64,000 nucleotides of DNA. Origin: Leuconostoc kimchii IMSNU 11154 (GTDB taxonomy: Bacteria > Bacillota > Bacilli > Lactobacillales > Lactobacillaceae). The position numbers and the translations under genes are program-made. The first letter of the stretch is position 1, and each line of letters starts with the position of its first letter. Shown here piece by piece: positions 1 through 64,000 of this stretch. The notes below the pieces were generated by a model. That model saw nothing but the letters and a program-made list of their open reading frames with translations. It was not told the origin of the DNA and did not search any database. Location of the stretch: assembly GCF_000092505.1 (NCBI RefSeq), contig NC_014136.1, positions 1,820,501 through 1,884,500 of the forward strand, given 5' to 3'.

Positions 1-786
1 TTAGATTTAGCACACGGACAGAAAATCACAATTGATACATCTTCAAATCGTTTTAAGTTAACACCTGAAATGATTGATGAGGCAGTAACTAGTGCTACTG
101 TTCCTGTCAGAGCAATCTTAATGAATTATCCAACTAATCCCACAGGTGTCACTTATTCACGTGATGAAATTATGGCTTTAGCAGAAACATTTAAAAAACA
201 TAAAATATGGGTAATTTCTGATGAGATATACTCAGTGCTAACATATGATCAAGAGCACGTGTCATTTGCAGAAATTATTCCTGAACAGACTGTGTATATT
301 AATGGTTTATCAAAATCACATGCCATGACAGGATATCGTGTTGGCTTCATTCTTGGCGCAGCGGATGTCATTGCGGAGATGCAAAAAGTTCATGGTGCGT
401 TGACGTTTGCAATACCAACATTTATTCAGGATGCCGCAGTTGTTGCGTTGCGTGATGTAACTGATACGCCATTTGTTATGCGCGATCAATACAAAGCACG
501 TCGTGATCGTATACTACCTCAGTTGCAAAATTTGGGCTTCGATGTCGTGTCACCAGAAGGGGCCTTCTATTTGTTCGCTAAGTTACCAATTGACTTAGGG
601 GATGATGGTGATGCATTTGCTTTAAAATTGGCACATGAGGGTAAAGTAGCAGTCATTCCTGGATCAGGTTTTGGTGAATCTGCAAAAGCTTATATTCGAA
701 TTTCATATGCGGCATCTGATGCCGATTTAGATGAGGGCATGCGCCGATTGACAGCTTATATTAATGAACTACGTGAGAATGAATAA
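1..786 (+). CDS. Class I/II pyridoxal-phosphate aminotransferase, 5' end outside window
   Basis: The frame is open from base 1, so the gene starts left of the window; 261 residues are visible where about 390 are usual, so roughly the first 130 are missing. Fold-type I aminotransferase motifs are clear: NYPTNPTG, SDEIYS (the Asp that pairs with the PLP pyridine nitrogen and a nearby Tyr), SKSHAMTGYRVG with the Schiff-base Lys, and YIRISYA with the substrate-carboxylate Arg. It is a cytoplasmic transaminase, most like the PatA/AraT group acting on aromatic or other amino acids; the exact substrate cannot be read from sequence. The next gene starts 13 bases after the stop, suggesting co-transcription. 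Confidence 0.9.
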   Translation, partial: LDLAHGQKITIDTSSNRFKLTPEMIDEAVTSATVPVRAILMNYPTNPTGVTYSRDEIMALAETFKKHKIWVISDEIYSVLTYDQEHVSFAEIIPEQTVYINGLSKSHAMTGYRVGFILGAADVIAEMQKVHGALTFAIPTFIQDAAVVALRDVTDTPFVMRDQYKARRDRILPQLQNLGFDVVSPEGAFYLFAKLPIDLGDDGDAFALKLAHEGKVAVIPGSGFGESAKAYIRISYAASDADLDEGMRRLTAYINELRENE

Positions 787-799
787 AAGGTGGCTTACG

Positions 800-1318
800 A
801 TGCGATGGTGGCATAAATTATTTAACCAAAAAAATAAACACCAAAAAATTAAATCAATGGGTCAACTCAATGCCATACATGTCGCGCGCAAATCCGAATT
901 ACCTGTTATTGTTGCACCAGTAACAGGTCAGTTACAAAAAATTGATAGTGACGGAGAACCAGTTCATAGTAAAAATGGTTTTATGATGTTACCAGATGGT
1001 AACAATATTATGTCGCCAGTTGCTGGAATTGTGGCGGCTTCTGATGAACAGTTTTTGACAATTCAAAATGCACATTATCATGATGTTGTTGTGCAATTGA
1101 AAACCGAAGAAACGAAACTGTCGCGTTTAGCAACGTATGCTAAAGGACAACAATTGCATGCAGGTGATTTAATCGGTGTAGCTCATGCAACATCACATAA
1201 TGTACGTGTTTATGTCCTATTTGAAGACAGTGTCACACCTCAGTTGAAGTATGGTGCGGCATATGCTGGCCAAAATGTCTGGCAATATCAAGAGGATGCT
1301 ACGCATGGTGAAAAATAG
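800..1318 (+). CDS. EIIA-Glc-like domain protein lacking the active-site histidines
   Basis: 172 residues. The ATG at 800 is chosen because AAAGGTGG lies 6 bases upstream; an in-frame ATG at 764 has no such site. The pattern of APVTGQL, then LPDGNNIMSPVAGIV, then GQQLHAGDLIGVA follows the all-beta glucose-type PTS IIA fold (Crr/PtsG C-terminal domain). The two catalytic histidine blocks are not conserved: the family's HAIG region reads EQFLTI and the phosphorylated HxG block reads VVVQLKTEET. It therefore probably cannot carry phosphate and may be a binding or regulatory relic. It overlaps the start of truB and sits between an aminotransferase gene and truB, so its role is unknown. Confidence 0.75.
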   Translation: MRWWHKLFNQKNKHQKIKSMGQLNAIHVARKSELPVIVAPVTGQLQKIDSDGEPVHSKNGFMMLPDGNNIMSPVAGIVAASDEQFLTIQNAHYHDVVVQLKTEETKLSRLATYAKGQQLHAGDLIGVAHATSHNVRVYVLFEDSVTPQLKYGAAYAGQNVWQYQEDATHGEK

Positions 1319-2222
1319 CATAATTGATGGTATTATCGTTGTGAATAAACCACGAGGTTTAACATCATTTGATGTTGTTTCCAGAATTAGACGTGTTGTA
1401 GGGCAAAAACGTGTGGGGCATGCGGGCACGCTGGACCCTAATGTTGATGGTGTGCTGGTTATTGCGCTTGGCAAGGCAACCAAGCTAATTGATGAGTTAC
1501 AGGCGCGACCTAAGCGTTATATTGGGAGTATTACACTTGGTTTTGCAACTGAAACAGAAGATTTGGATGGGGAAATAATTGCACAGCAGGCGATTGAGAA
1601 ACCTTATACAGACGAGGCTATAGACAATGCGATTGTGCAATTAAATGGGGACATAAAGCAGATAGCACCAATGTTTTCTGCTGTTAAAGTTAATGGGAAG
1701 CGCCTTTATGAATATGCACGAGCTGGTGAGGTAATCGAACGTCCCGTTCGAGATGCGTTTATCTATGACTACCATCGAACGTCACCAATTACTTATCAAA
1801 ACGCACAACAACAATTTGATTTTGTGGCTAAGGTGTCAAAAGGTACCTACATCAGGACATTAGCTGTTGATACTGGGCGACAACTTGGTGTGCCAGCAAC
1901 AATGACAAGTTTAACTAGAATTATGGGCAGTGGCATGTCGATTGATCAAGCTACTGATCTACAGGATATCCTTGTGCTTGAACGTGAATCATTATTAAAA
2001 CTAATCATACCAATAAAGGACATACTCACGTGGCCAACAAAAGAACTTTCGGATGATGAGTGGTTTGCTGTCAAAAATGGTCAAAAAATATCAGAATGGG
2101 CAATTATTGACGATAGCGCATATCTTCAATTAACCTATCATGGTGATCTTAAGGCAGTATACGCTTATAACAATGAGAAAAGCCTATGGCAATCGCGTTA
2201 CGTGTTTACAAATGAATCATAA
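1305..2222 (+). CDS. truB: tRNA pseudouridine(55) synthase
   Basis: TruB isomerises U55 in the T-loop of tRNAs. The 305-residue protein has the family motif GHAGTLDP at residues 38-45 with the catalytic Asp44, followed by VDGVL, and the KGTYIRTLA motif of the catalytic fold. The start at 1305 gives MVKNSIIDG, which fits family starts; AGAGG lies 9 bases upstream inside the preceding gene, with which it overlaps by 14 bases. The stop overlaps the ribF start (TAATG), indicating translational coupling. Confidence 0.95.
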   Translation: MVKNSIIDGIIVVNKPRGLTSFDVVSRIRRVVGQKRVGHAGTLDPNVDGVLVIALGKATKLIDELQARPKRYIGSITLGFATETEDLDGEIIAQQAIEKPYTDEAIDNAIVQLNGDIKQIAPMFSAVKVNGKRLYEYARAGEVIERPVRDAFIYDYHRTSPITYQNAQQQFDFVAKVSKGTYIRTLAVDTGRQLGVPATMTSLTRIMGSGMSIDQATDLQDILVLERESLLKLIIPIKDILTWPTKELSDDEWFAVKNGQKISEWAIIDDSAYLQLTYHGDLKAVYAYNNEKSLWQSRYVFTNES

Positions 2223-3166
2223 TGGCTGAAATAATTAGACTACATTACCCAATTTTAAAAAATAAAAAACCAGTGCGACAAGTTGTTGCAATGGGTTTTT
2301 TTGATGGTGTACATCGAGGACATCAAGCAGTGATTGAACGTGCTAAATCTGAGGCAGATAAGTTGGGTGTACCGTTGGCGGTACTAACATATGACCCATA
2401 TCCTGCGGTTGTATTTAGAGCGTTAGAGAAACCATTACGTTATCTAACCCCCTTGGCGCAAAAAAAAATACTATTAACCAAACTTGGCGTGGATAAAATT
2501 TATGTCATGCAATTTACGTCAGAACTGGCTAAAGTAGAGCCACAGCAATTTGTCGATGATGTGCTTATGTGTTTGAATCCTATTCTGGTAGTTGGTGGTT
2601 TTGATCATTTATACGGTGGTAATTCATCAACAGCAGATATGATGCACTTACCATTTTATGCACAGCAACGCTTTGATGTTATTGTTGTGCCTGAATTCGA
2701 TGATAATCATAAAAAAATAGGGTCATCCGCAATCCGTCGGGCATTAGATATTGGCGATATGAATCAGGTTAATCAGCAACTTGGACGTATATACCAAACA
2801 ACTGGATTAGTCGTTCATGGTGAAGCACGTGGCCGTAAATTGGGATTTCCAACAATTAATATCAAAACACCTGAATTGGAATGGTTACCAGGAATTGGTA
2901 TTTATGCCGTTAAGGTGAAGGTCGGAGACGACTGGTATGAGGGTATGGCCAGTATTGGTCGTAATATTACTTTCGGAGATGAACGACCTGTCACAGTTGA
3001 AATTAATATATTAGATTTTCAGAGAGAAATCTATGGCGAGAATGTGACAGTCACTTGGTATACCTATCTTCGGGGCGAAGTCAAGTTTAGCACTGTTTCC
3101 GATTTGATCGTACAATTAAATAGCGATGAATATCAGACACGCCAATATTTTGATACGGTGAATTGA
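2222..3166 (+). CDS. ribF: Bifunctional riboflavin kinase / FAD synthetase
   Basis: RibF converts riboflavin to FMN and then FAD in the cytoplasm. The N-terminal adenylyltransferase half shows the nucleotidyltransferase motif MGFFDGVHRGH (HRGH at residues 31-34) and SSAIRRAL. The C-terminal kinase half shows GRKLGFPTIN, which binds the flavin and ATP. At 314 residues it is full length. It overlaps truB by one base, the usual truB-ribF pairing. A strong hairpin follows immediately and also marks the upstream edge of the hrcA promoter. Confidence 0.95.
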   Translation: MAEIIRLHYPILKNKKPVRQVVAMGFFDGVHRGHQAVIERAKSEADKLGVPLAVLTYDPYPAVVFRALEKPLRYLTPLAQKKILLTKLGVDKIYVMQFTSELAKVEPQQFVDDVLMCLNPILVVGGFDHLYGGNSSTADMMHLPFYAQQRFDVIVVPEFDDNHKKIGSSAIRRALDIGDMNQVNQQLGRIYQTTGLVVHGEARGRKLGFPTINIKTPELEWLPGIGIYAVKVKVGDDWYEGMASIGRNITFGDERPVTVEINILDFQREIYGENVTVTWYTYLRGEVKFSTVSDLIVQLNSDEYQTRQYFDTVN

Positions 3167-3168
3167 TT

Positions 3169-3198
3169 TTTTAGCACTCTTAAAAAAGAGTGCTAAAA
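3169..3198 (+). promoter_or_regulatory. Perfect inverted repeat: upstream CIRCE-like element, possible ribF terminator
   Basis: A perfect 13-bp inverted repeat with a 4-base loop. Its core, TTAGCACTC - 8 bases - GAGTGCTAA (3171-3196), matches both CIRCE half-sites exactly but with an 8-base spacer instead of the usual 9. It lies just upstream of the -35 box of the hrcA promoter, a position seen for the first of two CIRCE copies in some Firmicutes. It could also form an RNA hairpin ending the ribF transcript, though only a later T run (3210-3215) follows. Confidence 0.75.
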
Positions 3199-3201
3199 CC
3201 C

Positions 3202-3230
3202 TTGCGCTCTTTTTTAAAATAGTGTATCAT
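3202..3230 (+). promoter_or_regulatory. hrcA-grpE-dnaK operon promoter
   Basis: A -35 TTGCGC (3202-3207), 17-base spacer and -10 TATCAT (3225-3230) give a housekeeping-type sigma-A promoter. It is bracketed by two CIRCE elements, so HrcA can repress from both sides; the predicted start (about 3237-3239) is at the edge of the downstream CIRCE. Confidence 0.75.
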
Positions 3231-3238
3231 AATAGATG

Positions 3239-3265
3239 TTAGCAGTTGAATGATAGGAGTGCTAA
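3239..3265 (+). promoter_or_regulatory. CIRCE operator (HrcA binding site)
   Basis: TTAGCAGTT - 9 bases - GAGTGCTAA. The right half-site is a perfect CIRCE match and the left has two changes (TTAGCACTC expected). The 9-base spacing is canonical. It lies in the hrcA 5' leader, 15 bases before the TTG start, so HrcA autoregulates the operon. Confidence 0.9.
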
Positions 3266-3280
3266 ATCGGAGGTGCTGGT

Positions 3281-4309
3281 TTGCTAACCGAACGACAGAA
3301 ATTAATCTTAGGTGCCATTATTTATGAATACACGCAAACTGCTCATGCAGTGGGCTCCAAAAGTTTGCAAGAGCAACTAGATATCAAAGTGAGTTCTGCG
3401 ACGATTCGTAATGAGATGGCGACCTTAGAAGCGGAAGCATTAATAAAAAAATTGCATACGTCTGCTGGGCGGGTGCCATCGCGCGCTGGATATCGTTATT
3501 ATCTTGATAATCTTATGAACGCAAGGTCAGCAACGCAACAAGACATTGCTTTGGTTATGAATTCTTTTCATGGTAATTTTCATGAAATAGATGATTTGTT
3601 AGATGAATCAGCACGTACCTTATCTGAGTTAACTGCTGCAACAGTTTTGATTTTAAAACCTAAGCGCTTAAATATTACGGTGTCAGGGTTCCGATTAGTA
3701 CCATTAGAAAATCAGCAACTCATTGCAGTGCTGGTCACTAATGATGGTAAAGTGACTAGTCAAACGTTCAAATTACCACGAGAGCTGGCAGAGTCATCGT
3801 TGGAAAGTATGACCAATTATATTAATGACCAAATGACTGGTCGCCCTGTGTTGGAAGTTCTAAAAATGATGCAATCAGATGAATTACCAACTCAAATGAG
3901 TCGTGTCATTCAAACACCTGCTGCGTTTTTACAATTGTTTGGTGATGTTCTCGCCCGATCAATTGGTGATAAAGTGCATATAGGTGGTCGCTTGAATGTG
4001 TTAGATTTTGGTGAAGATAGCCTGTCGACTAAGGAAGTTAAGAGACTATTAGAATTTTTGACTTCTGCAACGGATATTCGTCGCGTCGCAACTACTTCAC
4101 AGCAGCGCGTGACCATTAAAATTGCCAAGGAAATCAACGAGCCATTGTTGAAGCCATTCAGTTTAATTACAAGGGCATTTACCGTACCAAATCAAGGAGA
4201 AGGCGTGATAGCTCTTCTAGGGCCAATTCGTATGACGTATGCACGTAATGTACTGTTAATGGACGCATTTGGTGAAGCGTTAAGCCAAAAAATGATTGAG
4301 TATACATAA
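3281..4309 (+). CDS. hrcA: Heat-inducible transcription repressor HrcA
   Basis: HrcA binds CIRCE sites and represses class I heat-shock genes until chaperone demand releases it. The N-terminal winged helix (about residues 1-90) begins LTERQKLIL and includes [13 protein letters not shown] and [14 protein letters not shown], both family hallmarks. The rest forms the GAF-like and inserted dimerisation domains. The 342-residue length is normal. The start is TTG, set by GGAGGTG 6 bases upstream. It is the first gene of hrcA-grpE-dnaK. Confidence 0.96.
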
Positions 4310-4326
4310 ATTAGGAGGTCACCCAC

Positions 4327-4905
4327 GTGGCAGATGAAGCAAAAAAAGAAGCACCAAATGAAGAAGTAATCAATGAAGAACCACTTGTTGAAGAAATGTC
4401 AAATGAAGAAGTGATCAATGACGGTGATACTTCACAGGTAGTTGAAGAACCAGAGCAAACTGAACTTGATCAGGCACGTGAAAAGATTGCTGATTTAGAA
4501 GATCAACTTCTGCGTTCGAAAGCTGAAATACAGAATATACAGCAACGTCAGGCGCGTGAATTGCAAAGTGTTCGTAAGTATGATGGCCAGAAATTAGCAG
4601 CTGCAGTATTACCAGCGGTGGATAATTTGGAACGTGCTTTAGAAGTTGAAGCTGATGATGCCGTGGCAAAACAAATTAAAGCAGGTGTTGAAATGACACT
4701 TAAAACGTTAGTTCAGGCTTTGACTGATAATGGTATCTCTGCAACTGGTGAAGTGGGTGAAACTTTTGATCCAACTAAACATCAGGCAATTCAAAGTGTT
4801 GAATCAACAACTGTGGATTCAGATCAAATTGCTTCTGTTTTGCAAAAAGGCTATATTTTACAGGATCGTGTCTTACGTCCAGCAATGGTCGCAGTTGCGA
4901 AGTAA
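4327..4905 (+). CDS. grpE: Nucleotide exchange factor GrpE
   Basis: GrpE releases ADP from DnaK. A very acidic, Glu-rich N-terminus (residues 1-45) is followed by the long coiled-coil dimerisation helix (about 45-95) with LRSKAEIQNIQQR. The C-terminal beta domain carries GETFDPTKHQAI and VLQKGYILQDRVLRPAMVAV, the GrpE signature. The start is GTG at 4327 with AGGAGGT upstream. It lies 17 bases after hrcA and 96 bases before dnaK. Confidence 0.95.
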   Translation: MADEAKKEAPNEEVINEEPLVEEMSNEEVINDGDTSQVVEEPEQTELDQAREKIADLEDQLLRSKAEIQNIQQRQARELQSVRKYDGQKLAAAVLPAVDNLERALEVEADDAVAKQIKAGVEMTLKTLVQALTDNGISATGEVGETFDPTKHQAIQSVESTTVDSDQIASVLQKGYILQDRVLRPAMVAVAK

Positions 4906-5001
4906 TCGAATTGACTATTTAATGAACATGGTGATTCAGCTTAGTGCACTACACCTTAAAAAGATAAATTGTTAACTAAAAAGTAAAGGAAGAAAAAATT
5001 C

Positions 5002-6846
5002 ATGTCAAAAATTATCGGTATTGATTTAGGAACAACGAACTCAGCAGTGGCCGTACTTGAGGGTGGCGAACCAAAGATTATTACAAACCCAGATGGTGGT
5101 CGTACAACACCTTCAGTTGTTTCTTTTAAAAATGGCGAAAGCCAAGTTGGTGATGTAGCTAAGCGTCAAGCTATTACGAACCCTGATACAATTATTTCAA
5201 TTAAGTCACATATGGGCGAAGCTGGTTATAAAGTTAGTGCTGATGGTAAGGATTATACACCACAAGAAATTTCAGCAATGATTCTACAATATATTAAGGG
5301 TTATGCTGAAGACTATTTGGGCGAAAAAGTTGAAAAGGCAGTTATTACAGTGCCTGCATATTTCAACGATGCACAACGTCAAGCAACAAAGGATGCTGGT
5401 AAGATTGCTGGTTTGGAAGTTGAGCGTATCATTAATGAACCAACAGCAGCAGCTTTGGCTTATGGTCTTGATAAATTAGATAAGAACGAAAAGATTTTAG
5501 TTTATGATTTGGGTGGTGGTACTTTTGATGTTTCTATCCTTGAATTAGGTGATGGCGTGTTTGAAGTTTTGTCAACAAATGGGGACACACACCTTGGTGG
5601 TGATAATTTTGATAATGTTGTTATTGATTATTTAGCGGCACAATTCAAAGATGAAAATGGCGTTGATTTAAGGGATGACAAGTTGGCCTTGCAACGTTTG
5701 AAGGATGCTGCTGAATCAGCAAAAAAGACATTGTCTTCAGCTAACGAAGCGCAAATTGACTTACCATTTATTGCTTCTGGTGATCAAGGTCCTTTACATT
5801 TGCAAACATCATTGTCACGTGCTAAATTCAACGAAATTACAGCTGATTTGGTTAAAAAGGCTGAACAACCAGTATTAAACGCATTGAAAGATGCAGGTCT
5901 GTCATTCTCAGATATTGATGAAGTTATTTTGAATGGTGGGTCAACACGTATTCCAGCAGTTCAAGAATCTGTTAAGAAGTTGACTGGTAAGGAACCTAAC
6001 CATTCAATCAACCCTGATGAAGCGGTTGCTTTAGGTGCCGCTGTACAAGGTGGTGTGATTACTGGTGATGTTAAGGATGTTGTTTTGCTTGATGTGACAC
6101 CATTGTCATTAGGTATTGAAACAATGGGTGGGGTGTTCACTAAGTTGATTGATCGTAACACAACGATTCCTACCTCGAAGTCACAAGTATTCTCAACAGC
6201 CGCTGATAACCAACCAGCCGTGGACATTCACGTTCTACAAGGTGAACGTTCAATGGCTGCTGATAACAAGACATTAGGTCGCTTCCAATTGTCAGATATT
6301 CCTGCTGCACAACGTGGTGTGCCACAAATTGAAGTCACGTTCGATATTGACCGTAATGGTATTGTATCTGTATCTGCTAAGGATTTGGGTACGCAAAAGG
6401 AACAGAAGATTACCATTCAAGCGGCTGGCGGTTTATCAGATGATGAAATCGAGCAAATGATGAATGATGCTAAAGCAAACGAAGAAGCTGATGCAAAGAA
6501 GAAAGAAGCTGTTGACACACGTAATGAAGCTGACCAATTAATTTTCTCAACAGAAAAGACATTGGAAGAAGTTGGCGATAAGTTGGGTGATGAAGACAAA
6601 AAAGCGACTCAAGAAGCGTTAGAAGCTTTGAAGAAGGCTAAAGAAGAAGCTGCAGCAGATGATGCTGATTTGACAGATTTGAAGTCTAAGTCCGAAGCTT
6701 TAGGTAAAGCAGCACAAGAATTGGCTATGAAACTATATCAGCAAGCAGCGCCTCAGGAAGGTGCTGAAGATCAAGAAAAGTCAGCAGATGGCGATACAGT
6801 TGATGGTGATTTTGAAGAAGTTGATCCTGATTCAAAGAAAGACTAA
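5002..6846 (+). CDS. dnaK: Molecular chaperone DnaK (Hsp70)
   Basis: An ATP-dependent cytoplasmic folding chaperone. The ATPase domain shows the phosphate-1 loop [14 protein letters not shown] at its start, [12 protein letters not shown] and the [10 protein letters not shown] adenosine motif. The interdomain linker [14 protein letters not shown] precedes the substrate-binding domain, and the helical lid ends in an acidic tail. The 614-residue length is typical for Lactobacillales. The RBS is AAAGGAAG. It belongs to the CIRCE operon; the J-protein gene follows after a strong hairpin. Confidence 0.98.
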
Positions 6847-6881
6847 TAAATTTTAGTAGTCAATTGACGAATGAGTAAAAA

Positions 6882-6911
6882 ACGAACCGCATTCTGTTGA
6901 GTGCGGTTCGT
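6882..6911 (+). other. Intercistronic hairpin between dnaK and dnaJ
   Basis: A perfect 10-bp stem (ACGAACCGCA / TGCGGTTCGT) with a 10-base loop. No T run follows on this strand, so it is unlikely to be a simple terminator for dnaK; it could be an mRNA-stability or processing element that changes the dnaK:dnaJ ratio. Confidence 0.6.
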
Positions 6912-6938
6912 GTACATAATATGATAAGGAGTAGGTAA

Positions 6939-7856
6939 GTGAATAATACTGAATACTATGATCGTCTTGGTATAGAAAAAAATGCTAGCCAAGATGAAAT
7001 TAAAAAAGCATACCGTAAATTAGCAAAAAAATACCATCCAGATTTAAATCATGATGCTGGTGCTGAAGAAAAATATAAAGAAGTGCAAGAGGCTTTTGAA
7101 ACGCTAGGCGATGAGCAGAAACGTGCGCAGTATGACCAATTTGGACCGGCTGGTGCCAACGGCGGTTTTGGCGGACAAGGTGGCTTTGGAGGCTATCAAC
7201 AGCAAGGTGGATTTGGTGATTTTTCTGACCTTGGTGATATTTTTAGTCAAATGTTTGGTGGCGGTTTTGACCCTAATCGTCCACGAAAAGGACAAGATTT
7301 ACAATACCGTATGCGCTTGAGTTTTGAAGAAGCTATCTTTGGTAAAGAAGAAACAATCAAATTTAACCGTGGTGATGGTGCGCATGAAATTAAAGTAACC
7401 GTGCCAGCAGGTGTTGAAACAGGACAACAAATGCGTTTGGCTGAACAAGGTGAAGAAGGTGCCAACGGGGGTCCTCGTGGCGATTTGTTTGTTGTATTCC
7501 AAGTATCACCGTCTAAAGATGGTTTCGAACGTGATGGTGCTGATGTTTATCTTGAACAAAAAATTAGTTTCACAAGTGCAGCACTTGGTGATGAAATTCA
7601 AGTTAAAACAGTACATGGTGATGTTAAGTTAAAAATCCCAGCTGGTACGCAAACAGGTAAACAATTTCGTTTACGTGGCAAAGGTGCGCCACGTTTGCGC
7701 GGTAATGGGAATGGTGATCAATACGTGAACATCTTTGTTGAGGTGCCAGCAACGTTGACAAAAGATCAAAAAAAGGCACTTGAAGTCTTCCAAGAAGCGA
7801 TGACAGGTAAAAAGAAAAAGAGCTTCTTTGATAAATTACAAGAAGAATTAGATTAA
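6939..7856 (+). CDS. dnaJ: DnaJ-family co-chaperone without a zinc-binding domain
   Basis: The J-domain (residues 1-70) has the HPD motif at 33-35 that triggers DnaK ATPase. A Gly/Phe-rich linker (about 73-110) leads directly into the C-terminal substrate-binding domains. At 305 residues it is about 70-75 shorter than canonical DnaJ. Where the four CxxCxGxG repeats should be, [24 protein letters not shown] runs through with no Cys at all, so this is a type II (CbpA-like) J-protein in the dnaJ position. The start is GTG at 6939 after GGAGTAGG. It is the last gene of the heat-shock cluster and is followed by a terminator. Confidence 0.9.
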
Positions 7857-7887
7857 AAAAATGCACATTGATAAGATGTGCATTTTT
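7856..7887 (+). terminator. Rho-independent terminator after dnaJ
   Basis: ATGCACAT (7861-7868), 7-base loop, ATGTGCAT (7876-7883), then TTTT; an upstream A run extends the stem. It ends the hrcA-dnaJ cluster. Confidence 0.8.
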
Positions 7888-7941
7888 ATGCGAGCTATGG
7901 TATGATTATTCTTAATTTATCGTTGAAGTGGAGAAGTGTAC

Positions 7942-8502
7942 ATGTCTTTAAAATCGCAATTGGCTGGTTTTACAACAATTGAAACGGATCGCTTATTGTT
8001 ACGACCAGTGGTACAATCTGATACGTCAGATATTTTCGAGTATTTGCACGATGTCGAGACAGTGCAGTTTATTACAGTTAGTCAGGCAAAATCAATTGAT
8101 GATGTGATTAAAAATTCAATTCAAGGTTTCTTCATGGTAGATCCTATTGGCAAATGGGCCATTGTATTTGAAGGCAAAATGATTGGCACCATTGACATGC
8201 GACTGAATGAGTCTGATTATAGTGCAGAAATTGGGTACGTTTTAAATAAACACTATTGGGGACGTGGCATGATGCCAGAAGCTGCTAAGGCAGTATTAAA
8301 AATTGCTTTTGAAGAATTACATTTAGTACGTGTGATGGCCGTTCATGATGTACGAAACCCTAAATCTGGGCAAGTCATGTTGAAAATTGGTATGATAAAA
8401 GAAGGGGTTGCTTTAAAATTTAAAATTATTAAAAATGAAGCAATTGATATGGCTATTTATGCGATAACAGATGACATGTATGAAAAAAATACGGCATATT
8501 AA
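7942..8502 (+). CDS. GNAT-family N-acetyltransferase (RimJ/RimL-like)
   Basis: 186 residues. The sequence TERLLLRP-like start (TDRLLLRPVVQSD), AEIGYVLNKHYWGRGMMPEA (acetyl-CoA pyrophosphate loop, GRGMMPEA) and NPKSGQVMLKIGM match the Acetyltransf_3 family that acetylates protein N-termini or small amines. The substrate cannot be deduced. ATG 7942 is preferred over an in-frame GTG at 7936 because GGAG sits 8 bases upstream of it. It is monocistronic, with a terminator on both sides, and convergent with def. Confidence 0.8.
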   Translation: MSLKSQLAGFTTIETDRLLLRPVVQSDTSDIFEYLHDVETVQFITVSQAKSIDDVIKNSIQGFFMVDPIGKWAIVFEGKMIGTIDMRLNESDYSAEIGYVLNKHYWGRGMMPEAAKAVLKIAFEELHLVRVMAVHDVRNPKSGQVMLKIGMIKEGVALKFKIIKNEAIDMAIYAITDDMYEKNTAY

Positions 8503-8517
8503 TATGCCGTATTTTTT
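8484..8517. terminator. Bidirectional terminator between GNAT gene and def
   Basis: A perfect 17-bp palindrome (A run, TACGGCATATT, its complement, T run) with essentially no loop spacer. It includes the stop codons of both converging genes and serves as a terminator in each direction. Confidence 0.85.
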
Positions 8518-9094
8518 AATCAATATATTTCGTATTATCATCAACTTCCCAAGGGGCCTTGACATCAATATGGTCGTAGTACAAGTGTCCATGTAAATGA
8601 TCAATTTCATGTTGGAAAACAATAGCTGGATAGTCACGAAGTTTTATAATTTTCGTATCGCCAATTTCGTCCTGATAGCGTACTGTAACACGATTAGCAC
8701 GTGGGACAAAACCAGGAACATCTTCATCAACTGATAAGCAACCTTCACCGACATCTAGTGCGCCACGTTTGACTGACTCAGAGATAATTGTAGGATTAAA
8801 TATTGTGCCTTTGAAATAGGGTGTGTCGTCAGACTCATGGGGATCCAATGACGGTACTAAAACGGCGGCCATTTGCAAAGAATAACCGACTTGTGGTGCT
8901 GCTAAGCCAACACCGGGACGAAGACCATAAGTTTCATTTTGTGTTGCATCTTGCGAAATAACAAGATATGTCATCATATCTTTTGCTAATTGTGCATGTT
9001 CCTCACTTAAAGGAAAAGGCACTGGTTGTGCAATTTGACGTAAAACTGGATCGCCGTCGCGCGTAATTTTATCCATTGTAAACCTAATTGTCAT
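8516..9094 (-). CDS. def: Peptide deformylase
   Basis: Removes the formyl group from nascent N-terminal Met. All three metalloenzyme motifs are present: GVGLAAPQVG (residues 61-70), EGCLSV (117-122, the Cys metal ligand) and QHEIDHLHG (161-169, two His ligands and catalytic Glu). The 192-residue length with an insert between motifs 1 and 2 is the Gram-positive type 2 form. The start is ATG at 9094 with AGAGAGGT upstream. It is transcribed toward the GNAT gene. Confidence 0.96.
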   Translation of the reverse strand: MTIRFTMDKITRDGDPVLRQIAQPVPFPLSEEHAQLAKDMMTYLVISQDATQNETYGLRPGVGLAAPQVGYSLQMAAVLVPSLDPHESDDTPYFKGTIFNPTIISESVKRGALDVGEGCLSVDEDVPGFVPRANRVTVRYQDEIGDTKIIKLRDYPAIVFQHEIDHLHGHLYYDHIDVKAPWEVDDNTKYID

Positions 9095-9134
9095 GTTTTT
9101 TTACCTCTCTACTAGTATATCAAACTGTACAACA

Positions 9135-9152
9135 TGTTAAAATAGATGTATG
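9135..9152 (+). promoter_or_regulatory. Extended -10 promoter directly abutting the UPF0223 start codon
   Basis: TGTTAAAAT (extended -10 form, 9135-9143) ends 6 bases before the ATG at 9150. Transcription would begin at or next to the start codon, and no Shine-Dalgarno sequence is visible, pointing to a leaderless mRNA. Confidence 0.55.
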
Positions 9153-9422
9153 AGTGAAAATTATACATTACCAATTGAGAGTAATTGGACAGTTGAAGAT
9201 ATTGTTACGGTATCAAATTTAATTGATGGTGTTTTGGCCGTCTATGAGACTGGCATATCAAAGCGTATTTTATTAGAGCGTTTTGACCAGTTTCGTGAAG
9301 TTATGCCAGCTAAAAGTGAACAGAAACAATTTGATAGAGATTTTGAACAACAAACGGGTTACAGTATTTATAAAACGATGCAGTTAGCTCAGAAAACGAT
9401 AAGAGACAAGGTACGAGCATGA
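9150..9422 (+). CDS. UPF0223 family protein (YktA-like)
   Basis: 90 residues; YTLPIESNWTVEDIVTVSNLI and FREVMPAKSEQKQFDRDFE match the UPF0223 helical family of unknown function. In Bacillus the homologue yktA also lies close to an inositol-monophosphatase-family gene, as here. Its stop overlaps the next start (ATGA-type overlap), so the two are coupled. It has no obvious SD and appears leaderless. Confidence 0.85.
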   Translation: MSENYTLPIESNWTVEDIVTVSNLIDGVLAVYETGISKRILLERFDQFREVMPAKSEQKQFDRDFEQQTGYSIYKTMQLAQKTIRDKVRA

Positions 9423-10204
9423 CGTTAAGTCAGTTTGAGATTCAAGACATTGATCAAACAGTCTTGTTATGGTTAGATCATTTAAGAATAAAAACTTTGA
9501 TTGCGATGCAGCAGCAACTCGAAGTCGACACGAAACATGATGTCAGAGATTTAGTGACGAATGTAGATAAAGATAATGAACGCATGATTAATGCTAAGAT
9601 TAGAGCTTTTGATTCCGAAGCCAGTATTGTCAGTGAAGAAGGATTTGGGGATCAGCAGCGGGACATGAATGGCAATGTCTGGTTTGTAGATCCAATTGAT
9701 GGCACAATGAACTTTGTTAAAGAACGCGCCAATTTTGCTATCATGATTGCACTTTACGTTGATAATAAACCAGTGCTAGGCTGGATTTTGGATGTTGTTA
9801 ATAATGTTGTCTATCATGGCGGGCCGCAACTTGGCGTCTTTGCTAATCATTTGAGATTAGACAATCCAGTTAATGATACTTTAAGTGACGGGATTGTACT
9901 CTTGAGTGGCGCCCGATTATTATATGGCATGTTTGGTTATGACAAAATTGCAAAATCTGCTTTGGGGTATCGGGTTATTGGTGCAGCAGGACCATCGTTT
10001 ATACGGGTCATCTTGGGGCAAGCAGTTGGTTATTCTTCAAAAATGATGCCTTGGGATTTTGCAGCAGGACAAGTTTTAGCAAAAACGTTAGGTTTATCTG
10101 TTTCAGATATTGACGGGCAGCCACTAAATATGTTATCATCTAACATAGTATTAGTGGCTACAAATCGCGCGCATCGGGATATTTTAACGTTGCATCAAAG
10201 CTAG
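9419..10204 (+). CDS. Inositol-monophosphatase family protein (SuhB/YktC-like)
   Basis: A Mg-dependent phosphatase of the IMPase superfamily. The metal-binding motifs are EE (residues 73-74), VDPIDGTMNFV (DPIDGT at 91-96) and MPWDFAAGQVLA near the C-terminus (WDxAAG). The 261-residue length is normal. Substrates in Gram-positives are uncertain (inositol phosphate, NADP or other sugar phosphates). It overlaps the UPF0223 gene by 4 bases and is followed by a terminator. Confidence 0.88.
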   Translation: MTLSQFEIQDIDQTVLLWLDHLRIKTLIAMQQQLEVDTKHDVRDLVTNVDKDNERMINAKIRAFDSEASIVSEEGFGDQQRDMNGNVWFVDPIDGTMNFVKERANFAIMIALYVDNKPVLGWILDVVNNVVYHGGPQLGVFANHLRLDNPVNDTLSDGIVLLSGARLLYGMFGYDKIAKSALGYRVIGAAGPSFIRVILGQAVGYSSKMMPWDFAAGQVLAKTLGLSVSDIDGQPLNMLSSNIVLVATNRAHRDILTLHQS

Positions 10205-10226
10205 GGCACAACAGACCCTAGCTTTT
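10198..10226 (+). terminator. Terminator after the IMPase gene
   Basis: AAGCTAGGG, a 9-base loop, CCCTAGCTT and a T run; the stem includes the stop codon. Confidence 0.85.
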
Positions 10227-10268
10227 ACTATGAGATAAGTAGCATTAAATTAAAGGAGCACTAGGAAA

Positions 10269-12110
10269 TTGGCAAATCGCGAAGATATTCGTAACATCGC
10301 TATCATCGCCCACGTCGATCATGGAAAGACGACGTTGGTTAATGAACTATTGAAGCAATCAGATACATTGGACTCACGCAAGGAATTGGGTGATCGTGCA
10401 ATGGATACAAATGATATTGAAAAAGAACGTGGAATCACTATCCTGTCAAAGAACACAGCCGTTAAGGTTGGGGACAAGCAGATTAACATTCTTGATACAC
10501 CTGGTCACGCGGATTTTGGTGGTGAAGTTGAGCGTATCATGGGAATGGTTGATGGTGTATTGTTGGTTGTTGATGCCTTTGAAGGTACAATGCCACAAAC
10601 GCGTTTTGTGTTGAAAAAAGCATTTGAACAACACTTGACACCAATTGTGATTGTTAACAAAGTTGACCGTCCGGGCGCACGCCCTGAGGAAGTTGTTGAT
10701 GAAGTTTTGGATTTGTTCATTGAACTAGGTGCTGACGATGAGGGATTAGATTTCCCAGTTATTTTTGCTTCAGCAATGAATGGTACGTCATCATTGTCTC
10801 CAGTTGTTGAAGATCAAGAGCATACAATGAAGCCAATTTTTGATGCTGTCTTTAATACAATTCCATCACCAATTGACAATTCAGACGAACCGCTACAATT
10901 CCAAGTTGCAATGTTGGACTATAATGATTTCGTAGGTCGTATTGGAATTGGTCGTGTTAAGCGTGGAACCATTAAGATTGGCGATAACGTTGAAGTGTTG
11001 AAGCTTGATGGTACAACACAGAATTTCCGTGTCACTAAGTTAGCTGGATTTATTGGTTTGGATCAAGTTGATATTCAAGAAGCTAAAGCTGGTGATTTGA
11101 TTGCCGTTTCTGGAATGGAAGATATTTCAGTTGGTGAAACAGTTGCTGATCCAGCACACCCAGATCCATTGCCAATTTTGCGTATTGATGAGCCAACGTT
11201 GCAAATGACTTTCCGTCAAAATGATAGTCCCTTTGCAGGTAAAGAAGGTAAGTTTGTTACTGCCCGCCAAATTGAAGATCGTTTACGTCGTGAATTACAT
11301 ACTGATGTGTCATTACGTGTCGAAGATACAGGCCAAGCTGGTGCATGGTTAGTGTCAGGTCGTGGTGAATTGCATTTGTCAATTTTGATTGAAACAATGC
11401 GTCGCGAAGGCTTTGAATTACAAGCATCACGTCCGCAAGTTATCTATCGTGAGATTGATGGCGTACAATCAGAACCGTACGAATCAGTTCAAATTGATAC
11501 ACCTGATGAATATTCATCAACTGTTATTGATTCTTTGAACCAACGTAAGGGTGAAATGGTTAACATGGAAGCTGTTGGTAATGGTCAAACACGTTTGACT
11601 TATATGGCACCTTCTCGTGGATTAATTGGTTATTCAACAGAATTTATGTCAGCAACTCGTGGTTATGGTATCTTTAATCACACGTATGCTGAATACCGTC
11701 CAGTAGTTCGCAATTGGGAACCAGGACGTCGTAATGGTGCACTTGTTTCGATTAACCAAGGAACAACAACTAACTATGCTATCATGGGAGTTGAAGATCG
11801 TGGACAAATGTTTGTCGGCGCTGGTGTTGAAGTTTATGAAGGTATGATTGTTGGTATGAACGCACGTGACAATGACATTTCAGTCAATGTTACAAAGTTA
11901 AAGCCACAATCAAACGTTCGTTCTTCGAACAAGGATCAAACATCATCTATTAAGACACCACGTCTTATGAATTTGGAAGCTTCTTTGGAATTTTTGAATG
12001 ATGATGAGTATGTTGAAGTAACTCCTGAAAATGTTCGTATCCGTAAAGCAATTTTGAATACGGCAGAACGTGAAAAGGCAGCAAAGCGCCGTAAAGCATC
12101 AACAAATTAA
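10269..12110 (+). CDS. typA: Ribosome-binding GTPase TypA/BipA
   Basis: A translational GTPase that binds the 70S ribosome and helps 50S assembly and stress adaptation. The G domain has AHVDHGKTTL (G1), DTNDIEKERGITI (switch I), DTPGHADFGGEVERI (G3) and VNKVDRPGARP (G4, residues about 129-139). EF-G-like domains III and V and the TypA-specific C-terminal domain (GQMFVGAGVEVYEGMIVG) follow. 613 residues, full length. The start is TTG at 10269 with GGAG about 10 bases upstream. Confidence 0.97.
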   Translation: MANREDIRNIAIIAHVDHGKTTLVNELLKQSDTLDSRKELGDRAMDTNDIEKERGITILSKNTAVKVGDKQINILDTPGHADFGGEVERIMGMVDGVLLVVDAFEGTMPQTRFVLKKAFEQHLTPIVIVNKVDRPGARPEEVVDEVLDLFIELGADDEGLDFPVIFASAMNGTSSLSPVVEDQEHTMKPIFDAVFNTIPSPIDNSDEPLQFQVAMLDYNDFVGRIGIGRVKRGTIKIGDNVEVLKLDGTTQNFRVTKLAGFIGLDQVDIQEAKAGDLIAVSGMEDISVGETVADPAHPDPLPILRIDEPTLQMTFRQNDSPFAGKEGKFVTARQIEDRLRRELHTDVSLRVEDTGQAGAWLVSGRGELHLSILIETMRREGFELQASRPQVIYREIDGVQSEPYESVQIDTPDEYSSTVIDSLNQRKGEMVNMEAVGNGQTRLTYMAPSRGLIGYSTEFMSATRGYGIFNHTYAEYRPVVRNWEPGRRNGALVSINQGTTTNYAIMGVEDRGQMFVGAGVEVYEGMIVGMNARDNDISVNVTKLKPQSNVRSSNKDQTSSIKTPRLMNLEASLEFLNDDEYVEVTPENVRIRKAILNTAEREKAAKRRKASTN

Positions 12111-12120
12111 TTAAGTATGT

Positions 12121-12142
12121 AGAAAACCCAGTACGGTTTTCT
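12121..12142 (+). terminator. Weak hairpin between typA and tRNA-Ser
   Basis: AGAAAACC, 6-base loop, GGTTTTCT, with only a short A/T-rich tail. It may end typA, but the tRNA gene begins 6 bases later, so read-through is possible. Confidence 0.4.
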
Positions 12143-12147
12143 ATTAT

Positions 12148-12236
12148 GGAGCTATGGCACAATCTGGTACTGCAACGGACTCGAAATCCGTCGAGCCGCT
12201 TTTGGCGGTGTGCGGGTTCAAATCCCGCTAGCTCCT
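12148..12236 (+). tRNA. tRNA-Ser (anticodon CGA)
   Basis: A class II tRNA cloverleaf. The acceptor GGAGCTA pairs with TAGCTCC. A 3-bp D stem (GCA/TGC) is followed by anticodon stem ACGGA/TCCGT and loop CTCGAAA (anticodon CGA, reads UCG). The long variable arm contains CCGC/GCGG, and the T arm is GCGGG-TTCAAAT-CCCGC. CCA is not encoded. The base after the acceptor stem is T, so the discriminator is U73, where bacterial tRNA-Ser normally has G73. An accessory region starts right after it. Confidence 0.93.
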
Positions 12237-12370
12237 TTATCATGTTTCATGGCGTTGCATAAGGTTTCAAAAACCTTGATATAACAACGTTTCTAACTTT
12301 TAACGTTTCGTTAGATTGCATGGTATTTCAAGTAAATAACACAAAAATATAAACGATGATTGAGCGACAG

Positions 12371-12392
12371 AACAGCCTTTGAGCTGTTTTTT
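12371..12392 (+). terminator. Rho-independent terminator downstream of tRNA-Ser
   Basis: AACAGC, 6-base loop, GCTGTT then a T run. It may end the tRNA-Ser transcript, about 135 bases after the mature 3' end. Confidence 0.65.
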
Positions 12393-12439
12393 CTTTGCTC
12401 AAATAACACACAAATAAAAATGTGGTACATAATCAGTTT

Positions 12440-12502
12440 TTCGCCATATGTGGCGAATTCTCCCCATAAGTGGGGGAAAATATATTCGCAACAAACTGCG
12501 AA
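12440..12502. repeat. Cluster of adjacent hairpins with TTCGC/GCGAA arms
   Basis: TTCGCCA-tatg-TGGCGAA (12440-12457) and TTCGCA-acaaac-TGCGAA (12485-12502) are both perfect and share TTCGC/GCGAA outer bases. Between them lies CCCC-ataagt-GGGG (12462-12475). The arrangement resembles structured plasmid or phage non-coding DNA; no function can be assigned. Confidence 0.6.
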
Positions 12503-12505
12503 CAA

Positions 12506-12609
12506 GTGTACTTTCGGGTACGCCTGTTAAGTTTTGGACAAATATGACTAAAACTATTTATACTCATTTTTGAGTAAAACTAATATTCAGGGCGTACCTG
12601 TAAGTACAC
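12506..12609. repeat. Inverted repeat pair around an AT-rich core
   Basis: The left arm, 12506-12524 (core CTTTCGGGTACGCC), and the right arm, 12591-12609, match in 17 of 19 positions as inverted copies. The 66-base core is AT-rich and contains TACTCA-tttt-TGAGTA. Related sequences occur at 13623-13685 and 15628-15640, suggesting a small dispersed repeat family. Confidence 0.6.
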
Positions 12610-12727
12610 CCAGCGTATACCTTTTGGCCAGTTCTATAATGTTGTGGCACCGACTAATCAGATCATGGCGCTTACAAATGAACTGAATAGCATTGTTGCT
12701 AAGATTGAACGACCTAATAGAGATTGA
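12600..12727 (+). pseudogene. C-terminal remnant of an unidentified protein
   Basis: An open frame reads GRTCKYTQRIPFGQFYNVV, then APTNQIMALTNELNSIVAK, then IERPNRD and stop at 12727. It has no start codon with an RBS and no continuation upstream. The amphipathic helix-like composition is typical of a real protein tail, so it is probably the end of a gene lost by deletion or replacement. The family is not recognised. Confidence 0.4.
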
Positions 12728-12746
12728 TGGGGTTCAAAACATTATC

Positions 12747-12800
12747 CCATTGAACAGACGTGCTTACAAACACGGAGAGGCTATGTGCTTGTAAATAAAC
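12747..12800. repeat. Diverged direct repeat, copy A
   Basis: CCATTGAAC at 12747-12755 and AAACACGGAG at 12768-12777 recur at exactly the same 21-base offset in copy B (13584 and 13605). The alignment between the two blocks is ungapped but diverged, indicating an old duplication about 840 bp apart. Confidence 0.55.
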
Positions 12801-12879
12801 ATCTGATACTCTAAAACACACCATCTCAACGACAAAACAGCGTTAGGTATTACTAATATTCAAATATAAAAAAAGTAGA

Positions 12880-12908
12880 TTGTAAATAATATGAATGCAT
12901 GGTATAAT
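12880..12908 (+). promoter_or_regulatory. Promoter of candidate small RNA
   Basis: -35 TTGTAA (12880-12885), 17-base spacer, perfect -10 TATAAT (12903-12908). No open reading frame follows before the terminator at 13090-13108. Confidence 0.6.
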
Positions 12909-12914
12909 AAGAGA

Positions 12915-13108
12915 TGTTAATAGAAACAGAGAGTTCTTTAACAAGTCTAGCAGTATACTTGTTTAATTAAAGTTTAATCGTATGTGATATATTTTGGCTG
13001 GTACAGAGAGACCGACAATCATTTTAAATATTATAGTAATTCCTTTAAATAAAAAATTTAGTTGTAAGATGTATATAAATTCTATCAAGAGCCTGTTAGG
13101 CTTTTTTT
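12915..13108 (+). ncRNA. Candidate small RNA of about 194 nt
   Basis: Bounded by a good sigma-A promoter and an intrinsic terminator, with no plausible coding frame. Its ends can pair: TTAATAGAA (12917-12925) with TTCTATCAA (13080-13088) just before the terminator. An internal hairpin is AACAAGT (12940-12946) with ACTTGTT (12957-12963). Size and closed-end shape recall 6S RNA, but no conserved 6S sequence was recognised, so this is only a structural analogy. Confidence 0.4.
13090..13108 (+). terminator. Rho-independent terminator of the candidate small RNA
   Basis: AGCCT-gtt-AGGCT followed by a 7-base T run. Confidence 0.8.
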
Positions 13109-13151
13109 GTTGCCATTTTATATTTCAAATAAGAATAAAAAAGCTCCCGAT

Positions 13152-13334
13152 TTAAGCGTCAGAGTTTTTATTATTTTGAGCTTGCTCATTTGGCTGTAAT
13201 TTTTTGAACGATAACATCAAATCAAGTTTAACACCTTCGTTAAGTTGATTAAATTCTTGCATCATAATAAAGTTACGTTTGCAGTATTCAATACCATCTA
13301 AGTATTTCTGTGGTTTTGAAATAGTGTGAACCAC
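13152..13334 (-). CDS. Short hypothetical protein, possibly a gene fragment
   Basis: 60 codons from GTG 13334 with no visible SD; an internal ATG pair (MMQEFNQLNEG) is another possible start. The product is hydrophilic with a KLQPNEQAQNNKN tail and no recognisable domain. A hairpin at 13142-13172 overlaps its stop and could terminate it. It lies in the decayed accessory region and may be a remnant of a longer gene. Confidence 0.25.
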   Translation of the reverse strand: MVHTISKPQKYLDGIEYCKRNFIMMQEFNQLNEGVKLDLMLSFKKLQPNEQAQNNKNSDA

Positions 13335-13583
13335 TGTGCAGTAAATTACGTCTTATAGATTGGCAAGTGCCGTTAATTAAATTTATAATCCTCGTTGTCT
13401 ATATTGTATTCGTTTTCGCCTTTTGCAGACTTTCACCAATGTGTATTCACTAGTCATGGCGTTTATTGACGCGCGCTCGGCGTAATGAATTCATATAGTT
13501 GCCGTTTTCAGAATCTAATAATATCAAAACCACAATTATTACGATTAAATAGATCAACTCGTTTGTGCCAAATAAACGTTACG

Positions 13584-13685
13584 CCATTGAACTGTTGTGG
13601 ATGCAAACACGGAGGGATCAATGTACTTTCAGGTACGGAAGTGCTATGGTCTGTAAACACACACAAGGGGCGTATCTGAAAGTAC
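13584..13685. repeat. Diverged direct repeat copy B with adjoining inverted repeat
   Basis: CCATTGAAC (13584-13592) and AAACACGGAG (13605-13614) keep the 21-base offset of copy A. They run into GTACTTTCAGGTACG (13623-13637), whose inverted copy is CGTATCTGAAAGTAC (13671-13685). The CTTTC-GGTACG motif is shared with the inverted repeat at 12506-12609. Confidence 0.55.
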
Positions 13686-13782
13686 GTCCCTTGAAAGGAG
13701 TAAAGCGCAGACGCCCTAAAACAGGGAGTGTGGGTATAGGGTGTAAGTAGGTTACGGTCTATGGTTGTTAATTGCACAATAA

Positions 13783-13816
13783 GAGCCCCTGACTTAATTG
13801 TCGGAGGCCTTTTTAA
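13783..13816 (+). terminator. Terminator-like hairpin beside the minus-strand membrane-protein gene
   Basis: GCCCCTGAC-ttaatt-GTCGGAGGC with a T run on the plus strand, close to the 3' end of the convergent minus gene at 13822. Confidence 0.55.
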
Positions 13817-13821
13817 TTGAC

Positions 13822-14412
13822 TTAGTTGTACTCAACAATATCTTGCGGTTCTAATAGTTTCAGTCCAGTAAGTGGTATTTCGAATCTGTATGAAGATCCA
13901 TCTTCTGAAAATTGGATATTTTCTGCGTTGACAGAAAAAGCGTTCAGAACACTTTCCTGTATTTGCTCGCTGGTAATCATCTTAACCGGTGTAATGCTAA
14001 CTGTAACGCCTGTTGTTGTAAATTTAGTTGAGAGTATATCGTTAGCGAATAATTCCAATAATTTGAACTTGACTATTAATCTGGACATGTTATTGGTATA
14101 AGAAAATCTGTTCCAATTCTTTATTTTTCCGTAGTCAAATGTTCCATTATTCATAGATGTATATATATCGTTCTGAATTTTGTTCACATAATTTACACGA
14201 GCAATTACTATGATAACAAATACTACCAATTCCACTAAGTATACAAGCAAATTTGTAAAGTTTTCGTTACCAAAAAGAAAATGCAATGCAGTATTGATTA
14301 CTAGCAAAAGGGAAATAAATAATGCTGCAGCTGCAACTAGCGTGCCAATATTTTGAGTAGGAGTGGTGTTATCATCAATGTATTTTTGTAGTTTAGGTGA
14401 AAAAAATTTCAT
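13822..14412 (-). CDS. Hypothetical protein with two N-terminal membrane segments
   Basis: 196 residues. Two hydrophobic helices (about residues 22-46, LVAAAALFISLLLVINTAL, and 55-71, LVYLVELVVFVIIVIA) are followed by a soluble domain of about 120 residues rich in Asn, Thr and Ser. No known domain is recognised. The membrane topology suggests that the C-terminal domain faces the cytoplasm, but this is inference. It stands alone between accessory DNA and a YciI-like gene. Confidence 0.55.
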   Translation of the reverse strand: MKFFSPKLQKYIDDNTTPTQNIGTLVAAAALFISLLLVINTALHFLFGNENFTNLLVYLVELVVFVIIVIARVNYVNKIQNDIYTSMNNGTFDYGKIKNWNRFSYTNNMSRLIVKFKLLELFANDILSTKFTTTGVTVSITPVKMITSEQIQESVLNAFSVNAENIQFSEDGSSYRFEIPLTGLKLLEPQDIVEYN

Positions 14413-14439
14413 GTTAGTTTATTCTTTCTTTTGTTATTC

Positions 14440-14502
14440 TGTCTCTGGCTTATTGTCAGAGGATTTTTTATTATTCTGATAGAATTGTTTTGTCAATTCT
14501 AT
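14440..14502. other. Two hairpins in the gap between minus-strand genes
   Basis: CTCTG-gcttattgt-CAGAG followed by a T run on the plus strand (about 14441-14467), then a perfect ATAGAATTG-ttttgt-CAATTCTAT (about 14479-14502). The second may terminate transcription from the minus-strand YciI-like gene. Confidence 0.4.
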
Positions 14503-14580
14503 TGGGAGAGAGCATTACTAAATGGTGTCCTGGAATCTTACGAATGCAGAAATAAAAACTTTTTAAATATACAGGCAATA

Positions 14581-14868
14581 CTATGACAAGCAGTCATTCA
14601 ATTTTTCTGCCCATTTTGAAGGGACAAAATTAATGACATTAAATGAGGCAATGTTGTTTATAAAAAAAGGGTCAGTGTGATAGATTTTTGTTAATTCATC
14701 TAAAGACTCGGCTTGAGCTATAATCATGCCACCAGTTCGTGGTTCTTTTCTGCCAGACATCATAAAGTGCCCTGATTTATAGTGCTTATCTAAGTATTCA
14801 ACATGGGCTGGTAAATAATGTTCAACATCAGAAATCGGTTTGATATAAGTTAATTCAATTATAAACAT
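14581..14868 (-). CDS. YciI-like protein
   Basis: 95 residues. The pattern of a short beta strand, PAHVEYLDKHYKSGHFMMSGRKEPRTGGMIIA and a closing helix fits the YciI/DGPF superfamily (ferredoxin-like fold with a conserved His). It has no established reaction in Gram-positives. The start is ATG at 14868 with GGAG upstream. It appears to be transcribed alone. Confidence 0.75.
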   Translation of the reverse strand: MFIIELTYIKPISDVEHYLPAHVEYLDKHYKSGHFMMSGRKEPRTGGMIIAQAESLDELTKIYHTDPFFINNIASFNVINFVPSKWAEKLNDCLS

Positions 14869-14966
14869 GTTTTTTTCTCCGAGTAATATTTATTAATTCC
14901 ATACTACTAAAGCGTTTTTTTCTTGTCAATCACATGCACCAATAAAATCTATTCATCAATCCTCTC

Positions 14967-15581
14967 CTAAGGTTTGATGAATTCATCGTTTAAAATAGTG
15001 GCTGTTTCTTCGTTATTTATTGGGATAAGATCAATTGTGTCATGGTAACTTTTGAAGATATCATTAGTCTCATTTTCAAATGGGGTATCAAGATAGTGTG
15101 GTAGGGTACTAAACTGAGTGACTCCTAAACCAGTGTATGTTTCCAGATTGGGGGCTAATTTAGGGTCATCCATTGTCTTGACGTATGTGATATCTGGAGA
15201 TAATATGATGGCACCAGCTGATTCACCAATATAGGGTGTTCCGGTGTTGATTTTATCAATCAGTAGTTGATCTAAATTTTTAGATTTTATATTTTCTAAG
15301 AGATAAAAGGTATTACCACCTGCAATAAAAATAATCTCTGCATGTTGTATTTGATGTCGTGAAGTTTCATCATCTGAACTTGCAATGTCTAATGTGTCAA
15401 CATGATAATCTAAATTAAATAATGTTTCATATGCTTCGTCAATATATCCTGTGTAATCTTCCACTTTACTGGCAGTATCGATGAACAAAATATTTTTAGC
15501 TGAGACGTTTTGATTAGCCATAAATTGTTGAAATTGTTTAGCAGTACCGGCAAAGTAGGAGGTTAGTAAAATATTTTTCAT
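14967..15581 (-). CDS. Peptidase S51 family protein (dipeptidase E-like)
   Basis: 204 residues of a class I glutamine-amidotransferase-like fold. IAGGNTFYLLE and the nucleophile elbow GESAGA (Ser121) match the S51 family (aspartyl dipeptidase/cyanophycinase relatives). A downstream His, as in LPHYLDTP, would complete the triad. It is cytoplasmic and probably cleaves short peptides. The short C-terminus is usual for the YgaJ-like subgroup. Confidence 0.82.
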   Translation of the reverse strand: MKNILLTSYFAGTAKQFQQFMANQNVSAKNILFIDTASKVEDYTGYIDEAYETLFNLDYHVDTLDIASSDDETSRHQIQHAEIIFIAGGNTFYLLENIKSKNLDQLLIDKINTGTPYIGESAGAIILSPDITYVKTMDDPKLAPNLETYTGLGVTQFSTLPHYLDTPFENETNDIFKSYHDTIDLIPINNEETATILNDEFIKP

Positions 15582-15653
15582 CTGTCAACACCAATCATGC
15601 TTTTAACGTGGTTCAGAGCACGTATATGTACGCCCGAAAGGGCATTAATTATT

Positions 15654-16480
15654 TTATTGAACTTGCCAATGGAAACCAGCAGGTAAGGAACCACCTAGCG
15701 CAATGCGCGTTGAATGGCCTTTTCTTGTTTGCCAATTAAATCCGTCCTGAATAGCCCATTTATAGCCATCTGTACTATTCACAGTCCCATCTACGGTAAC
15801 TAGTGTAGCATCTGGCACCACAACAGTCTGATCTTGCTCTTGTTGCTGTTGTGCAGCTGCACGTGTAGATGATTCACGAGCAACGCTTTCAGCTGAGGAT
15901 TTGACTGCTGCCTCCGAACTTGCTTTATCGGCTGCTTCCTTATCTTCTTTTAATGTTTTTGTTTTATTTAATGTGTTTCTAGCTGTACCGTTTGAATAAT
16001 CAATAATTGCATTAGGACTATCGTTATTGATATAAACAACATAAGCTAAGCGAATTTGTCTAGGCAACAGTTCATTATTACGATACATTGGTGTTACTTG
16101 GTAGTCAAGCCGATAATCTTTATTTTGTTTCAGCCAGTGTGCAAGCTGGGTTTCATAATAAAGCATACTCTTTTTATTTGAAGAATTTGTATTTTTGAGT
16201 GCACCAGCATTTAAATAAGCCGTTTCAGGGACTAAGTTCTTGGCTTCACTCAATAATTCGAGTAACGTATTTAATTTATCAGTACGTTTTAGCAGATAAT
16301 CTATGAAGTTTGGTAATTTGTTTTGTATGCGATAGTAGTGTCATAATATATTTTCTTTTTTTGAAAAGAACAGTCTAATAAGTATGCAAACAACAAAGGA
16401 TATTATGATCATTGTTGTCGGTGGGATAAGAATGATTGATACGTTGTTAGAAAATTTTATTATTGTAATTATAGTCTAAC
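15654..16480 (-). pseudogene. Truncated DNA/RNA non-specific endonuclease (DNA-entry nuclease type)
   Basis: The open part (TTG 16253 to 15654, 199 codons) holds only the second half of an Endonuclease_NS_2-type domain (NLVPETAYLNAG, SMLYYE, YQVTPMYRNNELLPR). An Ala/Glu/Ser/Gln-rich linker and a 40-residue C-terminal module ending GFHWQVQ follow. The catalytic DRGH/NRSH block that should precede it is absent. Upstream in frame the sequence runs on without a start codon until a TGA near 16330. Before that stop a hydrophobic stretch resembles a lost N-terminal membrane anchor. This looks like a deletion-inactivated nuclease. Confidence 0.65.
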
Positions 16481-16555
16481 TAATCACACTTGTATAGTAG
16501 AGCTGACAACATCTTCTAAAGTGCATAACATGAGGCAGTATTTTTTTAAGACAAG

Positions 16556-16583
16556 TTACAAATAATACACCGTAAGCTATACA
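16556..16583 (+). promoter_or_regulatory. Possible promoter of structured RNA
   Basis: -35 TTACAA (16556-16561), 16-base spacer, -10 TATACA (16578-16583), placed 31 bases before a series of hairpins that ends in a terminator. Confidence 0.4.
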
Positions 16584-16589
16584 GCCATA

Positions 16590-16737
16590 GTAATTAAATG
16601 CTATACTATATTAGTCGACTTTGTGATTTTATAATCACCATATTTCTTTTATCTAAATTGAAATATATTCCAGAGGTCGACGTACATAGTAGTTCATAAA
16701 TTTACCGCTAGTTAGTTGAGCCTAACTGCGGTTTTTT
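16590..16737 (+). ncRNA. Candidate structured small RNA or leader
   Basis: The outer stem GTCGAC (16614-16619) pairs with GTCGAC (16676-16681). It encloses two perfect hairpins, GTGATT-ttat-AATCAC (16623-16638) and ATATTTC/GAAATAT (16640-16646/16660-16666), giving a three-way junction. A strong terminator follows at 16704-16737. There is no reading frame. It is either an independent RNA or a terminated leader upstream of the SGNH hydrolase gene. Confidence 0.45.
16704..16737 (+). terminator. Terminator of the structured RNA
   Basis: ACCGC-t-AGTTAG, 6-base loop, CTAACT-GCGGT, then a T run (16732-16737). Confidence 0.8.
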
Positions 16738-16801
16738 ATTTCGCGTGATGTTTATGATATAATAATGCGACTATAAATATATGATATGAAAGAAATGCGA
16801 T

Positions 16802-17575
16802 ATGTTAGATTTTCAGTTAAAAACTAAAAAATTGTTAAAACGAATAATATTATATTTAAAAAGCTCAAAATTAAGAAATAATACTAACAGTTATTACCGT
16901 GAGGCAGTTGTCGATAACCATTTAAAACGGTATTTTAAACATGCAAAATTAAAGCAAGTTGGCATTATTGGTGACAGCGTTTCCTTTGGTTTGAAGTCTA
17001 AAATTAATTATGGCCAGTACATTCAAAAAGTGACAGGTGCGCGTGTACAAAATCTTGCAGTTTCTGGGGCGCATTTAACCGATAATGGCGTTAAAAGTAT
17101 TTTTCAACAAGCGACACGTTTAAATAAATGTGATTTATATATTTTTCAAAGCACGGATGATGATTGGCTTGCCAATATCGTCATTGGCAACAAGCACGAT
17201 ACCGCTAAACAGTCCTATTTAGGTGCTTTTTACCAGACTATATTACAATTACGACAGTTAAATAGTCAAGCTCAGATTATTGTTTTAACAACGACTTATC
17301 AAACACCGGTGTGGGGGAGCGTTGTCAGGAGAACTGATCTTACAAACAATACATTAGGATATAGTTTGCACGATTACATGGCAGCAGTGAAAAAAGCCTG
17401 CGTGGATTTGAATGTCCCTTATGTCGATTTAATGCGTAGCAGCCTATTTACACCCAGTAGCTCAGCGTTTCGAGCAAAATATATGCCAGATGGGTTACAT
17501 CCAAACGCAGAAGGGCATCATATTATTGCCCTTGAAATCGGTAAAATTTATAAAAAAATTAATGTAAATGATTAA
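16802..17575 (+). CDS. SGNH/GDSL-family hydrolase
   Basis: 257 residues. Block I GDSVSFG (residues 57-63, Ser59 nucleophile) and block V DGLHPNAEGH (Asp230 and His233) identify the SGNH esterase/lipase superfamily; AVSGAHLTDNG supplies the oxyanion Gly. A basic, Lys-rich N-terminus (1-50) is not a clear signal peptide, so it may be cytoplasmic or membrane-associated. The substrate is unknown; relatives include acyl-carbohydrate and cell-envelope esterases. A -10 TATAAT lies about 40 bases upstream. Confidence 0.82.
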   Translation: MLDFQLKTKKLLKRIILYLKSSKLRNNTNSYYREAVVDNHLKRYFKHAKLKQVGIIGDSVSFGLKSKINYGQYIQKVTGARVQNLAVSGAHLTDNGVKSIFQQATRLNKCDLYIFQSTDDDWLANIVIGNKHDTAKQSYLGAFYQTILQLRQLNSQAQIIVLTTTYQTPVWGSVVRRTDLTNNTLGYSLHDYMAAVKKACVDLNVPYVDLMRSSLFTPSSSAFRAKYMPDGLHPNAEGHHIIALEIGKIYKKINVND

Positions 17576-17581
17576 AAAATA

Positions 17582-17617
17582 CGTCTATATTGACTTGTCA
17601 ACAAGTCAATATAGACG
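17582..17617. terminator. Bidirectional terminator between convergent genes
   Basis: A perfect 16-bp stem with a TCAA loop, flanked by an A run on the left (a T run for the minus-strand gene) between the SGNH hydrolase and lactonase genes. Confidence 0.85.
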
Positions 17618-17637
17618 CAAAATATGATGTTTGGTCA

Positions 17638-18669
17638 TTAATTTTCGAAAATAACACGTACGCCTTCAGGAATCGTAAAGTCTTTTTGTAAGAGTGATAA
17701 CTCACCTGATTGATTATCACGAGCGTACAATGACACGTTATCTGTATCTTGATTGGCAACGACTAAAAAGTTTTGCTTATCGTTCCAATTCATATCACGA
17801 GGGAAGGCACCTTCTGTACTAATTAATTGAATACGCTCGATCTCTGCACCTTCATTAACAATTTTAAAGACCGCAATTGAGTTGTGACCACGATTCGAAG
17901 CGTAGATAAATTTACCATCGTGACTTAGTCGTAATGCAGCTGAACCGTTATGTTCTGTCCAATCACTTGGGATCGTAGAGGCAGTCATTACATGCTCAAA
18001 TGAACCATCTTCGTCGTTATATTTCAAAACACTCAGTAAGCTAGATAGTTCGCCAAGAACATAAGCGTATTGACCGTCTGGTGAAAAACGAATATGGCGT
18101 GGACCAAAGCCTTCTTCTGTATGAAAGCGTGTTGCTTCTGTTAAGTTACCTGTATCAGTAACATCGAATGTGATAATTTCATCTGTACCAAGGTCAACTG
18201 CAACCAAGCGTTTATCTGGTGTTAAGTTAGCAAAGTGAATATGTGATGAGCTTTGTTCAGGTCGAGGACCAGAACCATTGTTTTGCCATGTATCAACTAA
18301 CGTTAAGTTACCATCATCGCGAATTTTGTAAGATTCAACGGTACCACGATGGTAGTAACCAGCGAAAACCAATTGTCGTTCTTCATCAATGCCAATATAG
18401 GCTGGTGCTGATCCTTCACTTAATTGCGAATCGATTTCAGCCAAAGGGCGTACTGAATTATCAAGTGTGACAAGCCCACCATGACCGTCTCTATTTTCAA
18501 CAGCGTAGATTTTGTTTGCTTGAGACAAAGCTAAGTAAGTAGGATTTGTCAATTCGCCAATAAATGTTGGGTTTTGAAGTTGCTGTGACTCAGTATCTAG
18601 CTCAGCTTCGTACAGTCCTTGTGAAATACGTTTAGTATACGTACCAAATAAAATTTTATATTGTACCAT
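17638..18669 (-). CDS. pgl: 6-phosphogluconolactonase-type beta-propeller (lactonase family)
   Basis: 343 residues of the YbhE/Pgl seven-bladed propeller family: FGTYTKRISQGLY, then repeated blade motifs such as NPTYLALSQANKIYAV, GPRHIRFSPDGQYAYVLGE, LRLSHDGKFIYASNRGHNSIAVF and FPRDMNWN. The family hydrolyses 6-phosphogluconolactone in the oxidative pentose/phosphoketolase route, which is the main sugar pathway of heterofermentative lactic acid bacteria. The paralogue could act on other lactones. The start is ATG with AAGGAGAG upstream. Confidence 0.85.
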   Translation of the reverse strand: MVQYKILFGTYTKRISQGLYEAELDTESQQLQNPTFIGELTNPTYLALSQANKIYAVENRDGHGGLVTLDNSVRPLAEIDSQLSEGSAPAYIGIDEERQLVFAGYYHRGTVESYKIRDDGNLTLVDTWQNNGSGPRPEQSSSHIHFANLTPDKRLVAVDLGTDEIITFDVTDTGNLTEATRFHTEEGFGPRHIRFSPDGQYAYVLGELSSLLSVLKYNDEDGSFEHVMTASTIPSDWTEHNGSAALRLSHDGKFIYASNRGHNSIAVFKIVNEGAEIERIQLISTEGAFPRDMNWNDKQNFLVVANQDTDNVSLYARDNQSGELSLLQKDFTIPEGVRVIFEN

Positions 18670-18727
18670 TTTACTCTCCTTAAATAAGCTACTTATATGA
18701 TAGCATAAATGTAAGGGTTTTCACAAG

Positions 18728-18756
18728 TTGAGAACAAGATTAAAATTTCGTATAAT
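18728..18756 (+). promoter_or_regulatory. yhaO promoter
   Basis: -35 TTGAGA (18728-18733), 17-base spacer, perfect -10 TATAAT (18751-18756). The predicted start (about 18763) lies immediately before the LexA-type box. Confidence 0.8.
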
Positions 18757-18765
18757 TAAAATAAG

Positions 18766-18778
18766 CGAACATTTGTTC
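18766..18778 (+). promoter_or_regulatory. LexA/SOS box
   Basis: CGAACATTTGTTC matches the Gram-positive LexA (DinR) operator form CGAAC-N4-GTTC. It sits just downstream of the predicted transcription start of yhaO, where a bound repressor would block transcription. Confidence 0.75.
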
Positions 18779-18792
18779 CAAAAGAGGTAACT

Positions 18793-19956
18793 ATGAAATT
18801 TATTCATGCAGCAGATATTCATCTTGGCAATCCGTTTATTGGGTTAGATCAGCAACTGCCTGATGACTTGAAAACGATTGTACAACAATCGACTTTGACA
18901 GCTTTTAAAAATTTGATTCGTGATGCTATCATACAGAAAGTCGACTTTTTAGTGATGCCGGGCGATTTATATAGTACGACTGTCAGTAGTCCTAAAATAC
19001 AAGATATTGTGAGTCAACAATTTGATCGCCTGAATGCTGCCAATATACCAGTATATTTAAGTTTTGGAAATCATGATTTCCAAGCGGATAAACAACAACA
19101 TTTACCTTGGCCACCTAATGTGCATGTTTTTAATCAGAAAGTCGAAACACTGTATTTAACCTTAAAAACAGGTGAAAACGTTGCATTGACGGGATTCAGT
19201 TATCAAACACCACGCCAAACTCAAAAAGTGATCACGTCATATCCTTTAAAAACAGGGTTAGTTGACTATCATATAGGTTTATATCATGGCGCGCTTGGTA
19301 TCGATGGCGATCCATACGCACCTTTTGCTTTGAGTGACATGCTATCTAAAAATTATGATTATTGGGCCTTAGGCCACATTCATGTTCGTCAAACACTCAA
19401 TCAAACGCCATTTATTGGTTATTCTGGTGACTTACAGGGACTTAACCGCAAAGAGGTTGGTGCCAAAGGTTATTATTTAGTTGAGTCAGAAAATCACCTA
19501 CTAGTGCCAAAATTTCGAGAAGCAGCAGAGATAACTTGGGAGCAAGTAACACTAGAAGATGTTAAGAATGAGTCGGATATTATTAGTCAAATTGTAAATT
19601 ATAATGTTGATCAAATGACATTTTTATCAGTGGAAATTATAGCACATGTAGATGGTGCGACTAGCCAACGCATTGTTGGCGGTATTACCATTGAAAAAAT
19701 TCGTGCGCAATTACCAAAAAAATTATGGGTGGTTAGCTTACGCGTAAGACAAAACTTATCGACAATGCTTGCCAAGGATCATATTGATCAAATATATTGG
19801 CAAGAAGCATATGAAGCAATAATGTCAGATTTTAATATAGCAAATGAATTATCAAACCAAGCCCCGCTTGTGGTTCGTGATTATTTTATGAGTCCTGAAG
19901 GAGAGACATTATTGCGCGATAAAATGCAACAGTTGATACAGGCCAGAAAGGTGTGA
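18793..19956 (+). CDS. yhaO: DNA repair metallophosphoesterase (SbcD/YhaO-like)
   Basis: 387 residues. The calcineurin-like nuclease core shows FIHAADIHLGNPF (first metal motif), VMPGDLYSTT (GD), LSFGNHDFQ (GNHD) and YWALGHIHVRQ (GHxH). These are the Mre11/SbcD-type metal ligands. It is the nuclease subunit partner of the SbcC-like ATPase encoded immediately downstream (3 bases between genes), equivalent to yhaO-yhaN in Bacillus. It probably processes DNA ends. The SOS box upstream links it to DNA damage. Confidence 0.88.
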   Translation: MKFIHAADIHLGNPFIGLDQQLPDDLKTIVQQSTLTAFKNLIRDAIIQKVDFLVMPGDLYSTTVSSPKIQDIVSQQFDRLNAANIPVYLSFGNHDFQADKQQHLPWPPNVHVFNQKVETLYLTLKTGENVALTGFSYQTPRQTQKVITSYPLKTGLVDYHIGLYHGALGIDGDPYAPFALSDMLSKNYDYWALGHIHVRQTLNQTPFIGYSGDLQGLNRKEVGAKGYYLVESENHLLVPKFREAAEITWEQVTLEDVKNESDIISQIVNYNVDQMTFLSVEIIAHVDGATSQRIVGGITIEKIRAQLPKKLWVVSLRVRQNLSTMLAKDHIDQIYWQEAYEAIMSDFNIANELSNQAPLVVRDYFMSPEGETLLRDKMQQLIQARKV

Positions 19957-19959
19957 TCC

Positions 19960-22326
19960 ATGATAAAAATAAAACAGATCATGATTAGTGGGTTTGGACG
20001 TTGGTCGCAGCAACGATTTGATTTTATAGATGATTTTCAAGTTATTGTTGGTCAAAACGAATCTGGCAAGTCGACTGTACGCGCATTCATTGTGGGTATG
20101 TTATTTGGTTTTCCGACAAAAAAAGGTCATGCAAACGTTTATGATCCAAAAGATGGTAGTCAGTATGGGGGAAGTTTAGTAGCTGATTTCGATGGTACAG
20201 TTGTCCGAATTACGCGCTTAGGGCGTACACAGTCTGAACTATCAATTACGTATCTTTCAAATCAAACAAGCGTGGTTGACCCAGAAAAGTGGTTATCAGA
20301 GCAGCTAGCGCCACTTACTCGAGAAATGTTCGACCATATTTTTAATTTTAGTCAACAAGACTTAGCAAAAGTATCACAGTTGAAGGCAATTGATTTACAA
20401 AAATTGTTGTTAAATATTGGTGCTGTTGGCAGCGAAGACTGGCTCGAAGTTGCAAATGATATTGAAAAACATGCTGATAAGCAATTCGCACAAAGGACAA
20501 CAGGCAAAAGACCGTTGAACTTAGCTTCTAAGCAATATCAGATGCACGCTGATAGTTTAATCACTAAAGGGGATGAAGTGACAGCTTATGTGTTGGCTGA
20601 AAAAGAAACCCATGAATACACTGAGCAACTTCTTAAAAACCAAGCAATTGTTCAGCGACTGACACAAAAAATTCAAGATTTACATATTTTGGTCCAACAA
20701 TATCAACTTTACCAAAGTGCACAGGTAGTAAAAGAACAACTTGATATTAATCGTGTAATTGTTTCAGATGCGGATATTGCTACTTTGCAACGTGTGACTG
20801 TTATTTCTGATATGCATCGTGAAAAAATAACACAACTTGAAGAGAACATTCAAAGCCCTAAAAAAGTGACCAAGGACGAGACGAGTGATTTGTCATCAGA
20901 GTTATCTGTCCTACAGGCTAAAGCACGTTATTTGAAAAACATAACGGCTGAACGTGTCATGTTATTAAAACGGCTGCAACATCTTCAGAATCAATTCTTT
21001 GGAAAAGAACTACCAGCGCCATTAACAGCTGATGAAAGAAAGATAATCAACAATAAGGATGTCACTTTGCCTGTTACAGTGGTTGCTCTTATTATTGGCG
21101 TCATTGCCTTCCTGACGATAAAACCATTGGTTATCATCGCCATATTGATGGTATTTTATGCCTATTATTTATTTCAGTTACGTCAAAAACAACTGCACCA
21201 TATTCAATCACGGTATGGCGAAATGTCATTATTAGATATTCAATCAGTTCAGGGGGCTATCAATGAAGCACCTGAACAGCAACAGCAATTGACGATACTA
21301 GAGGCAGCTATTTTGAAAAACAAGCAGCAGCTCGTTCTGCAACTTGAGCCAATTGCAAAAAGATTTCAGGTACCGATGCAATCAGATGATTTTGAGGCTT
21401 TAATTGGGCAGCTAAACCGACTAAATGATCAAGACTGGTTGCGTCACCAAAATGAAACGTTATTGGCATCACAAAAAAACCAACAGCGGTTAACTGATAT
21501 TAAACAACATCAAACCCAGTTGGCACAACAGCTTGAGACGCGACAAAATTTGTTACAAAAGTACCATGTGACGACTATAGAAGAGATCAACCACTTAAAA
21601 TTAGAGAATATTGATTATTTACGAAAAAAACAACGTTATGACGACCTGATGCAGCAAATTGATTCTGACAAACTCATTCAATTACGTCAGATTAAAGATG
21701 ACAATGAATTGCAGAAACAGATAATACTAACACAACAAGAATTAGAAAAAGCACAACAGTTAGTATTAACTATACAAACACAATTATCTGACTTGCAGGC
21801 ACAACAAAAGCAGCGGACAAGCGATGACGCTTTTTTGAAACAACAGCAAGATCTAGCCAATGAAAGAACAGTTTTAATTGATCAATTTGGTGATTATTTG
21901 GCTGAAAAAATGGTTGTCAAATGGATTAATCAAGCGTTGCAGTTAGCGTCTCAAAATAGGTTTCCGAAAATGTCAAAGAAAGCTACGTGTTATTTTGAAA
22001 AATTAACTGCCGGGCGATATGTCGCAATTAATTTTGTAAAAGAAACATTGATAGTTATTAATCAGACGGGTCAGCAATTCAATGTTATAGAGCTATCTAC
22101 GGGGACACAAGAGCAATTGTATACAGCGTTGCGGTTAGCTTTAAGTGATGTTATTTCAGATATTATTTCTTTGCCATTATTGATTGATGATGGTTTTGTT
22201 AATTTTGATGTACCGCGTCGACAAATCATGTTGACCATCTTACAAGAAATTGCCAAGCAACAACAAATTTTTTATTTTACGACGTCAGATTCATATATCG
22301 AAAAAAAGAATATGATAAGATTATAA
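19960..22326 (+). CDS. yhaN: SbcC/Rad50-like AAA ATPase with a membrane-spanning insert (YhaN-like)
   Basis: 788 residues. An N-terminal Walker A, GQNESGKST (31-39), and a C-terminal signature ELSTGTQEQLYTALRLAL plus Walker B PLLIDDGFVNFD form the split SMC-type ATPase head. The long middle is Gln-rich coiled coil, interrupted around residues 365-405 by a strongly hydrophobic hairpin (VTVVALIIGVIAF ... VIIAILMVFYAYYL), as in YhaN. This suggests membrane attachment at the end of the coiled coil. It partners the YhaO-like nuclease and precedes yhaM by 14 bases. Confidence 0.88.
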   Translation: MIKIKQIMISGFGRWSQQRFDFIDDFQVIVGQNESGKSTVRAFIVGMLFGFPTKKGHANVYDPKDGSQYGGSLVADFDGTVVRITRLGRTQSELSITYLSNQTSVVDPEKWLSEQLAPLTREMFDHIFNFSQQDLAKVSQLKAIDLQKLLLNIGAVGSEDWLEVANDIEKHADKQFAQRTTGKRPLNLASKQYQMHADSLITKGDEVTAYVLAEKETHEYTEQLLKNQAIVQRLTQKIQDLHILVQQYQLYQSAQVVKEQLDINRVIVSDADIATLQRVTVISDMHREKITQLEENIQSPKKVTKDETSDLSSELSVLQAKARYLKNITAERVMLLKRLQHLQNQFFGKELPAPLTADERKIINNKDVTLPVTVVALIIGVIAFLTIKPLVIIAILMVFYAYYLFQLRQKQLHHIQSRYGEMSLLDIQSVQGAINEAPEQQQQLTILEAAILKNKQQLVLQLEPIAKRFQVPMQSDDFEALIGQLNRLNDQDWLRHQNETLLASQKNQQRLTDIKQHQTQLAQQLETRQNLLQKYHVTTIEEINHLKLENIDYLRKKQRYDDLMQQIDSDKLIQLRQIKDDNELQKQIILTQQELEKAQQLVLTIQTQLSDLQAQQKQRTSDDAFLKQQQDLANERTVLIDQFGDYLAEKMVVKWINQALQLASQNRFPKMSKKATCYFEKLTAGRYVAINFVKETLIVINQTGQQFNVIELSTGTQEQLYTALRLALSDVISDIISLPLLIDDGFVNFDVPRRQIMLTILQEIAKQQQIFYFTTSDSYIEKKNMIRL

Positions 22327-22340
22327 AAAGAGGAAATCTT

Positions 22341-23288
22341 ATGACAAAACTACTAACAGAATATCAAGATGCTGAGCATATTGATTCGTTTGCGGTACTT
22401 AAGAGTGCTGACATTCGTTTAACGAAAACAGGAAAAACTTACCTTAGTTTGGTTTTTTCTGATCGTTCTGGTGATTTACCCGGGAACCTATGGGATGCAA
22501 CGGATGAACAAATTAAAACATTGTTGCCTGGAAAAGTTGTACGGTTACAAGGCGTTCGCGGTGCATATCAAGACAAGCCTCAAGTTCAAATAACTAATAT
22601 ACGTTTATCTATCGCCGGAGAACCTGATAATCCAGCTGATTTTATGATTCATGCACCAATCAAAGAAGATCAGATGAGTGATGAACTCAATGATTTCATA
22701 CTAATGATTACCAATCCAACATGGAATCGACTCGTGCGAAAGTTATTTTCTATATATCATGATCAGTTTTTGCGTTACCCTGCTGCTAAGTCTAATCATC
22801 ATGCGTTTGCTGGCGGATTAGCGTATCATTCATTATCCATTGCGAAATTAGCCCAAAACGTGGCAAGCGAATACCCACGACTTAATAAAGAGTTATTAAT
22901 CGCTGGCGCGCTCTTACATGATTTAGGAAAAACAATTGAGTTGTCTGGACCAGTTGGCACGCAATATACGACTGCAGGTAATTTAATCGGGCATATCACT
23001 TTAATTGATGAGCAAATTGTCTTGGCAGCTCATGAGTTGCACTTTGATTTACAATCTGAAGAGATGATTCTTATTCGTCATGTGATTTTATCACATCATG
23101 GTTTGTTAGAATATGGTTCACCAGTTCGACCTGCTGTTATGGAAGCGGAGGTGTTACATCAACTGGACGAAATGGACGCGAGCATCCAAATGATGTCAGC
23201 TGCTTTAGATAAAACAACTGACGATACTTTCTCTGATCGTGTGTTTGGTTTAGATAACCGTCGGTTTTATAAAACATCATTAACATAA
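22341..23288 (+). CDS. yhaM: 3'-5' exoribonuclease YhaM
   Basis: 315 residues. An N-terminal OB-fold (about 15-105; LSLVFSDRSGDLPGNLWDA) is followed by an HD domain with HHAFAGGLAYHSLSIAKLA and ALLHDLGKTIE (HD metal pair). YhaM trims RNA, and some single-stranded DNA, from the 3' end. Its operon with yhaO and yhaN is conserved in Bacillus. A bidirectional terminator follows directly. Confidence 0.93.
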   Translation: MTKLLTEYQDAEHIDSFAVLKSADIRLTKTGKTYLSLVFSDRSGDLPGNLWDATDEQIKTLLPGKVVRLQGVRGAYQDKPQVQITNIRLSIAGEPDNPADFMIHAPIKEDQMSDELNDFILMITNPTWNRLVRKLFSIYHDQFLRYPAAKSNHHAFAGGLAYHSLSIAKLAQNVASEYPRLNKELLIAGALLHDLGKTIELSGPVGTQYTTAGNLIGHITLIDEQIVLAAHELHFDLQSEEMILIRHVILSHHGLLEYGSPVRPAVMEAEVLHQLDEMDASIQMMSAALDKTTDDTFSDRVFGLDNRRFYKTSLT

Positions 23289-23319
23289 AAAAACATAACC
23301 TTTTTGGTTATGTTTTTTT
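23287..23319. terminator. Bidirectional terminator yhaM/prsA
   Basis: An A run, ACATAACC, 5-T loop, GGTTATGT and a T run; it serves the convergent yhaM and prsA genes. Confidence 0.9.
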
Positions 23320-24226
23320 ACTTTGACGATGAAATACCTGCTGTCATGTAAGTATTTAATGTGTTTTTTAGTTGAGAATCTTTTACGTTGACATTTTCTT
23401 TACGTAAAATTTTTCCAACAATCGCTTGAATTTTAGATGTGTTTTTCTGATCATTCAAGAATGATGATACAATTTGGTCTGATAATTTATTTCGAACGCT
23501 ATTTAAACTAGGCTTATTTGTTTTTTTGTTTAATGTTACAACGTAATAGCCGCCGTTTGAACCAGTAACAGGTGTATTTGTATAGTCTCCTGACTTGTTC
23601 AACTTGAATGCAGCTTCTTGTATAGCAGTATCAACGGCTGTACTGGTTGAATCAAATGCTGGTAATTGGCCATCTTGTTTGGCATATGTTTTATCCGCAG
23701 TATATTTTGCGTAAACTGTTTTCCAGTTGTCACCAGATTTCAAATCATCAATGGCTTTTTTTGCTGCATCTTCATTTTTCGCAGTGATTAAGGAAATCGT
23801 GGTGTTTTGATGATAATTTTTATAGGCATCATTGAGTTGCTTGTCAGTTATTTTGTAATTTGCTTTAACTGCGGCAGTCATAATTAAATTGTTTTTAATA
23901 TTGATTTTTAGCTGATCTTCGGTTGTATTGTTAGATGCTAAGGCTTGTTTAAATGAATCGCCATACTGTGCTTTTTGTGTATCAAAGGCATCTTGAACAT
24001 CTGATTTTGATACGTTACCACCATATTGCTTAGCAAGAACCTTGTTAATAACCATATTAGCAAATTCTTGTTGCCCAGCTGACGACTTTTTAATATCAGC
24101 CATGAATTCGTTTTCTGTGATTTTTCCGGAGTCTGACGTCATCAAAGTTTTTGATGAGTTTAACCCAAGGAAGACAAGACCCCCAATAAAAATCACTACA
24201 AGGAGCCCCCAAATAAATTTACGCAT
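23318..24226 (-). CDS. prsA: PrsA-like foldase (parvulin peptidyl-prolyl isomerase) with uncleaved-type anchor
   Basis: 302 residues. An N-terminal hydrophobic segment (residues 4-22, FIWGLLVVIFIGGLVFLGL) is followed by a SurA-like chaperone region. A parvulin-type domain (about 135-235) has SLITAKNEDAAKKAI, GDNWKTVYAKYT and NGGYYVVTLNKKT. Canonical PrsA is a lipoprotein; here there is no Cys anywhere, so no lipobox, and the protein is probably held by its N-terminal helix. It assists folding of secreted proteins outside the membrane. The next gene upstream encodes a short coiled-coil protein. Confidence 0.85.
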   Translation of the reverse strand: MRKFIWGLLVVIFIGGLVFLGLNSSKTLMTSDSGKITENEFMADIKKSSAGQQEFANMVINKVLAKQYGGNVSKSDVQDAFDTQKAQYGDSFKQALASNNTTEDQLKINIKNNLIMTAAVKANYKITDKQLNDAYKNYHQNTTISLITAKNEDAAKKAIDDLKSGDNWKTVYAKYTADKTYAKQDGQLPAFDSTSTAVDTAIQEAAFKLNKSGDYTNTPVTGSNGGYYVVTLNKKTNKPSLNSVRNKLSDQIVSSFLNDQKNTSKIQAIVGKILRKENVNVKDSQLKNTLNTYMTAGISSSK

Positions 24227-24281
24227 AACGTGTTTCGTTTCCTTTTCTAATGAGTATTTGAATAGTTTACCACAAAAACAG

Positions 24282-24524
24282 TTATTTCGCTTTAAACTTT
24301 GCTAATTCAGCGTTGAGATGATTCGTTTTTTCTTGAATACGATCCAAGTGTGGTTGGTTTTTAAAATTCATTTTTGCAATATCGCGTTGAATATCTTCTT
24401 GAACCGCTTGGGCCGCGAGTAATTTTTCAGATACAATGGCTTGTTGAGCTTGGAGTTTTTTTGTTAATGTCACAATTTTTTTAATTTGAGTAGTTAAATT
24501 TTTCAAATCGTCAAAAATTTTCAT
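24282..24524 (-). CDS. Short coiled-coil protein of unknown function
   Basis: 80 residues, almost entirely helical with heptad-like Leu/Ile spacing (MKIFDDLKNLTTQIKK, KKLQAQQAIVSEKLLAAQAV). It has no membrane segment. It lies 11 bases after the HIT gene on the same strand and 56 before prsA, so it is probably co-transcribed. Similar small proteins next to hit and prsA occur in lactobacilli (family knowledge), with no assigned function. Confidence 0.7.
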   Translation of the reverse strand: MKIFDDLKNLTTQIKKIVTLTKKLQAQQAIVSEKLLAAQAVQEDIQRDIAKMNFKNQPHLDRIQEKTNHLNAELAKFKAK

Positions 24525-24535
24525 GGGTTTCTCCT

Positions 24536-24958
24536 TTAAAATTGAGAAGCAATTGCATGAGCAATCGTCTGATATCGTTCTGCTGAAAATTCTGAGCTGT
24601 TGTCAATTGTGGGCGCAAGTTTGTCATTCAGGCCGTCATGATCATAGCGTGGAATAAGGTGCCAATGGGAGTATAGCACTGTTTGGCCAGCTGAAGGGCC
24701 ATTGTTAGATTGTATGTTAATGCCACTAATTTGGTCATTACTAGCTTTAATGGCTCGTGCAATTTTGGGTAACTTTATTAGTACTTTTTGTGCTAAATCG
24801 TCATCGTATGCAAAAATATCAGCAACTGGTTTCTTTGGTACAACTAGTGTGTGACCTGGTGTGACCTGTGAAATATCTAAAAATGCTAAGATATCATCAT
24901 CTTCGTATACTTTGTAACTTGGAATGTCACCAGCAATAATTTTATCAAAAATAGTCAT
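24536..24958 (-). CDS. hit: HIT family nucleotide-binding hydrolase
   Basis: 140 residues of the Hit/HinT branch: DKIIAGDIPSYKVYEDDDILAFLDI, then TPGHTLVVPK and the triad region YSHWHLIPR. The first His of the HxHxH triad is Tyr here, while the central catalytic His and the third are kept. It acts as a nucleoside monophosphoramidate or dinucleoside polyphosphate hydrolase. It is divergent from ecsA, with which it shares a mirror-symmetric promoter region. Confidence 0.9.
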   Translation of the reverse strand: MTIFDKIIAGDIPSYKVYEDDDILAFLDISQVTPGHTLVVPKKPVADIFAYDDDLAQKVLIKLPKIARAIKASNDQISGINIQSNNGPSAGQTVLYSHWHLIPRYDHDGLNDKLAPTIDNSSEFSAERYQTIAHAIASQF

Positions 24959-24983
24959 ATGTTAACCCTCATTTCTTTTTGTT

Positions 24984-25029
24984 TCCTCTATTATAGCAAA
25001 TAATGGGGTATGCCTGTTATAATAGAGGA
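24984..25029. promoter_or_regulatory. Mirror-image divergent promoters for hit and ecsA
   Basis: A perfect 12-bp inverted repeat (TCCTCTATTATA at 24984-24995, TATAATAGAGGA at 25018-25029) contains a -10 TATAAT on each strand. Each is preceded by TGn, giving two extended -10 promoters that face apart with identical sequence from -10 to about +1. Confidence 0.7.
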
Positions 25030-25030
25030 C

Positions 25031-25774
25031 ATGGGATTAAACATCGAAAATTTATCCGGCGGTTACGCTGGCAATAGTGTACTCAAAAATATTTCGTTAG
25101 CGGTTGCTGATGGTGAAATTGTTGCTCTGATTGGCTTGAATGGGGCTGGAAAGTCAACAACTATTAATCATGTTATTGGAGAACTACATCCCAAACAGGG
25201 AACTATCACTTTAAATGATGTACAATTGTCGGCTGAACCTACGGTTTTTAAATCACAAATTGCATATATTCCGGAACAACCCATTTTATATGATGAACTC
25301 ACTTTAGGTGAACATTTGCACTTGATGTTAGCAGCTCATGAAATGGATAATAGTACTGCTTGGAATCGTGCGCTTGCGTTATTAAAAACATTCCGTTTAG
25401 AAGATAAATTACATTGGTTACCAATTCATTTTTCAAAAGGTATGCGTCAAAAAGTGATGCTAGTATCAGCTTTCATGTTAGATGCACCATTGTTAATTGT
25501 CGATGAGCCTTTTTTAGGATTGGATACATTAGCACAAAAAGCGGTCACTAACCTTTTACGCCAACAGGCTAAGGCTGGACGAAGCGTTCTAATGACAACG
25601 CATTTGTTGACGTCAGCGGCTCAATTTGTTGATAAATTTATCGTTTTACATGAAGGGCATGTTTACTTTGAGGGTTCACCCAAAGCATTGGCAAAGAAAT
25701 ATGGGTTAGCAATGACGCAATTGGATGATTTTTTTGATTTGATACAAGGGGCTGGAATTGATGAGATTAAATAA
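25031..25774 (+). CDS. ecsA: EcsA-type ABC transporter ATP-binding protein
   Basis: 247 residues. Walker A GLNGAGKSTT, Q-loop region IAYIPEQP, a degenerate signature (FSKGMRQKVMLVSA), Walker B LLIVDEPFLGLD and switch His in TTHLL. With the permease downstream it forms an EcsAB exporter, which in Bacillus affects secretion and regulated proteolysis. ATG 25031 (MGLNIENLSGGY) matches family starts. The extended -10 ends only 7 bases before it and no SD is free, so the mRNA is probably leaderless. An in-frame ATG at 25010 would lie upstream of the transcription start. Confidence 0.92.
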   Translation: MGLNIENLSGGYAGNSVLKNISLAVADGEIVALIGLNGAGKSTTINHVIGELHPKQGTITLNDVQLSAEPTVFKSQIAYIPEQPILYDELTLGEHLHLMLAAHEMDNSTAWNRALALLKTFRLEDKLHWLPIHFSKGMRQKVMLVSAFMLDAPLLIVDEPFLGLDTLAQKAVTNLLRQQAKAGRSVLMTTHLLTSAAQFVDKFIVLHEGHVYFEGSPKALAKKYGLAMTQLDDFFDLIQGAGIDEIK

Positions 25775-27020
25775 TCTATTCTTGCAACGTTTTGCTCGTG
25801 CACAACGTACAAATATGAAATACTTAAGATTACTTTTCAATGATCATTTTGTTGTGTTCCTTTTAATTGCTTTTGGCGTTGTTGTGCTAGGTTACAGGCA
25901 ACTAATTGTTTCGCCAGTTCTTAGCCCGATTTGGAAATCAAACTGGTGGTGGTTTGTCGAGGTGATATGGTTACTTTTAGGATTAAAAGTAGGCACAATT
26001 GTGACTTACTTAAAACCCGCTGATCGTTTGTACTTAATGGGTAGTGATCACGTAATCATAAAAAAATATCTCAATCATAGTATGACTTTAAGCACTGTAT
26101 ATGGTGGTTTGTGGCAATTAGCTTTTGTCGCGGTCTTAATACCGATCTTAGTACAAACACACATATTTTCATTTGCACGTATGATGTTGCTCCTATTATT
26201 TATGGTGAGCTACAAGTGGCTAATGTTACTAGATAGACGATCAACTTTTTTTGTCAATTCAAAATTTGTATGGTTGAATACTCATATGATTGTACGCCGA
26301 TTGTTGTTGGATTTTTTAGTGCCAGGTATGGCGATTACACTAATACGACAGCTGCCAACTAATCTTACATGGGTGTTTGGAAGTGTTTTGATTAGTTTGA
26401 TTGTGTTATTTGGCAAGGTGACTTACATTAGTGAGTCAAAGGCTAACAGATTGGCGATTGATTGGCCGGTAGTTGTATCCCAAGCGATAGACCATGAGCA
26501 ACGTGTGTTGCATTTTTATGCGACTTTTGCCGAAGTCCCAAACCAACCACGTACATCTAAACGGCGACGGTATCTGGATGCTATTATTAAGTTTTTGGCT
26601 AAACGGCAGCCAATCATATATCGCTTGTATTTAACACGTTTTATGCGAGATACTGAATTGTTACCACTGATTGTGCGTTTAATAACTGTGGCTGTTATCA
26701 TTTTATACGCCTTAAATGATGCACCAACATGGTTAATTGCAGGGGTCGCATCGCTCATGATGTACCTTGTGGTATTCCAGCTAGTACCACTTTATACGAC
26801 GACGCAACAAAATATTTGGACACGCCTATTACCTATTGATAATAGATCGAAGCAAAAAGCGTTTAGTTACCTCATAAAACAAATGACGGTGATCCTGATT
26901 CTTCTGTTTATGTGCGTCAGTGCTGTACATGGGCGGTCAATGTTAATAACTGTCGGGATCGTTATGAGCATTGTTAGTCTGTTTTTAAACCGTGTTTATA
27001 TTCCTCAAAAAATAAAATAA
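25761..27020 (+). CDS. ecsB: EcsB-type ABC transporter permease
   Basis: 419 residues with about eight to ten hydrophobic segments, including FLLIAFGVVVLGYRQLIV, MMLLLLFMVSYKWLMLL and VILILLFMCVSAV. The ordering and the short LYLTRFMRD loop are typical of EcsB. ATG 25761 is used; the start overlaps the ecsA stop by 14 bases, indicating coupled translation. It is an integral membrane protein. Confidence 0.88.
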   Translation: MRLNNLFLQRFARAQRTNMKYLRLLFNDHFVVFLLIAFGVVVLGYRQLIVSPVLSPIWKSNWWWFVEVIWLLLGLKVGTIVTYLKPADRLYLMGSDHVIIKKYLNHSMTLSTVYGGLWQLAFVAVLIPILVQTHIFSFARMMLLLLFMVSYKWLMLLDRRSTFFVNSKFVWLNTHMIVRRLLLDFLVPGMAITLIRQLPTNLTWVFGSVLISLIVLFGKVTYISESKANRLAIDWPVVVSQAIDHEQRVLHFYATFAEVPNQPRTSKRRRYLDAIIKFLAKRQPIIYRLYLTRFMRDTELLPLIVRLITVAVIILYALNDAPTWLIAGVASLMMYLVVFQLVPLYTTTQQNIWTRLLPIDNRSKQKAFSYLIKQMTVILILLFMCVSAVHGRSMLITVGIVMSIVSLFLNRVYIPQKIK

Positions 27021-27066
27021 AAAGAAAGTCATGTGTTAAACCAAATAGAACACATTGAGAAACGAT

Positions 27067-27726
27067 ATGCATCTTCGAGCAAAACCTTGGGCACCTGATT
27101 GGCTAGCAGCACATTCTGATATTGTGATTGATCAAGAACAGGCAACGGCAAAAATTGGTCAATGGCAGACGTTATTTGATCGAAATCAACCCATTCATAT
27201 TGAAATTGGTTCTGGAAAAGGACAGTTCATATTGGGAATGGCATTAGCTCATCCAGAAATCAATTATATCGGCATGGAAATTCAAGAAACAGCTGTTGCG
27301 ATGGCTGCACGTAGAAGTTTTGACCAAGTTGGTAAATTGCCAAACTTGCGTTATATTTATGGTAATGGGAACGGTGTAGAAACTTATTTTGAAAAAGCAG
27401 AAGTATCAAAACTATATCTTAATTTTTCTGACCCGTGGCCAAAAAATCGACACGAGTCTCGTCGTTTAACTTACAAATCATTTTTGAAATCGTATGAAGC
27501 AATTTTACCGCAACATGGTGAAGTTGAATTTAAGACAGATAATCGACACTTATTTGAATATTCAATGGTTAGTTTTATGAACTATGGGATGCGATGGACA
27601 ACGGATGATTATACATTTGACTTGCACCACGATGTTGAAAAAGTTGCTGGTAATATTGAGACAGAGTATGAACAAAAGTTCATGGCTAAGGGTCAACCGA
27701 TTTATAAGATTAAGGCTCACTTTTAG
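27067..27726 (+). CDS. trmB: tRNA (guanine-N7-)-methyltransferase
   Basis: Makes m7G46 in tRNAs with S-adenosylmethionine. The SAM-binding motif is IEIGSGKGQFILGMA, followed by NYIGMEIQ, and the family motif is LNFSDPWPKNRHESRRL. ATG 27067 gives MHLRAKPW, aligning with the M-R-x-R-x-K-P-W start of homologues; an in-frame TTG at 27055 is less likely. No clear SD is present. It lies 46 bases after ecsB, and the ecsAB-trmB order is common in Lactobacillales. Confidence 0.93.
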   Translation: MHLRAKPWAPDWLAAHSDIVIDQEQATAKIGQWQTLFDRNQPIHIEIGSGKGQFILGMALAHPEINYIGMEIQETAVAMAARRSFDQVGKLPNLRYIYGNGNGVETYFEKAEVSKLYLNFSDPWPKNRHESRRLTYKSFLKSYEAILPQHGEVEFKTDNRHLFEYSMVSFMNYGMRWTTDDYTFDLHHDVEKVAGNIETEYEQKFMAKGQPIYKIKAHF

Positions 27727-27759
27727 AACCACAAGGGTTATAGGTTTCTTTTATTAGGA

Positions 27760-27790
27760 AAAAAACAGCGTCTAATTTAGGCGCTGTTTT
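27760..27790 (+). terminator. Terminator after trmB
   Basis: AAACAGCG, an imperfect loop, CGCTGTTTT; it ends the ecsAB-trmB transcript. Confidence 0.7.
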
Positions 27791-27888
27791 GCTTATTGGG
27801 GACATTTGAATGATTCATAATTTTAAAAAATGAATTTATGTCAATTAAAAAACATGTTAAACTATAGTGATAATTATGTCACGTTACT

Positions 27889-27934
27889 CAAACATCAAGT
27901 CAGAGGCTGGTTCGACCAGTCGACGTTTGTTTTT
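27889..27934 (+). promoter_or_regulatory. Terminator-like leader hairpin upstream of the SMR exporter gene
   Basis: CAAACATC (27889-27896) pairs, with one mismatch, to GACGTTTG (27922-27929). It encloses CTGGT-tcg-ACCAG, and TTTTT follows at once. It lies between a possible promoter (TATAGT near 27863) and the RBS, so it looks like an attenuator. No guanidine-I, -II or -III riboswitch consensus was recognised. Confidence 0.5.
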
Positions 27935-27955
27935 ATTTGAAGGGGGATATGCCAT

Positions 27956-28276
27956 ATGTCGTGGTTTTATTTGTTACTTGCGGGGTTGTCTGAAATATTA
28001 TGGTCAACAACTATGAAATTGAGCCAGGGTTTCACTAAAATAGGTTGGGCAGTGATAACAATTATTGGCTTAATTGGTAGCATGTTTTTCTTATTAAAGG
28101 CGGTGAAACAATTACCCTTTAGCTTGGCTTATCCAATTTGGACAGGCATCGGTGCTGTTGGAGCAGTTATTGTGGGCGTGTTATTATTTCATGATAAGTT
28201 TCCAGTGTCTACCTGGTTTTTTATTGTTTTATTAATCATAGCTATTATTGGCATTAAAGTTACTGCTGGCGAATAA
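27956..28276 (+). CDS. SMR-family guanidinium exporter (Gdx/SugE-like)
   Basis: 106 residues, four membrane helices. LLLAGLSEILWSTTMKLSQGF carries the essential Glu of helix 1 and the W-(A/S)-x-x-K motif of the Gdx subtype. AYPIWTGIGAVGAVI matches SugE closely, rather than EmrE-type multidrug exporters. It works as an antiparallel dimer exchanging guanidinium for protons. The RBS is AGGGGG, 9 bases before ATG. The leader hairpin suggests regulation by transcription attenuation. Confidence 0.88.
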   Translation: MSWFYLLLAGLSEILWSTTMKLSQGFTKIGWAVITIIGLIGSMFFLLKAVKQLPFSLAYPIWTGIGAVGAVIVGVLLFHDKFPVSTWFFIVLLIIAIIGIKVTAGE

Positions 28277-28356
28277 TACTTTTTTGAAATATGTCACACA
28301 GTTTTTTTAACTGCCTTGATTTTTTAAATTATGGGAACCTAATGATAGGAGTTATT

Positions 28357-28980
28357 ATGTACGCTAAACGATTTATTCAATTATTTTTTATTTTTTTAAT
28401 CACGATGTTCGTTGTTGACTATGTTGTTGATATATCAGGTGTTAATAATTATTTCTATAAGTCACTGTTGGCAACGATTATTGGTTACGTTATTTTGACA
28501 ATTCCACTCACCATACTAACTATATTGAAACAAAAACGTCGATTCAACGCTGCAACTGGTTTAACAGATAAAAGTGCTTTTCAGAACGCCCTTCAAAATT
28601 TAGATAATATTTTAATATTATCAACGGTAGATGCATCGGGAGAGATTGCGTCAAATATCGTAACGTTTAAACAGTCGCATACTGATGAAAATATTCTTTA
28701 TATCGTATCAGATGTGACGTCTCAAAGGGTTGGCAATATACGTGATAACCAATCAGTCGCAATCGCGACTTGGTTTGATAAGAAAACGGGTAATAGGCTG
28801 ACTTCCAACCAAATTGACGTAGATCTGATTGTATCAAATCAATTACAACAGATGTTAAAGGAGCATTCAGAAATAAGGGAATTATCGGACACGTTTAAAA
28901 ATAAAGTGGTCATTCAATTGAGAATTAAATCTGTTAGAGTTGAATCATTTCGAGATCAGCTTGTAGATATAACTTTTTAG
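28357..28980 (+). CDS. Membrane-anchored pyridoxamine-phosphate-oxidase-like flavin-binding protein
   Basis: 207 residues. Two hydrophobic helices (about 6-25 and 40-60) precede a split-barrel domain beginning about residue 75 (LILSTVDASGEIASNIV, ILYIVSDVTSQRVGNIRDN, SVAIATWF), the PNPOx-like fold that usually binds FMN or F420. ATG 28357 with AGGAG upstream is chosen; the frame is open further up without an RBS. The function is unknown. Confidence 0.6.
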   Translation: MYAKRFIQLFFIFLITMFVVDYVVDISGVNNYFYKSLLATIIGYVILTIPLTILTILKQKRRFNAATGLTDKSAFQNALQNLDNILILSTVDASGEIASNIVTFKQSHTDENILYIVSDVTSQRVGNIRDNQSVAIATWFDKKTGNRLTSNQIDVDLIVSNQLQQMLKEHSEIRELSDTFKNKVVIQLRIKSVRVESFRDQLVDITF

Positions 28981-28992
28981 GAATCTTACTAT

Positions 28993-29016
28993 AAATATGG
29001 CATATTTGCCATATTT
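28993..29016 (+). promoter_or_regulatory. Palindromic operator over the csbD -35 box
   Basis: AAATATGGC-atattt-GCCATATTT: perfect 9-bp arms with a 6-base spacer. It covers the -35 hexamer (29006-29011) of the csbD promoter, so a dimeric repressor is likely to bind here. The regulator is not identified. Confidence 0.65.
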
Positions 29017-29034
29017 CATGAGGCGTGTTATAAT
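29006..29034 (+). promoter_or_regulatory. csbD promoter
   Basis: -35 TTGCCA (29006-29011), 17-base spacer, perfect -10 TATAAT (29029-29034). It is a housekeeping-type promoter rather than sigma-B. Confidence 0.8.
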
Positions 29035-29073
29035 ATATATGTAACATCAAATAAAACTCAAGGAGAACATCAT

Positions 29074-29280
29074 ATGTCAATTGAAGAAAAGTTTGATAAT
29101 GCAAAAGACAAAATTGCTGGTAAGGCAAAAGAGGTAGAAGGCAAAGTTACAGGAGACAAACAGCGTGAGGCTGAAGGTAAGGCACAAGGTGTTTTTGGTA
29201 AAGTAAAAGACGCAGTGACAGATGCTAAAGACTCCGTGAAAGACAGTATTAATAAGTTAAAAGATGATGTAGAAAAATAA
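29074..29280 (+). CDS. CsbD-family stress protein
   Basis: 68 residues, very hydrophilic, Lys/Asp/Glu-rich and helical: [20 protein letters not shown], then [20 protein letters not shown], the hallmark CsbD-like repeat. The family is induced by general stress in Bacillus; the molecular role is unknown. A strong RBS (AAGGAG) and the palindromic operator upstream suggest tight regulation with high output. Its transcript converges with a minus-strand small peptide gene at a shared terminator. Confidence 0.88.
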
Positions 29281-29288
29281 ATAGTCTG

Positions 29289-29322
29289 AAAAACCAATTA
29301 GATTAATGTCTAATTGGTTTTT
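29289..29322. terminator. Bidirectional terminator csbD / small peptide gene
   Basis: AAAAACCAATTAGA, 6-base loop, TCTAATTGGTTTTT: a perfect 14-bp stem with T runs on both strands. Confidence 0.9.
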
Positions 29323-29367
29323 ATATGCCATAAATTGTAGTCAGATAAAAATCGGAATTTGATTAAT

Positions 29368-29472
29368 CTATACATCTTTCTTATTTTTATCTTTCTTATA
29401 ATTATTATGCAGTATACCACTAGCAAAGGCACCTATAATTCCTGATAAAAAGTCAAGTATTGCTGCTATCAT
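29368..29472 (-). CDS. 34-residue hydrophobic peptide, possible type I toxin-like
   Basis: Starts MIAAILDFLSGIIGAFASG and ends with a Lys/Asp/Asn-rich tail (NNYKKDKNKKDV): one membrane helix plus a charged C-terminus, like Fst/Ldr-type toxins or small regulatory membrane peptides. Translation signals are strong: AGGGAGG 6 bases before ATG. A -10 TATAAT (complement of 29497-29502) lies upstream. It converges with csbD on a bidirectional terminator, an architecture seen in Fst-type loci. No toxin motif is certain, so the function is inferred only. Confidence 0.6.
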   Translation of the reverse strand: MIAAILDFLSGIIGAFASGILHNNYKKDKNKKDV

Positions 29473-29496
29473 GATAAGCCTCCCTAGTTTGGTTCG

Positions 29497-29502
29497 ATTA
29501 TA
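29497..29502 (-). promoter_or_regulatory. -10 box of the small peptide gene
   Basis: Perfect TATAAT on the minus strand, about 25 bases before the ATG at 29472; the -35 region (around 29520-29525) is weak. Confidence 0.45.
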
Positions 29503-29618
29503 CATCTAAATGCATATTTTGTATATTATTATTTGACTTGTAGTTTTTTATTGGAGAAATATTTGCACATGCATAATATTCATTTTTATCATATAATAGT
29601 TACAAAGGAGAAACATTC

Positions 29619-29873
29619 ATGATTGTACTACATATTTTCTTTGGACTAATGATACTCGTTGGCGTTATTATGACGTCGGTTTCATTTCAAGGTGATACTG
29701 AAAAATTGACCAAACTACAAAAATTTTCGTTGATTTTCACAACCTCATCAATTGGATTAACAGTGGTTGCTGTAACAGCTGTGTCTAGCTCAATTTACAT
29801 TGCGGTAGTAATGCTTGTTGCTTTAGCATTGTACGAATATTATGCATTTTTACGCAAGGCTACTCAAAAATAA
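29619..29873 (+). CDS. Small integral membrane protein, unknown function
   Basis: 84 residues with three hydrophobic helices (about 2-22, 36-52 and 55-74) and a positively charged C-terminus (FLRKATQK). AAAGGAG lies 7 bases before ATG. No family is recognised. A hairpin with a T-rich tail (29872-29917) follows. Confidence 0.65.
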   Translation: MIVLHIFFGLMILVGVIMTSVSFQGDTEKLTKLQKFSLIFTTSSIGLTVVAVTAVSSSIYIAVVMLVALALYEYYAFLRKATQK

Positions 29874-30427
29874 ACAAAAGGCTCAATTTTGAAAATAAGT
29901 TGTGCTTTTTGTTTGGAGACAATTATTGGAAAGTCAACTGACAATAAGAATATTGACTATTCAAAACATAACGATCTTGTATGCACAAGACGAATCGGAT
30001 TGATTACTTCGACACCACGTGACCGGCAATTGGTGTATCATTAGTTTTAAAAACTGGAGTAGAGACATGAATTGAGGATATCTACATAGACAAACCACCT
30101 GATGAAAGGTGGCGTGTGTAGATAGTATGGCATAAAAATGTAAAATGAAAATCAAGCATCAACTTTATTTTACAATAACCTACCGCTGATATACTAAGAG
30201 CATAAGCCTAGCCGGTTTTTTCTCAAACGCTCACATCTTCCTAAATGTGATTATAACTTATCTGCCATTTTTTATTTTCAGTCATTTGTAGCAAAACTGT
30301 AGCACTGAGAGTTATTTTTTATGTAATCTAGTTTTTGTGAATGAAGTTGTATACTCCAAAACCAATCATACCAACACTTTCCAAACAAAAAGCCGTCTTA
30401 CCAACAAATATGGTAAAACGGCCAATA
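29874..30427. other. Non-coding stretch with several hairpins and decayed coding traces
   Basis: No intact gene. TCTTGT-atgc-ACAAGA (about 29970-29985), ACACCA/TGGTGT (about 30012-30035) and TATCTACA (30079-30086) with TGTAGATA (30117-30124) enclosing CCACCT/AGGTGG form a run of stable hairpins. On the minus strand short protein-like runs (for example STPVFKTNDTPIAGHVVSK) are broken by stops, suggesting a decayed gene. A hairpin near 30390-30425 (AGCCGT-c-TTACC/GGTAA-a-ACGGC) with an A run on its left is the likely terminator of tRNA-Arg. Confidence 0.45.
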
Positions 30428-30501
30428 TGCGTTGAGGGGGAGTCGAACCCTCGACCTGCCGGGTAGAAACCGGCTGCTCTATCCAGCTGAGCTACCAACG
30501 C
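30428..30501 (-). tRNA. tRNA-Arg (anticodon TCT)
   Basis: Complete cloverleaf. The acceptor GCGTTGG pairs with TCAACGC, the anticodon stem is GCCGG/CCGGC and the loop TTTCTAC gives anticodon UCU (reads AGA/AGG). The T loop is GTTCGACTC and the discriminator is A. CCA is not encoded. A terminator-type hairpin follows downstream. Confidence 0.95.
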
Positions 30502-30616
30502 AATACAAATTATATCATATCATAAAAATAGTAAATATTAAAGATTTAAAACATCTATTTTTAAAATTTAATTATTCATAGTATACTAGAGGTATTAAAA
30601 TGTGGGGAATTAATAT

Positions 30617-31135
30617 ATGAGAAAAGCATTTATTGCCTTAGGCGTTATTATTATTGCACTGTTAGCTGCTCTTGCGACAGTGAATCAACAACCCAAATAT
30701 GCTGGTGTATCGATTCCTAGGTCGGACTATCGTCATTTAAAAGCATCTCGTAGTGATATCAATGATTTTATTGATAAATTGGATGATTTCAATTACCAGA
30801 AGCCAAAAACGATGACTGCAATTGAACAATCTGCTGATCAGATCATCAAACATAACAGTCGCAATTTGAGTAATGCTGATGCACAAGCACTTAGAGATGC
30901 TTTTTATGGTCGAGATGGCATTGTCACAATTGTCCAAGCGGCTAAAAAAGGACGCTATAACATTGATGGTAGTGTGGCATCCCGATTCCATGATAAATTT
31001 GATACGATTATAACGATGTCTGTTAATGCAGTGAATAAAAGTTCTGCACAACGTGCTGATATCGTGACGCAAATGAAGATTGATCTTAATGTTGAATCAG
31101 CAATTTACAAAATTGGCGCCAAAAATGAGGAGTGA
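30617..31135 (+). CDS. Hypothetical membrane-anchored or exported protein
   Basis: 172 residues. One N-terminal hydrophobic segment (residues 4-21, AFIALGVIIIALLAALAT) with a following AxA-like region could be a signal peptide or an anchor. The rest is a helical, charged domain without a known family. Its stop lies inside the terminator hairpin 31135-31156. The TetR gene follows, which might be functionally linked, but the terminator separates them. Confidence 0.55.
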   Translation: MRKAFIALGVIIIALLAALATVNQQPKYAGVSIPRSDYRHLKASRSDINDFIDKLDDFNYQKPKTMTAIEQSADQIIKHNSRNLSNADAQALRDAFYGRDGIVTIVQAAKKGRYNIDGSVASRFHDKFDTIITMSVNAVNKSSAQRADIVTQMKIDLNVESAIYKIGAKNEE

Positions 31136-31156
31136 GCACAATGGTTGTGCTTTTTT
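31135..31156 (+). terminator. Terminator overlapping the stop codon
   Basis: AGCACAA-tgg-TTGTGCT followed by a T run, overlapping the last base of the preceding gene. Confidence 0.85.
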
Positions 31157-31171
31157 GTTAGGAGAATTGTT

Positions 31172-31750
31172 ATGGGAAAAGAAGATGCTCGTATTTTAAG
31201 AACAAAAAAACTTATTGAGGAGACAACGATTAACCTATTAACGACACAACCAGACTTTTCAATTACAGCGTTATTAAACCGTGCACAAGTCACACGTGGG
31301 ACTTTCTATAAGTACTACCGGAATAAGGAACATTTGATTTCCGAAGTGAATAATAGTTTGCTAATAGCGTTTATGGTACAAGTTCAAGGTCAATTTCATG
31401 TGGCTAAGATGATTGCAGCAATAAGTGATCGTGCAGCGTTTTATAATGCGGTACTTAATCTACATCATGATTCAATTTATTTTACAACATTGGTGTCACG
31501 TATGCGAACACAAATGCAAACTCAGTTGTCTGCAATAACTGATGATGAACTACGTCGCCGACAAACATTTCAGTGGGAAGTGATTAACGGGGGTTTTTGG
31601 GCACTCATCGCTAAATGGTTGATGGAAAATATGAATTTAGCACAAACTGAATTGTTAACAGAATTTGTTGAAATTTTGCGTATTAATACAACAGGCTGGG
31701 CGCAAACGGGCTTGATATTATTTGACTTTGAACCTCTGAATAAAAGATAA
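31172..31750 (+). CDS. TetR/AcrR-family transcriptional regulator
   Basis: 192 residues. The N-terminal HTH (about 8-55; RTKKLIEETTINLLTTQ, SITALLNRAQVTRGTFYKYYRNKEHLI) is the TetR_N fold. The C-terminal ligand-sensing domain is DhaS/Rv-like and of unknown specificity. ATG 31172 with AGGAGA upstream is preferred to an in-frame upstream codon inside the terminator. Neither neighbour is an obvious target. Confidence 0.85.
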   Translation: MGKEDARILRTKKLIEETTINLLTTQPDFSITALLNRAQVTRGTFYKYYRNKEHLISEVNNSLLIAFMVQVQGQFHVAKMIAAISDRAAFYNAVLNLHHDSIYFTTLVSRMRTQMQTQLSAITDDELRRRQTFQWEVINGGFWALIAKWLMENMNLAQTELLTEFVEILRINTTGWAQTGLILFDFEPLNKR

Positions 31751-31762
31751 CATCAAGTTATA

Positions 31763-31791
31763 TTGACGAAGTGACTAGGTTTTGTTATAAT
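31763..31791 (+). promoter_or_regulatory. rplU promoter
   Basis: -35 TTGACG, 17-base spacer, perfect -10 TATAAT (31786-31791); start predicted near 31798. Confidence 0.85.
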
Positions 31792-31797
31792 TGAAAG

Positions 31798-31895
31798 GTT
31801 GTTAGCATAGCTACAACCACTCGGAACAGGTTGAAGTACGTGTCGGACTAGGGCCGACCCGCCTGGGATGGTGAGTCTAAGTATAAGGAGAATTC
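31798..31895 (+). promoter_or_regulatory. Ribosomal protein L21 leader (autoregulatory RNA)
   Basis: The roughly 100-nt 5' leader carries GGTTGT/ACAACC, GTCGGAC ... GGGCCGAC and GGGATGGTGAGTC elements characteristic of the L21 leader found before rplU in Firmicutes. L21 is thought to bind it and limit its own synthesis. Confidence 0.8.
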
Positions 31896-31899
31896 AATA

Positions 31900-32199
31900 A
31901 TGGCATATGCAATTATTGTAACAGGCGGCAAACAGTATAAAGTCGCTGAAGGCGATACAATTTTCGTCGAAAAGTTAGATGCAACTGAAGGTGAAAAGGT
32001 TGTTTTTGACCAAGTTGTTTTGATTGATGGCAAAGTTGGGACACCTTTTGTTGAAGGTGCTAAGGTTGCTGGAACTGTTGAAAAGCAGGGTAAGCAAAAG
32101 AAAGTGATTACTTTCAAATACAAGGCCAAGAAGAATATGCATTCTAAGCAAGGCCATCGCCAACCATATACACGCGTGAAGATTGATTCAATCGCGTAA
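31900..32199 (+). CDS. rplU: 50S ribosomal protein L21
   Basis: 99 residues: [19 protein letters not shown], then [18 protein letters not shown], and the RNA-binding [19 protein letters not shown] signature. It binds 23S rRNA in the large subunit. It is preceded by the L21 leader and followed after 28 bases by rpmA. Confidence 0.97.
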
Positions 32200-32227
32200 T
32201 CATTACTTGTAAAGGAGAAATAGACTT

Positions 32228-32545
32228 ATGTTGATGAACCAAGAAAACTTACAAATGTTCGCGCACCACAAAGGTGGCGGATCTTCAGCCAACGGTCGTG
32301 ACTCAGCTGGTCGTCGTTTGGGAACTAAGGTTGCCGACGGACAAGCTTTGACAGCTGGTTCAATTATTTATCGCCAACGTGGCACACATATCTATCCAGG
32401 TGTAAATGTTAAAAAGGGTGGAGATGACACACTTTTTGCTTTATCGGATGGGGTTGTAAAGTTTGAACGTAAAGGTCGCGAAAAGCGTCAAGTATCTGTT
32501 TACTCACGTGAACAATATAATGAAATTTTGGCTGCTGCAAAGTAA
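32228..32545 (+). CDS. rpmA: 50S ribosomal protein L27, precursor form
   Basis: 105 residues. The start [12 protein letters not shown] followed by HHKGGGSS carries the Firmicute N-terminal extension with the Prp cleavage motif (LQxFA before the conserved HKKG-type end). Removal of the extension exposes the tail that reaches the peptidyl-transferase centre. In most Firmicutes the protease gene prp lies between rplU and rpmA; here only 28 bases separate them, so prp must be elsewhere. Confidence 0.97.
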
Positions 32546-32552
32546 TCAATTT

Positions 32553-32586
32553 AAAAATCAGAACAATTTATTGTTCTGATTTTTTT
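32553..32586 (+). terminator. Terminator after rpmA
   Basis: AAAAATCAGAACAA, TTTA loop, TTGTTCTGATTTTTT; a strong intrinsic terminator. Confidence 0.92.
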
Positions 32587-32680
32587 AATATTTAAGGCAA
32601 TTATGTGTTGGGTTACCATTAGACTAGGTGGCGACTTGTGCTATAATAAAATTATTGACTAAACAAGAAGGATACTTGAT

Positions 32681-33775
32681 ATGACTAAATATTTTGAAGC
32701 ACGAATTACCAAATTACAGAAACTTTTAAACAAGTTATCTCTTGATGGTATGATTGTTTACCAAGGCGCTAATACAAAGTATTTAACAGGATTTAATGGT
32801 GGTACGGGTGACGGAGTTGTTGTCATTGGTCGTAATCAAGCGCGTTTAATTACTGATTCGCGTTATGAAACGGATTATAGCGATCGTCTACCTGCAGGCG
32901 TTGATTTGAAAATTACTCGTGCTTATTATGAAGAAGCAGTTGCTACTGCTGTAGAGTTCAATATTAAACAATTATCTTTTGAGGCAGACTTGCCATATAA
33001 TATTTATGATTATATTGATGAATTATTGCCAGCAGATATTGCGTTTGATGCATTACCTTCAGCGATTGAAACGCTTCGAGAGGTCAAAGACGATTCAGAA
33101 TTAGCTGCCTTACGAGAAGCAGCTCAGGCATCGGTTCACGCATTTAATGAGTTGCTCCCTTTGATCAAAGTGGGTATGACAGAACGTCAAGTAGCAAATG
33201 AACTGGACCGTTTACAAAAAAAATATGGTGCTGAAAAATCATCATTTGATACAATTGTTGCCTCAGGGTACCGATCAGCATTACCACATGGTGAGGCAAC
33301 GGATAAGGTCATTGAATCTGGCGATTTGCTTACAATTGACTTTGGTTACTATGTTTCAAATTATACATCCGATGTGACACGCACTGTTGCTATCGGTTAC
33401 ATTAGCGACGAGTTAAAAGAAGTTTATGCAGTAGTCAAGCAGGCCAATGAAAATGCCATTGCAATTGTAAAACCAGGTATTTCTGGCAGTGAAATCGATC
33501 ATGTTGCAAGAGATTATATTGTAGCACATGGCTATGGTGATTATTACAATCATTCAACGGGTCATGGTGTTGGTTTAGATATCCACGAAGGACCAGCATT
33601 GAGTGCACAATCAAGTGATGAAATGCAAGCTGGGCATTTATTAACAATTGAGCCAGGTGTTTATTTGGCTGGCAAAGGTGGTGTTCGCATTGAAGACGAT
33701 ATTATTGTGACACGAGACGGTTATGAAAACCTGACAGCGGGTATTACCAAAGATTTAATTATAGTTGAGGGTTGA
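32681..33775 (+). CDS. M24B Xaa-Pro aminopeptidase/dipeptidase family
   Basis: 364 residues with the creatinase N-domain (1-130) and the pita-bread metallopeptidase domain. The metal ligands are visible in LTIDFGYYVSNYTSDVTRT (two Asp), STGHGVGLDIHE (His), LTIEPGVYL (Glu) and VRIEDDI (Glu). It removes N-terminal residues preceding Pro, or splits Xaa-Pro dipeptides, during peptide use. A PepP-like role is likely, but dipeptidase activity is possible. The RBS is AGAAGGA. Confidence 0.9.
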   Translation: MTKYFEARITKLQKLLNKLSLDGMIVYQGANTKYLTGFNGGTGDGVVVIGRNQARLITDSRYETDYSDRLPAGVDLKITRAYYEEAVATAVEFNIKQLSFEADLPYNIYDYIDELLPADIAFDALPSAIETLREVKDDSELAALREAAQASVHAFNELLPLIKVGMTERQVANELDRLQKKYGAEKSSFDTIVASGYRSALPHGEATDKVIESGDLLTIDFGYYVSNYTSDVTRTVAIGYISDELKEVYAVVKQANENAIAIVKPGISGSEIDHVARDYIVAHGYGDYYNHSTGHGVGLDIHEGPALSAQSSDEMQAGHLLTIEPGVYLAGKGGVRIEDDIIVTRDGYENLTAGITKDLIIVEG

Positions 33776-33776
33776 T

Positions 33777-34223
33777 ATGGCACAGGCACGATTAGATTTT
33801 TTGGTGTTTTATCGTGGTAACTTGGTGACCGGATTTGATTATATTTATGTTAAACGGCATGAGGGTCATGCATTCTGGCAAATGCGAGACAAACGGCAAG
33901 AAGTTAAAAATATTTTAGACACTGATTTTGATTATTACAATCCGCATTTTAATGAAAAAGGTGAGCCATTCAAATGGCGATATCAAGAGCCTTGGGTTGA
34001 TATGACAACATCTTGGGATGATTTTGCACAAGAAGCTATGTCATATATTAATACATGGATGTCTGAATACCATGGTCCTGCCCATATGAATGCGAGTTTA
34101 AATGATGAGTGGGGTGTGCGTTATAAAGTGCCAGGTGAACATGACCACATCGTTTGGGGATTAAACGCTTTCCCAGTTAATTTACAAAACTTCGTGGCGT
34201 TTTTGTATCATTTCGGTAAATAA
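33777..34223 (+). CDS. Hypothetical protein
   Basis: 148 residues, soluble and rich in aromatic residues and Trp (FWQMRDKR, FKWRYQEPWVDMTTSWDDF). No known family is recognised. ATG 33777 lies one base after the stop codon of the peptidase gene, so it is translationally coupled to it. A perfect terminator follows. It may be a small accessory to peptide metabolism, but that rests only on position. Confidence 0.75.
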   Translation: MAQARLDFLVFYRGNLVTGFDYIYVKRHEGHAFWQMRDKRQEVKNILDTDFDYYNPHFNEKGEPFKWRYQEPWVDMTTSWDDFAQEAMSYINTWMSEYHGPAHMNASLNDEWGVRYKVPGEHDHIVWGLNAFPVNLQNFVAFLYHFGK

Positions 34224-34250
34224 GGCGCTGCATTTCGCAGCGCCTTATTT
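34218..34250 (+). terminator. Terminator after the M24 peptidase operon
   Basis: AAATAAGGCGCTGC, 5-base loop, GCAGCGCCTTATTT: a perfect 14-bp stem including the stop codon. Confidence 0.92.
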
Positions 34251-34329
34251 ATGTAGTTAGTGTAAAATGGAACTATATATAATTACTGACAAATACATAT
34301 TTAAAAAATGAAATTTAGGAAGGATTTAA

Positions 34330-35691
34330 ATGCAGACTGAAACAATACATTTATTACACACGAATGATATGCATTCTCACTTTGAAAACTGGCCACGTAT
34401 CTTAAGATTTTTGGTAGACAAACAAATACAGTACCCAGAGAGTTACACATTTGACATCGGTGATGCGATTGATCGTTTAAATCCATTTACGGACGCAACA
34501 ATGGGACAGGGAAATGTTGCATTAATGAACGAAGCCCATTATGATGGTGTAACTATTGGTAATAATGAAGGATTAGTATTATCGCATGATGCAATGAATC
34601 ATTTGTATGACCATGCTGATTTTGATGTGCTATTAAGTAATTTGAAAGAGGAGCCAAATCAAACACAACCAAGGTGGGCTCAAAATTATAAAATTATTAC
34701 GACCGGTGTTGGCACAAAACTAGCTGTTTTTGCGCTAACAGCACCGTATGATCTCACATATCCTGCATTAGGATGGCATCCTCAGCAAGTTGATGACACA
34801 ATTGACCAATTATTGCCCTTACTTCGTCAAGAAGCCGATGTCGTTATTTTATTATCACATTTGGGGCTGCCTACGGATGAACATATTGCCGAAAAGTATG
34901 ATATTGATGTGATTATTGGGGCCCACACGCATCATTTGTTGCCACAAGGTAAACTAGTAAATGGTAGCTTACTAGCCGGAGCTGGTCGATATGGAGAGCA
35001 TATTGGAGATATTACACTGTCTCTTTCTAATCACCATATTTTTAATAAGCATGCTACCACAATACCGACATATGAGTTAGCAGAAGCTGATGAAGACTAC
35101 AGCTTAATTAGTGGCTGGTTACATAAAGGACAGTCATTGTTAGAAAAAAAGTATGTGACAACGTTACCGCGTAACTTAACTACCGATGAACAAAATTATG
35201 ATGCGCTACGAGCTTTGAAAAAATATTTTAATGTACCGGCAGCTATGGTATCAAGTGGTATGTTTGTTGATGATTTGTCTAAAGGTGAGTTAAGTCGTTA
35301 TGAGTTGTTGGAGAGTATGCCGCACGCTATCAATCCAATGCTAATCACACTAACAGGACAAGACATCAAGACGCTCTTTAAAGAAATTGACGAGCAACAA
35401 AATTGGTTAGCGACATTGGCAATGAAAGGCAGTGGCTTTCGTGGTAAAGTATTCGGGTATGTTCGTTTTTCTGGCATCGATCGTCAGCGTGATGGACAAA
35501 TTTTGTATCAGGGTAAACTGCTTGAAAGTCAGAAGCAATATGAAATTGCAACACTTGATCATTATAAGTGGGTGCCATTTTTCCCAGTTATACAACAAGC
35601 TCCTGCTAAAATTCAGTTGAATATTTTATTACGAGAGTTGATGGCACAGTATTATCAAGAAAAGTACAGTGGTACCAAACACGCTGTTTAG
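34330..35691 (+). CDS. 5'-nucleotidase/2',3'-cyclic phosphodiesterase family metallophosphoesterase (YunD-like)
   Basis: 453 residues. The metallophosphatase domain shows LLHTNDMHSHFENW, TFDIGDAIDRL, TIGNNEG (a GNHE-like block with Asn in place of His), LLSHLGLPTDEHIA and IIGAHTHHLL. The 5-nucleotidase C-terminal domain follows (about 270-430). No signal peptide is present, so like YunD it is probably cytoplasmic. It is followed by a yutD-like gene, as in Bacillus. Confidence 0.88.
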   Translation: MQTETIHLLHTNDMHSHFENWPRILRFLVDKQIQYPESYTFDIGDAIDRLNPFTDATMGQGNVALMNEAHYDGVTIGNNEGLVLSHDAMNHLYDHADFDVLLSNLKEEPNQTQPRWAQNYKIITTGVGTKLAVFALTAPYDLTYPALGWHPQQVDDTIDQLLPLLRQEADVVILLSHLGLPTDEHIAEKYDIDVIIGAHTHHLLPQGKLVNGSLLAGAGRYGEHIGDITLSLSNHHIFNKHATTIPTYELAEADEDYSLISGWLHKGQSLLEKKYVTTLPRNLTTDEQNYDALRALKKYFNVPAAMVSSGMFVDDLSKGELSRYELLESMPHAINPMLITLTGQDIKTLFKEIDEQQNWLATLAMKGSGFRGKVFGYVRFSGIDRQRDGQILYQGKLLESQKQYEIATLDHYKWVPFFPVIQQAPAKIQLNILLRELMAQYYQEKYSGTKHAV

Positions 35692-35708
35692 AGGAAAGGT
35701 GACCCCAT

Positions 35709-36236
35709 ATGGATCGTGAAACATTAAAAGCTCAAACGCTGTTGCAACAGGAAGAACGTAAAACAGCATATCAAATTACACAGCACGGTGATGAAATAGA
35801 AATCGATAAATTAACGTTAGAATTGGTTGATAACTTTAAATCAGCTTTTGATACAGAAAAGTTAGCTATCCGATATACACCATTGTTGGCACAATACGAT
35901 TATATTGTTGGGGATATTTCTGCAGAGCAGTTAAGGCTTAAGGGGTTTTACCGCAACGACAAAACGGTGTCAAATGGTGATAAAATAGCTGCACTTCAAG
36001 ATTATTTATTTGAATATGTTAATTTTGGTGCCCCCTATTTTGTTTTGGAAAATGTTAATCCGCGTCCAGTTGAACCAGAAGAACGGTCAAAAAGCAGTAA
36101 ACGAACGCATAGAAATTCACATAAGAAGACTGAAAAAAAGAGAATTAATGGTAGAGAAAAAATCAATAAAAATAAAACGGTGGCATCCAGTAACAAAAAA
36201 ACTGTAAAACGGCCATTTGTAATCAAACAAAAGTAA
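35709..36236 (+). CDS. YutD-like protein (DUF1027)
   Basis: 175 residues. The central DUF1027 core (about 35-115; FKSAFDTEKLAIRYTPLLAQYDYIVGDIS, LRLKGFY, DYLFEYVNFGAPYFVLENV) matches YutD. The C-terminal 55 residues are extremely basic (KKTEKKRINGREKINKNK) and disordered, suggesting nucleic-acid contact. The function is unknown. It starts 17 bases after the YunD-like gene with AGGAAAGGTG as RBS. Confidence 0.85.
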   Translation: MDRETLKAQTLLQQEERKTAYQITQHGDEIEIDKLTLELVDNFKSAFDTEKLAIRYTPLLAQYDYIVGDISAEQLRLKGFYRNDKTVSNGDKIAALQDYLFEYVNFGAPYFVLENVNPRPVEPEERSKSSKRTHRNSHKKTEKKRINGREKINKNKTVASSNKKTVKRPFVIKQK

Positions 36237-36302
36237 TAATTTTAATGAAAATATCCCTTAGATTGATCGTATCTAGGGGATATTTTTTAAATGGTTAGCA
36301 TA

Positions 36303-36330
36303 TAAAAAGCCGCAACCGAAGTTGCGACTT
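36303..36330 (-). terminator. Terminator downstream of tRNA-Glu
   Basis: On the minus strand CGCAAC-ttcg-GTTGCG followed by GCTTTTT; a stable UUCG tetraloop. Confidence 0.8.
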
Positions 36331-36334
36331 GATA

Positions 36335-36406
36335 TAGCTCGTGAGAGAATCGAACTCTCGATTCCGCCGTGAAAGGGCAGCGTCTTAGCCACTTGACCAA
36401 CGAGCC
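36335..36406 (-). tRNA. tRNA-Glu (anticodon TTC)
   Basis: Complete cloverleaf of 72 nt. The acceptor GGCTCGT pairs with ACGAGCT (G1-U72 wobble), the anticodon stem is CTGCC/GGCGG and the loop CTTTCAC gives anticodon UUC. The T loop is GTTCGATTC and the discriminator is A. CCA is not encoded. Confidence 0.94.
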
Positions 36407-36453
36407 ATGGTCAGTGATGCCTAATATATTTCAGACAACTACACTAGTATAAC

Positions 36454-36491
36454 AATAAATCGTTTTATCGTCAACGATAAAACGATTTATT
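36454..36491 (-). terminator. Long palindrome downstream of ilvE
   Basis: A perfect 18-bp inverted repeat (AATAAATCGTTTTATCGT and complement) with a 2-base centre, 52 bases after the ilvE stop on the minus strand. It is probably the operon terminator, with A/T ends acting as the tail. Confidence 0.7.
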
Positions 36492-36543
36492 TACTGTACG
36501 GCATTTTGTGTTCAAGGACACGGTGTGGATTACGGATCGGAAA

Positions 36544-37584
36544 TCAATCAAGTGGCACATCAACGGCCCAGTTTTCTGGTCCTTTTTCATCACCATATTG
36601 AATGGCAGTTAGGCGATCGTACAATTTTTGTGTCCAAGGACCAACTTCTGTCTCTGAGTAAAAGACGTGCTTGTTACCGTGATGTGTAATTGAACCAACG
36701 GGGGAAATGACTGCTGCAGTCCCCATAGCACCTGCCTCTGTGAATTGGTCCAAGTCGTTGATTGAAATGGTTGTTTCCTCAGCTTCCAGTCCCAATTCTT
36801 TTGCGACCTCAAGCAATGAGTACTTTGTTACTGATGGCAAAATTGAAGGTGACTTTGGTGTCAAAAAGCGACCGTCTTTTGTGATACCAAAGAAGTTTGC
36901 AGAACCTAGCTCTTCAATATTTTCATGCAGACGAGGATCGAGGTAAACGACATCAGAATACCCAGCAGCATGCGCTTCGTCACCAGCTAGCATTGATGCA
37001 CCGTAGTTGCCGCCAGCTTTTGCGGCGCCAGTGCCACCATGGGCTGCACGATCATATTCATTTGTAACATAGGCTGTTGGTGTTAAACCGCCTTTATAAT
37101 ACGCACCAACAGGTGTTGCATAAACTTCAAAAACATAATTATCAGCCGGATGAACACCAACAACTGGACCACCACCAAATTCGAATGGTCGAAGATAAAG
37201 TGTTGCACCAGTACCGTATGGTGGAATGAAATCTTTATTCGCTTTAGTTACTTCTTTTAAAGCGCGTAAAAATAATTCTTCAGGGACTGGGGCCATCATA
37301 AGCCGCGCAGCTGAATTTTGTAATCTTTTTGCGTTACGGTCAGGGCGAAACAAATTAGCACCACCATCTTGGCGTCTGTATACTTTTAAACCTTCAAAAA
37401 TATTTTGGCCATAATGAAGGCCGGTTGCCGCTTCATTCACTGGTAAATTAGAATCCGTTTCCAGAGCGCCGTCACTCCACTTGCCATCTTTGAAATATGC
37501 ACGAAATCTGTAGGGTAAATCATGATATTCAAATCCCAGTTCGGACCAATTAAAATCTTGAGGTTGTGCTTTTTTATGTGACAT
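36544..37584 (-). CDS. ilvE: Branched-chain amino acid aminotransferase
   Basis: 346 residues of fold-type IV PLP enzyme. GLHYGQNIFEGLKVYRR, FRPDRNAKRL, GTGAAKAGGNYGASM (PLP Lys in AAKAGGNY) and TEAGAMGTAAVISPVG match class IV BCAT. It interconverts Leu, Ile and Val with their 2-keto acids. It lies 58 bases downstream of the EIIC-like membrane-protein gene with no terminator between, so both are probably expressed from the branched-chain-rich attenuated leader at 38780-39081. Confidence 0.95.
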   Translation of the reverse strand: MSHKKAQPQDFNWSELGFEYHDLPYRFRAYFKDGKWSDGALETDSNLPVNEAATGLHYGQNIFEGLKVYRRQDGGANLFRPDRNAKRLQNSAARLMMAPVPEELFLRALKEVTKANKDFIPPYGTGATLYLRPFEFGGGPVVGVHPADNYVFEVYATPVGAYYKGGLTPTAYVTNEYDRAAHGGTGAAKAGGNYGASMLAGDEAHAAGYSDVVYLDPRLHENIEELGSANFFGITKDGRFLTPKSPSILPSVTKYSLLEVAKELGLEAEETTISINDLDQFTEAGAMGTAAVISPVGSITHHGNKHVFYSETEVGPWTQKLYDRLTAIQYGDEKGPENWAVDVPLD

Positions 37585-37642
37585 TTTTTCTTCTTCTTTC
37601 TGATAAAATTATAATAATTTTACTATAACGCTTATATACAAA

Positions 37643-38779
37643 TTAAACAACATCTAAATGTAAATCATTTTTACGTGTTTTTCCTGATCTTTTTAGAGCG
37701 TAGTACATAGCCATACTAGCAATAACCGGCATCACAATACCAAATATAGCGACTAATATTAATGCACGAGGATCAGATGAAGCTAATGCTATTGGTGCAA
37801 TAAAGCCATTTAAACCCAGTCCTGCAATGGCAAATGGCACTTTCAAATGGAATATCCCGACAGCGACCATAGCTGATATGCCAGCTATGAACGCAGGTCC
37901 GAACATAAGGAGTGGACTTTTTAATAAATTAGGAAATTGTACTTTTGGTGTGACAATTGTTTGGGCAATATTAGCTCCTATATTATTTTGTGACCAACCC
38001 ATAGCTGTATAAACTACAAATCCTGCGGTTGTACCGATTAAAGCGGCGCCTCCTGAAAGTGGGTCTAACATAACTGCAATCGCAAGAGCGGCAGACGAAG
38101 CTGGCGTCATTAGGAATAGGAACCAAACAACAGAAACAACGAACGAACCAAAGAAAGGATTAACACTCATTGTTGAAGCTAATGATTCTGATACCCAGTT
38201 TAAAAATGGTGTGGTCACTGCCGCGGTGCCTAAACCAAAAAATGTACCGGAAAGAACGGCGCCTAGTGGTACGAGCATCATATCTAAAGGCGTCTTGCCA
38301 GTCAACCAATTACCAACAAGTACGGCCAGTACAGCTGCTAAAACGGCAGAGATTGGCTGACCAGAAGTCAACACGATTGATCCAGCAGCTTGATCTGCTA
38401 CCCAGCCTGTTGCAGTATGTGTTTGTGGGCTAATAGCTGAGGTAAAGTAGACCGCGTTGGAACCGACCGTCGCAGAAATCAGAGCAGCTCCGGTTGTTAA
38501 AATATTAGCCCGCATCATGATAGCGATACCAACGCCAAGAGCAGGTGCCAATAGCTTTTGACCCATTAATCCAGCCTGGATGAGTGGGGTATAATCAAGT
38601 AAATTACCGATTGAAGACATCAGTAGGCCCATACCAAGTACCGCGAGAATAGCATTTGAAATACCGGTTGAGATATCAAATACGACCTCGCGAACAGTTG
38701 GTTTTGATTGGCTTTTGTGACTAAACGGCGTTTTGTCGTGTTTAGCTGCCGTGAGTGGCGACGTTGATGTTTGATCCAT
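37643..38779 (-). CDS. PF13303-type (PTS EIIC-like) multi-spanning membrane protein, probably linked to branched-chain amino acids
   Basis: 378 residues. ATG 38779 has AGGAGG upstream; the frame is open further but lacks an RBS. After a polar N-terminus there are eight to ten hydrophobic segments with small-residue-rich motifs (ISTGISNAILAVLGMGLLMS, IGTTAGFVVYTAMGWSQNNIG). These resemble the family named PTS_EIIC_2, which lacks known EIIA/EIIB partners. No PTS Cys/His domain is attached. Its location behind an Ile/Val leader peptide and in front of ilvE argues for transport of branched-chain amino or keto acids rather than sugar. The family call is from memory; the substrate is inferred. Confidence 0.75.
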   Translation of the reverse strand: MDQTSTSPLTAAKHDKTPFSHKSQSKPTVREVVFDISTGISNAILAVLGMGLLMSSIGNLLDYTPLIQAGLMGQKLLAPALGVGIAIMMRANILTTGAALISATVGSNAVYFTSAISPQTHTATGWVADQAAGSIVLTSGQPISAVLAAVLAVLVGNWLTGKTPLDMMLVPLGAVLSGTFFGLGTAAVTTPFLNWVSESLASTMSVNPFFGSFVVSVVWFLFLMTPASSAALAIAVMLDPLSGGAALIGTTAGFVVYTAMGWSQNNIGANIAQTIVTPKVQFPNLLKSPLLMFGPAFIAGISAMVAVGIFHLKVPFAIAGLGLNGFIAPIALASSDPRALILVAIFGIVMPVIASMAMYYALKRSGKTRKNDLHLDVV

Positions 38780-38990
38780 TATAAATCCTCCTAAATATTG
38801 TTCTGCTAGTGATAAAACACTGTTTTTCAACCAACGACTGAACTTGTGCTTGCAACATAACCTAAAAAACAAAAGAAAAAGAGACCCTAGCAATAAACTA
38901 GCGCCTCTTAAGAATGTTGAAAAAGTCAACATCTTCACGCCAGTCGAGAATTTGCTTCTCGACCGGTAGACAAAACAGACCAGCGAGAAG
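38780..38990 (-). promoter_or_regulatory. Transcription attenuator of the EIIC-like/ilvE operon
   Basis: Reading the minus strand after the leader peptide: segment 1 CTTCTCG, segment 2 CCGGTCGAGAAG, segment 3 TTCTCGACTGG. Segment 2 can pair either with 1 or, through 11 bp, with 3, which is the mutually exclusive logic of amino-acid attenuators. A further hairpin (AAGATGTTGA/TCAACATTCTT) and a terminator (38880-38908) follow, then the RBS of the membrane-protein gene. Confidence 0.7.
38870..38908 (-). terminator. Attenuator terminator
   Basis: On the minus strand AGAGGCGCTAG, 7-base loop, CTAGGGTCTCT then a T-rich tract, about 90 bases before the membrane-protein ATG. Confidence 0.75.
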
Positions 38991-39056
38991 TCAGATAATA
39001 ATGACGACGTTGATCGTAATAAGATTTGTGAAGTTGTATGAGCTTAACATGAACAT
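38991..39056 (-). CDS. Branched-chain-rich leader peptide (21 residues)
   Basis: Predicted peptide MFMLSSYNFTNLITINVVII plus a final I: nine of 21 residues are Leu, Ile or Val, and the last five codons before the stop are Val-Val-Ile-Ile-Ile. AGGAAA is about 10 bases upstream. The stop codon directly borders segment 1 of the attenuator. Ribosome stalling on the Val/Ile run would block segment 1 and alter folding downstream, as in E. coli ilv leaders. Confidence 0.75.
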   Translation of the reverse strand: MFMLSSYNFTNLITINVVIII

Positions 39057-39073
39057 TATATAAGTTTCCTTTT

Positions 39074-39111
39074 ATTTAATAATCTATATTATGGCATTTA
39101 GATTATTAAAT
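39074..39111. promoter_or_regulatory. Palindromic operator in the leader promoter
   Basis: 13-bp perfect arms (ATTTAATAATCTA and complement) with a 12-base spacer, covering the start site, the -10 and the spacer of the minus-strand promoter. It is a probable repressor or activator site; it does not match the CodY consensus. Confidence 0.65.
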
Positions 39112-39116
39112 GTCAA
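39088..39116 (-). promoter_or_regulatory. Promoter of the leader/EIIC-like/ilvE operon
   Basis: On the minus strand a perfect -35 TTGACA (39111-39116), 17-base spacer and -10 CATAAT (39088-39093); start predicted near 39081. Confidence 0.8.
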
Positions 39117-39195
39117 TGTTTTAATTTAAATATCATTATATGTTAAACATCTTATGGTTTGATATAATGGTAGAAAATGAATTAGAGGGTTAGTT

Positions 39196-40137
39196 ATGTT
39201 ACTTTTGGCAGTGAAAGCGATTACTGAATCAAACCGTTCTTTTTTAGCAAAATATGGTGTAACGGTTGTAACGCCTGATACCGTTACGGCAGAGCAGATA
39301 CCTGAAATTGTTATTAGTTACGCATGGGATGATGTGATTGGCAAACAAATATTAGCCAATCCGGATTCAAAATTAAAGTGGGTTCAAACACAGTCTGCTG
39401 GTGTAGACTATTTACCATTAAAGTCACTCAAAAATTTGGGTGTTGTCGTGACTAATGCTAGCGGGTTAAAAGCTGTGCCGATTGCGCAAACGGTTCTAAG
39501 TTATATTCTATATTTTGCGCGAGGTTTAAATGTCTACGCTTCGAGGACGCACTGGGAACCATTTTCGAATCAATATTTAGTCAGCGAGTTGCCCGTTCTA
39601 GTGTTTGGAACCGGACGTATTGGACAGCAAATTGCTGCCAACATTAAAGCTTTTGGTGGTACTGTTTATGGTGTGAATACAACTGGGCGCCCAGTTGTAG
39701 GCTTTGATGAAGTATATAGTATAACTAATTATCAAAAAGCATTGGCGAAATCGCGTGTCGTGGTGGATGGCTTACCTGGGACACCGAGGACCGAAAACTT
39801 TTTTAATGCCCGCTTTTTCGAACAGGTCAACCAATTATTTTTGTTCATCAATATCGGTCGAGGGACAACGCTGAATCAAGATGATTTACTAGCGGCGATT
39901 GATGATTCACGAGTAACCTACGCTGCACTGGATGTGACGACACCAGAACCATTACCTAAAAATCATCCGCTTTTTGAACGTTGGCAAGTGTTGTTAACAC
40001 AACACACTAGTTGGGGTGAGCATGTTAATGCAGGTCGAACTGGTGGTTTGTTTAGCATTCTTGAAAAAAACCTACCATCGTTTGTAGCAGATGGCACCAT
40101 CAAGCAAAACGTTGTGGATTTAGACCATGGCTATTAA
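39196..40137 (+). CDS. D-isomer-specific 2-hydroxyacid dehydrogenase family protein
   Basis: 313 residues. NAD-binding GTGRIGQQIA (Rossmann loop), with the catalytic triad visible as Arg in NIGRGTTLNQDDL, Glu in TTPEPLPKNHPLF and His in TQHTSWG. It reduces a 2-keto acid to a D-2-hydroxy acid, substrate unknown. It is divergent from the branched-chain leader operon. A hydroxyisocaproate-type activity on branched keto acids is an attractive but unproven idea. An extended -10 TGATATAAT lies at 39160-39168. Confidence 0.88.
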   Translation: MLLLAVKAITESNRSFLAKYGVTVVTPDTVTAEQIPEIVISYAWDDVIGKQILANPDSKLKWVQTQSAGVDYLPLKSLKNLGVVVTNASGLKAVPIAQTVLSYILYFARGLNVYASRTHWEPFSNQYLVSELPVLVFGTGRIGQQIAANIKAFGGTVYGVNTTGRPVVGFDEVYSITNYQKALAKSRVVVDGLPGTPRTENFFNARFFEQVNQLFLFINIGRGTTLNQDDLLAAIDDSRVTYAALDVTTPEPLPKNHPLFERWQVLLTQHTSWGEHVNAGRTGGLFSILEKNLPSFVADGTIKQNVVDLDHGY

Positions 40138-40309
40138 ATCGCATTTTGATACAAGAATATTGACCAAATGACGATATCTTTACACTGATTTACAAAATAG
40201 ACTATGTGTGTTTAAGTAGCTTTGTTAGGATAAGGTTAGTGTAGAGGGCATATTCCTCACAGAAGTGTCTAGTATCAAAATAAATAATCGGTAATGGAGA
40301 GATAGTCTT

Positions 40310-41014
40310 ATGAAAAAGATCGCACATCGTGGCATTTCTGCGCAGGCGCCAGAAAATACCCGCGCAGCTTTTGGAAAAATGGTTGATTTGAGTGTCGATT
40401 GGTTAGAAACTGATATTGATATGACTTCAGATGGTCAGTTAGTCTTGATTCATGATAGTAAAGTTGACCGTACGTCTAATGGCAATGGTATGGTTAATCA
40501 CAATTCGCTACTTGGTTTGCAAAAATTAGATTTCGGGCAGTGGTTCGATGACCAGTATACTGGTGAGCGCATTGTCACCTTACAATGGTTGATTAATTTT
40601 ATCAATGACCACGAATTTAATGTGAACTTCGAGCTTAAAACAGAAGTTAAGGACGAGCAACAAAATTTTTATCTCATGCGTGTTCATCAAGCTTTGCATC
40701 AATTAAATCAAACAAGCCAAGTCATCGTTTCTAGCTTTGATGTCGACTTATTAAAGAAATATCATGAACTGATGCCAAAAATACCGATTGGTTTACTCAT
40801 TGAAGGAAAGTTACCTACTAATATTATTGAAGTAGCTCAAACTGTGGGTGCGACCTACATTCACCCCGACGTGAGTTATTTAACTGAAGATCAGGTTAAA
40901 TTCTTATTGTCACATGGTCTAAAAGTTAATGTTTGGACAGTTAACGAGGCATTGCTGGCTGAAAAACTACAAAGATGGGGTGTGCATGCAATATTTACTG
41001 ATTTTCCAGCATAA
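40310..41014 (+). CDS. Glycerophosphodiester phosphodiesterase
   Basis: 234 residues of a TIM-barrel GDPD. IAHRGISAQAPENTRAAF (catalytic His-Arg and Glu-Asn), WLETDIDMTSDGQLVLIHDSKVDRT (metal ligands and second His) and NFELKTE are the family motifs. The C-terminal WTVNEALLAEKLQRWGVHAIFTDFP is also typical. No signal peptide is present, so it is a cytoplasmic enzyme releasing glycerol-3-phosphate. GGAGAG precedes ATG. Confidence 0.92.
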   Translation: MKKIAHRGISAQAPENTRAAFGKMVDLSVDWLETDIDMTSDGQLVLIHDSKVDRTSNGNGMVNHNSLLGLQKLDFGQWFDDQYTGERIVTLQWLINFINDHEFNVNFELKTEVKDEQQNFYLMRVHQALHQLNQTSQVIVSSFDVDLLKKYHELMPKIPIGLLIEGKLPTNIIEVAQTVGATYIHPDVSYLTEDQVKFLLSHGLKVNVWTVNEALLAEKLQRWGVHAIFTDFPA

Positions 41015-41135
41015 ATCATGCTGAGTTAAAGGGCGATGAATCTGGTAATGATATAATATTCTACTTTTATCAAACGGCGTTTTTAATGAAGACATGTGAT
41101 AAAATAGAGTTCAAAGAAATTATCGGAGAATGATT

Positions 41136-42461
41136 GTGGCAAAACCAGAAGAAAAACGCGATATACGGCTGGTAACACGTTATAGAAATGTGATTAAAAG
41201 CTTTGATAATAAGTGGCATGTGCTTGATGATACGCGTGTGTCAATTGTTCGTGAAGTATTAGATTGGTTAGGAAATCCCGATCAGAAATTAAAAATTATA
41301 CATATTGCTGGAACAAACGGCAAGAGTTCGACTGGGGCAATGGTGGGCGCAGTCTTGCAGGCTAATGGTTACGACTATGGCCGCTTTTCAAGTCCATATA
41401 TCAAATCCTCGCGTGAACAAATTTGCATCAATGACAATATGATCTCAGAAAAAGATTTTTTGACGTATTATGATCGTATTGTTGCCGTTCTTAAAACCCA
41501 CGGTGTTTCCGCCAAGCATCTGACGTACTTTGAGTATTTCACGATTATTTCTTTATGTTATTTTGTAGAACATCATGTGGATTTTGTGTTATTTGAAGCA
41601 GGATTGGGCGGATTACGGGATGCCACTAATGCAATTAGTTCACCATTATTAACGGTATTTACAAAAATTAGTATTGATCATCAAAATTTAATTGGTCGTA
41701 ATTTATTAGAAATTGCAGAAAATACAGCGGCCATAATCAAACCTGGAACATGGGTAATCGATTATGCTGGTCAAGATTTAACAGCACGTCAAGTATTAAA
41801 AAATAAAACTTTGGCTGTAGGTGCTAAGTGGTTTGAATATCAACAAGATCAGATTACGATTGCAAATACAACCCCTGCGGGTTTGGATCTTATTATCAAT
41901 GGCACGCCTGGTTATTTTTTGAGTATGTCAGGTGCTTTTCAGGTACATAATTTTAGTATTGTATTACAAATTAAAGCAGCATTGATGGCGCAAGGATACC
42001 ATTTTGAAGTCGAAAAAACACGGCAAGGGCTTGCAAAGGTTAAATTACTTGGTCGAATGAATTATCACAAAGATGTGAATATTTTATTTGATGCAGCACA
42101 CAATGTTGATGGTATTAATGGCCTTGTGTCGGCGTTAAATGCATGGCATTTAAAAATAAAACCCACTTTGATTTTAGGTGTTTTGAAAGATAAAGATTAT
42201 CACGAAATGTTGGACACAATTGTACCAAGTGTACAACGGATTATAACCGTGACACCAAACAACAAAACCCGTGCATTATCTGCCGAAGAGCTAGCAGCTG
42301 AAATATTGGTCAGTTACCCAAGTGTTGATGTTGAAATTGCTAGTGACGCCTCAGCAGCAATTTCATTGGCAATGCGTGTTCGAGAATCATCACAAGCGTT
42401 GATCGTCGTTACTGGTTCTTTTTACACGCTCAATGCCATTCAAAAAGATCATCGTATCTAA
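41136..42461 (+). CDS. folC: Folylpolyglutamate synthase / dihydrofolate synthase
   Basis: 441 residues of a Mur-ligase-type enzyme that adds Glu to folates. P-loop HIAGTNGKSSTGAM, then SSPYIKSSREQICIN, FEAGLGGLRDATN and FDAAHNVDGINGL. The GTG at 41136 is preferred because GGAG is 8 bases upstream; an ATG at 41130 would be only 1 base from the SD. An extended -10 TGATATAAT at 41047-41055 is a possible promoter. Confidence 0.92.
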   Translation: MAKPEEKRDIRLVTRYRNVIKSFDNKWHVLDDTRVSIVREVLDWLGNPDQKLKIIHIAGTNGKSSTGAMVGAVLQANGYDYGRFSSPYIKSSREQICINDNMISEKDFLTYYDRIVAVLKTHGVSAKHLTYFEYFTIISLCYFVEHHVDFVLFEAGLGGLRDATNAISSPLLTVFTKISIDHQNLIGRNLLEIAENTAAIIKPGTWVIDYAGQDLTARQVLKNKTLAVGAKWFEYQQDQITIANTTPAGLDLIINGTPGYFLSMSGAFQVHNFSIVLQIKAALMAQGYHFEVEKTRQGLAKVKLLGRMNYHKDVNILFDAAHNVDGINGLVSALNAWHLKIKPTLILGVLKDKDYHEMLDTIVPSVQRIITVTPNNKTRALSAEELAAEILVSYPSVDVEIASDASAAISLAMRVRESSQALIVVTGSFYTLNAIQKDHRI

Positions 42462-42552
42462 TTTTTGGGGTGGTGAGTGGGGTCTTGGTACGTGCAAGGG
42501 CCACTTAAATGTGTTATATTTGATTGACTTACAATAAATAAGGAGAAGAGAT

Positions 42553-43677
42553 ATGACTTTAAAGTCTCCTCAAAACAAATTCTGGGACAGAGTAGTCCAA
42601 AACGCCCAGATTGGGCATGCTGTGACTGATAAGCAGCCTTTTTTTAGCTTGGCACCGATGGAAGCCGTTACAGACACGATATTCCGACGAGTTGTGGCAC
42701 AAGCTGGTGCACCAGATGTTTATTATACTGAATTTACTAATGCGAGTTCAATGGTACATCCACAGGCAAAATTTTCTGTACAAGGTAGGCTAGCTGTCGC
42801 CGAGCATGAACAACAGCCGGTTGCTCAAATTTGGGGTTCACATCCAGAAGAAATTGCTGGCGCTGCAAAGAAACTACCAAGCATGGGTTATCAAGCAGTT
42901 GATATTAATATGGGATGCCCTGACAGCTCAGTGATTAAAAACAATGCAGGATCAGCTTTGATTCGAACGCCAGATTTAGCCTCAGAGATTGTGGCTGCAG
43001 CTAAATTATCTGGATTACCAGTTTCTGTAAAAACACGTTTAGGCTTTTATAAACCTGAAGAATTTCGCGAGTGGCTACCCATTATTTTGAAGCAAAATGT
43101 GGCTGTTTTAACTGTTCACTTGCGTTCGCGTAAAGAAATGTCAAAAGCACCCGCACATGAAGAATATATTGACGAAATCTTGGCAATGCGTGACGCAATT
43201 GCGCCTCAAACATTAATTCAAATTAATGGTGACATTAAAACACGATCAGCGGGACTTCAACTTGTCAAAAGACATTCAGGAATTGATGGCATTATGATTG
43301 GCCGCGGAATATTTGAAAATCCTTACGCATTTGAAAAACAGGAACGTCAACATACTTTATCGGAATCAATTGCATTACTTAACTTACAGTTAGATTTGTT
43401 TGACGAAGTCAATGAGACAATCACACCAAAACATTTTGAGGCGTTAAAGCGTTATTTTAAAATTTATTTGCGTGGCTTTGCGCATGCTTCAGCTTTGCGC
43501 CAAATGTTAATGGAAACTCATACAACGCAGGAAGTAAGAGCAATTTTGAGTCAGGAATTGCCAAAAGTATATGCTGCTGTTGCTCACGATAAACATGTTT
43601 ATCGTGATAATCAAGCGGCAAGTGACGACATGGCTGCAGCAAATGCTGCTAAGCTCGAGTCATCGTTAGCACAATAG
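42553..43677 (+). CDS. dus: tRNA-dihydrouridine synthase (Dus family)
   Basis: 374 residues. The FMN-binding TIM barrel has FFSLAPMEAVTDTIFRR, VAQIWGSHPEEIA, VDINMGCPDSSVIKN (catalytic Cys), SVKTRLGF and IDGIMIGRGIFENP. It reduces uridines in tRNA D-loops. A C-terminal helical tRNA-binding domain ends in an Ala/Ser-rich tail. It is longer than Bacillus DusB, and the position specificity is not certain. Confidence 0.92.
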   Translation: MTLKSPQNKFWDRVVQNAQIGHAVTDKQPFFSLAPMEAVTDTIFRRVVAQAGAPDVYYTEFTNASSMVHPQAKFSVQGRLAVAEHEQQPVAQIWGSHPEEIAGAAKKLPSMGYQAVDINMGCPDSSVIKNNAGSALIRTPDLASEIVAAAKLSGLPVSVKTRLGFYKPEEFREWLPIILKQNVAVLTVHLRSRKEMSKAPAHEEYIDEILAMRDAIAPQTLIQINGDIKTRSAGLQLVKRHSGIDGIMIGRGIFENPYAFEKQERQHTLSESIALLNLQLDLFDEVNETITPKHFEALKRYFKIYLRGFAHASALRQMLMETHTTQEVRAILSQELPKVYAAVAHDKHVYRDNQAASDDMAAANAAKLESSLAQ

Positions 43678-43787
43678 TCTATAAAATAAATCAATGATTG
43701 ACAGTAATGCTTATTCTTGCTAAAATTAGTAAGTATTTATAGCATGTCGTTTAAACGAAATAAAATGCGAGAAAGGAGGGTTATCAC

Positions 43788-43973
43788 ATGGCAAAGGTCA
43801 TCGTACGTAAGAACGAATCTTTGGATGATGCATTGCGTCGCTTTAAGCGCGGTGTTTCAAAGGACGGTACTCTCCAAGAATACCGTAAGCGCGAATTCTA
43901 TGTTAAGCCTTCAGTTGCTCGTAAATTGAAGTCTGAAGCAGCACAAAAGCGTAACAAAAAGAAGGGCCGTTAA
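43788..43973 (+). CDS. rpsU: 30S ribosomal protein S21
   Basis: 61 residues: [20 protein letters not shown] and [19 protein letters not shown] followed by a Lys/Arg tail, the S21 signature. It helps mRNA binding near the anti-SD. It has a very strong RBS (AAAGGAGGGT) and a terminator after it; yqeY follows, the usual order. Confidence 0.98.
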
Positions 43974-43981
43974 TTGGTTCT

Positions 43982-44006
43982 AAAACGTCACTTTGGTGGC
44001 GTTTTT
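43982..44006 (+). terminator. Terminator after rpsU
   Basis: AAAACG-t-CAC, TTTG loop, GTG-g-CGTTTTT. Confidence 0.85.
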
Positions 44007-44055
44007 CTTTTGTGGTAAAATTAAGGTAACAATCTAATTAAGAAAGAAGAAAAAA

Positions 44056-44502
44056 ATGTCATTACTCGAAACATTGAACACTGATATGAAACAAGCTATG
44101 AAGGATAAGAATAAGGATGCCTTATCAGTTATCCGTATGGTAAAATCTACAGTCATGAACGAACAAATTAGTTTGGGACATGACTTAACGCCGGAAGAAG
44201 AACTCACGGTTCTCTCACGTGAAGTTAAGCAACGTCATGAATCACTGTCAGAATTTGAAAAAGGTGACAGGCCAGACCTAGCCCAAGGTATCCGTTCTGA
44301 ATTGGACACGCTTGCAAAATATTTGCCAAAACAATTGTCTGAAATAGAAGTTGAAGCAATTGTTAATGAAGCAGTCACTACAACAGGCGCAACAACACCA
44401 AAGGATATGGGAAAAGTTATGGGCATTGTAACACCTCAGGTGAAAGGTAAGGCGGACGGCAAGCTAGTAGCTAACCTTGTCAAGGCAGCGTTAAATAAAT
44501 GA
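44056..44502 (+). CDS. yqeY: GatB/YqeY domain protein
   Basis: 148 residues, all helical, with MSLLETLNTDMKQAMKDKN, SVIRMVKSTVMNEQI and PKDMGKVMGIVTPQVKGKADG. The family resembles the C-terminal tRNA-binding part of GatB and may act in tRNA-dependent amidation, but no activity is proven. It follows rpsU as in Bacillus. Confidence 0.93.
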   Translation: MSLLETLNTDMKQAMKDKNKDALSVIRMVKSTVMNEQISLGHDLTPEEELTVLSREVKQRHESLSEFEKGDRPDLAQGIRSELDTLAKYLPKQLSEIEVEAIVNEAVTTTGATTPKDMGKVMGIVTPQVKGKADGKLVANLVKAALNK

Positions 44503-44594
44503 TGGTACTCTGTTCTTCTATAACAAATTAGTTAATTCATGGTAGAATAGGATATTAAAGAAAACACGTGAAGTTGCGTGTCAGAGGAAAATTG

Positions 44595-45461
44595 ATGACG
44601 AATCCAACAGTTGGAACAATTATTAAAGCAAATGTAACAGATGAAAATGATAAATATTTTTTCGCACAAGTCGATGGTCATACCTATGAAATCGATAAAT
44701 CCGAACTTGAGAAGCCTCTAAAAGTTGGTGGCTTTGTCACGGGGTTTGCCTATGAAAATGAAAATCATAAATTTCAAATAACAAAGCAAGTACCAACCTC
44801 ACAAAAAGATGTTTATGGTTGGGGAAGTGTTGTGGCTAACCGTCATGATTTAGGTGTTTTTGTGTCGATTGGGTTACCCAACAAAGATCTTGTTGTATCT
44901 TTGGACGATTTACCAACAATTACAACTTTGTGGCCGCAAAAAGGTGACAAGTTAATGTTGGCTATGAAAGAAGATAATAAAGGACGACTTTGGGGTGCTA
45001 TTGCGCAACAAAATATTATTGATGCCGTATCTCGACGTGCACCACAAGAAATGAAATCCAAAACAGTTAAAGCAACGGTTTATCGCAATAAAATTGCTGG
45101 GACACTTGTTGTGACTGATGAATATTATCTTGGCTTCATTCATCCTTCGCAACGCGATGATGAGCCGCGTTTAGGGCAAGTAGTTGATGCTCGCGTTATT
45201 GGTGTGCGTGAGGATGGCTCGCTGAATCTATCTTTGAAGCCTTTAGCATATAAAACAATGGATGAAGATGCGCAGTTCTTGCTTTTACAGCTACAACGGC
45301 ATGATGATCATTTCCTACCTTTTAATGACAAAAGTGCGCCAGAAGCCATTAAACGTCAGTTTGGTTTTAGTAAGAGTCAATTTAAACGAGCACTAGGCCA
45401 TTTGTATAAAGACCGCGTCATTGAACAAATTGATGACGGGATTAAACTCATTGAAAAATAA
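44595..45461 (+). CDS. cvfB: S1-domain RNA-binding protein (CvfB/YitL-like)
   Basis: 288 residues with tandem S1-like OB folds (about 1-65, 70-140 and 145-215) and a C-terminal winged helix (FGFSKSQFKRALGHLYKDRVIEQ). This architecture is that of CvfB, a virulence and gene-expression modulator in staphylococci. ATG 44595 with AGAGGA upstream is chosen over a GTG at 44568. Its stop overlaps the xerD ATG (TAATG). Confidence 0.88.
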   Translation: MTNPTVGTIIKANVTDENDKYFFAQVDGHTYEIDKSELEKPLKVGGFVTGFAYENENHKFQITKQVPTSQKDVYGWGSVVANRHDLGVFVSIGLPNKDLVVSLDDLPTITTLWPQKGDKLMLAMKEDNKGRLWGAIAQQNIIDAVSRRAPQEMKSKTVKATVYRNKIAGTLVVTDEYYLGFIHPSQRDDEPRLGQVVDARVIGVREDGSLNLSLKPLAYKTMDEDAQFLLLQLQRHDDHFLPFNDKSAPEAIKRQFGFSKSQFKRALGHLYKDRVIEQIDDGIKLIEK

Positions 45462-46357
45462 TGACACAAGAAATAGATAACGCCATTGCAGATTATTTAC
45501 ATTATATTCGCATTGAGCGTGGCTTATCGGACAACACAATTAAGAGTTATCAGCAAGATTTAAAGCAATTTAGCGTCTATATGACGGCTGAAAACCTAAA
45601 TTTGAATGCGGTTGATCATGTTGTTATATTAACATGGTTAAATCAGTTACGTGAGTTAAATAAATCAAATAATTCAGTGATTCGCATGGTAACATCATTG
45701 CGTAAATTTTTTGGTTACTTGTTACAAGAAAACGTTATACGGCATAACCCAATGAGTGATGTAAAACCACCTAAAAAGGCAGAACATTTACCAGCAGTAT
45801 TGAGCGTTGCAGAAATTGATGCATTGTTGCAAGTGCCGACTGAAAAAACTGCGTTAGGGTTACGGAATAGAGCACTTATCGAAGTGATGTACGCTACTGG
45901 ACTACGTGTAAGCGAGCTGGTCAATTTAAAAATGAGCGACTTGCACTTGCAACTCGGCTTAATTCAAACGATTGGGAAAGGTGATAAGGAGCGAATTATC
46001 CCAATTGGTGAGATTGCTACTGAGTGGTTAGAACGCTATTTTTCTCACAGCCGGTTAACGCTATTAAAAGACAAGGTGTCACCGTTTGTTTTTTTAAATG
46101 ATCGTGGAACACAATTGAGTCGTCAAGGTGTTTGGAAAATCATTAAAAATTTAGTATCAGCTGCTGGTATCGATAAAGACGTGTCGCCACATACATTGAG
46201 GCATTCTTTTGCGACGCATATTTTAGAAAATGGTGCAGATTTGCGAATCGTGCAAGAACTATTGGGTCATGCTGATATTTCAACAACACAGATTTACACA
46301 CACATCTCAAAGAAAAGATTAAGCGAAGTATATGATGCTTTTCATCCGCGAGCGTAA
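45461..46357 (+). CDS. xerD: Site-specific tyrosine recombinase XerD
   Basis: 298 residues. N-terminal SAM-like core-binding domain (1-95) and catalytic domain with ATGLRVSELVNL (Arg I), GKGDKERIIPI (Lys), HTLRHSFATHIL (His-Arg) and LLGHADISTTQIYTH (His and nucleophile Tyr). It resolves chromosome dimers at dif. Position upstream of ribT-scpA-scpB is the normal xerD context, which excludes a phage integrase. Confidence 0.94.
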   Translation: MTQEIDNAIADYLHYIRIERGLSDNTIKSYQQDLKQFSVYMTAENLNLNAVDHVVILTWLNQLRELNKSNNSVIRMVTSLRKFFGYLLQENVIRHNPMSDVKPPKKAEHLPAVLSVAEIDALLQVPTEKTALGLRNRALIEVMYATGLRVSELVNLKMSDLHLQLGLIQTIGKGDKERIIPIGEIATEWLERYFSHSRLTLLKDKVSPFVFLNDRGTQLSRQGVWKIIKNLVSAAGIDKDVSPHTLRHSFATHILENGADLRIVQELLGHADISTTQIYTHISKKRLSEVYDAFHPRA

Positions 46358-46396
46358 ACTGATTTTAGCCTAAATAATTCCAATTCAGGAGAAAAA

Positions 46397-46765
46397 ATGT
46401 TAGCACAAGCTAGAAATGATAATCAGAAGACGGTTATGGGGATTCTATCGTTGTTACCAGGACTGCGTGAACTATCCCATTTGAATGCAGAAATTGCTTG
46501 GTATAATGGGAATGACGCACGTTGTTTATATGTGTGGCAGGATGGTGCGCAACTACAGGGTGTTCTAGGCGTTGAGTTCTTGTCTGAAGACATTGTGCTG
46601 ATTCGTCATGTGGCGTTGACGCCAGAATCGCGTACGGCTACCAATTATTTTGCTATGTTGTCAGAATTCCAGAATCAAAACCAAACAGCATTCATCATGG
46701 GGACATTAGACAATCAAAAATTGATTAATAAATGGAGAAAGTCGACATCGCAACCAATAGTTTAA
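46397..46765 (+). CDS. ribT: RibT-like GNAT-fold protein
   Basis: 122 residues; a reduced GNAT fold (LPGLRELSHLNAEIAWYNGND, GVLGVEFLSEDIVLIRHVALTPESR). It matches the RibT group that sits between xerD and scpA in lactobacilli or at the end of the Bacillus rib operon. The acetyl-CoA loop is poorly conserved and the substrate unknown. It overlaps scpA by 34 bases. Confidence 0.82.
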   Translation: MLAQARNDNQKTVMGILSLLPGLRELSHLNAEIAWYNGNDARCLYVWQDGAQLQGVLGVEFLSEDIVLIRHVALTPESRTATNYFAMLSEFQNQNQTAFIMGTLDNQKLINKWRKSTSQPIV

Positions 46766-47508
46766 CAATTAAATTAAGCGAATTTGAAGGACCACTAGAT
46801 TTATTATTGCATTTGATTAAAAAATCAGAAATGGATATTTTTGATCTACCTATTGCAACGATCACAGAACAATATTTACTATTTATTCGTGAACAACAGA
46901 ATATGCAGTTAGATGTTGCAAGTGAATACTTGGTTATGGCAGCTACTTTGGTTCAAATCAAATCAGCTGACTTATTGCCCCAAGAGACATTTGATGACGA
47001 TTTTATTGATGATGATTTTTTTGACCCACGTGAAGAATTAATGTTGCAATTATTGACATATAAGCAATTTCAAGTCGCGAGTAGCGAACTACGTGAACGT
47101 GAAATGCAACATCAGCAATCATTTTCTAGATTGCCAATGCTGGCGCCAACAGATATGGTCTCTGAAACAAAATTATCACCAGGTTTAGGATTAATTGATT
47201 TACAGACAGCGTTTGCACATTTATTAAGTAAAAAAAAGCAACAACGCCCAATAAGTCGACGGGTCGTTCGTGAGAAATATACGTTGACGCAGGCCATTAA
47301 TAACATTAAGCGACATTTTGCGTGCCATCAAGTGGGTGATGAAATTCGTTTTGAGTCATTGTTTGATGAAGTTTACGAACGTGAGCCGCTGGTGATGACT
47401 TTTTTAGCAATACTTGAGATGGCTAAGGAAGATAAAGTGTTACTGTATCAGACAGATAAACGCGCAGAAATATTTTTAAAAATTGAAAAGTTGGACGAAA
47501 ATGAATAA
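46732..47508 (+). CDS. scpA: Segregation and condensation protein ScpA
   Basis: 258 residues: kleisin of the SMC complex. LSEFEGPLDLLLHLIKKSEMDIFDLPIATITEQYL is the N-terminal signature that contacts the SMC neck, and the acidic middle (ETFDDDFIDDDFFDPREELM) is typical. The C-terminal winged helix binds the SMC cap. It forms a complex with ScpB, encoded next with overlapping frames. Confidence 0.95.
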   Translation: MEKVDIATNSLTIKLSEFEGPLDLLLHLIKKSEMDIFDLPIATITEQYLLFIREQQNMQLDVASEYLVMAATLVQIKSADLLPQETFDDDFIDDDFFDPREELMLQLLTYKQFQVASSELREREMQHQQSFSRLPMLAPTDMVSETKLSPGLGLIDLQTAFAHLLSKKKQQRPISRRVVREKYTLTQAINNIKRHFACHQVGDEIRFESLFDEVYEREPLVMTFLAILEMAKEDKVLLYQTDKRAEIFLKIEKLDENE

Positions 47509-48103
47509 TCTTGCTCAAATAGAAGCCGTATTATTTGTGGCTGGTGATGAAGGCATCACAATTAAAGACATTTGTAGCATTACAAAGTTTGATAAGCCTG
47601 CTGTAATCACGCTGATTGATGATTTAGCTGCACATTATGATAGTGATGTGACCAGTGCTTTAGAAATTAGGGAAAGCGATGGGGCTTATCGTTTGGTCAC
47701 AAAGTCAGGGCTTGGTGCTGTAGTAAAAGGTTATTTTGATGCACCTATTAACACAACTTTGTCACAAGCACAATTAGAGACGTTGGTTATTGTTGCTTAC
47801 AAACAACCTATTACACGTGTTGAAATTGATCAAATTCGTGGTGTACAGTCATCAGGGACTTTGCAAAAATTAGCGTTGCGACAATTAATTATCGATACGG
47901 GCCGCAAGGATGACCCCGGTAGGCCTATTATGTATGGTACAACAGCAGAATTTTTAGATTATTTTGGTTTGAAACAATTATCAGATTTACCACCACTACC
48001 GGATTTTGATACATTAGAAATTGACGATGAGGGTGGTGAGTTATTCACTAGTGCGTTTGAAACGCGTCTAGCAGAAACGGAAGAAGAGAGCAAACATGTC
48101 TGA
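47501..48103 (+). CDS. scpB: Segregation and condensation protein ScpB
   Basis: 200 residues, tandem winged-helix protein: LAQIEAVLFVAGDEGITIKDI, then TLSQAQLETLVIVAYKQPITRVEIDQIRG and GRPIMYGTTAEFLDYFGL. It dimerises and clamps ScpA in the condensin. ATG 47501 overlaps the scpA stop by 8 bases; an in-frame TTG at 47483 is less likely. Confidence 0.95.
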   Translation: MNNLAQIEAVLFVAGDEGITIKDICSITKFDKPAVITLIDDLAAHYDSDVTSALEIRESDGAYRLVTKSGLGAVVKGYFDAPINTTLSQAQLETLVIVAYKQPITRVEIDQIRGVQSSGTLQKLALRQLIIDTGRKDDPGRPIMYGTTAEFLDYFGLKQLSDLPPLPDFDTLEIDDEGGELFTSAFETRLAETEEESKHV

Positions 48104-48845
48104 AGAAGCACAACGTGTACAAAAAGTGATTGCCCAAGCCGGGTTAGCTTCCCGGCGTGGCGCAGAAGAGCTGATTATTAAAGGTCGAGTTCAAGTGAAC
48201 GGTCAAACAATTACGGCGCTTGGTGTGAAAGTCGAACCAACTGATACCGTGACGGTGGATAGTATACCTCTCGAGGGACGTGAAAAATTGGTTTACTATT
48301 TATTAAATAAACCACGTGGTGTGGTAACAACTAACAATGATGAAAAAGGCAGGAGAACTGTTTTAGATATTTTATCAGACGTTAATGAGCGTGTTTATCC
48401 GATTGGACGTTTAGATTACGATACAACTGGCGTTTTGTTATTAACAAATGACGGGGTAATAGCTAATCAATTGATGCATCCGAAGTCACGAGTAGATAAA
48501 GTGTACATTGCTAAGGTGGCTGGTATTGCAACAGATGATAAGTTGGCGCCGTTGAAGCATGGAGTTGTCATTAAGGGGCGTAAAACAGCACCGGCACGAG
48601 TGACAATAGAACGTATCGATAAAGATAAAAAAACTAGTATGGTCCGTGTTATTCTTCATGAAGGTCGAAATCATCAGGTTAAAAATATGTTACAAAAGGT
48701 TGGATTACCTGTTGAAAAATTGACACGAGAGCAATATGCTTTTTTTGATTTAACTGGTCTGCAGTCTGGTGAATATCGTAAATTAACAAGCCCTGAAATT
48801 AAGCGTTTAAAGGCGGAAGATTACAAAAATTACCGTAGGAAATAA
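48096..48845 (+). CDS. rluB: 23S rRNA pseudouridine synthase (RluB family)
   Basis: 249 residues. N-terminal S4 domain (RVQKVIAQAGLASRRGAEELI) and catalytic domain with YPIGRLDYDTTGVLLLTNDG (catalytic Asp) and HEGRNHQVKNML. It modifies the 2605-region of 23S rRNA. It overlaps scpB by 8 bases; scpA-scpB-rluB is a standard Firmicute cluster. Confidence 0.94.
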   Translation: MSEEAQRVQKVIAQAGLASRRGAEELIIKGRVQVNGQTITALGVKVEPTDTVTVDSIPLEGREKLVYYLLNKPRGVVTTNNDEKGRRTVLDILSDVNERVYPIGRLDYDTTGVLLLTNDGVIANQLMHPKSRVDKVYIAKVAGIATDDKLAPLKHGVVIKGRKTAPARVTIERIDKDKKTSMVRVILHEGRNHQVKNMLQKVGLPVEKLTREQYAFFDLTGLQSGEYRKLTSPEIKRLKAEDYKNYRRK

Positions 48846-48849
48846 AACG

Positions 48850-48878
48850 TTGCTCGTAGGCTGTTTATTTGTTAAAAT
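48850..48878 (+). promoter_or_regulatory. ribU promoter
   Basis: -35 TTGCTC (48850-48855), 17-base spacer, -10 TAAAAT (48873-48878), giving a transcript that starts just before the FMN riboswitch. Confidence 0.7.
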
Positions 48879-48896
48879 AGCGTTAAGTGAATAAAA

Positions 48897-49023
48897 ACTT
48901 CAGGGTAAGGTGTAATTCCTAACCGGCGGTGAGACATGTACGACATGATAAGCCCGCGACCTGTGCAAGCAGCTGATCTGGTCAAAATCCAGAGCCGACC
49001 GTAAAGTCGGGTATAAAGAAGTT
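48897..49023 (+). promoter_or_regulatory. FMN riboswitch (RFN element)
   Basis: The conserved RFN strings are present in order: TCAGGGTAAGGTG, TTCCTAACCGGCGGT, AGCCCGCGAC, GATCTGGT, AATCCAGAGCCGACCGT and AAAGTCGGGTA. The closing P1 stem is AACTTC/GAAGTT. FMN binding shuts off the downstream riboflavin importer gene. Confidence 0.95.
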
Positions 49024-49037
49024 AAAAAAGAAAGTTA

Positions 49038-49081
49038 AAGCTGCCTTTTTGTGATACCCTGACAAATTGTGCAGTTTTTTT
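49038..49081 (+). terminator. Riboswitch-controlled terminator
   Basis: AAGCTGC (49038-49044) pairs with GCAGTTT (49071-49077), with an inner TTTGT/ACAAA stem and a T run. Its loop holds TACCCTGA (49055-49062), an exact complement of TCAGGGTA (48900-48907) in the riboswitch, so an alternative antiterminator pairing is possible without FMN. Confidence 0.7.
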
Positions 49082-49093
49082 GAGGCGAAAATT

Positions 49094-49681
49094 ATGTCTA
49101 TTTCATCAACAACACGAACACAACGGTTAACCTTAATTGCGATTCTTAGTGCAATTTCATTTGGCTTAATGTTATTTCCACAGATACCATTAATTCCAGG
49201 CGCCGATTTTTTGAAACTTGATTTTTCAATTGTGCCAATTCTTATTGCTGGTTATTGGCTTAATACATCCGCGGCAATGTGGACAATTGTTCTGCGAACG
49301 ATACTAAAGCTGATTTTGGCAAACGAGGGTGTTAATACATATCTCGGGTTACCAGTTAATATTGTAGCGGTTGTTGTTTTTGCGGTCATTATGTTTTGGA
49401 TTATGCCACAATTTAAAACTAAAAATATCATTAAAAGTGTGTTAGCAGTCATGTTAGCAACTCTGGGATTGACTGCTGCTGCGGTGATTATGAATTGGTT
49501 TGTGGCGGTGCCACTATATGCAAACTTTGCCCATTTTGACATTGGGAAAGTAATTGGTTTAAAGCAATATTTTATTGCTATGGTCCTACCTTTTAACTTA
49601 ATACAAGGTGTGACCTGGGGCGTTGTTAGTTTGAGTATCTTATCTATTTTGAAACCGTTACAAAATAATTTAAATTCTTAA
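49094..49681 (+). CDS. ribU: Riboflavin ECF transporter substrate-binding subunit RibU
   Basis: 195 residues with six membrane helices (S-component fold): LIAILSAISFGLMLFP, FLKLDFSIVPILIAGYWL (the conserved riboflavin-binding DFS/P region), then VNIVAVVVFAVIMF and ATLGLTAAAVIMNWF. It captures riboflavin and docks with the shared EcfAAT energising module, which is not in this window. The gene is controlled by the FMN riboswitch. ATG 49094 with GAGG upstream is chosen. Confidence 0.94.
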   Translation: MSISSTTRTQRLTLIAILSAISFGLMLFPQIPLIPGADFLKLDFSIVPILIAGYWLNTSAAMWTIVLRTILKLILANEGVNTYLGLPVNIVAVVVFAVIMFWIMPQFKTKNIIKSVLAVMLATLGLTAAAVIMNWFVAVPLYANFAHFDIGKVIGLKQYFIAMVLPFNLIQGVTWGVVSLSILSILKPLQNNLNS

Positions 49682-49757
49682 TCAAACATTATACACAATG
49701 GCGAGTTCTATGTGGTAAAATTTTAAGTGAATATACTACAATGGAGGTCGTTTTATA

Positions 49758-50315
49758 ATGAACGATTATGACCCAAATAACATGAGCCGATCTTCTCGGC
49801 AAAAAAAACAAAAACTAGAACCAAAATTTGCTCGAAAATCCGATAATAACACAACTGGACATAGAGGGTTACGCATATTTTTGAGCATCTTAGCGCTAGT
49901 TATTCTATCAAGTGTGCCGATTTATGGCTTTTGGGCGAATCAAAAGGAACCTGAACAGCAAGCTGCTAAGCCAGTTAGTTCTAAAAAAGCATCAACTTCG
50001 GATGAAAAGTCAGTTTCTTCAGAAACGTCAAACACCTCATCTGATGATGTGTCAACAAGTTCGGAAACTGAACCTGAAAGTCAATCAAGTGAGACGCCTA
50101 GTTCTGAAATCAGTTCAAGCGTTTCTTCAAGTGAAACAACAAGTAGCCAAAGTTCATCAAGTGCAACACAAACGGCTGTCCTTGGTGCTAGTCAGACGCT
50201 GTATAATTTTGCTGTAACCCATGGTATGACGACAGAACAAGTTGTTGCTTTGAACCCTGGATTGACAGTTGATAACTATACACAATATGCCGGTAGAGAT
50301 TTGAATACGCAATAA
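49758..50315 (+). CDS. SAG1386/EF1546-family surface protein with degenerate LysM
   Basis: 185 residues: a positively charged cytoplasmic head (1-40), one membrane helix (about 38-58, FLSILALVILSSVPIYGFWA) and a long Ser/Thr/Glu linker (about 75-135). A LysM-like C-terminus (LYNFAVTHGMTTEQVVALNPG) lacks the final strand. It probably sits in the cell wall. Homologues precede cmk in Lactobacillales, as here (13 bases apart). Confidence 0.8.
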   Translation: MNDYDPNNMSRSSRQKKQKLEPKFARKSDNNTTGHRGLRIFLSILALVILSSVPIYGFWANQKEPEQQAAKPVSSKKASTSDEKSVSSETSNTSSDDVSTSSETEPESQSSETPSSEISSSVSSSETTSSQSSSSATQTAVLGASQTLYNFAVTHGMTTEQVVALNPGLTVDNYTQYAGRDLNTQ

Positions 50316-50328
50316 GTAGAGGATAATT

Positions 50329-51006
50329 ATGTTAAAGAATTTCCAAGTGGCAATTGATGGTCCGGCATCAGCAGGCAAATCAACAATTGCTAAAATATTA
50401 GCATCTCATCTAAAATATGTTTATGTTGATACGGGCGCCATGTATCGTACAGTGACGTTAGCGGCTAAAAAATCTGGTGTCGCTTATTCTGATGAATCTG
50501 GCATTGTTAACTTATTATCACAAATAGACATTAGATTTGAACCTGGTATACCAACCCAACGTGTTTACCTTAATAACCAAGAAGTCACTGAAGACATTCG
50601 TTCAACAGAAGTAACAAATAATGTTTCCCAAGTTGCTTCGTATGCAGCAGTACGCCAAAATTTGGTCGAAAGACAACGGCAGATTGCTAATAGCAGTGAT
50701 ATTATTATGGATGGTCGTGATATTGGTACAACAGTTTTACCGCATGCTCAAGTAAAAATTTTTTTAATTGCTAGTGTTGAAGAACGAGCCAATAGACGGT
50801 ATAAGGAAAATGTTGCCAAAGGCATGACAGTTGACCTAGTATCGTTAAAAAAGGATATCGAGGCGAGAGATTATAAAGATTCCCATCGCGAAATTAGTCC
50901 ATTAACACAGGCTAAGGATGCTGTTTTAGTTGACACAACCGGACTAAGTATTGATGATGTTGTGTCGAAAATCACAAAAATTATTCAAAATAAACAGAAA
51001 CAATAA
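50329..51006 (+). CDS. cmk: Cytidylate kinase
   Basis: 225 residues. P-loop [28 protein letters not shown] (substrate binding), [14 protein letters not shown] and [13 protein letters not shown]. It phosphorylates CMP and dCMP. cmk followed by the S1-like rpsA and der is a conserved Firmicute arrangement. Confidence 0.96.
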
Positions 51007-51101
51007 CTTACAGTGTGAAAACGCTGTTTTTTACTATACAAGAACAAAATATTCTGGTAAACTATATTCATAGTGTAAATTGTAGGAGGACGTTAGACGT
51101 C

Positions 51102-52289
51102 ATGAGTGAAACAAACAACGAGTTCTTAGCAGCTCTCGAAAGCGCAGCAGATCAAATTAAGGTGGGAGATGTTATTACAGGTGAGCTTTTGGCCATTGAT
51201 AACGATAACCAAGCAGTTGTTGGTTTGCCTACCGGTGAAGAAGGAGTTGTGCCAGCACGTGAGTACTCAGACGATCGTAACATCAACCTGGCAGACGAAT
51301 TGAAGATTGGTGACAGCATTGAAGCTGTTGTTATTTCGAATGTAACAAGTGATAAAGAGGGTGTGTCATACCTTTTGTCAAAGAAGCGTTTAGACGCTCG
51401 TAAAGCATGGGAAAATCTTAGCTTCGGCGAAGGTGATACAGTTGATGCAAAAGTTATCAACGCTGTTCGCGGTGGTTTGATTGTTGATGTTAATGGTGTT
51501 CGCGGCTTCGTACCTGCTTCAATGGTTGCAGAACGTTTCGTATCTGACTTGAACCAATTCAAGAATAAGGATATTAAGGCACAAGTTATCGAAATTGACC
51601 CTGCTAATGCACGTTTGATTTTGTCACGTAAGGCTGTAGCAGCACAGGAACGTGCTGCTCAACTTGCCGAAGTATTTAGCAAATTAACAGTTGGCGAAGT
51701 CGTTGAAGGTACTGTAGCACGTTTGACAGACTTTGGTGCTTTTGTTGATTTGGGTGGTGTTGATGGCTTGGTCCATGTATCAGAAATTTCACATGACCGT
51801 GTTAAAAACCCAGCCGATGTTTTGACAAAGGGTGATAAGGTTAATGTTAAGATTTTAGCCTTAGATACTGAAAAGGGTCGTATCTCACTATCAATCAAAG
51901 CAACACAACGCGGACCTTGGGATGAAGCTGCAGATCAAATTGCTGCAGGCGATGTTCTTGAAGGAACCGTTAAACGTGTAAAAGACTTTGGTGCTTTTGT
52001 TGAAATTTTACCTGGTATTGAAGGTCTTGTTCACGTATCACAAATTTCAAATAAGCGTATTGAAAATCCTTCAGAAGTATTAAAGTCTGGCGATAAAGTA
52101 CAAGTTAAAGTCTTGGATATCAAGCCAGCTGAAGAGCGTATTTCATTATCAATGAAGGCTTTGGAAGAAAAGCCTGAACGTGAAGATCGTCGTAAAGATG
52201 GATCAGCCTCACGTGCAGATATCGCTGCTTATAAGCAAAATGATGATTCTGGTGCAACATTGGGCGATATTTTTGGTGATAAGTTGTAA
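51102..52289 (+). CDS. rpsA: 30S ribosomal protein S1 homologue
   Basis: 395 residues with four S1 OB-fold domains (about 15-85, 103-168, 188-258 and 273-345). The last two carry VEGTVARLTDFGAFVDLGGVDGLVHVSEI and LEGTVKRVKDFGAFVEILPG. The C-terminal tail is charged. This is the four-domain Gram-positive form. ATG 51102 has TAGGAGGA upstream; the frame is open earlier without an RBS. Confidence 0.93.
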   Translation: MSETNNEFLAALESAADQIKVGDVITGELLAIDNDNQAVVGLPTGEEGVVPAREYSDDRNINLADELKIGDSIEAVVISNVTSDKEGVSYLLSKKRLDARKAWENLSFGEGDTVDAKVINAVRGGLIVDVNGVRGFVPASMVAERFVSDLNQFKNKDIKAQVIEIDPANARLILSRKAVAAQERAAQLAEVFSKLTVGEVVEGTVARLTDFGAFVDLGGVDGLVHVSEISHDRVKNPADVLTKGDKVNVKILALDTEKGRISLSIKATQRGPWDEAADQIAAGDVLEGTVKRVKDFGAFVEILPGIEGLVHVSQISNKRIENPSEVLKSGDKVQVKVLDIKPAEERISLSMKALEEKPEREDRRKDGSASRADIAAYKQNDDSGATLGDIFGDKL

Positions 52290-52302
52290 AATTAACACGT
52301 AG

Positions 52303-52330
52303 AAGAGCTGGTTAGCCAGTTCTTTTATTT
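52303..52330 (+). terminator. Terminator after rpsA
   Basis: AAGAGCTGG, TTAG loop, CCAGTTCTT (one G-U pair) and a T-rich tail. Confidence 0.8.
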
Positions 52331-52392
52331 TGGAAGAAAAATTGAGTGGGCGTTAGTAGTGGCTCACGGTAAGAAAAGAAAGGGGTGCTATT

Positions 52393-53706
52393 ATGTCAGC
52401 ACCAATAGTAGCAATTGTTGGACGCCCAAATGTTGGAAAGTCTACGATATTTAATCGCATGGCTGGAGAACGTATTGCAATCGTTGAAGATCAACCTGGT
52501 GTGACACGGGACCGTTTATACGCGCCAGCAGAGTGGCTGAATTATGAATTCCGCATGATTGATACGGGTGGTATTGAACTTGGTGACGAACCGTTTTTGG
52601 CTGAAATTCGCGCGCAGGTTGAATTAGCAATTGACGAGGCAGATGTTATTGTTATGGTCGCTTCTGGTCGAGAAGGGGTCACGTCTGCAGACGAAGTTGT
52701 GGCTAAAATGCTATATAAAACTGCAAAACCCATTGTTCTAGCAATCAATAAGGTTGATAATCCTGAAATGCGACAAGACATTTATGACTTTTATTCACTT
52801 GGTTTGGGAGAACCCTATCCAGTGTCAGGAGCCCATGGGCTCGGGTTAGGTGATATGTTGGATGCGGTTGTTAAAAATTTCCCAGATGAAGCAGCCGAAC
52901 AAGAAGATGAAGGCGTCATTAAATTTAGTATTATTGGTCGTCCAAATGTTGGAAAGTCTTCAATTGTTAATGCCATGCTCGGTGAAGATCGTGTTATTGT
53001 ATCTAGCATAGAAGGTACAACTAGGGATGCTATTGATACACGTTTCGTAACACCTGAAGGTGATGAATTCATTATGGTTGATACCGCAGGTATGCGTAAA
53101 CGTGGAAAGGTTTACGAAAATACAGAGAAATATTCTGTTATGCGTGCGTTAAAGGCAATCGATAATAGTAATGTAATTTTAATGGTAATTGATGCAGAGG
53201 CGGGAATTCGCGAACAAGATAAGCATGTCGCTGGTTTTGCACATGAAGCTGGTCGTGCCATGATTATTGTTGTCAACAAATGGGATGCAATTGAAAAAGA
53301 TGATCGTACAATGAAAGATTTTGAAAATTTAATTCGTGCAGAATTTAAGTTTTTAGACTACGCACCAATTATTTTCGTTTCTGCTAAAACGGGACAACGT
53401 TTGGATCGTTTGCCACAACTTGTTAGAGATGTTGATGACAATCATCGAAAGCGTGTATCGTCATCAACGCTTAACGATGTTATTATGGATGCTATTGCAG
53501 TAAATCCAACACCTTCAGACAATGGCCGTCGTTTACGCGTTTACTATGCAACACAAGTAGCTATTCAACCACCAACATTTGTTATTTTCGTGAATGATGT
53601 TGAACTCATGCATTTTTCGTATGAGCGCTTCTTAGAAAATAAAATACGTGAAGCGTTTGACTTTACAGGCACACCAATTAAGTTAATTATCCGAGCTCGT
53701 AAATGA
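52393..53706 (+). CDS. der: Ribosome biogenesis GTPase Der (EngA)
   Basis: 437 residues with two tandem G domains ([12 protein letters not shown] near residue 10 and [12 protein letters not shown] near 184, each with DTGG/DTAG and NKxD motifs) and a C-terminal KH-like domain (about 355-437). It is essential for 50S maturation. The RBS is AAAGGGG. A terminator follows. Confidence 0.97.
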
Positions 53707-53726
53707 AAAAATAATGAGGTTAGTGG

Positions 53727-53756
53727 AATCATTTCTTTCAGAGGCATGATTTTTTT
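53727..53756 (+). terminator. Terminator after der
   Basis: AATCAT, 13-base loop with inner TCT/AGA, ATGATT and a T run. Confidence 0.75.
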
Positions 53757-53899
53757 ATGACAAAATGATTACGAAACGGCTAAAGTCGCGTAAACACTAC
53801 ACATTGGGGCATTCTTATGGTATTCTAGTTACATGAAATAATGTTTCGACACATTTCAAAACCGCTCGACGGTTAATAAATACTCTCAGGAGAAGCAAA

Positions 53900-54175
53900 A
53901 TGGCTAACAAGCAAGAATTAGTAGATTCAGTTGCAAAAGCAACAGGTTTGACAAAGAAAGATGCCACTGCATCAGTTGACGCAGTATTTGCATCAATCGA
54001 AGCAGCTTTGAAGAACGGTGAAAAAGTTCAATTAATTGGTTTTGGTAACTTTGAAGTTCGTGATCGTGCAGCCCGTAAGGGTCGTAACCCACAAACTGGT
54101 GCAGAAATTGAAATTCCTGCATCAAAGGTACCTGCATTTAAGCCTGGTAAGGCTCTAAAAGAAGCAGTAAAGTAA
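53900..54175 (+). CDS. hup: DNA-binding protein HU
   Basis: 91 residues: [20 protein letters not shown], then [23 protein letters not shown] and [17 protein letters not shown], the HU signature. It is a nucleoid architectural protein binding DNA as a dimer. It is highly expressed, with an AGGAGA RBS; an extended -10 (TGGTATTCT near 53818) is a possible promoter. Confidence 0.98.
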
Positions 54176-54211
54176 TATATACTGTTTTATATAACGGTAG
54201 TATTGGTAAGG

Positions 54212-54237
54212 ACGGGCTGAATTAGCTCGTTTTTTTG
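54212..54237 (+). terminator. Terminator after hup
   Basis: ACGGGCT, GAATT loop, AGCTCGT and a 7-base T run. Confidence 0.85.
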
Positions 54238-54442
54238 TTTGAAGAGCACGACTTATCCTTGAGACAACAGAAGCTTGTTAATATACAATCGATGTGCTGT
54301 ATGCTAGAAGCGAGGCTGACTGATATGTGGTTATTTTTTATGTTAAAATAGATTATTAGTTAACCATATGCTGGTGATTAAACATATAAGAACAATATAT
54401 TATGATTTTTTTATAATAAGTTAATATTTGGAGGTGTAAGCA

Positions 54443-55708
54443 ATGAAATCAAATTATGCACAGAAAATGTTAGACGCATTGTCAAGCGGTCAGCTTGACC
54501 AAGCACAGCATCTGTTTGCACAATCTTTAAGAAATGATGATGATGATTTAATTTATAGTTTAGCAGAAGAATTGTATGCCTTGGGTTTTTTAAATCAGTC
54601 ACGTCGTGCTTATAAAAAATTATTAGAAAAGTATCCGGAAGAAGATGAAATTCGTGCAGCACTGGCAGATATAGCGATTGAAGACGGCGAAATTGATGAG
54701 GCACAAAATTACTTAGCACAGGTTCAACCTAACTCATCGTCTTACCTCCGGTCATTGCTTGTGAAGGCAGATATTTATCAAACAGAAGGACTCAATGAGT
54801 CAGCAGAGTATAGTTTGTTACAGGCTGAAAATATTGCACCAGAAGAAGATGTCATTCAATTTGCTTTGGCAGAATTTTATTTTGCTAACCAATCTTTTCA
54901 GCAGGCTATCTCACGTTATCGTGCGTTATTGCTAAAAGGACAGCGTGAGATTAGCCGTGTTGATATTGTTGCTCGTATCGGTGTAGCCTATGCACAAATT
55001 GGCAATTATGATCATGCGATTGGTTACTTAGAACAAATTAAACCCGAACGTATGACCTTAGATATACGCTTTCAATTGGCTATTTTATACCAGGAAACGC
55101 AACGTGAAAACGAAGCAATGACATTATTTAATGAGATTTTGGACTCAGATCCCAAATACACATCGGTTTATCCTTTGCTGGGAAAGACATACGAGCAATT
55201 ACATCAAATTGAAGACGCTTATCGTACGTATCAGGCTGGTTTGGTGCAAGACGAAACAAATATACAGTTATATCGTCTAGCGGCCACAGCGGCTCAAAAA
55301 ACAGGCGATTTAGATGCAGCAGAAAATTACTACCTTAAAGCATTAACAATTGATGATGCGGATGTGACAACCATTTTAAATTTGACCGATTTATATCTTG
55401 CGCAAAAGCGATTCAATGAAGTCATCAGTTATATGACAAAATACTTAGCTGATGATTTGACCGATCCGCAATTTTATTGGACTTTAGCCCGTGCTTATCA
55501 AGCAGTGGGAGACGAGAGAAAAGCACAACAATACTGGCATGATGCTGCGCCGTTGTTCGAAGAAAATGTTCAATTTTTATTGGATCTTATTAATTGGTAT
55601 CATCAGCAGGGAAAACAAGATCTAGAAATTGAAACGCTAAAACAATACCTTTTCTTGGAACCAAATGACTCAGAAATGCAAATGCGTTTAGAGGATTTAG
55701 CTTTTTAA
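54443..55708 (+). CDS. TPR-repeat protein (YpiA-like)
   Basis: 421 residues made almost entirely of tetratricopeptide repeats (for example AEELYALGFLNQSRRAYKKL, ARIGVAYAQIGNYDHAIGYL, LYRLAATAAQKTGDLDAAEN). It has no enzymatic domain; it is a protein-interaction scaffold in the cytoplasm. The context before cca and after hup matches YpiA-like genes in lactobacilli. The RBS is GGAGGTG. Confidence 0.88.
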   Translation: MKSNYAQKMLDALSSGQLDQAQHLFAQSLRNDDDDLIYSLAEELYALGFLNQSRRAYKKLLEKYPEEDEIRAALADIAIEDGEIDEAQNYLAQVQPNSSSYLRSLLVKADIYQTEGLNESAEYSLLQAENIAPEEDVIQFALAEFYFANQSFQQAISRYRALLLKGQREISRVDIVARIGVAYAQIGNYDHAIGYLEQIKPERMTLDIRFQLAILYQETQRENEAMTLFNEILDSDPKYTSVYPLLGKTYEQLHQIEDAYRTYQAGLVQDETNIQLYRLAATAAQKTGDLDAAENYYLKALTIDDADVTTILNLTDLYLAQKRFNEVISYMTKYLADDLTDPQFYWTLARAYQAVGDERKAQQYWHDAAPLFEENVQFLLDLINWYHQQGKQDLEIETLKQYLFLEPNDSEMQMRLEDLAF

Positions 55709-55808
55709 ATGATTAATATAAACGGCAACTTCGATCATGTTGTACTTACTAAATCAAGTTTTGCAGCACTGGTAATCAGTTTTTGGTATAATTTTACTAA
55801 GGACTTTT

Positions 55809-57023
55809 ATGATGAAAATTGAGACATTGCCACAAGAATTTAAAGATGCCCAACCTGCTTTAAAACGCCTTGAAGATGCTGGTCATGAGGCTTATTTTGT
55901 TGGTGGCGCAGTACGTGACATGCTCTTAAATAAACCAATACATGATGTGGATATTGCCACCTCAGCTTTTCCAGAAGAGGTGAAGCGTTTGTTTAATACG
56001 ACTGTGGACACTGGTATTCAACATGGGACAGTGATGGTATTAGATTTTGGCAACGGTTATGAAATCACAACTTTTCGAACAGAATCAACCTATACTGATT
56101 TTAGACGACCAGACAAAGTGACATTTGTTCGTAGTTTGTTAGAGGATTTGAAACGACGTGACTTCACAATTAATGCTTTAGCAATGACACATACTGGTGA
56201 CATAGTTGACTTGTTTAATGGGTTATCTGACCTTAAGAAAGGTATTATTCGTGCTGTTGGTGATGCTGAGGTACGTTTTACAGAAGACGCTCTCAGAATG
56301 ATGCGTGCGTTACGGTTTAGTGCACAATTATCATTTGACATTGCGGTTGATACGCAGAAGGCTTTGAAAACATTAGCGCCTAACCTTGAAAAAATTGCGG
56401 TTGAGCGCATTCGTGTTGAATTCGAAAAACTTTTGCAGGGAGAAAAGGCAGCCCAAAGTATGGAAATGGCTGTTCATGATGGTGTGATACCTTACCTGCC
56501 AGGTCATCTGGAAAATTGGGACTTAACGCCACTAATTTCTGATTTAAAAATTCGACAACCTCAACATCATCAGGTCGTTTGGGCGCATTTATTGTCACGA
56601 TCATCGTTGCAGGTTGAGGATATGAAAAAATTCATGAGACTCTGGAAAACAAGCCGTGAAGACATTAAAGCAGTTGCTATGATTGCGCCAATAGCCCGTC
56701 AGATTGATCAAGCAAGTATTTTTGATCTTTATCGTATTTATAGTTACCGCAATGAACTTATTGAAGTCTTGCAATTAATGGGAACTGCCACAGAAACGAT
56801 TGCAAATATTGTACACATGTTGAAAACGTTGCCGATTAAACAATCATCTGATTTGGCAATTAATGGGAACAAATTACTCGCAAGAGGTCTATTTAACCCA
56901 GGGCCTGAATTAGGACGTACGCTTGAAAAGCTGGCGCGTGCTGTGTTACTTGGAGAAGTAAATAATAGGACTGATTCATTGTTAGATTATGCGAAGGAGT
57001 TGATATCATATGACAAAAATTAA
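55809..57023 (+). CDS. cca: CCA-adding tRNA nucleotidyltransferase
   Basis: 404 residues. Nucleotidyltransferase head with AYFVGGAVRDMLL and HDVDIATSAF (metal Asp pair), then RRDFTINALAM and EDALRMMRALRFSAQL. The tRNA genes in this window do not encode CCA, so this enzyme is needed to mature them. A second in-frame ATG lies directly after the first. It overlaps folA by 14 bases. Confidence 0.95.
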   Translation: MMKIETLPQEFKDAQPALKRLEDAGHEAYFVGGAVRDMLLNKPIHDVDIATSAFPEEVKRLFNTTVDTGIQHGTVMVLDFGNGYEITTFRTESTYTDFRRPDKVTFVRSLLEDLKRRDFTINALAMTHTGDIVDLFNGLSDLKKGIIRAVGDAEVRFTEDALRMMRALRFSAQLSFDIAVDTQKALKTLAPNLEKIAVERIRVEFEKLLQGEKAAQSMEMAVHDGVIPYLPGHLENWDLTPLISDLKIRQPQHHQVVWAHLLSRSSLQVEDMKKFMRLWKTSREDIKAVAMIAPIARQIDQASIFDLYRIYSYRNELIEVLQLMGTATETIANIVHMLKTLPIKQSSDLAINGNKLLARGLFNPGPELGRTLEKLARAVLLGEVNNRTDSLLDYAKELISYDKN

Positions 57024-57525
57024 AATGGTCTGGGCGGAGGATAGGGAACATGCTATTGGAAAAAATGGTAACTTACCATGGCGCCTACCAGATGATTTGA
57101 AGCTTTTTCGTGAAGAAACCACTAATACCTTGATGATCATGGGTCGTACAACATGGTCGAGCATTGGTCGCCCGTTACCAAATCGTCAAACGCTTGTGTT
57201 GACAAGACAAGCAGATTGGCAAATACCTTTTGAAGATGTTTTGGTGACACATTCAGTTGCGGAAACATTGGATACTATTCGAGCTGAATCCAAAGATGTT
57301 GCCATTGCTGGCGGCGCAGCGATTTATCGCGCGTTTATGCCGTATGCCACAGATCTGATTGTAACGCGTATTGATGGTATAATTAACGGTGATACATTTG
57401 TAGATGCGATTGATTTGACAACTTTTGAGTTAGTCAGTCGTCAGCCGCATGACAAAGATGACAGGCACGACTATGCGTTTGTTGTGGAGCGTTATAAGCG
57501 TAGAAATCGAGGAGAGAATGTCTAA
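57010..57525 (+). CDS. folA: Dihydrofolate reductase
   Basis: 171 residues. VWAEDREHAIGKNGNLPWRLPDDLKLF covers the substrate-binding Asp and Trp of the active site. TLMIMGRTTWSSIGRPLPNRQ and VAIAGGAAIYRAFMPYA are the NADPH-binding motifs. It reduces dihydrofolate and is the trimethoprim target. AAGGAG lies in the cca tail. Confidence 0.96.
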   Translation: MTKIKMVWAEDREHAIGKNGNLPWRLPDDLKLFREETTNTLMIMGRTTWSSIGRPLPNRQTLVLTRQADWQIPFEDVLVTHSVAETLDTIRAESKDVAIAGGAAIYRAFMPYATDLIVTRIDGIINGDTFVDAIDLTTFELVSRQPHDKDDRHDYAFVVERYKRRNRGENV

Positions 57526-58369
57526 TATTAAGATTGTTACGGATTCAGCCGTAGCATTAACACAAGAAGAAATTAAGCAATATGATATCACAATCGTACC
57601 ACTTACAGTCCAAATTGATGGTGTCGTATATGAAGATGGTGTCACAATTCAACGCAATGAATTTTTAGAAAAAATGACAACAAGTCATAGTTTGCCACAA
57701 ACTTCTCAACCATCAATTGGAAAATTTCAAGCTGTTTATGAAGCAATTAATGATCAATATCCTGATGCCGAAATATTGAGTCTACATCTTTCTTCAGGCC
57801 TATCGGGTACGGTTCATGCGGCTGAACAAGCAGCAGCATTGACTTCTGCTAAAATTACGACTTTTGATACGTTAAATGCAGATCGGGCTCAGGCTTTTCC
57901 TGTTTTGGTTGCGGCTAAAATGGCGCAAGCAGGTGCTGATATGGCAGACATTGTCACTGAAATCGAAAAAGTACGGTCCCATGCGCACACATATTTGAGT
58001 TTTACATCATTGGACAACATGGTGGCTGGTGGTCGTTTGAGTAGAGCATCTGGCCTTATTGGTAATATACTGAATATCAAGGTTGGTGCTGGTGTAGATG
58101 AGAGCGGCTCAGTTGAAGTTCTGGTCAAGGGTCGTGGCATGAAAGCAATAGCTAAATTTAATGATAATGTTATCGCCAAAATGCAAGAATACTCGGATAT
58201 GCTTGCCATTGGTGTTTCTCATGCCGGCGTGCCAGAAGTAGCTGAGAAAATGGCTGCACGTTTAAATGACATCTGGCCGGATATTAAAATTGAAGTGACA
58301 AATACGGGTCCTATTATATCAACACATACAGGTATTGGTGCATTAGCTATTTTGTATCATGCACATTAA
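57518..58369 (+). CDS. DegV-family fatty-acid-binding protein
   Basis: 283 residues: IKIVTDSAVALTQEEIKQY, HSLPQTSQPSIGKFQAVYEA, LSLHLSSGLSGTVHAAE and the two-domain DegV fold, which in FakB proteins holds a fatty acid for phosphorylation by FakA. ATG 57518 overlaps the folA stop by 8 bases with GAGGAGA upstream. It is the last chromosomal gene before the prophage. Confidence 0.9.
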   Translation: MSNIKIVTDSAVALTQEEIKQYDITIVPLTVQIDGVVYEDGVTIQRNEFLEKMTTSHSLPQTSQPSIGKFQAVYEAINDQYPDAEILSLHLSSGLSGTVHAAEQAAALTSAKITTFDTLNADRAQAFPVLVAAKMAQAGADMADIVTEIEKVRSHAHTYLSFTSLDNMVAGGRLSRASGLIGNILNIKVGAGVDESGSVEVLVKGRGMKAIAKFNDNVIAKMQEYSDMLAIGVSHAGVPEVAEKMAARLNDIWPDIKIEVTNTGPIISTHTGIGALAILYHAH

Positions 58370-58385
58370 AATAAAGACTATAGTC

Positions 58386-58415
58386 AAAACCCCAAAAATA
58401 TATTTTTGGGGTTTT
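58386..58415 (+). terminator. Terminator after the degV gene
   Basis: AAAACCCCAAAAATA and its complement with a T-rich end; it closes the cca-folA-degV operon. Confidence 0.9.
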
Positions 58416-58500
58416 ATTGTGCATCGATGTTTGATATGATTAATGAGCATTTATCAAAATCAATAATGAATTATTATTGGACTGGTTCGAAAACTGCCCA
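58416..58500. other. Junction region, probable prophage left end
   Basis: Between the chromosomal terminator and the integrase terminator. The attachment core must lie here or inside the terminators if the element extends to the right, but the other end is outside the window, so no att sequence can be identified. A CTGG ... CCAG hairpin at about 58481-58500 is the only structure. Confidence 0.35.
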
Positions 58501-58509
58501 GGATAAAAA

Positions 58510-58552
58510 ATAAGGCTACATATCAACGTTTATAGCTGATGTGTAGCCTTAT
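58510..58552 (-). terminator. Terminator of the integrase gene
   Basis: AAGGCTACA-t-ATCA/TGAT-g-TGTAGCCTT with an A run at 58504-58510 (a T run on the minus strand), overlapping the integrase stop. Confidence 0.75.
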
Positions 58553-59604
58553 TGTAGCCCTTTATCAAATAGGGATATTGTTTTATCAATTTCTTGTAGC
58601 CTTTTGGAGCTTAACAAGTGAGCATATACTTTCATCGTGATAGCTGTATTGGCATGTCCTAATCTTTGGCTAACATAATCAATTGAAACATCTTTAGATA
58701 ATAAGTAACTCGCATGGGTATGGCGTAGTCCGTGAAATGAGACAATGTTTTTAAATTCTAACTTGGTTTGCAATTTTTTAAATGCCTTATTAACAGCACC
58801 TTGACTGATGTTAAATAACCGTCCCTGATATGATGAATTTAATCTATCAGTCAACCAGACAGGGACGTCAATTAAGCGAACAGAACTTTTGGTCTTAGTC
58901 GTATCTATCGTGCGTGTGGCTGACTGTTCTGTTTTGTTAATATCGATAACACCGTCTTTGATGTCATCCGTTGTCAGCGCTAGTATTTCGCCAATGCGAG
59001 CACCTGTTAGTGCGCCAATCAAGATGATGTCATTATTAACTGTCGGTACCAACTTAGTTTCATTTATCAGTAATAAATAATCATCAGTTTCTAAAAATTT
59101 CAAGTCATTATCTTTTGGATCAGAACCAGTGACTATTGTCCGTTCAAAAGGATTAACTTTAATAAAACCATCAAGCACGGCATCTTGATAGGCCGATTTT
59201 AGTTGTGTTTTTCGTTTAGCGGTTGTTGATCTAATATGTGTGCTACCAAATTCATTTAAATACTGTTGTGCACGCGCTCTCGTTAGTTTAAATGCCTTAG
59301 TGGTAGAAAGTATGTCGCTGCGTTCAATCGTGTGTAGGGTAGCTAAATATACCGTCATGCTACTGCTCTTGATATTGCCTTTGTAAGTTTCTAACCATTT
59401 ACCAAAATATTCAGGCACGGTAATATCAGGAGCGAAAACAGCCGACAATTCATCATTATTTTTTCGATGTTCAATGTCATTTGCCCAATAGTTAGCATCG
59501 CGTTTCGTTTTAAAGCCAGATTTAGTTTTACGCACGCGTTTACCATTTTTGACAATTGACACGTTAACCGTATAAGTTGCACCACGTTTGTAAATTGATG
59601 CCAT
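58549..59604 (-). CDS. int: Prophage tyrosine recombinase (integrase)
   Basis: 351 residues. N-terminal AP2-like/arm-binding domain (ASIYKRGATYTVNVSIVKNGK), SAM-like core-binding region (about 65-160) and catalytic domain with GALTGARIGEILALT (Arg), FHGLRHTHASYLL (His-Arg), RLGHANTAITMKVYAHL (His and Tyr). ATG 59604 is set by AAGGAGG; the open frame further upstream has none. It is the first gene of the element, pointing back at the chromosome, the usual layout at attL. Confidence 0.93.
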   Translation of the reverse strand: MASIYKRGATYTVNVSIVKNGKRVRKTKSGFKTKRDANYWANDIEHRKNNDELSAVFAPDITVPEYFGKWLETYKGNIKSSSMTVYLATLHTIERSDILSTTKAFKLTRARAQQYLNEFGSTHIRSTTAKRKTQLKSAYQDAVLDGFIKVNPFERTIVTGSDPKDNDLKFLETDDYLLLINETKLVPTVNNDIILIGALTGARIGEILALTTDDIKDGVIDINKTEQSATRTIDTTKTKSSVRLIDVPVWLTDRLNSSYQGRLFNISQGAVNKAFKKLQTKLEFKNIVSFHGLRHTHASYLLSKDVSIDYVSQRLGHANTAITMKVYAHLLSSKRLQEIDKTISLFDKGLQ

Positions 59605-59637
59605 ATAAAAAGCCTCCTTTAAAAGGGGGCTAACATC

Positions 59638-59646
59638 TGATATAAT
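59638..59646 (+). promoter_or_regulatory. Extended -10 promoter antisense to the integrase leader
   Basis: TGATATAAT: TGn plus a perfect -10 on the plus strand, facing away from the integrase start. The -35 region (TTTAAA-like) is weak. Confidence 0.5.
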
Positions 59647-59652
59647 TATCAA

Positions 59653-59722
59653 GAACGCCCCGTGCGTTTGTATTTTTGTCTTTAGCACACCTTTAACTTT
59701 GGCGAGTAGGGTGTGCTTTTTT
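59653..59722 (+). ncRNA. Candidate 70-nt antisense small RNA over the integrase 5' leader
   Basis: Bounded by an extended -10 promoter and an intrinsic terminator, with no reading frame. It is complementary to the region upstream of the integrase RBS, so it could pair with integrase mRNA that starts further upstream and limit excision. Purely predicted. Confidence 0.4.
59684..59722 (+). terminator. Plus-strand terminator upstream of int
   Basis: AGCACACC (59684-59691), loop, GGTGTGCT (59710-59717) and a T run. No plus-strand gene lies upstream, so it must end a short RNA or stop read-through. Confidence 0.75.
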
Positions 59723-59867
59723 GTGATAAAAAAAGAGAGATTCATAAGAATCCCTCGAGCTTGTTTTAGCTCTATATAACTTAGATTAGCGTTTAACCAA
59801 TCGATGCTTGTCGCACCTATAAGTTTAATTATACGCATCATAATTATTTTAAGCAATAGGGATTTAA

Positions 59868-60578
59868 TTACTTTAATTTTATTTCAAACGTAGAGTCTAG
59901 ATCTTTGATACTATTGTTATCATGGTGGACTAATAGTAACTCTTTAGTATTATTGGGATTAGTTTTACCGACAACTAAGTTTCCGGTTAATGTAGCATCT
60001 GGTTTTAAAGTACCAGAATCAAATGTATCAACGTCATCTGGAGCGATCGTGGTTACGTCTGGTTCATTTCCGTCCATTGAAAGCTTAAAATCTAAAGGAT
60101 TATAGTCGTAGTCTGACTTACTCTTATTAGTAATCGTTATATTAACAACGACATATTTTTCGCCATTTTCAGCTTTTGAAAAACCGGATCCTTCATTAAA
60201 GTCCACAGAGTTAACTTTATATTCAACACCAGCGTGTTTAACCGTTTCGTTAATTGCATAAATTTTTGAGTCTTTTTTAGAAGTTTTTTCAGATGAACTT
60301 GAAGTACTCTTCTTAATATCTTCTGAAACCTTATTCATAGCATGACTGTATGCAGCTTGTGTAAATAGAACTATCGCTATTGTAACAACACTAATTACAG
60401 TACCTATAACAGCGAGAATTTTTTTATTTTTTCGATTGACAACTAAAGCGACGATGCCCAAGATTAAGGCTAAAATACCTAACACAAAAGAAAAGTTGTT
60501 GATAATCGGAATCCACGACAATAACAATCCGAACCCGCCAAATACAATACTCAAAATTCCTAATACTTTTCTTTCCAT
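59868..60578 (-). CDS. DUF4352-type membrane protein of the prophage
   Basis: 236 residues. Three hydrophobic segments at the N-terminus (about 4-20, 27-45 and 53-76) are followed by a Ser/Lys linker and an extracytoplasmic immunoglobulin-like domain (GEKYVVVNITITNKSKSDYDY, PDATLTGNLVVGK) typical of DUF4352/telokin-like proteins. Such genes often sit between int and the repressor in LAB phages as lysogenic-conversion cargo. ATG 60578 has AGGAGA upstream. The function is unknown; superinfection exclusion is a speculative possibility. Confidence 0.7.
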   Translation of the reverse strand: MERKVLGILSIVFGGFGLLLSWIPIINNFSFVLGILALILGIVALVVNRKNKKILAVIGTVISVVTIAIVLFTQAAYSHAMNKVSEDIKKSTSSSSEKTSKKDSKIYAINETVKHAGVEYKVNSVDFNEGSGFSKAENGEKYVVVNITITNKSKSDYDYNPLDFKLSMDGNEPDVTTIAPDDVDTFDSGTLKPDATLTGNLVVGKTNPNNTKELLLVHHDNNSIKDLDSTFEIKLK

Positions 60579-60624
60579 GAAATATCTCCTAAAGCTTTTT
60601 AATGTGGACGCTCGGCACATATAT

Positions 60625-60903
60625 TTAAATAACAAAGTGTTTTGTAACGTATTCAGCCTGTTTCTCAGCTAACATTGTTGACATAGACCAGCGTTTACTG
60701 TCACCGTACATATTAAATTCAGCATGACCAGCCTCGTGAACAATGGTATTAATTTGTCGCCATTCGGGCTGTAGTGTATTTATATAAATAAATACCTTAC
60801 CGCTAACTTTGTTTACTTCACCATAGTAAAGCTTGTGTTCTACTTCTATGCCGTAAAATATGTAGTCTCGAAATTTGTCGATATATATTTCTATTTCTGT
60901 CAT
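60625..60903 (-). CDS. ImmA/IrrE-type metallopeptidase
   Basis: 92 residues with the zinc motif HEAGH (in INTIVHEAGHAEFN) and a second helix with Glu (AEKQAEYVTKHF). It belongs to the ImmA/IrrE group that cleaves the phage repressor on induction. It is shorter than ImmA (about 130-170 residues) and has no separate HTH. It follows the repressor gene by 12 bases on the same strand, the normal ImmR-ImmA order. Confidence 0.82.
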   Translation of the reverse strand: MTEIEIYIDKFRDYIFYGIEVEHKLYYGEVNKVSGKVFIYINTLQPEWRQINTIVHEAGHAEFNMYGDSKRWSMSTMLAEKQAEYVTKHFVI

Positions 60904-60915
60904 ACATGTCAGCCC

Positions 60916-61254
60916 TCACAGTCTACGCCTTGAGAGTTTGGCAATTTCAACTAGTTGTTTAATTTGTTCGATGTCTTCTTTAGTAGCAGCAGGGTCGATA
61001 AAATAAGCAACTTCTTTTTGCGCTGGTGTCAGGTCATCAGATGCAGTAGGATTCATCTCATCCGTGCGACCTAACAAGTAGTCGGTTGAGACGTGGAGTA
61101 CGTCAGCGACTTTTTGCAAGTTGTCGGCTTTTGGTGTGGATTTTTTCCAACCATATATAGCTTTATTGCTTAAACCAGCTTTTTCATTAACAAAGTCAAT
61201 GGAAAGTCCTTTTTTATTAGATATTTCTTTTATTCTATCGTAAAGCATTGTCAT
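60916..61254 (-). CDS. Prophage repressor, XRE-family HTH (CI-like)
   Basis: 112 residues. N-terminal HTH_XRE (about 4-62: IKEISNKKGLSIDFVNEKAGLSNKAIYGWKK, NLQKVADVLHVSTDYLLGR). A short helical tail lacks the LexA/CI peptidase domain, consistent with control by the adjacent ImmA-like protease rather than self-cleavage. It is divergent from the lytic promoter, with operator sites between. Confidence 0.88.
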   Translation of the reverse strand: MTMLYDRIKEISNKKGLSIDFVNEKAGLSNKAIYGWKKSTPKADNLQKVADVLHVSTDYLLGRTDEMNPTASDDLTPAQKEVAYFIDPAATKEDIEQIKQLVEIAKLSRRRL

Positions 61255-61264
61255 ATCAATATTC

Positions 61265-61287
61265 CTATTTTATTCTGAATAAAATAG
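61265..61287. repeat. Palindrome next to the repressor start
   Basis: CTATTTTATT-ctg-AATAAAATAG, perfect 10-bp arms, lying over the predicted -10 and start of the repressor promoter; a possible site for a Cro-like protein. Confidence 0.5.
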
Positions 61288-61302
61288 TTTGGAAAAACCA
61301 AC
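61288..61302. promoter_or_regulatory. Repressor operator 1
   Basis: TTTGG-AAAAA-CCAAC, between the -35 (TTGTTG, complement of 61299-61304) and -10 of the minus-strand repressor promoter. It is related to two further sites at 61317 and 61448. Confidence 0.65.
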
Positions 61303-61309
61303 AAAAGTG

Positions 61310-61338
61310 TTGACTTGTCGGAAATAACCAACTATACT
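61310..61338 (+). promoter_or_regulatory. Early lytic promoter
   Basis: -35 TTGACT (61310-61315), 17-base spacer filled by operator 2, -10 TATACT (61333-61338). Confidence 0.8.
61317..61332. promoter_or_regulatory. Repressor operator 2
   Basis: GTCGG-AAATAA-CCAAC, exactly within the spacer of the early promoter, so a bound repressor excludes RNA polymerase. Confidence 0.7.
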
Positions 61339-61447
61339 TATTCTTGTAAGTTAATAGCGCAAACAAAAAAACAGTTATATCTATCAATCTTGGCGGAGGG
61401 ATATGCAATAACAACGTTTATTTTGATGTGTTTACTATGCCATTATA

Positions 61448-61463
61448 GTTGGTTTTATCCAAC
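61448..61463. promoter_or_regulatory. Repressor operator 3
   Basis: GTTGG-TTTTAT-CCAAC, the most symmetric copy, about 110 bp downstream of the early promoter; spacing suits DNA looping between repressor dimers. Confidence 0.6.
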
Positions 61464-61518
61464 TTGTAAAGTAAAACTTACAAACAATTTTACAGTAAAT
61501 AATACTAAGGAGGGAATT

Positions 61519-61743
61519 ATGAGCGTACAGGAAGCAATTCAGACACTCGAAGAAGAACGATTCAAGTTCTCACTTCATTTGAAAAAGAAGCGTTTAAAGC
61601 CTCGTATGCTTGCCCCGGTTATTGGTAAGTCTGAATCATACGTCAGACAACTACTATCTGGTGCAGCAACAGGCGACGCAGCTAAGGAACACTTGAACAC
61701 GTTGTTCAAATTCACAGATTACAACGGTGATGGTTGGTTATAA
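61519..61743 (+). CDS. Small prophage regulator (Cro-position protein)
   Basis: 74 residues. A charged helix (EEERFKFSLHLKKKRLKPRM) is followed by a possible recognition helix (LAPVIGKSESYVRQLLSG), suggesting a compact DNA-binding protein in the Cro position. ATG 61519 has AAGGAGGG upstream; the frame is open further back through the operator region but without an RBS. It is the first gene of the early operon, 12 bases before the antirepressor gene. Confidence 0.65.
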   Translation: MSVQEAIQTLEEERFKFSLHLKKKRLKPRMLAPVIGKSESYVRQLLSGAATGDAAKEHLNTLFKFTDYNGDGWL

Positions 61744-61755
61744 GGAGAAAATAAC

Positions 61756-62460
61756 ATGAACGAAGTAGCAGTATTTAATTTTGAAACAAACGAAGTAAGA
61801 ACAGTAGTGATTAACGAAGAAGTTTGGTTAGTTGCTAAAGATGTAGCAACCACGTTGGGATATTCTCGAACAGCTGATGCTGTTAAAGCACATGTTGACG
61901 AAGAAGATAAAGGGGTCGGTAAAATACAGACCCCCGGTGGAACACAACGAATGACAGTCATTAACCAATCAGGCGTTATCTCGTTAGCACTATCAAGCAA
62001 ACTGCCAACAGCTAAGAAATTCAAGCGTTGGGTAACATCAGAAGTTATTCCGAGTGTATTGAAACATGGTAGTTACTCAAAACCACAAAGCACATTGCAA
62101 CTATTTGATAACGCGCTTCAAGTGATGAAAGAACAAGAAACCAAAATTAACCACGTAGTTGATCGAATGGATGAGTTTGAAGACGCACAGGAAATCAGAA
62201 GCTGGGAGCAGACTGAATTATTGCGCATGAGAAAAAACAAGGTGTTTGCAATTCTAGGGAGTAAACATACGAAGCGATATAAGGCATTATCCAGTGAAGT
62301 ATACCAATCAATTAGTCATGACTTTAAATCACAGTTTAACGTGCCAAGATATAACGCGTTGCCACGAAAGCAATTTGAAGACGGCAAACGGTTCTTCATT
62401 AATTGGGAACCGAGTAACTTATTAGAACTTGCCATAAAGGGCGCAGAACAACCAGCATAG
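61756..62460 (+). CDS. Phage antirepressor, BRO-N plus ORF6C domains
   Basis: 234 residues. The N-terminal BRO-N domain (about 1-110: VWLVAKDVATTLGYSRTADAV, VINQSGVISLALSSKL, FKRWVTSEVIPSVLKHG) is followed by a helical linker. The ORF6C-like C-terminus (about 150-230) has KRYKALSSEVYQSISHDFKS and RKQFEDGKRFFINWEP. It is thought to counteract the repressor. Its C-terminal domain is a paralogue of that in the gene at 63026. Confidence 0.88.
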   Translation: MNEVAVFNFETNEVRTVVINEEVWLVAKDVATTLGYSRTADAVKAHVDEEDKGVGKIQTPGGTQRMTVINQSGVISLALSSKLPTAKKFKRWVTSEVIPSVLKHGSYSKPQSTLQLFDNALQVMKEQETKINHVVDRMDEFEDAQEIRSWEQTELLRMRKNKVFAILGSKHTKRYKALSSEVYQSISHDFKSQFNVPRYNALPRKQFEDGKRFFINWEPSNLLELAIKGAEQPA

Positions 62461-62476
62461 AAAGGAGGTAATAAAT

Positions 62477-62734
62477 TTGAAAGCTATATACGTAGCCGGA
62501 AAGTTAACCGGCGTAATAGTCGAGAAACAAAAAAATACATTGCTTATCAGGAAAGCGTTATTTACTTATCTGGACGATAAAGAAATAACTGTGCTTACTG
62601 GAGAAGCAATGTATGTAGATGAAAAAATACTAGACGAAGTTGAGGCAAGAATTGTCGAAGTCGAAAGCAACTCAATTGAACCAGTCAACATTAACAGACG
62701 CGTTGACTTTGTTAGAGAATTTGTCAACGTGTAA
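62477..62734 (+). CDS. Hypothetical early phage protein
   Basis: 85 residues from a TTG start with AAAGGAGGT 7 to 8 bases upstream. It is mostly beta-rich (AIYVAGKLTGVIVEKQKNTLLI) with a charged C-terminus. No family is recognised. Its last 63 bases overlap the convergent minus-strand gene. Confidence 0.6.
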   Translation: MKAIYVAGKLTGVIVEKQKNTLLIRKALFTYLDDKEITVLTGEAMYVDEKILDEVEARIVEVESNSIEPVNINRRVDFVREFVNV

Positions 62735-62899
62735 TTGAACAAATTCGTCATTTATAGACATCACAATACCTTTAATAAGATAATACGGCGTCTTTGCATC
62801 AGATGATGAATTAATCAGATCACCAACTTGTGGATTAAATGGAAGTGTGAAATCAGACTTCACATTCTTTCCGTCGATGATTAGCGAATATTTAATCAT
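62672..62899 (-). CDS. Hypothetical minus-strand phage protein
   Basis: 75 residues; ATG 62899 has AAAGGAG 10 bases upstream. The product (YSLIIDGKNVKSDFTLPFNP, GDLINSSSDAKTPYYLIKG) looks like a small beta-barrel protein of unknown family. It runs against the surrounding early operon and overlaps the plus-strand gene at its 3' end, so the two transcripts can form a duplex. Confidence 0.55.
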   Translation of the reverse strand: MIKYSLIIDGKNVKSDFTLPFNPQVGDLINSSSDAKTPYYLIKGIVMSINDEFVQLHVDKFSNKVNASVNVDWFN

Positions 62900-62966
62900 G
62901 TAATTTTGTCTCCTTTCATTTATTTCAGCCTGTACGCCGATAAATAAAGGATAGCACAAAAAAACC

Positions 62967-62993
62967 TGACTACGGAATTAGTCAGGAGGAATA
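62967..62993 (-). terminator. Hairpin with minus-strand T run upstream of the antirepressor gene
   Basis: CCTGACT/AGTCAGG with a run of T on the minus strand. It ends minus-strand transcription coming from the right, just before the promoter region of the gene at 62899. Confidence 0.65.
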
Positions 62994-63025
62994 TAACTCA
63001 ATTATAACAGAAAAGGAATATACAC

Positions 63026-63826
63026 ATGAGTAATTTAAAAGTGATCGGTAAAGAACAAGTATCAGGATATGAATTCACTGGTATCGAGGGTGGATTCGGA
63101 GATGGCACACGAGGCATGTTGGTTCGTGATATTGCGGATATTCACAGCAAGTCAACTAAAGCTATCAATCAAGCGATCAACATGAATATCAAACGATTCA
63201 AAACAGGTGTTGATTTAATTGACTTAAAACAGAAAGATTTCGAGGTCAATCAAATTGACCTCGGATTTAGTCAAAATTCAATTAATCGTTCCTCACATAT
63301 TTACATGTTAAGCGAACGTGGTTACTCAAAGTTGTTAAAGATTTTGGAAGATGATATAGCATGGGATATTTACGACAAATTTGTTGACGGATATTTCAAT
63401 ATGCGCAAGGCGTTTAAACAGCCAAAAAGTCCAATGGATTTCATCAAGTTACACAATGAAGCATTTATTGAAGTTGATGAACGTGTCGGCGTATTGGAAG
63501 ACTTCAAGAAAGACTACGACGAAAATAGGACGATTAACGAAGATCAGGTCATTCAGATTGAAAAAGCGCGTAAGAGTAAAGCGATGAAAATTGTTGGCGG
63601 TGTTGCTACTAATGCTTATAAAGAATTTTACTCTGATATTTTGCGCAAGAAGCTGTTCCCAGATTTCAGAAAACGTTTCAATGTTAATCGCTACCGATCA
63701 TTGAAAGCTAAAGAATTTAACGAAGCAATTATGTTTATTCAAAATTGGCAACCAGAAAAAGAAATGTTGTATGCCATTAAATACTCAAATGAACAAACAA
63801 CATTAGATGTTAAGGAAACGGCATAG
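63026..63826 (+). CDS. Phage antirepressor, ORF6N-like plus ORF6C domains
   Basis: 266 residues. The N-terminal half (GMLVRDIADIHSKSTKAINQ, RSSHIYMLSERGYSKLLKIL) is an ORF6N/KilA-N-type DNA-binding domain. A coiled linker leads to the ORF6C C-terminus (AYKEFYSDILRKKLF, NVNRYRSLKAKEFNEAIMFIQNW). This aligns with the end of the BRO-N protein at 61756. AAAAGGA precedes ATG. Two antirepressors in one early operon suggests domain shuffling. Confidence 0.85.
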   Translation: MSNLKVIGKEQVSGYEFTGIEGGFGDGTRGMLVRDIADIHSKSTKAINQAINMNIKRFKTGVDLIDLKQKDFEVNQIDLGFSQNSINRSSHIYMLSERGYSKLLKILEDDIAWDIYDKFVDGYFNMRKAFKQPKSPMDFIKLHNEAFIEVDERVGVLEDFKKDYDENRTINEDQVIQIEKARKSKAMKIVGGVATNAYKEFYSDILRKKLFPDFRKRFNVNRYRSLKAKEFNEAIMFIQNWQPEKEMLYAIKYSNEQTTLDVKETA

Positions 63827-63836
63827 GAGAAAAAAT

Positions 63837-64000
63837 ATGGCTGAAAATATGATTATCAATGATTTAGAACGCGATGATTTAGAAATTGCGATCTGGAAAA
63901 TAAACGAGGCTAAAAATATATTGAACGGCGTAATTGGAAATACTGCTGACACTGATTTCATGGCAGAACTTGAAGTGGCAACTAGTGACCTTGATGATTT
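63837..64000 (+). CDS. Hypothetical phage protein, 3' end outside window
   Basis: 54 residues visible from ATG 63837, with AGGAGA 7 to 8 bases upstream. The sequence is acidic (NDLERDDLEIAIWKINEAK, ADTDFMAELEVATSDLDD), probably helical. It is cut by the window edge. No family is recognised. Confidence 0.6.
   Translation, partial: MAENMIINDLERDDLEIAIWKINEAKNILNGVIGNTADTDFMAELEVATSDLDD

Follow-up and report, generated by a model that had tools for sequence, protein, structure and literature searches.

A branched-chain amino acid leader peptide with alternating RNA folds, a probable attenuator, precedes a PF13303 membrane protein gene and ilvE in Leuconostoc kimchii

Introduction

What governs the expression of a membrane protein that resembles a PTS EIIC subunit but is encoded directly ahead of a branched-chain aminotransferase, and what does such a protein carry? 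The question is raised by a locus on the minus strand of a 64,000-nucleotide stretch of the Leuconostoc kimchii IMSNU 11154 genome (assembly of 6 contigs, 2,101,787 bases), here termed the window, to which positions refer unless another locus is named. The reading developed here is that a ribosome-mediated attenuator sensing charged tRNA-Ile and tRNA-Val in all likelihood governs an operon that encodes a PF13303 carrier and IlvE, and that a shortage of Ile/Val very probably turns on the PF13303 protein together with ilvE by means of a peptide and a hairpin switch.

Results

Along the minus strand, the locus runs from a promoter through a leader ORF, ~110 nt of complementary stretches and a terminator with a T-rich run to the PF13303 gene and ilvE. 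The promoter (39116-39088) consists of TTGACA (39116-39111), a 17-nt spacer and CATAAT (39093-39088), with a TG before the -10 box, and has 11 of 12 consensus matches, bearing out the perfect TTGACA of a preliminary description of this DNA. A Shine-Dalgarno sequence, AAGGAAA, lies just 5' of the leader peptide ORF, MFMLSSYNFTNLITINVVIII (39056-38991), which has the 21 codons and the Val-Val-Ile-Ile-Ile ending that had been described and is kept in relatives. The RNA around and beyond it reads best as a ladder of six segments. Segment 0 (39015-39002) comprises two stretches of the ORF, one ahead of the Val/Ile codons and one where they begin, and has segment 1 and the stop region as its partner; segment 1 (38990-38978), directly 3' of the stop codon, can pair with 0 (OFF) or 2 (ON), segment 2 (38967-38955) with 1 (ON) or 3 (OFF), and segment 3 (38950-38937) with 2 (OFF) or, as the antiterminator, with 4 (ON). 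Segment 4 (38909-38897) forms the 5' arm of the terminator hairpin; its partner is segment 3 (ON) or segment 5 (OFF), the 3' arm, which with its T-rich run occupies 38891-38864. The competing stems 1:2 (12 pairs with one bulge) and 2:3 (11 pairs) have segment 2 in common. The earlier account of two mutually exclusive hairpins, including an 11-bp stem, stands but is an understatement. The terminator hairpin (38909-38879, -16.5 kcal/mol) contains one G/G mismatch and was not picked up by a simple consensus terminator scan of the window.

The terminator, the EIIC-like gene and the ilvE gene 58 bases further on were likewise found where the preliminary description had placed them. The first gene (37643-38779, minus strand, ATG at 38779) encodes a membrane protein of 378 aa that belongs to PF13303 (PTS_EIIC_2; 214.9 bits, cut-off 28.9), and the second (36544-37584, minus strand, ATG at 37584) encodes a branched-chain aminotransferase matching two equivalogs, NF009897 (456.6 bits, cut-off 307) and TIGR01123 (400.2 bits, cut-off 250.05). 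Beyond ilvE there is an A-T-rich hairpin (~36490-36450, minus strand) that is terminator-like by eye and was passed over by the consensus terminator scan, and then a tRNA gene (~36408-36336, minus strand), with an RF00005 match in the same genome stretch.

Short ORFs ending in branched-chain codons do occur by themselves, as the reading of this leader as a chance ORF before an ordinary terminator would have it. A scan of both strands of the 64 kb for ORFs of 14-32 codons with ATG starts and a last five codons that are all I, L or V, a loose filter, returned eight starts, some of them nested and two belonging to the leader itself. Among these eight, only the leader has both a Shine-Dalgarno sequence and a terminator, and 20 first-order Markov sequences held a mean of 0.8 such starts, none with both. 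The peptide, the promoter and two covarying folds are moreover kept across several genera (see below), and on conservation and the Markov control a chance ORF is ruled out for practical purposes.

A T-box or metabolite riboswitch would be a natural expectation in a genome where T-boxes are common (27 matches at E up to 0.001, nine of them over the gathering score) and where one lies just upstream of a brnQ gene other than the one discussed below (L123, ~6400-6150, minus strand). The leader itself, however, matched neither the T-box (RF00230) nor any other regulatory RNA family in Rfam; across 38700-39250 the sole match at E up to 5 was a CRISPR repeat far below its gathering score. In 40 loci searched, leaders had no Rfam match at the gathering score, and the T-boxes of four of the searched loci (L016, L056, L060 and L073) all lie elsewhere than the leader. 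A T-box or riboswitch is rejected for the leader as very improbable.

The conservation of the leader was explored in two sets of loci that share genomes, one consisting of the 30 best PF13303-protein matches in the window genome together with 150 further genomes of the same family, the other of 80 named loci from public genomes. At least seven I, L or V in the last ten codons were found at 16 of the 30 loci, while the other 14 reach at most five. The preliminary description had let its reading depend on a leader peptide conserved in related genomes, and such a leader, with at least six I, L or V in the last ten codons and a Shine-Dalgarno sequence, is present at 32 of the 80 named loci. The filter was negative at 47 (including L081, with 265 bases upstream only), and L036 is without a call because its upstream stretch has only 185 bases. 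The carriers belong to Leuconostoc, Convivina, Fructobacillus, Weissella, Periweissella, Fructilactobacillus lindneri, Oenococcus oeni and two MAGs, one of which (L114) was left out of later counts. The 37 Ile/Val leaders kept (31 named loci, the window and five others) all have a terminator-like hairpin, and 33 have a pair of neighbouring Ile among their last six residues; the other four, all from Oenococcus, mix I, L and V. A promoter with a best match of at least 9/12 lies no more than 90 bases upstream of 49 of 50 leaders.

Among named proteins, that of Leuconostoc rapi is closest to the window PF13303 protein (93% identity). Lactobacillar orthologues in both the 30- and the 80-locus sets have no leader by the filter. 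An ilvE gene occurs within the fetched stretch at 27 of the 80 loci: directly downstream at 13 (gap ~50-85 bases), upstream at 11, and ~170-200 bases downstream at three Lacticaseibacillus loci, which are yet without a leader. By eye, leaderless lactobacillar loci (L021-L034 and others) often have in common a 5' stretch resembling TTCTCAT...TTTTAATCAT just after the -10 box. At one locus (L183), an Ile/Val leader is kept before a 98-codon remnant of a PF13303 gene.

The alternative pairings were evaluated by covariation in 17 Leuconostoc and Convivina leaders, with the structure taken from the window sequence. In the OFF fold (0:1, 2:3 and 4:5), 96.4% of cells are paired and 11 of 31 pairs have changed on both sides; for the ON fold (1:2 and 3:4) the figures are 91.2% of cells and 5 of 20 pairs. 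Neither covariation score was attained in any of 500 shuffles. For the OFF fold, however, the count of further pair types does not exceed that of shuffles, 415 of 500 of which attain it. Pairing falls to 28.7-53.5% when the partners are displaced by 1-3 columns, although this control is flattered because the structure was derived from one of the sequences. Covariation says little on 0:1, since its helices hardly vary (nine pairs, 100% paired in the 17 sequences, one pair variable).

In a duplex test that set the own arms of each leader against the median foreign arm, own arms won in all 35 non-identical Ile/Val leaders for each of 1:2, 2:3 and 4:5, but in 24 for 0:1 and 21 for 3:4, compared with 14-20 of 35 for control pairs not meant to form. 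The 3:4 count had been 19 of 35 where long 2:3 hairpins swallowed segment 3, and reframing brought little gain. Thus 1:2, 2:3 and 4:5 are strong, and the helices 0:1 and 3:4, weak to moderate, are the weaker links of the proposed ladder.

The response of the ladder to a ribosome was then approximated by folding the RNA up to the 5' arm of the terminator with the first 0, 3, 6, 9 or 12 bases after the stop codon hidden. Over this series 1:2 was formed in 20, 10, 4, 1 and 0 of the 35 leaders and 2:3 in 15, 26, 31, 35 and 35. The antiterminator 3:4 (at least 4 bp) was formed in 25, 18, 14, 17 and 18; it is not cleanly lost in distant leaders when segment 1 is hidden. The window RNA switches sharply, from 1:2 (12 bp) with 3:4 (9 bp) when none is hidden to 2:3 (11 bp) and no 3:4 with the first three bases hidden. 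When the RNA extends only to segment 2, 1:2 forms in 35 of 35 with one base after the stop codon hidden, and with no ribosome it prevails over 0:1 in 19 of the 35 leaders, that of the window among them. Full-length folds free of ribosomes contain the terminator in every one of the 35 leaders, and 0:1 and 2:3 are each present in 32. A short ORF with a ribosome-binding site and a run of regulatory codons is joined to mutually exclusive antiterminator and terminator folds, as in an attenuator, with 3:4 the weaker in distant leaders.

These parts suggest a sequence of events in which ribosome stalling and the direction of the switch are inferred. A ribosome waiting at a stop codon covers about a dozen bases beyond it. 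Here it would cover segment 1, so that 2:3 would pair, the 4:5 terminator would form and the operon would be OFF; after release of the ribosome, or where translation does not occur, 0:1 pairing would have the same OFF outcome. A ribosome starved at Val-Val-Ile-Ile-Ile would instead cover segment 0 and leave segment 1 free, upon which 1:2 would form, segment 3 would pair with 4, and RNA polymerase would read through (ON).

The logic could also run in reverse, with the finished peptide freeing 1:2 and plentiful Ile/Val causing read-through of an operon that exports or degrades a surplus. Because segment 1 adjoins the stop codon, it could be partly covered by a ribosome that has advanced far into the Ile run, and in the window three hidden bases suffice for OFF; further, if release is fast, 1:2 can form when only segments 0-2 have been made, as in the 19 leaders above. 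Against this, the ribosome at the stop codon, with the footprint given above, covers segment 1 and so gives OFF, the ribosome-free full-length folds favour 0:1, 2:3 and the terminator, and the presence of brnQ and livJ/livH-type genes under similar leaders (see below) fits induction by hunger. The reverse logic is accordingly considered improbable, and induction by Ile/Val shortage is the reading retained.

With regard to the protein, its predicted structure has the PTS EIIC fold when built from an 88-sequence alignment (pLDDT 87), while a 9-sequence alignment gave a useless structure (pLDDT 45) and a sequence profile found nothing credible in the PDB (best E 0.19). Where databases give proteins of this PF13303 clade a name, it is mostly that of a sugar PTS subunit. 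The L. kimchii genome has four PF13303 genes, and their examined neighbours are ilvE, two D-2-hydroxyacid dehydrogenases, livJ/livH-type genes, UPRTase, brnQ, a class I/II aminotransferase and one protein that has no Pfam match. No PTS IIA or IIB is among them, so the absence of PTS partners claimed at the outset holds for these neighbours. The D-2-hydroxyacid dehydrogenase genes adjoin two of the PF13303 genes (window 39196-40137 and L122:4675-5682, both plus strand). The same genome has no match for ilvC and only below-cut-off relatives of ilvB, and synthesis of Ile/Val by the usual route is therefore not expected. The leader was also considered as a mark of Ile/Val auxotrophs, which was not upheld: three genomes (G054, G046 and G121) have ilvC over the cut-off, and relatives with ilvC keep the leader (G054).

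A second PF13303 gene of this genome, whose product is 45% identical to the window protein, is preceded by a Leu-rich leader attenuator (LLLNLLLI; L120:6949-7215, C6 ~430.9-431.2 kb, minus strand), with the peptide MTKTYFKQMNNTRLLLNLLLI, a promoter and a terminator. Located 3' of it are genes for a Peripla_BP_6 binding protein and a BPD_transp_2 permease of the branched-chain type. A Leu leader is present at each of the 18 fetched Leu-clade loci (L124-L141); a filter picked it out at 14 of them, and reading at the other four (L135, L139, L140 and L141). Liv-type genes come next in L124 and L125, while the other Leu-clade loci differ, some having amino-acid-permease-like genes by eye.

In the duplex test, own arms of the Leu leaders won in 7 of 13 for 0:1 and 5 of 13 for 3:4, no better than foreign arms. 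With RNA only to segment 2, 1:2 forms and beats 0:1 in 13 of 13, and the terminator, 2:3 and 0:1 are each present in the full folds of 12 of the 13; with segment 1 free, the minimum-energy fold is still 2:3 in 11 of 13, and because of this the ON state of the Leu leaders would have to be kinetic.

In two genera (L134-L137; L139 and L140) a tandem second PF13303 copy follows 284-316 bases downstream and has an Ile leader (QIIIISLQTN, QVIIIVSLLNN, QVIIIISLLNN or AVIISSPS), the first copy having the Leu leader. A tree built from 43 proteins places 12 Leu-leader proteins (support 92/99) as sister to three Ile-leader duplicates (98/83) in a joint clade with 100/100; 16 Ile/Val-leader proteins stand apart from it without being one clade. 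A switch from Leu to Ile in the tandem copies had been considered, but this tree puts the Ile copies beside and not inside the Leu group, and the change may have gone either way; codons thus differ between related leaders of duplicated genes. Similarity of the leader RNAs, measured by global alignment against 200 shuffles, gave z scores of 7.0 (L134), 7.1 (L139) and 2.0 (L137) for the Leu versus the Ile leader of a tandem pair, and of 4.8, 4.8, 3.0, 2.1 (window genome), 1.8, 1.7 and 1.6 for the Ile/Val versus the Leu leader within each of seven species. A common origin of the Leu and Ile/Val leader types is thus likely, though not supported everywhere.

When 151 genomes were searched with a covariance model (R1, built from alignment A4), 33 of them had hits at E up to 0.01, though the Leu leader of the L. 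kimchii genome, which had been noticed on reading, was not found with it at E up to 10. Fourteen matches outside intact PF13303 leaders were read, of which seven have a leader peptide (L183-L187, L192 and L204) and seven are not leader-like (L188-L191, L193, L205 and L206). In the L. kimchii genome, an R1 match marks an Ile-rich leader attenuator (L120:10384-10226, C6 ~434.2-434.4 kb, minus strand; peptide MTTSVNTTTQIIISIIIIS, L120:10384-10325) before a 263-codon gene, weakly 2-oxo-4-pentenoate-hydratase-like but below every cut-off, and brnQ (PF05525; TIGR00796 over cut-off). In Oenococcus (g29) and a further genus (g19), leaders stand directly before Branch_AA_trans proteins in five of five cases (L184-L187 and L192), with TIGR00796 over cut-off in all three tested. 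One more R1 match, in a genome with ilvC (G054), is an orphan leader (MNKTMSVTNQLILSVIVIIT; L209:7875, plus strand) that has a terminator and no same-strand gene behind it, and ilvC is nearby on the other strand.

Discussion

At the level of sequence, the parts of the attenuator, their conservation, the covariation of both folds and the Leu and brnQ versions can be demonstrated. What the carrier transports is inferred from its setting. Regulation, the leader codons of the paralogues and the neighbouring genes support the prediction that this PF13303 clade serves branched-chain amino acids or closely related acids. In the window, the carrier would most likely import Val/Ile or the corresponding 2-oxo acids, with IlvE converting the one into the other. 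The proposal in the preliminary description that the protein moves branched-chain amino or keto acids gains from the Leu paralogue beside Liv-ABC-type genes, the brnQ leaders and the lack of ilvC; its addition that the substrate is not sugar is an argument from context, because the protein has the PTS EIIC fold.

The attenuator could be real and the PF13303 protein nevertheless be a sugar carrier or a regulator, as the label PfoR would have it, placed under the control of amino-acid supply. This is unlikely, given that the examined neighbours of the four PF13303 genes include no PTS IIA or IIB, that leader codons track the clade of the gene, being Ile/Val in one and Leu in the other, and that the same leader type precedes brnQ. 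A branched-chain substrate, by contrast, can be extended to a broader proposal that is offered tentatively, at somewhat below even chances: the clade would comprise carriers with an EIIC fold that have become independent of the PTS and take up branched-chain amino acids or, in a bolder version, their 2-oxo or 2-hydroxy acids, from which IlvE would make the missing amino acid; leader codons would report the substrate of each paralogue and differ, Leu versus Ile, between duplicates. A carboxylate substrate would fit with Lys279 being the only invariant charged residue among the 88 aligned proteins and with the four genes, which adjoin aminotransferase, 2-hydroxyacid dehydrogenase or branched-chain transporter genes.

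The mechanism of attenuation is known and ordinary; the targets and the codon differences are new, namely a Leu-leader PF13303 paralogue by Liv-ABC-type genes, Ile-leader tandem copies, and the same leader type before brnQ, in a genome with no ilvC match. Neither PF13303 as an amino-acid carrier nor this leader was found among the literature titles listed, where the PfoR literature was covered in part and mostly concerns another protein of the same name. Conserved Ile/Val and Leu leaders, of which the Leu kind precedes Liv-type genes in this genome and the Ile/Val kind is also found before brnQ, allow a specific claim to be made on a clade mostly named sugar PTS subunits. If the reading of the clade is true, the EIIC fold works outside the sugar PTS and leader codons could be used like T-box specifiers for the prediction of substrates. 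The conserved leaders point to a regulon of uptake under attenuation in fermentation bacteria, the L. kimchii genome being otherwise rich in T-boxes.

Enterobacterial his, ilv and leu leaders have control codons in a leader ORF and a ladder of alternating hairpins that ends in a terminator; they differ from the leader described here in sequence and in their biosynthesis targets, as opposed to a carrier and a transaminase. Among Firmicutes, the report on Rli60, the Listeria monocytogenes ilv-leu leader, describes mutants that support classical attenuation logic, with a short peptide, a terminator versus an antiterminator and a response to branched-chain amino acids under ribosome-mediated attenuation (PMC5864092). 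That leader resembles the present one in these respects, but it controls biosynthesis genes, has a 13-aa peptide and forms its terminator from segments 3 and 4 (PMC5864092), whereas here there are a carrier and six segments. For the ilvD leader of Staphylococcus aureus, attenuation by an Ile/Leu-rich leader peptide and a terminator is likewise proposed with mutant support, but with a 26-aa peptide, control of ilv-leu biosynthesis and a proposed sensing mainly of leucine (PMC5794164). Leaders of hisS paralogues in bacilli are a further Firmicute case, in which a leader peptide replaces a T-box; they concern histidine and synthetase paralogues, and Leuconostoc is absent from the paper's text (PMC2965389). 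The prediction of transporter substrates from T-box codons is alike in that a regulatory codon predicts the substrate, and differs in that a T-box reads the tRNA directly; the text of that study does not mention Leuconostoc. Finally, the window protein shares its predicted fold with EIIC proteins of the PTS glucose superfamily (glucose IIC, MalT and ChbC), from which it is set apart by the lack of a PTS partner among the examined neighbours and by a regulation of the amino-acid type.
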